This document shows positions 1 through 10,110 of a stretch of 10,110 bases of DNA, piece after piece. Source of the DNA: Acholeplasmatales bacterium (GTDB lineage Bacteria > Bacillota_I > Bacilli_A > Acholeplasmatales > Anaeroplasmataceae); NCBI GenBank assembly GCA_024696565.1, contig JAILGR010000133.1:1-10110 (forward strand), read 5' to 3'. The first letter of the stretch is position 1, and every line of letters begins with the position of its first letter. The notes under the pieces were generated by a model. The model made no database searches, was not told the DNA's origin, and saw only the letters and a program-made list of their open reading frames with translations. Made by a program: the position numbers and the translations under genes.

Positions 1-29
1 GCAATAGTGTTAAAAATCCAATAAATTGC

Positions 30-45
30 TTTATCTTTAGATAAA
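30..45. repeat. Short AT-rich inverted repeat upstream of the promoter
   Basis: TTTATCT and AGATAAA form perfect 7-bp arms around a 2-base centre. It lies about 70 bases upstream of the -35 box in an AT-rich non-coding stretch. It could be an operator or binding site, but perfect short palindromes are common by chance in such AT-rich DNA. No known regulator motif is recognised. Confidence 0.25.
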
Positions 46-112
46 TAATTACTAATTTATATTATGAAAGGGTTTTATTAAAGCTTTTTTGGTCTAAAAA
101 TGTATGGTTTAC

Positions 113-140
113 TTGACACTTTTGCTTTTTTTTATATAAT
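113..140 (+). promoter_or_regulatory. Consensus housekeeping-sigma promoter for the operon
   Basis: A perfect -35 box TTGACA (113-118) and a perfect -10 box TATAAT (135-140) are separated by 16 bases of T-rich spacer. Transcription should start near 146-148, leaving a 5' leader of about 50 nt before the first ACP start at 197. Such a perfect promoter suggests strong expression. No other equally good promoter is seen in the window. The DNA upstream (1-112) has stops in all three forward frames within the first 44 bases and contains no recognisable gene. Confidence 0.8.
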
Positions 141-144
141 AAGA

Positions 145-170
145 TTAGTTGGTTTTTATTAACAACTTAA
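145..170. promoter_or_regulatory. Imperfect inverted repeat over the predicted transcription start
   Basis: AGTTG (147-151) is matched by CAACT (163-167), and the flanking TTA/TAA bases extend the imperfect symmetry. It sits directly downstream of the -10 box, where a repressor would block initiation. Fatty-acid operons in Firmicutes are often controlled by FapR or FabT at such positions, but this repeat does not clearly match either consensus as I know them. It is a candidate operator only. Confidence 0.25.
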
Positions 171-196
171 AAAACATTTGAGGAGATAAAACAATT

Positions 197-433
197 ATGG
201 AAGAAATTAAGCAACAATTAAAGGATTTCATCGTATCTGAACTTGGTGTTGATGCTGATGAATTACAATTCGATACTCCATTATTTGGTGAAGGTATCGG
301 TCTTGATTCAATTGATTCTATCGAAATCATCTCTTTCGTTGATGAAGCTTTCGGTGTTTCTATGAATGGTGTTGATAAAGCAAATTTCCTTTCAATTGAT
401 ACTATTGCAGCATACGTTGCTGATCATCAGTAA
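197..433 (+). CDS. Acyl carrier protein 1 (polyene/PKS-like signature)
   Basis: This 78-residue acidic carrier protein holds growing acyl chains as thioesters on a phosphopantetheine arm. The attachment site is Ser38 in the DSID motif. The stretch before it (LFGEGIGLDSID, residues 29-40) resembles carrier proteins of aryl-polyene type II systems more than the usual FAS pattern DLGADSLD; this is a comparison from memory. The start is set by AGGAG at 181-185, 11 bases upstream. It is the first gene after the promoter and is followed by a hairpin that may cap much of the transcript. Its codons differ from the rest of the operon: 5 of 6 Phe codons are TTC and 5 of 9 Ile codons are ATC, while later genes mostly use TTT and ATT/ATA. 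That bias is typical of very highly expressed genes. The carrier family is certain; its pathway (fatty acid or polyene) is not. Confidence 0.93.
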   Translation: MEEIKQQLKDFIVSELGVDADELQFDTPLFGEGIGLDSIDSIEIISFVDEAFGVSMNGVDKANFLSIDTIAAYVADHQ

Positions 434-441
434 GAAAGATT

Positions 442-469
442 TTGGCATCCCTTTTTAAAGGGGTGCTAA
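442..469 (+). terminator. Hairpin after ACP1: leaky terminator, attenuator or mRNA-processing stem
   Basis: GCATCCCTT (445-453) pairs with AAGGGGTGC (458-466) through one G-U pair around a small T/A loop, and TTG/TAA extends the base of the stem. The bases that follow (467-480) are A/T-rich but lack an uninterrupted T run, so termination is probably partial. The next gene starts at 518 without a convincing promoter of its own and must rely on readthrough. The likely effect is more ACP1 mRNA than mRNA for the downstream enzymes, or protection of the short ACP1 message. Confidence 0.6.
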
Positions 470-504
470 TTATTTGCTTTATTGTGTAAAGTCTGCTTTA
501 CTTT

Positions 505-510
505 GGAGGA
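505..510 (+). promoter_or_regulatory. Ribosome binding site fixing the double-ketosynthase start
   Basis: GGAGGA lies 7 bases before the ATG at 518. The same frame is open back to a TTG at 482, but that would add 12 residues (MCKVCFTLEDKK) unlike any ketosynthase N-terminus and would translate through this ribosome site. The ATG at 518 is therefore preferred. Confidence 0.85.
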
Positions 511-517
511 TAAAAAA

Positions 518-2905
518 ATGACAGATAATAAAAATCGTTGTGTTATTACTGGTTTGGGTGTAATAAACGCAATTGGAAATAATGTAGAAGAATCTTGGAA
601 CAATGCCTTAAAGGGTGTTTCAGGAATTAAAAATACAAATACAGTAGATACTAAAGATTGTTATGCAACTTTAGCTGCTGAAGTAAATTATAAGGAATTA
701 GATTCAATTCCTAATACTGAAAAGATGGATAGAGTTTCTAAGCTATGTATTAAAGCTACTTTAGAAGCATTAGAAGATGCAAAATTAAAGGATTTTTCAG
801 GTAGTGAAAGAGTATCAGTTATTATGGGTAGCTGCGTTGGTGGAGCTGTTTCTATTGATCATTACTATAGAACAGATAAAAATAAAGATGACGTTTTAAA
901 AATGCCTATTTCTGCAGTAGCAGCTAACGTTGCACATTATGTTCATGCTGGTGGTGTTGTAACAAATATTGGTAATGCATGTGCTGCTGGTACAATTTCT
1001 ATTGCATATGCTTGTGATTTAATTCGTGCTGGTAAGGCTGATGTTGTTATTGCAGGTGGTGCTGATGCATTTGCATCTGTTCCATATGCGGGCTTCTTAG
1101 CATTACATGCCCTAGATTCAAATCCATGTAGTCCATTCAATCATTGTAGTGGTATTACACTTGGCGAAGGATCTGGTGCTGTTATTGTTGAATCATATGA
1201 ACATGCTAAAGCTAGAGGTGCTAAGGCATATTGTGAAGTATTAGGTTCTGGTGTATCATCAGATGCTCACCATATCACTGCTCCAAGAGAAGATGGTGAA
1301 GGTCAAATGAATGCTATTAACTGGGCAATCAATACTTCAGGTGTTAAAAAGAATGAAATTGGTTATATCAATGCCCATGGTACTGGTACAGCTAAAAATG
1401 ATAATGCTGAATTCTTATCACTTCATACAGTATTTGATGGTGAAAATGATAATTTATCAGTTTCATCTACAAAAGCAATGGTTGGTCACTGTTTAGGTGC
1501 TGCTGGTGCTATTGAAGCTGTATTCTCTATTAAAGCTTTAACTGAAAATAAGGTTCCTGCAACACTTGGTTATAGTGATGAGGACTTAGTTACATTAAAG
1601 GATAAAGCTGGTAAGATTGACTTTATTCCTAATAATAGTCATGATAAGAACTTAGATACAGTTATGTCTAACTCTTTCGCTTTTGGTGGAAATAATGCAT
1701 CAATTATTTTCTCTAAAAAGGAAGGCGATGTTAATACTAAAAATGATTGTGGCAAGGTATATGTTACTGGTTTAGGTATGGTAACTCCACTTGCTAGTGG
1801 CAAAGCAAATTATGTTAATGCAATTAATAATGGCGTATCAATTGATAATGAAAATCCAAGATCAAATGCCTCAGTAGAAGATTATGTAGAATTTGGTTTA
1901 AAGCCATTATATAGAAAACATGATAATTTATCTCATTTACAAGTAGTATCTGGTATGCAAGCATTAAAGGATGCAAATATTACAGTAACTGATGATAATG
2001 CTACTGACATTGGTATTGTAGTAGGTTCATCTGAAGGTGCTTTAGGTACTTGCTTAGAGTTTACAGAAAATATTGTAGAGAAGGGCTGTGCTAATGGTTC
2101 AGCATTTAAATTCCCTAACACTGTATATAATGCTGCGGGTGGATATTTATCAATTTGTTCAGGAATTAAAGGTTATAATGTAACAGTTACTAATGGTAAT
2201 CAATCTGGTTTACAATCAGTAGCTTATGCTACAAACATTATTCGTCAAGGAAAAGAAAATTATGTTTTAGCAACTGGTACTGATGAAAATATTGATTATA
2301 TTAAAGAAGTATTTACAAAGCTTGATTATGTTGCAGATGAAGTTGTTAAGCCATTTGCAGGTAGTGATAAATTTACATTATCTGATGGTTCTATTACAGT
2401 TGTATTAGAAAATGATAAAAATGCTAAGGCTAGAGGTGCTAAAAAATATGCTGAGGTATTAGGATATGGTATGGCAACTAAGGCAGTTGAATATGGTAAA
2501 TTATCTGGTACTAATGACGCTTTAAAGAAAGCAATTGAATTAGCACTTGAAGATGCAAATTTAACTTTAGCTGATATTGATACAGTTTCAGGATTTGCTT
2601 GTGGTATGAACAAAGTAGATACAATTGAATTAGATGTATTGAATGATTTATTTGGTGATAACTTATCTAATATTAATTTATTAGAAGTTAAAGATCATGT
2701 TGGTGAAGCAAGAGCAGCTGCAGCAAGCTTAAGCTTAGCTCATGCATCACTTATGTTAGCTGGAGAAATTGAATCTGATAACGGATATAAATTTACAAAT
2801 GGTAGTGTTCAACAAGCTAAAGTTTTAGCTAAGGATATGAAAAATGTATTATGTATCTCTTATGCAATTGGTGGTACATATACTGCAGTAATTATTACAA
2901 AGTAA
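518..2905 (+). CDS. Fused ketosynthase / chain-length-factor-like protein
   Basis: This 795-residue protein is about twice the length of FabF (about 410). Residues ~7-400 form an intact beta-ketoacyl-ACP synthase: nucleophile Cys155 (NACAAG), His287 (HGTGT), Lys319 and His324 (VGHCLGAAGA), and a C-terminal SFAFGG motif. It would condense malonyl-ACP with an acyl chain. Residues ~413-795 are a second thiolase-fold copy without the triad: the Cys position reads Asn561 followed by Gln562, the first His is Phe693, the second His is Glu730, while the Lys (725) is kept. Loss of these residues with the fold retained is the hallmark of chain-length factors, which pair with an active ketosynthase and shape its product cavity. 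Both halves share a nearly identical AKARGAK..EVLG segment (230-245 and 636-651). I infer one polypeptide supplying both halves of the usual KS-CLF heterodimer. The start follows GGAGGA at 505-510. The KS assignment is firm; the product is unknown. Confidence 0.93.
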   Translation: MTDNKNRCVITGLGVINAIGNNVEESWNNALKGVSGIKNTNTVDTKDCYATLAAEVNYKELDSIPNTEKMDRVSKLCIKATLEALEDAKLKDFSGSERVSVIMGSCVGGAVSIDHYYRTDKNKDDVLKMPISAVAANVAHYVHAGGVVTNIGNACAAGTISIAYACDLIRAGKADVVIAGGADAFASVPYAGFLALHALDSNPCSPFNHCSGITLGEGSGAVIVESYEHAKARGAKAYCEVLGSGVSSDAHHITAPREDGEGQMNAINWAINTSGVKKNEIGYINAHGTGTAKNDNAEFLSLHTVFDGENDNLSVSSTKAMVGHCLGAAGAIEAVFSIKALTENKVPATLGYSDEDLVTLKDKAGKIDFIPNNSHDKNLDTVMSNSFAFGGNNASIIFSKKEGDVNTKNDCGKVYVTGLGMVTPLASGKANYVNAINNGVSIDNENPRSNASVEDYVEFGLKPLYRKHDNLSHLQVVSGMQALKDANITVTDDNATDIGIVVGSSEGALGTCLEFTENIVEKGCANGSAFKFPNTVYNAAGGYLSICSGIKGYNVTVTNGNQSGLQSVAYATNIIRQGKENYVLATGTDENIDYIKEVFTKLDYVADEVVKPFAGSDKFTLSDGSITVVLENDKNAKARGAKKYAEVLGYGMATKAVEYGKLSGTNDALKKAIELALEDANLTLADIDTVSGFACGMNKVDTIELDVLNDLFGDNLSNINLLEVKDHVGEARAAAASLSLAHASLMLAGEIESDNGYKFTNGSVQQAKVLAKDMKNVLCISYAIGGTYTAVIITK

Positions 2906-2917
2906 AAGGAGAATTAT

Positions 2918-3646
2918 ATGGTCGCAATAGTAACAGGGGCTTCCCGTGGAATTGGTAAGGCATGTGCCTTAAGACTTGCTAAAGATGGATATACCGTAGT
3001 AATTAACTACGCTTCAAATGAAGCTAAGGCACAAGAGGTTTTAGCTGAAGTTAGAGCTTTAGGTTCTGATGGTATGATTTATAAAGCTGATGTTTCTAAA
3101 AAGGCAGAGGCTAACCAAATGGTTAAAGATGTAGCTAAAGCATATGGCTCTATTGATGTTTTAGTTAATAATGCTGGTATCGTTAGAGATGAATTATTAT
3201 TAACTTTAACTGAGGAAAATCTAGATAAGTGTTTTGATTTAAATGTTAAGGGTTATTTCTATATGGCTCAAGCATGTGCACTTAAGATGTTCCGTAAGAA
3301 AAAAGGTGTAATTATTAATATGTCTTCAGTTTCTGGTTCATTCTCATTACCAGGACAAAGTGTTTATGGTGCAACTAAAGGTGCTATTAACACTATGACT
3401 AAGACATTAGCTAAGGAATTAGCTCCATATGGTATTAGAGTAAATGCTTGTGCTCCAGGCTTTATTGAAACTGAAATGCTAGAGGCTATTCCACAAGAAA
3501 AGAAAGAAGAGTACTTAAGAGTTATTCCTCAACATAAGTTAGGAACTACTGCTGATATTGCTGCTGTTGTATCATTCCTTGCTTCTGATGAATCAAAATA
3601 TATGACAGGTCAAATTCTTACAATTGACGGAGGATTGTCACTATGA
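2918..3646 (+). CDS. fabG: 3-oxoacyl-ACP reductase FabG
   Basis: This 242-residue short-chain dehydrogenase is the usual FabG length. It reduces the 3-oxoacyl-ACP made by the ketosynthase to 3-hydroxyacyl-ACP with NADPH in the cytoplasm. Visible motifs are the Rossmann TGASRGIG loop (6-13), NNAG (84-87), and the catalytic set Asn109, Ser137, Tyr150 and Lys154 (YGATK), followed by the family's VNACAPGFIETEM segment. The start is set by AAAGGAG just after the preceding stop codon, 12 bases downstream of the ketosynthase gene. Its TGA stop overlaps the fabZ ATG (ATGA), which couples translation of the two. Placement directly behind the ketosynthase supports an ACP-linked substrate rather than another dehydrogenase role. 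Confidence 0.95.
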   Translation: MVAIVTGASRGIGKACALRLAKDGYTVVINYASNEAKAQEVLAEVRALGSDGMIYKADVSKKAEANQMVKDVAKAYGSIDVLVNNAGIVRDELLLTLTEENLDKCFDLNVKGYFYMAQACALKMFRKKKGVIINMSSVSGSFSLPGQSVYGATKGAINTMTKTLAKELAPYGIRVNACAPGFIETEMLEAIPQEKKEEYLRVIPQHKLGTTADIAAVVSFLASDESKYMTGQILTIDGGLSL

Positions 3647-4089
3647 TTTTAATTAATGAGATTAATGAAAGAATTAAACAACGTCCACCATTTCAAATGA
3701 TTGATCGTGTTGTTGAAATTGAACCAAATGTTAGTGCTACAGGTATTAAGTGTGTATCAGTTAATGAACCATACTTTGTTGGTCATTTCCCTGGTTCACC
3801 AATTATGCCAGGTGTATTAATTATTGAATCATGTGCTCAATTATGTTCATTAGTATTTGAAGCAGATGGCACTGATACAGATAATATTTATGTATTATTA
3901 AAGGTTGATGGCTTTAAGTTTGTTAAGGCTGTTATACCTGGAGATGTTTTAAATGTTTGTGTAACAAAGACTAAAACATTAGGACCTATTACTACCTTTG
4001 ATTGTAAGGTATTAGTAGATGGAAATATTTATTCTAAGGGTACTTTAGCATTTACTAAAGTAGGTAAGGATACAATTTATACTAGATAA
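3643..4089 (+). CDS. fabZ: 3-hydroxyacyl-ACP dehydratase FabZ
   Basis: This 148-residue hotdog-fold dehydratase removes water from 3-hydroxyacyl-ACP to give trans-2-enoyl-ACP. The signature HFPGSPIMPGVL carries catalytic His48, and Glu62 is the second catalytic residue. The N-terminal PPFQMIDRV matches the FabZ entrance motif, usually PFLLIDRV. Length is normal for FabZ, and there is nothing to suggest the isomerising FabA type. The start overlaps the end of fabG by ATGA and has GGAGGA at 3629-3634. It is the only dehydratase in the window. With no enoyl reductase beside it, its enoyl product could be passed on unreduced. Confidence 0.95.
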   Translation: MILINEINERIKQRPPFQMIDRVVEIEPNVSATGIKCVSVNEPYFVGHFPGSPIMPGVLIIESCAQLCSLVFEADGTDTDNIYVLLKVDGFKFVKAVIPGDVLNVCVTKTKTLGPITTFDCKVLVDGNIYSKGTLAFTKVGKDTIYTR

Positions 4090-4101
4090 AAGGGTGATTT
4101 T

Positions 4102-4842
4102 ATGTGGGGTAATAATAGACGCAAGAAAGTTCTTGTGTTGAATGGAAGTCCAAAACAAAATAAAAGCTCAACCATGGTTATTACCAATGCTTTCTTACAA
4201 GGTATGAAAGAATATGAGGATTGTGACATTGAAGTTATCAATGTCCAATCCTTACATATTATCCCATGTACAGGATGCTTATCTTGTTGGGGTCATACTG
4301 AAGGTGATTGTGTAATTAAAAATGATGATGTATTAAAGGTTAAAGAAAAAATATTAGATTCAGATATTATTATCGAATCTTTCCCATTATTTTTCTTTGG
4401 AATGCCTGGTGTATTAAAGCTATTAACTGATAGATTATTATCAATGATGTTAACATATAGAGGGCATAAACCACCAGAGGATGGTTCATCATTCCATGGA
4501 CTTAGATATATGGATACTAATAAGAGATTTATTTTAATATCTACTTGTGCTTACACAGAAGTAGATAAGGTTTATGATTCTGTAATATCTGAGTTTGATT
4601 ATATTTGTGGTAAGGATAGTTATTTTAAAATATTTGTACCCCAAGTAAAGACTTTAGTAGATATAAAAAATGAAAATAAGTTAAACCGCTTCTTAACTAA
4701 ATATATAGAAGCTGGTAAGACTTTTATGGAAATAGGATATTTAGATAAGGATCAACAAGCCTCTTTATCTAAGCCTCCTTTTTCAGAAGGCGCATATAAA
4801 ATATTCTTAGATCAATTTTGGCAGGAGGAAAAAACACGATGA
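4102..4842 (+). CDS. Flavodoxin-fold NAD(P)H/FMN oxidoreductase with four-cysteine (Isf-like) motif
   Basis: This 246-residue protein of the NADPH-dependent FMN reductase / iron-sulfur flavoprotein group has no signal peptide or membrane segment. Residues 10-24 hold the FMN phosphate loop (VLVLNGSPKQ followed by SST), and a SFPLFFFGMPG stretch matches the family's flavin-contacting loop. Cys56, Cys59, Cys62 and Cys70 form C-X2-C-X2-C-X7-C, the compact spacing known from archaeal Isf proteins, which bind a 4Fe-4S cluster. A cluster is therefore plausible here but unproven, since related proteins keep some of these cysteines without one. The start follows AGGGTG at 4091-4096, 12 bases after fabZ. 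The stop overlaps the ACP2 start by ATGA, and the ACP2 ribosome site lies inside its last codons, so the gene is truly part of the operon. Its role is unknown: it could reduce an acyl intermediate, supply electrons, or serve an unrelated redox task. Confidence 0.85.
   Translation: MWGNNRRKKVLVLNGSPKQNKSSTMVITNAFLQGMKEYEDCDIEVINVQSLHIIPCTGCLSCWGHTEGDCVIKNDDVLKVKEKILDSDIIIESFPLFFFGMPGVLKLLTDRLLSMMLTYRGHKPPEDGSSFHGLRYMDTNKRFILISTCAYTEVDKVYDSVISEFDYICGKDSYFKIFVPQVKTLVDIKNENKLNRFLTKYIEAGKTFMEIGYLDKDQQASLSKPPFSEGAYKIFLDQFWQEEKTR
4823..4828 (+). promoter_or_regulatory. Ribosome binding site for ACP2 inside the flavoprotein gene
   Basis: AGGAGG lies 10 bases before the ATG at 4839, within the last codons of the flavoprotein gene. 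It rules out the in-frame TTG at 4818, which would add seven residues with no carrier-protein character and whose reading frame would run through this site. Confidence 0.85.
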
Positions 4843-5078
4843 AATGTAGCTTTGAAGATATTAAAAAATTAATAATTGAGTCTGCAAATGTCGATAAAGA
4901 GATTCTTCCAAACTCTATTTTAAAAACAGATTTAGGAATTGATAGTATTTATGCGGTAGAGATGATTTTAGCTCTAGAGGAAAAATTTGGTATTCAAATC
5001 GAATTAGATGAAATGGATACTATGATGATGGTAAGTCAAGTAGTAGATGTAGTAAACAGAAAGCTAGGTGAAAAGTAA
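4839..5078 (+). CDS. Acyl carrier protein 2
   Basis: This 79-residue carrier protein has its predicted phosphopantetheine site at Ser36 in DLGIDSIYAVEM. The family's helix pattern is present (an acidic helix II followed by EEKFGIQIE). The motif is closer to ordinary FAS/PKS carriers than ACP1, and the sequences are clearly different, so this is not a recent copy. Codons are AT-ending like the neighbouring genes, unlike ACP1. It is coupled to the flavoprotein gene upstream (ATGA) and to accB downstream (TAATG). Two distinct carriers in one operon suggest a division of labour, for example a starter or transfer carrier and an elongation carrier. That division is inference. Three consecutive Met residues occur in the region of helix III (DTMMMVS). 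Confidence 0.92.
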   Translation: MKCSFEDIKKLIIESANVDKEILPNSILKTDLGIDSIYAVEMILALEEKFGIQIELDEMDTMMMVSQVVDVVNRKLGEK

Positions 5079-5503
5079 TGAACTTTGAAAACATTAAAAA
5101 GCTTATGGAAATGTTAGAAAATTCTAATTTATCTTATTTAGAAGTTGAAGAAGATGGCGTTAGAATTTGTTTAGATAAAAATGGTGGTGTAAGAACTAAT
5201 AATACAAGCACTACTAAAAATGAGATTAAAGAAGATAGTAAAAAAGAAAATGAAGTTATAGCAACAGGTAAGGAAATTACATCTCCACTTGTAGGTACTT
5301 TCCATGCTGCACCTTACAAGGATGCAAAACCTTTTGTATCCTTAGGTGATAAGGTAAAGAAAGGACAAAAGCTTTGTATCGTTGAGGCTATGAAGGTTAT
5401 GAATGAGATTACATCACCATATGATGGTGTTATAGTTGATATTTGTGCAAAAGAAAATGATGTAGTTGAATTTGGTAAAAAGCTTTTTGTAATTGGTGAA
5501 TAA
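5078..5503 (+). CDS. accB: Biotin carboxyl carrier protein of acetyl-CoA carboxylase
   Basis: This 141-residue AccB has a short N-terminal helical region (1-33), a Lys/Asn/Thr/Glu-rich linker (about 34-66) and a C-terminal biotinyl domain (about 67-141). Lys106 in EAMKVMNEI is the biotin attachment site. The protein shuttles carboxybiotin between AccC and the AccA/AccD transferase. The domain begins with ITSPLVGTFH and contains the 'thumb'-like insertion SPLVGTFHAAPYKDAKPFV typical of acetyl-CoA carboxylase carriers. The start shares one base with the ACP2 stop (TAATG) and has AGGTGA upstream. The biotin ligase that would modify it is encoded at the end of the same operon. Confidence 0.95.
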   Translation: MNFENIKKLMEMLENSNLSYLEVEEDGVRICLDKNGGVRTNNTSTTKNEIKEDSKKENEVIATGKEITSPLVGTFHAAPYKDAKPFVSLGDKVKKGQKLCIVEAMKVMNEITSPYDGVIVDICAKENDVVEFGKKLFVIGE

Positions 5504-5504
5504 T

Positions 5505-6872
5505 ATGTTTAAAAAGATATTAATCGCTAACCGTGGAGAGATTGCTGTAAGAATCATTAGAGCTTGTAAAGAGCTTGGTATTCAAACTGTAGCTGTTTAT
5601 TCTAAAGCTGATGAATCAGCTATTCATAAAGAATTAGCAACAGAAGCCATTTGTATAGGTGATGCAAATCCTAAAGATTCTTATTTAAATATTGAAAATA
5701 TAATTACTGCAGCTTGTCTATCTGGGTGTGATGCTATTCACCCAGGCTTTGGTTTTTTATCAGAAAATCCACAGTTTGCTAGAATGGTAGAAAAGTGCGG
5801 TTTAACATTTATTGGACCAAACCCAGGTGTTATGGAGAAGATGGGTAATAAAAATGAAGCTATTCAGTCAATGATTGAAGCTGGAGTGCCAGTTGTACCT
5901 GGTTCTCATAAGGCTGTTAATTTAGAAGAAGGTTTAGCTTGTGCTAAGGAAATTGGCTTTCCAGTATTAATTAAAGCTTCAGCCGGTGGTGGTGGCAAAG
6001 GTATTAGAATTGTTGATTCTGAAGAAGACTTTAAAGATTTATTTAATGAAGCTAAAGAAGAAGCATTAAAATTCTTTGCTAATGATGAAGTTTATGTTGA
6101 AAAGTTTGTTAAAAACCCTAAGCATATTGAAGTACAACTAATGTGTGATAAGCATGGTAATGCTATTCATTTATTTGAAAGAAATTGTAGTTTACAAAGA
6201 AGAAATCAAAAAATGATTGAAGAAGCTCCATGTATTTCTATTAGCCAAAATTTAAAGAATAAATTATATTCTTCAGCAATTAAGGCTTGTAAATTCATTG
6301 GTTATGATTCTGTTGGTACTATTGAATTTTTAGTAGATGATTCAGAAAACTATTATTTTATTGAAATGAACACTAGAATTCAAGTTGAACACTGTGTAAC
6401 AGAAGCTGTTACTAATGTTGATATTGTTAAGAATATGATTAAGATTGCTTATGGCTTACCTTTACCATTTAAGCAAGAAGATATTAAATTATATGGTTAT
6501 GCAATGGAGTGTAGAATTAATGCCGAAGACCCTAAGAATGGCTTTTGTCCAAATCCTGGTAAGATTAAATTCATTAATACACCAGGTGGTATGGGCGTAA
6601 GAATTGATTCTGCAGTATATCCTGGATATACTATTTCTCCATATTATGATTCAATGATTTTAAAGGTTATTTGTTTTGCTAAAACTAGACTTGAATGTAT
6701 TAGAAAGATGCGTCAAGCTCTAGAAGAATTAATAATTGATGGTATTAAAACTACTGTTGAATTTGATTATGTACTAATTCATCATCCAACCTTTATTTTA
6801 GGACATTATGATACTTCATTTATTGAAAGCTTTATAGGAGAATTAAAGGAAAATGGAAAACTCATTCAATAA
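5505..6872 (+). CDS. accC: Biotin carboxylase subunit of acetyl-CoA carboxylase
   Basis: This 455-residue ATP-grasp enzyme, normal length for AccC, carboxylates the biotin on AccB using ATP and bicarbonate. Visible are the N-terminal KILIANRGEIAVRIIRACKELG, the ATP-binding glycine loop with Lys157 and KASAGGGGKG (157-166), NCSLQRRNQKMIEEAP, and the active-site strand EMNTRIQVEH (287-296) with Glu287, Asn289, Arg291 and Glu295 in the positions of E. coli AccC offset by one. There is no fused carrier domain, so it is the separate-subunit type rather than pyruvate carboxylase. The ATG at 5505 is chosen over an upstream in-frame TTG at 5493 because the protein then begins MFKKILIANRGE, as in the family. 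It has only a weak ribosome site (GGTGA) and starts one base after accB, so translation is probably coupled. Its last 20 bases overlap accD. Confidence 0.96.
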   Translation: MFKKILIANRGEIAVRIIRACKELGIQTVAVYSKADESAIHKELATEAICIGDANPKDSYLNIENIITAACLSGCDAIHPGFGFLSENPQFARMVEKCGLTFIGPNPGVMEKMGNKNEAIQSMIEAGVPVVPGSHKAVNLEEGLACAKEIGFPVLIKASAGGGGKGIRIVDSEEDFKDLFNEAKEEALKFFANDEVYVEKFVKNPKHIEVQLMCDKHGNAIHLFERNCSLQRRNQKMIEEAPCISISQNLKNKLYSSAIKACKFIGYDSVGTIEFLVDDSENYYFIEMNTRIQVEHCVTEAVTNVDIVKNMIKIAYGLPLPFKQEDIKLYGYAMECRINAEDPKNGFCPNPGKIKFINTPGGMGVRIDSAVYPGYTISPYYDSMILKVICFAKTRLECIRKMRQALEELIIDGIKTTVEFDYVLIHHPTFILGHYDTSFIESFIGELKENGKLIQ

Positions 6873-7728
6873 AAGAAAACAAGAAATACTTGAATTTAAT
6901 AATGCAATGGAAGAGTTGAATCTAAGAAAAAGATATGAAACAACTATTCCTAAAGAAATTCCTGATGATTTAATTGTTAAATGTCCTTCATGTCAAAAAT
7001 TCATTTTAAAGGACAATTATATCTTAGAACATAAGGTATGCCCTTATTGTAATTATCATGGTAGATTAACAGCTAGAGAAAGAATTATTGATGTCTTAGA
7101 TTTAGGATATGAAGAATTATTCTCTAGATTAAAAGAAAAATATACTGATTTCCCTGATTATCAAAATAAGCTTGATAAAGCTAAAAAAGATACTAATTCT
7201 GATGAATCAGTAACTTGTGTTCATGGAAAAATTGATGGAATTGAGTGCTGTGTTGGCGTAATGGATTCATTCTTTATGATGGGTTCTATGGGATCTTTAT
7301 GTGGTGAACGTATAACAAGATTAATTGAATTTGCTGAAAAGAAGGATTTACCATTAATTTTGTTTACAACATCAGGTGGAGCAAGAATGCAAGAAGGTGT
7401 AATATCTTTATTTCAAATGGCAAAAACATCAGCTGCCTTATCTAGATTTAAGGAAAAAGGATTATATATTTCAGTATTAACAGATCCAACTACAGGTGGT
7501 GTTTCAGCATCTTTTGCGTCACTTGCCGATATTACAATTGCTGAACCTCATGCCTTAATTGGTTTTGCTGGAAAAAGAGTAATTGAAAGAACAATTAAAG
7601 AAACATTACCTAAAGAATTCCAAACAGCGGAATTCTTACTTGAAAAAGGTTATATTGATATGATTTGTGATAGAAAGGAGCTTAAGAAGACTTTAGCATT
7701 ATTGTTAAGACTTCATAATTATAGATAA
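6853..7728 (+). CDS. accD: Acetyl-CoA carboxylase carboxyltransferase subunit beta
   Basis: This 291-residue AccD, with AccA, transfers the carboxyl group from biotin to acetyl-CoA to form malonyl-CoA. An N-terminal zinc ribbon is present (Cys44, Cys47, Cys63, Cys66), followed by the crotonase-fold transferase domain with TTSGGARMQEG, TDPTTGGVSASFASL and IGFAGKRVIE segments. Length is typical of bacterial AccD. The start overlaps the 3' end of accC by 20 bases and follows AAAGGA at 6845-6850. It is a stand-alone subunit, with accA one base further on, so the two partners should be made in equal amounts. Confidence 0.96.
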   Translation: MENSFNKRKQEILEFNNAMEELNLRKRYETTIPKEIPDDLIVKCPSCQKFILKDNYILEHKVCPYCNYHGRLTARERIIDVLDLGYEELFSRLKEKYTDFPDYQNKLDKAKKDTNSDESVTCVHGKIDGIECCVGVMDSFFMMGSMGSLCGERITRLIEFAEKKDLPLILFTTSGGARMQEGVISLFQMAKTSAALSRFKEKGLYISVLTDPTTGGVSASFASLADITIAEPHALIGFAGKRVIERTIKETLPKEFQTAEFLLEKGYIDMICDRKELKKTLALLLRLHNYR

Positions 7729-7729
7729 T

Positions 7730-8653
7730 ATGATATTAGAAGAAAATGAAAAAAAGATTAGTCTTCTTGAACAAGAATTATTATCTTTAGATCAAAATGA
7801 TCCAAAGGCTCCTTTGTTAAAAGATAAATTAAAAGCTTTAAAGGTTGAAACATATTCTAATTTATCTGCTTGGGATAGAGTATTAATTGCTAGATCAGAA
7901 AAAAGAATAAAAGCTAAAGCTTTAATTGATAAGCTAATTACAAATTTTGTTGAATTACATGGAGATCAATATTATCAAGAAGATTATTCTATTATTTCAG
8001 GTATTGGTTACCTAAAAGATAAACCAGTAACTATCTTAGCTCAGGCTAAGGGTGAAAATTTAAATGATAATTTAAAAAGAAATTTTGGTATGACTTCTCC
8101 AGAAGGATTTAGAAAAACATTAAGATTAGCTAAAGAAGCTGAGAAGTTTAAAAGACCAATTATTACTATTGTAGATACTTCAGGTGCTTACCCTGGTAAA
8201 GGGGCAGAAGAGCGTGGTCAAGCTAGAGCGATTGCCGAAAACTTATTAGAGTTTTCAAAGCTTAAAACTCCTGTTGTTTGTATAATATTATCAGAAGGTG
8301 GTTCTGGTGGAGCTTTAGCACTTTCAGTTTCAGATTATATTTATATGTTTGAAAATGCTATATATTCTGTTTTATCACCAGAAGGATTCTCATCAATATT
8401 ATTTAAAGATAAGGTTCCTGTTTCAGAAGTATCAGAGGTTATGAAATTAACATCTAAAGATTTATATGAATATGGTATTGCTGATGAAATCATCAAAGAA
8501 CCTTTAGGTGGTATTAGATATGTTGGCGATGATTTTGCAGCCAATCTATTAGATAAGCTTTATAATAAAATAGAAGAATTAGAAAAACTTAAAGAAGAAG
8601 ATTTATTAAATAATAGATATAATAAATTCAGAAGAATCGGAAGTGATTTATAA
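7730..8653 (+). CDS. accA: Acetyl-CoA carboxylase carboxyltransferase subunit alpha
   Basis: This 307-residue AccA is the partner of AccD in the carboxyltransferase tetramer. The N-terminal helical region (about 1-50, with LEQELLSLDQND and AWDRVLIARS) precedes the transferase core, which shows VDTSGAYPGKGAEERGQA and the glycine-rich oxyanion region EGGSGGALALSVSD followed by YSVLSPEGFSSILFKD. Length is normal. It starts one base after the accD stop and lacks a clear ribosome site, so translation is probably coupled to accD; the nearby ATG at 7746 is out of frame. Its stop shares one base with the fabD start (TAATG). Confidence 0.96.
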   Translation: MILEENEKKISLLEQELLSLDQNDPKAPLLKDKLKALKVETYSNLSAWDRVLIARSEKRIKAKALIDKLITNFVELHGDQYYQEDYSIISGIGYLKDKPVTILAQAKGENLNDNLKRNFGMTSPEGFRKTLRLAKEAEKFKRPIITIVDTSGAYPGKGAEERGQARAIAENLLEFSKLKTPVVCIILSEGGSGGALALSVSDYIYMFENAIYSVLSPEGFSSILFKDKVPVSEVSEVMKLTSKDLYEYGIADEIIKEPLGGIRYVGDDFAANLLDKLYNKIEELEKLKEEDLLNNRYNKFRRIGSDL

Positions 8654-9555
8654 TGAAAATTGCCTTTTTGTTTGCCGGTCAAGGTAGTCAATATGTTGGT
8701 CAAGGTAAAGATTTTTATGATAATTTAGATTTTGCTAAAGAAGCATATGATAAATATTTAGATATTAAAGAAATTTGTTTTGAAGATAAAAATTCATTAA
8801 TTAATCAAACTATGTATGCTCAACCAGCTATGTTACTTACAGGTTATGTAATTGCTAAAGCATTAGAGAGTGAAGGAATTAAACCTGAATATACTTGTGG
8901 ACTATCTTTAGGTGAATATACTGCTTTAGCTTTTAATGATTGTTGGTGTCTTGATGCTAGTATGGATATTATTAGAAATAGAGGAAGCATTATGCAAAAT
9001 GCCTTACCTTTAGGTACTACTAAGATGGCTGCAGTTATTGGTCTTGATAGAGAAAAAGTTAATGAAGGTATTAAGGTTAAAAGTGGTGTATGTGAAGTTG
9101 CTAACTATAACTGTCCTGGACAAATTGTTATTACAGGAGATAATGAAGGTGTTGATTTAGCAATGGAAAATATGAAGTCTTTAGGAGCTTTAAAAGTAGT
9201 AGAATTAAATGTTTCTGGAGCTTTCCATTCATCATTTTTAATTGATGCATCTAAAAAGTTAAGATTAGTATTAGATAAATATAGTCCAAATATGCCAAAA
9301 TATAAGATGGTTTATAATGTATCAGGAAAAGAAGAAAATAGACCTTTAAATGATATATTAGAAGATCAGATTCATTCATCTGTATATTTTGAAGATACTA
9401 TTAAATACTTATTAGATAATGGTGTTGATACATTTGTTGAAATTGGACCAGGTAAAACATTAAGTGGCTTTGTTAAAAGATGTTCAAGAAAGGTAAATAT
9501 TTATACAGTAACTGATTATGCTTCATATCTAGATACAGTGAAGGCTTTAAAATGA
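8653..9555 (+). CDS. fabD: Malonyl-CoA:ACP transacylase FabD
   Basis: This 300-residue FabD moves malonyl from CoA to the carrier proteins and so links the carboxylase to the ketosynthase. It shows the N-terminal FAGQGSQ motif (7-13), nucleophile Ser85 in GLSLGEYTAL, Arg110 in RNRGSIMQ for the malonyl carboxylate, catalytic His192 in SGAFHS, and a C-terminal EIGPGKTLSGFVKR. The residue before the nucleophile is Leu rather than the His of E. coli (GHSLGE), a variant I believe occurs in other Firmicutes. It is translationally coupled to accA (TAATG) and to the biotin ligase (ATGA). It is a stand-alone transacylase with no fused domains, and the only one in the window. Confidence 0.95.
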   Translation: MKIAFLFAGQGSQYVGQGKDFYDNLDFAKEAYDKYLDIKEICFEDKNSLINQTMYAQPAMLLTGYVIAKALESEGIKPEYTCGLSLGEYTALAFNDCWCLDASMDIIRNRGSIMQNALPLGTTKMAAVIGLDREKVNEGIKVKSGVCEVANYNCPGQIVITGDNEGVDLAMENMKSLGALKVVELNVSGAFHSSFLIDASKKLRLVLDKYSPNMPKYKMVYNVSGKEENRPLNDILEDQIHSSVYFEDTIKYLLDNGVDTFVEIGPGKTLSGFVKRCSRKVNIYTVTDYASYLDTVKALK

Positions 9556-10110
9556 TTACTAAAATAAATTCTGAATTTAAATCAGATTATAGCTTCTATG
9601 TTGTAGATACTATTCCATCTACTAATACATATTTAAAGGAAAATAGTGATTTATATCCTAATAAAACTTGTTTAATTGCTTTAGAACAAACAAATGGTAG
9701 AGGAAGATATGATAGAGTTTGGAAAAGTGATAATGATATTATCTTTTCTATTTTATTAAAAGAAAATGGTAATTATCAAATAACTGTCCCTTTAGCGGTT
9801 TGTTATGGCCTATTAGATTTAGGTTTTAATACCACTATTAAATGGCCAAATGATATTTATTTAAATAATAAGAAGCTAGTTGGTATTTTAATAGAAGATG
9901 TATTTAGAGATAAATTCGTATCTAGTGTTATTGGTATTGGCATTAATTTAACAGATAAGCCATCATATCATGCTGTAGGATTAAATACAAATATTTCCAA
10001 ATATTTAATTATTGATAAGATATTAAATAGATTTGAAGAATTTAATAATATAGAAAAGATAATATCATTATCACTTTTCCAAACTCTATCATATCTTCCT
10101 CTACCATTTG
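9552..10110 (+). CDS. birA: Biotin--[acetyl-CoA carboxylase] ligase, 3' end beyond the window
   Basis: The frame is open from ATG at 9552 to the window edge, about 186 codons. The protein activates biotin with ATP and attaches it to AccB Lys106. Motifs in order: PSTNTYLKE (22-30), the biotin/adenylate loop TNGRGRYDRVW (47-57), KWPNDIYLNNKKLVGILIE (97-115, with Lys108 at the catalytic Lys position), and GIGINL. The catalytic domain begins almost at residue 1, so the N-terminal winged-helix DNA-binding domain of E. coli BirA is absent. This is a class I ligase and should not repress transcription itself. The start overlaps the fabD stop by ATGA. Co-transcription with its only visible substrate, AccB, fits a self-contained malonyl-CoA supply. 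A short C-terminal part is missing only because the window ends. Confidence 0.93.
   Translation, partial: MITKINSEFKSDYSFYVVDTIPSTNTYLKENSDLYPNKTCLIALEQTNGRGRYDRVWKSDNDIIFSILLKENGNYQITVPLAVCYGLLDLGFNTTIKWPNDIYLNNKKLVGILIEDVFRDKFVSSVIGIGINLTDKPSYHAVGLNTNISKYLIIDKILNRFEEFNNIEKIISLSLFQTLSYLPLPF

What the first reader, a model, noticed from the sequence alone, without database searches (positions are those of the whole stretch)
518..2905. Single-chain ketosynthase/chain-length-factor fusion
Seen: two thiolase-fold halves in one 795-residue protein. The first half has Cys155, His287, Lys319 and His324. In the second, ungapped local alignment gives Asn561 (with Gln562 next), Phe693, Lys725 and Glu730 at those positions. 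Known: KS-CLF pairs of type II PKS and aryl-polyene synthases are normally two separate subunits, and classic CLFs often have Gln at the Cys position. Inference: this is a covalent KS-CLF with a fixed 1:1 ratio and a product cavity set by the dead half. A catalytic fusion placed in a FAS-like operon is unusual.
Basis: partly seen in the sequence, partly recalled or inferred. Interest (0 to 1): 0.85.

Follow-up and report, generated by a model that had tools for sequence, protein, structure and literature searches.

The report
Fused KS-CLF in FabH-less fatty-acid operon
One protein joins a working carbon-chain-building enzyme to a dead copy of itself, and in most of the related bacteria that carry it no other enzyme of this kind was found, so a polyketide-style machine may have taken over fatty-acid building there.

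Summary
Window 518-2905 encodes one 795-aa chain: a ketosynthase half with Cys155/His287/Lys319/His324 and a dead half with Asn561-Gln562/Phe693/Lys725/Glu730. It is no joining error: 21 of 60 genomes searched (own included) and two Lachnospira eligens records carry it; more distant fusions occur in Priestia and Streptomyces. The dead halves form one clade, weakly beside type II PKS chain-length factors. Their segment equivalent to FabF 121-160 is their most conserved part, while the live halves lost 7 residues there: the pattern expected if the dead half completes the live half's pocket. Single-chain KS-CLF is known from PUFA synthases; this stand-alone form in a dissociated operon is a variant. 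The setting is the surprise: an operon with ACPs, KR, DH, ACC, FabD and BirA. 18 of 21 carriers show no FabH and no other FabF; all 17 other FabD-positive genomes have FabH. Three carriers keep an old fab cluster without FabD, so their only FabD is the fusion operon's. Ten carriers lack every enoyl reductase tested. Best reading: a KS-CLF replaced FabF and FabH. A polyene product in fatty-acid auxotrophs is not excluded. No structure model could be obtained.

The parts
113..140 (+). sigma-70-like promoter TTGACA-16-TATAAT before ACP1
   Evidence: 12 of 12 match, but 57 promoter-like sites in the window against 60.1 expected in shuffles; only this one is 12 of 12
197..433 (+). acyl carrier protein ACP1 (GLDSIDSIE)
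   Evidence: PF00550; best NCBIfam PRK09184, below its cut-off
442..469 (+). hairpin between ACP1 and the fusion, possible partial terminator
   Evidence: z -3.4; hairpins at the same place in the 4 other genomes folded, z -1.75 to -4.24
518..1717 (+). active ketosynthase half (residues 1-400; Cys155 at 980-982, His287 1376-1378, Lys319 1472-1474, His324 1487-1489)
1754..2902 (+). dead CLF-like half (residues 413-795; Asn561 2198-2200, Gln562 2201-2203, Phe693 2594-2596, Lys725 2690-2692, Glu730 2705-2707)
2069..2188 (+). segment of the dead half (residues 518-557) equivalent to FabF 121-160, most conserved part of the dead half
2918..3646 (+). FabG-type ketoreductase
3643..4089 (+). FabZ-type dehydratase
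4102..4842 (+). flavodoxin-fold oxidoreductase with CX2CX2CX7C (possible Fe-S flavoprotein); candidate redox partner or enoyl reductase
4839..5078 (+). second acyl carrier protein ACP2
5078..5503 (+). AccB biotin carboxyl carrier protein
5505..6872 (+). AccC biotin carboxylase
6853..7728 (+). AccD carboxyltransferase beta
7730..8653 (+). AccA carboxyltransferase alpha
8653..9555 (+). FabD malonyl-CoA:ACP transacylase, the only FabD found in the genome
9552..10110 (+). BirA biotin-protein ligase, cut by the contig end

Best explanation
The protein is a single-chain KS-CLF. The first half carries out the decarboxylative condensation; the second half is a dead partner that docks on it within the chain and completes its acyl pocket (inferred). 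It is the condensing enzyme of a self-contained type II acyl-ACP synthase: AccABCD and BirA give malonyl-CoA, FabD loads the ACPs, KS-CLF extends, FabG and FabZ reduce and dehydrate, and FabK where present, or else the flavoprotein, reduces the enoyl group (inferred). In 18 of 21 carriers it is the only FabF-type enzyme found and FabH is not found, so if those cells make fatty acids it must replace both. Priming is then most likely by malonyl-ACP decarboxylation to acetyl-ACP at the KS-CLF (inferred). Shown: residues, fusion, gene set and co-occurrence. Not shown: activity, product, docking.
For: Intact triad in one half only. Dead halves one clade (100/96; 97). Opposite conservation of the two halves at FabF 121-160 and a 7-residue loss in 16 of 16 close-family live halves. 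Operon order conserved in nine other genomes. FabH in 3 of 21 fusion genomes against 17 of 17 other FabD-positive genomes. One FabD per FabD-positive genome, on the fusion contig in 16 of 21 including all three dual genomes, whose canonical cluster lacks FabD while canonical-only G017, G028, G033 keep it. PlsX of one clade in the L. eligens operon and in fusion genomes. Acetyl-ACP primes FabB/FabF (passages of PMC8666670).
Against: No structure or assay. The CLF kinship is weak (81/86; 72) and FabF kinship is not rejected. Ten of 21 carriers have none of FabK, FabV or a FabI-like protein, so saturation is unexplained there. Several relatives have no FAS genes at all, so auxotrophy is common, and DegV proteins are in 60 of 60 genomes. 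Three dual genomes (and G429 by FabF) keep a canonical system beside the fusion. Second PlsX only in 9 of 21. Carriers are close kin, so counts are not independent.
Confidence: 0.55

Rival explanations
1. A highly reducing type II PKS-like pathway: KS-CLF with KR and DH makes a polyene or other special acyl chain, and the hosts are fatty-acid auxotrophs that use outside fatty acids through FakAB and PlsX.
For: Live halves group with an aryl-polyene KS (96/95; 98). No known enoyl reductase in 10 of 21 carriers, four of them 96-99% complete. FAS-less relatives are frequent, DegV is in 60 of 60. Distant fused relatives sit in PKS-like clusters.
Against: Full ACC, FabD and BirA in the operon; the only FabD serves the canonical cluster of dual genomes; linked PlsX leads to glycerolipid. 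No aryl starter, thioesterase or transport genes in the operon.
Confidence: 0.3
2. Salvage elongation: outside fatty acids become acyl-phosphate by FakAB, PlsX2 turns them into acyl-ACP, and the KS-CLF operon lengthens them, so no FabH is needed.
For: PlsX2 follows DegV and FakA in the own genome and G019, and FakA in G020; PlsX stands in the L. eligens operon.
Against: Second PlsX in only 9 of 21 carriers. PlsX alone does not tell direction.
Confidence: 0.12
3. A tandem FabF duplication whose second copy is decaying and has no role; the first half acts as an ordinary FabF homodimer.
For: N half scores as FabF (TIGR03150 499.8 bits, cut-off 493.75); grouping of the dead halves with FabF is not rejected.
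Against: Dead halves are kept full length with invariant Gln562, Phe693, Glu730 and a conserved block; they form a clade across Bacillota and Streptomyces.
Confidence: 0.06
4. An assembly or sequencing error joined two genes.
For: The window is one small contig of a fragmented MAG.
Against: The same frame in 20 other genomes and two L. eligens records, with no stop inside.
Confidence: 0.01

Closest known systems
KS-CLF didomain of PUFA synthases (PfaC; crystal structure of the Moritella marina didomain)
   Same: KS and CLF covalently joined, KS first; passages of PMC9702510
   Different: Part of a megasynthase with further domains; here 795 aa with no other domain in an operon of single enzymes. 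6RIW (ORF10, 1014 aa; that it is this didomain is recalled) matches the dead-half profile at 76 bits against 165 for the best chain
Type II PKS KS-CLF heterodimers, including polyene or aryl-polyene systems (6KXD is the ishigamide KS, as recalled)
   Same: Active KS plus dead KS homolog; KR and DH beside it; live halves group with an aryl-polyene KS
   Different: Two separate proteins there; classic Gln at the Cys column, here one residue later; full ACC, FabD and BirA in this operon
PDB 9S5H chains B and C (KS-like pair, title not known to me)
   Same: Chain C is the best solved match of the dead-half profile (165.4 bits, only 0.9 bit ahead of a FabF), chain B fifth for the live half
   Different: Two chains, not one
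FabF/FabH of type II FAS
   Same: Live half passes the FabF equivalog cut-off; operon carries FabD, FabG, FabZ, ACC
   Different: Dead second half; FabH not found in 18 of 21 carriers
MadA/MadB malonyl-ACP decarboxylases
   Same: A known way to start fatty-acid synthesis without FabH through acetyl-ACP (passages of PMC8666670)
   Different: Hot-dog proteins; none of the operon proteins was so named; not searched for in the rest of the genomes

Membership tests
KS-CLF (type II PKS condensing pair) | one half with Cys-His-His and Lys, the partner without the catalytic Cys and His | tested here: met
   one member (L004) has Cys at 561 but not the His residues
KS-CLF (type II PKS condensing pair) | dead partner is of CLF descent | tested here: inconclusive
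   beside CLFs at 81/86 and 72; FabF kinship not rejected, AU p 0.295
KS-CLF (type II PKS condensing pair) | Gln at the Cys column of the CLF | tested here: not met
   invariant Gln one residue later; Ala, Ser, Asn or Cys at the column. Of three Streptomyces CLFs one has Glu, so the feature is not universal
KS-CLF (type II PKS condensing pair) | the two halves dock with a cavity at the interface | not tested
   structure server busy in 18 requests; only indirect support
PUFA synthase PfaC | KS-CLF within a multidomain megasynthase | tested here: not met
   two KS domains only
FabF (TIGR03150) | score over the equivalog cut-off | tested here: met
   499.8 bits against 493.75 for the whole protein; a narrow pass that two stretches contribute to
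FabF (TIGR03150) | single active domain, homodimer | tested here: not met
   two domains, one dead; oligomeric state not testable
Type II fatty acid synthase (de novo) | ACC, FabD, ACP, elongating KS, KR, DH present | tested here: met
Type II fatty acid synthase (de novo) | FabH | tested here: not met
   none in own genome; 3 of 21 fusion genomes
Type II fatty acid synthase (de novo) | known enoyl reductase (FabK, FabI or FabV) | tested here: inconclusive
   FabK in 11 of 21 fusion genomes; none in 10 including own (84.8% complete)
Iron-sulfur flavoprotein (Isf-like) | flavodoxin fold and compact four-Cys motif | tested here: met
   Pfam; CX2CX2CX7C in 13 of 13 rows, (that this motif marks the family is recalled); cofactors not testable

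The most novel reading that the evidence does not exclude
In this lineage a polyketide-type KS-CLF, arriving as a transferable operon, displaced FabF and FabH step by step (canonical only; then both, with FabD lost from the old cluster; then fusion only), and works with an unrecognised Fe-S flavoprotein enoyl reductase, so that membrane fatty acids are made by a self-priming single-chain KS-CLF.
Probability: 0.3. Interest if true: 0.82.

Novelty: new variant of a known kind. Interest (0 to 1): 0.6.

Why it matters
If right, it is a natural case of a polyketide condensing pair doing the work of FabF and FabH, which makes testable how priming and chain length are set in FAS against PKS. The single chain gives one self-contained protein for such tests, and the flavoprotein would be a lead to a new enoyl reductase.

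Tried and rejected
Assembly error: rejected. Intact second active site: rejected. PUFA megasynthase fragment: rejected, no further domain. A true FabI: E. coli FabI as query gave no hit above 79 bits or 33% identity; in the own genome the best hit is the operon FabG at 25%. FabV: 6 of 60 genomes, none with the fusion. Orphan FabKs as one lineage travelling with the fusion: not supported. FabK and second PlsX go together in 18 fusion-only genomes (7 of 8 against 2 of 10, p 0.015 uncorrected), too weak to build on. FabT-like operator TTTGANNNTCAAA: 3 matches, 51 of 200 shuffles reach that. Viral contigs: no relative. Phylum sample: 4 of 392, all own genus. Genome contigs: 4 loci, one of them a weak 69-residue match.

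Rows left out: APE_CLF from the tree; APE_CLF, Persi_CLF and nine close relatives; G020's split second PlsX. L088 was fetched and not used. Reference KS/CLF proteins come from E. coli and plasmid records only. The L. eligens chromosome was not searched, so whether it also has a canonical FAS is not known here. G429 was tested for the fusion and FabF only. Mad-type decarboxylases were not searched for.

Literature: nine searches in an open-licence library; none listed a stand-alone fused KS-CLF in a FAS-type operon. Passages only were seen of PMC13311259, PMC10132072, PMC10698177, PMC9702510 and PMC8666670; all others in listings only.

Full report
WHAT IS THERE. The window is the whole of contig C143 of a 1.28-Mb, 259-contig, 84.8%-complete genome. 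All operon genes lie on the + strand: ACP1, the 795-aa fusion, FabG, FabZ, a flavodoxin-fold oxidoreductase, ACP2, AccB, AccC, AccD, AccA, FabD, BirA. A 12-of-12 sigma-70-like promoter stands at 113-140, though promoter-like sites in the window are not above chance in number. Named loci L031, L032 and L033 are titled Bacillales and Acholeplasmatales MAGs; L033's contig has the same length (21,738) and gene layout as G018:C143, so the own genus probably goes under Acholeplasmatales at NCBI.

THE OBSERVATION. In 22 distinct close members (21 genomes and L. eligens) Cys155, His287, Lys319 and His324 are present in 22 of 22. In the second half position 561 is Ala 10, Ser 8, Asn 3, Cys 1; Gln562 22 of 22; Phe693 21 of 21, Lys725 20 of 21 and Glu730 21 of 21 in rows long enough. 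The one Cys (L004, G019) is not accompanied by the His residues.

A REAL, CONSERVED FUSION. Of 60 genomes (own included) 21 carry it, 18 full length and 3 cut by contig ends, with no stop inside; in the family 22 of 55; in a sample of the phylum 4 of 392, all of the own genus. L. eligens carries it at 63% on a plasmid of about 0.63 Mb in two records. More distant single-chain proteins are on Priestia megaterium plasmids (32-34%) and on one Streptomyces plasmid examined (788 aa).

ORIGIN OF THE HALVES. In a 61-row tree all fused C halves, Streptomyces included, are one clade (100/96), beside type II PKS CLFs (81/86); fused N halves group together (89/53) and, with an aryl-polyene KS and a Persicobacter CLF-like row, stand apart from FabF (96/95) (the tool warns of long branches). 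With long rows left out the C-half clade holds (97), the CLF link is weak (72) and C halves plus FabF as one clade is not rejected (AU p 0.295); one clade of N halves is not rejected (p 0.776). The best solved match of the C-half profile is 9S5H chain C, 0.9 bit ahead of a FabF, and chain B ranks fifth for the N-half profile; I could not learn the entry's title.

A CONSERVATION ARGUMENT FOR AN INTERNAL PAIR. Mapped on E. coli FabF, 16 C halves have 19% invariant columns overall but 55% and 80% at FabF 121-140 and 141-160, and 10-30% in the blocks of the old active site; the N halves show the opposite (20% and 25% there, 75% at 161-180). Between the FabF Gly106 and Cys164 columns the close-family N halves have 51 residues in 16 of 16, where 18 of 18 fused C halves and 9 of 9 FabF rows have 58; Priestia and Streptomyces N halves have 58 and 56. 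From recalled KS structures this segment lies at the dimer interface and reaches the partner's pocket. So the dead half keeps what serves its partner and the live half has shortened it. This is inference from sequence; no model could be made.

OPERON AND PARTNERS. The order ACP1 to BirA is whole in nine other genomes, with an iron alcohol dehydrogenase inserted in G016 and a 187-aa ORF in G007. L. eligens has ACP1, fusion, FabG, FabZ, FabD, AccD, AccA, flavoprotein and PlsX. The flavoprotein has four invariant Cys in 13 of 13 rows. A close ortholog (E 2.6e-88 or better) is in 20 of 21 fusion genomes, the 21st (G025) having a contig that ends just past FabG, and in none of the other 39, where hits reach 55 bits at most.

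NO FABH, NO OTHER FABF. FabH (190 bits or more) is in 3 of 21 fusion genomes and 17 of 17 other FabD-positive genomes (Fisher p 4e-8, not corrected for kinship). G021 (64% complete, no fusion, no FabD found) has a partial FabH. The same three fusion genomes (G010, G018, G034) are the only ones of the 21 with a separate FabF; G429, in the family search, also has one and was not tested for FabH. Six fusion-only genomes are 96-100% complete, so gaps alone do not explain it.

SHARED FABD. Each of the 38 FabD-positive genomes of 60 has one FabD. In fusion genomes it lies on the fusion contig in 16 of 21 (in the other five on another contig), including all three dual genomes. Canonical-only G017, G028 and G033 have FabD between FabK and FabG; the dual genomes have FabH-FabK-FabG-FabF with FabD missing there. 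So, unless an unassembled copy exists, the canonical FAS of dual genomes uses the fusion operon's FabD. This suggests a series from canonical only, through dual, to fusion only.

ENOYL REDUCTION. Of the 17 non-fusion FabD-positive genomes 15 have FabK and the other two (G044, G048) FabV. Of fusion genomes 11 have FabK and 10 have none of FabK, FabV or a FabI-like protein; four of these ten are 96-99% complete (p 0.0008 uncorrected). Either the flavoprotein or an unknown enzyme reduces, or the product stays unsaturated. This is the main point against a plain FAS reading.

LINK TO LIPIDS. A second PlsX is in 9 of 21 fusion genomes and 3 of 39 others. Eight of the nine and the L. eligens operon PlsX form one clade (100/100) apart from the first PlsX of twelve genomes. 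In the own genome and G019 it follows DegV and FakA, in G020 FakA. DegV is in 60 of 60 genomes, so uptake of fatty acids cannot be excluded.

MECHANISM AND ODDS. Shown: sequence features, gene set, co-occurrence. Inferred: docking of the halves; priming by malonyl-ACP decarboxylation (acetyl-ACP is a competent primer for FabB/FabF, passages of PMC8666670); reduction by FabK or flavoprotein; release as acyl-ACP to PlsX. Odds: KS-CLF as fatty-acid synthase core 0.55, polyene or special lipid 0.3, salvage elongation 0.12, decaying duplicate 0.06; these overlap in part.

AGAINST WHAT IS KNOWN. Covalent KS-CLF is known from PUFA synthases (passages of PMC9702510), heterodimeric KS-CLF from type II PKS. 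A catalogue of type II PKS clusters reports KS-CLFs in Firmicutes and gut metagenomes and has no 'fused' or 'fusion' in its text (one passage of PMC10132072 seen). A stand-alone single chain as the only condensing enzyme found beside ACC, FabD and BirA was not met in the nine searches listed. I call it a new variant of a known kind.

Noticed in passing
window 434-510; L054, L045, L033, L048 same place: A hairpin of changing sequence lies between ACP1 and the fusion in 5 of 5 genomes folded (z -1.75 to -4.24); it may let ACP1 be made in excess.
   Followed up: partly
window 486-501; L054, L033, L045: A palindrome GTAAAGTnnnnCTTTAC-like lies just before the fusion's ribosome site in the window, L054 and L033, and imperfectly in L045; not seen in L048 (by eye). 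Possible operator.
   Followed up: no
L090 (G000:C183) 475-4022; L092; L098: PlsX2 stands in a DegV-FakA-PlsX row in the own genome and G019, FakA-PlsX in G020.
   Followed up: partly
L084 2732-5098 (NZ_CP108708.1): A Streptomyces plasmid has a 788-aa fused KS-KS beside two further KS-family genes, AcpS, a KAS III-type gene and a FAD monooxygenase; His stands at its second Cys column.
   Followed up: partly
L036 13998-16427 (pBM500): Priestia megaterium carries a distant fused KS-KS with FabZ, FabG, FabD, a PPTase, an ACP, a thioesterase and a GcvT-like gene; product unknown.
   Followed up: no
L060 and L061 (G005:C177, C188): G005 has an unfused KS (29% to the live half) with FabG-like gene, and FabK with FabZ-like gene on another contig; no FabD or FabH was found (78% complete). 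A different acyl system.
   Followed up: no
window 2918-3646 and relatives: E. coli FabI hits the operon FabG (E about 1e-19 in the own genome) better than the FabG of canonical clusters (about 1e-9 in G017 or G018).
   Followed up: no
L055, L056, L057, L058, L059, L063, L064, L099: Orphan FabK genes of eight fusion-only genomes lie away from the operon, seven of the eight right after a protein of 250-277 aa (Exo_endo_phos in the one scanned, L055).
   Followed up: partly
L004 (G019), second half: One member has Cys back at the 561 position without the His residues.
   Followed up: no
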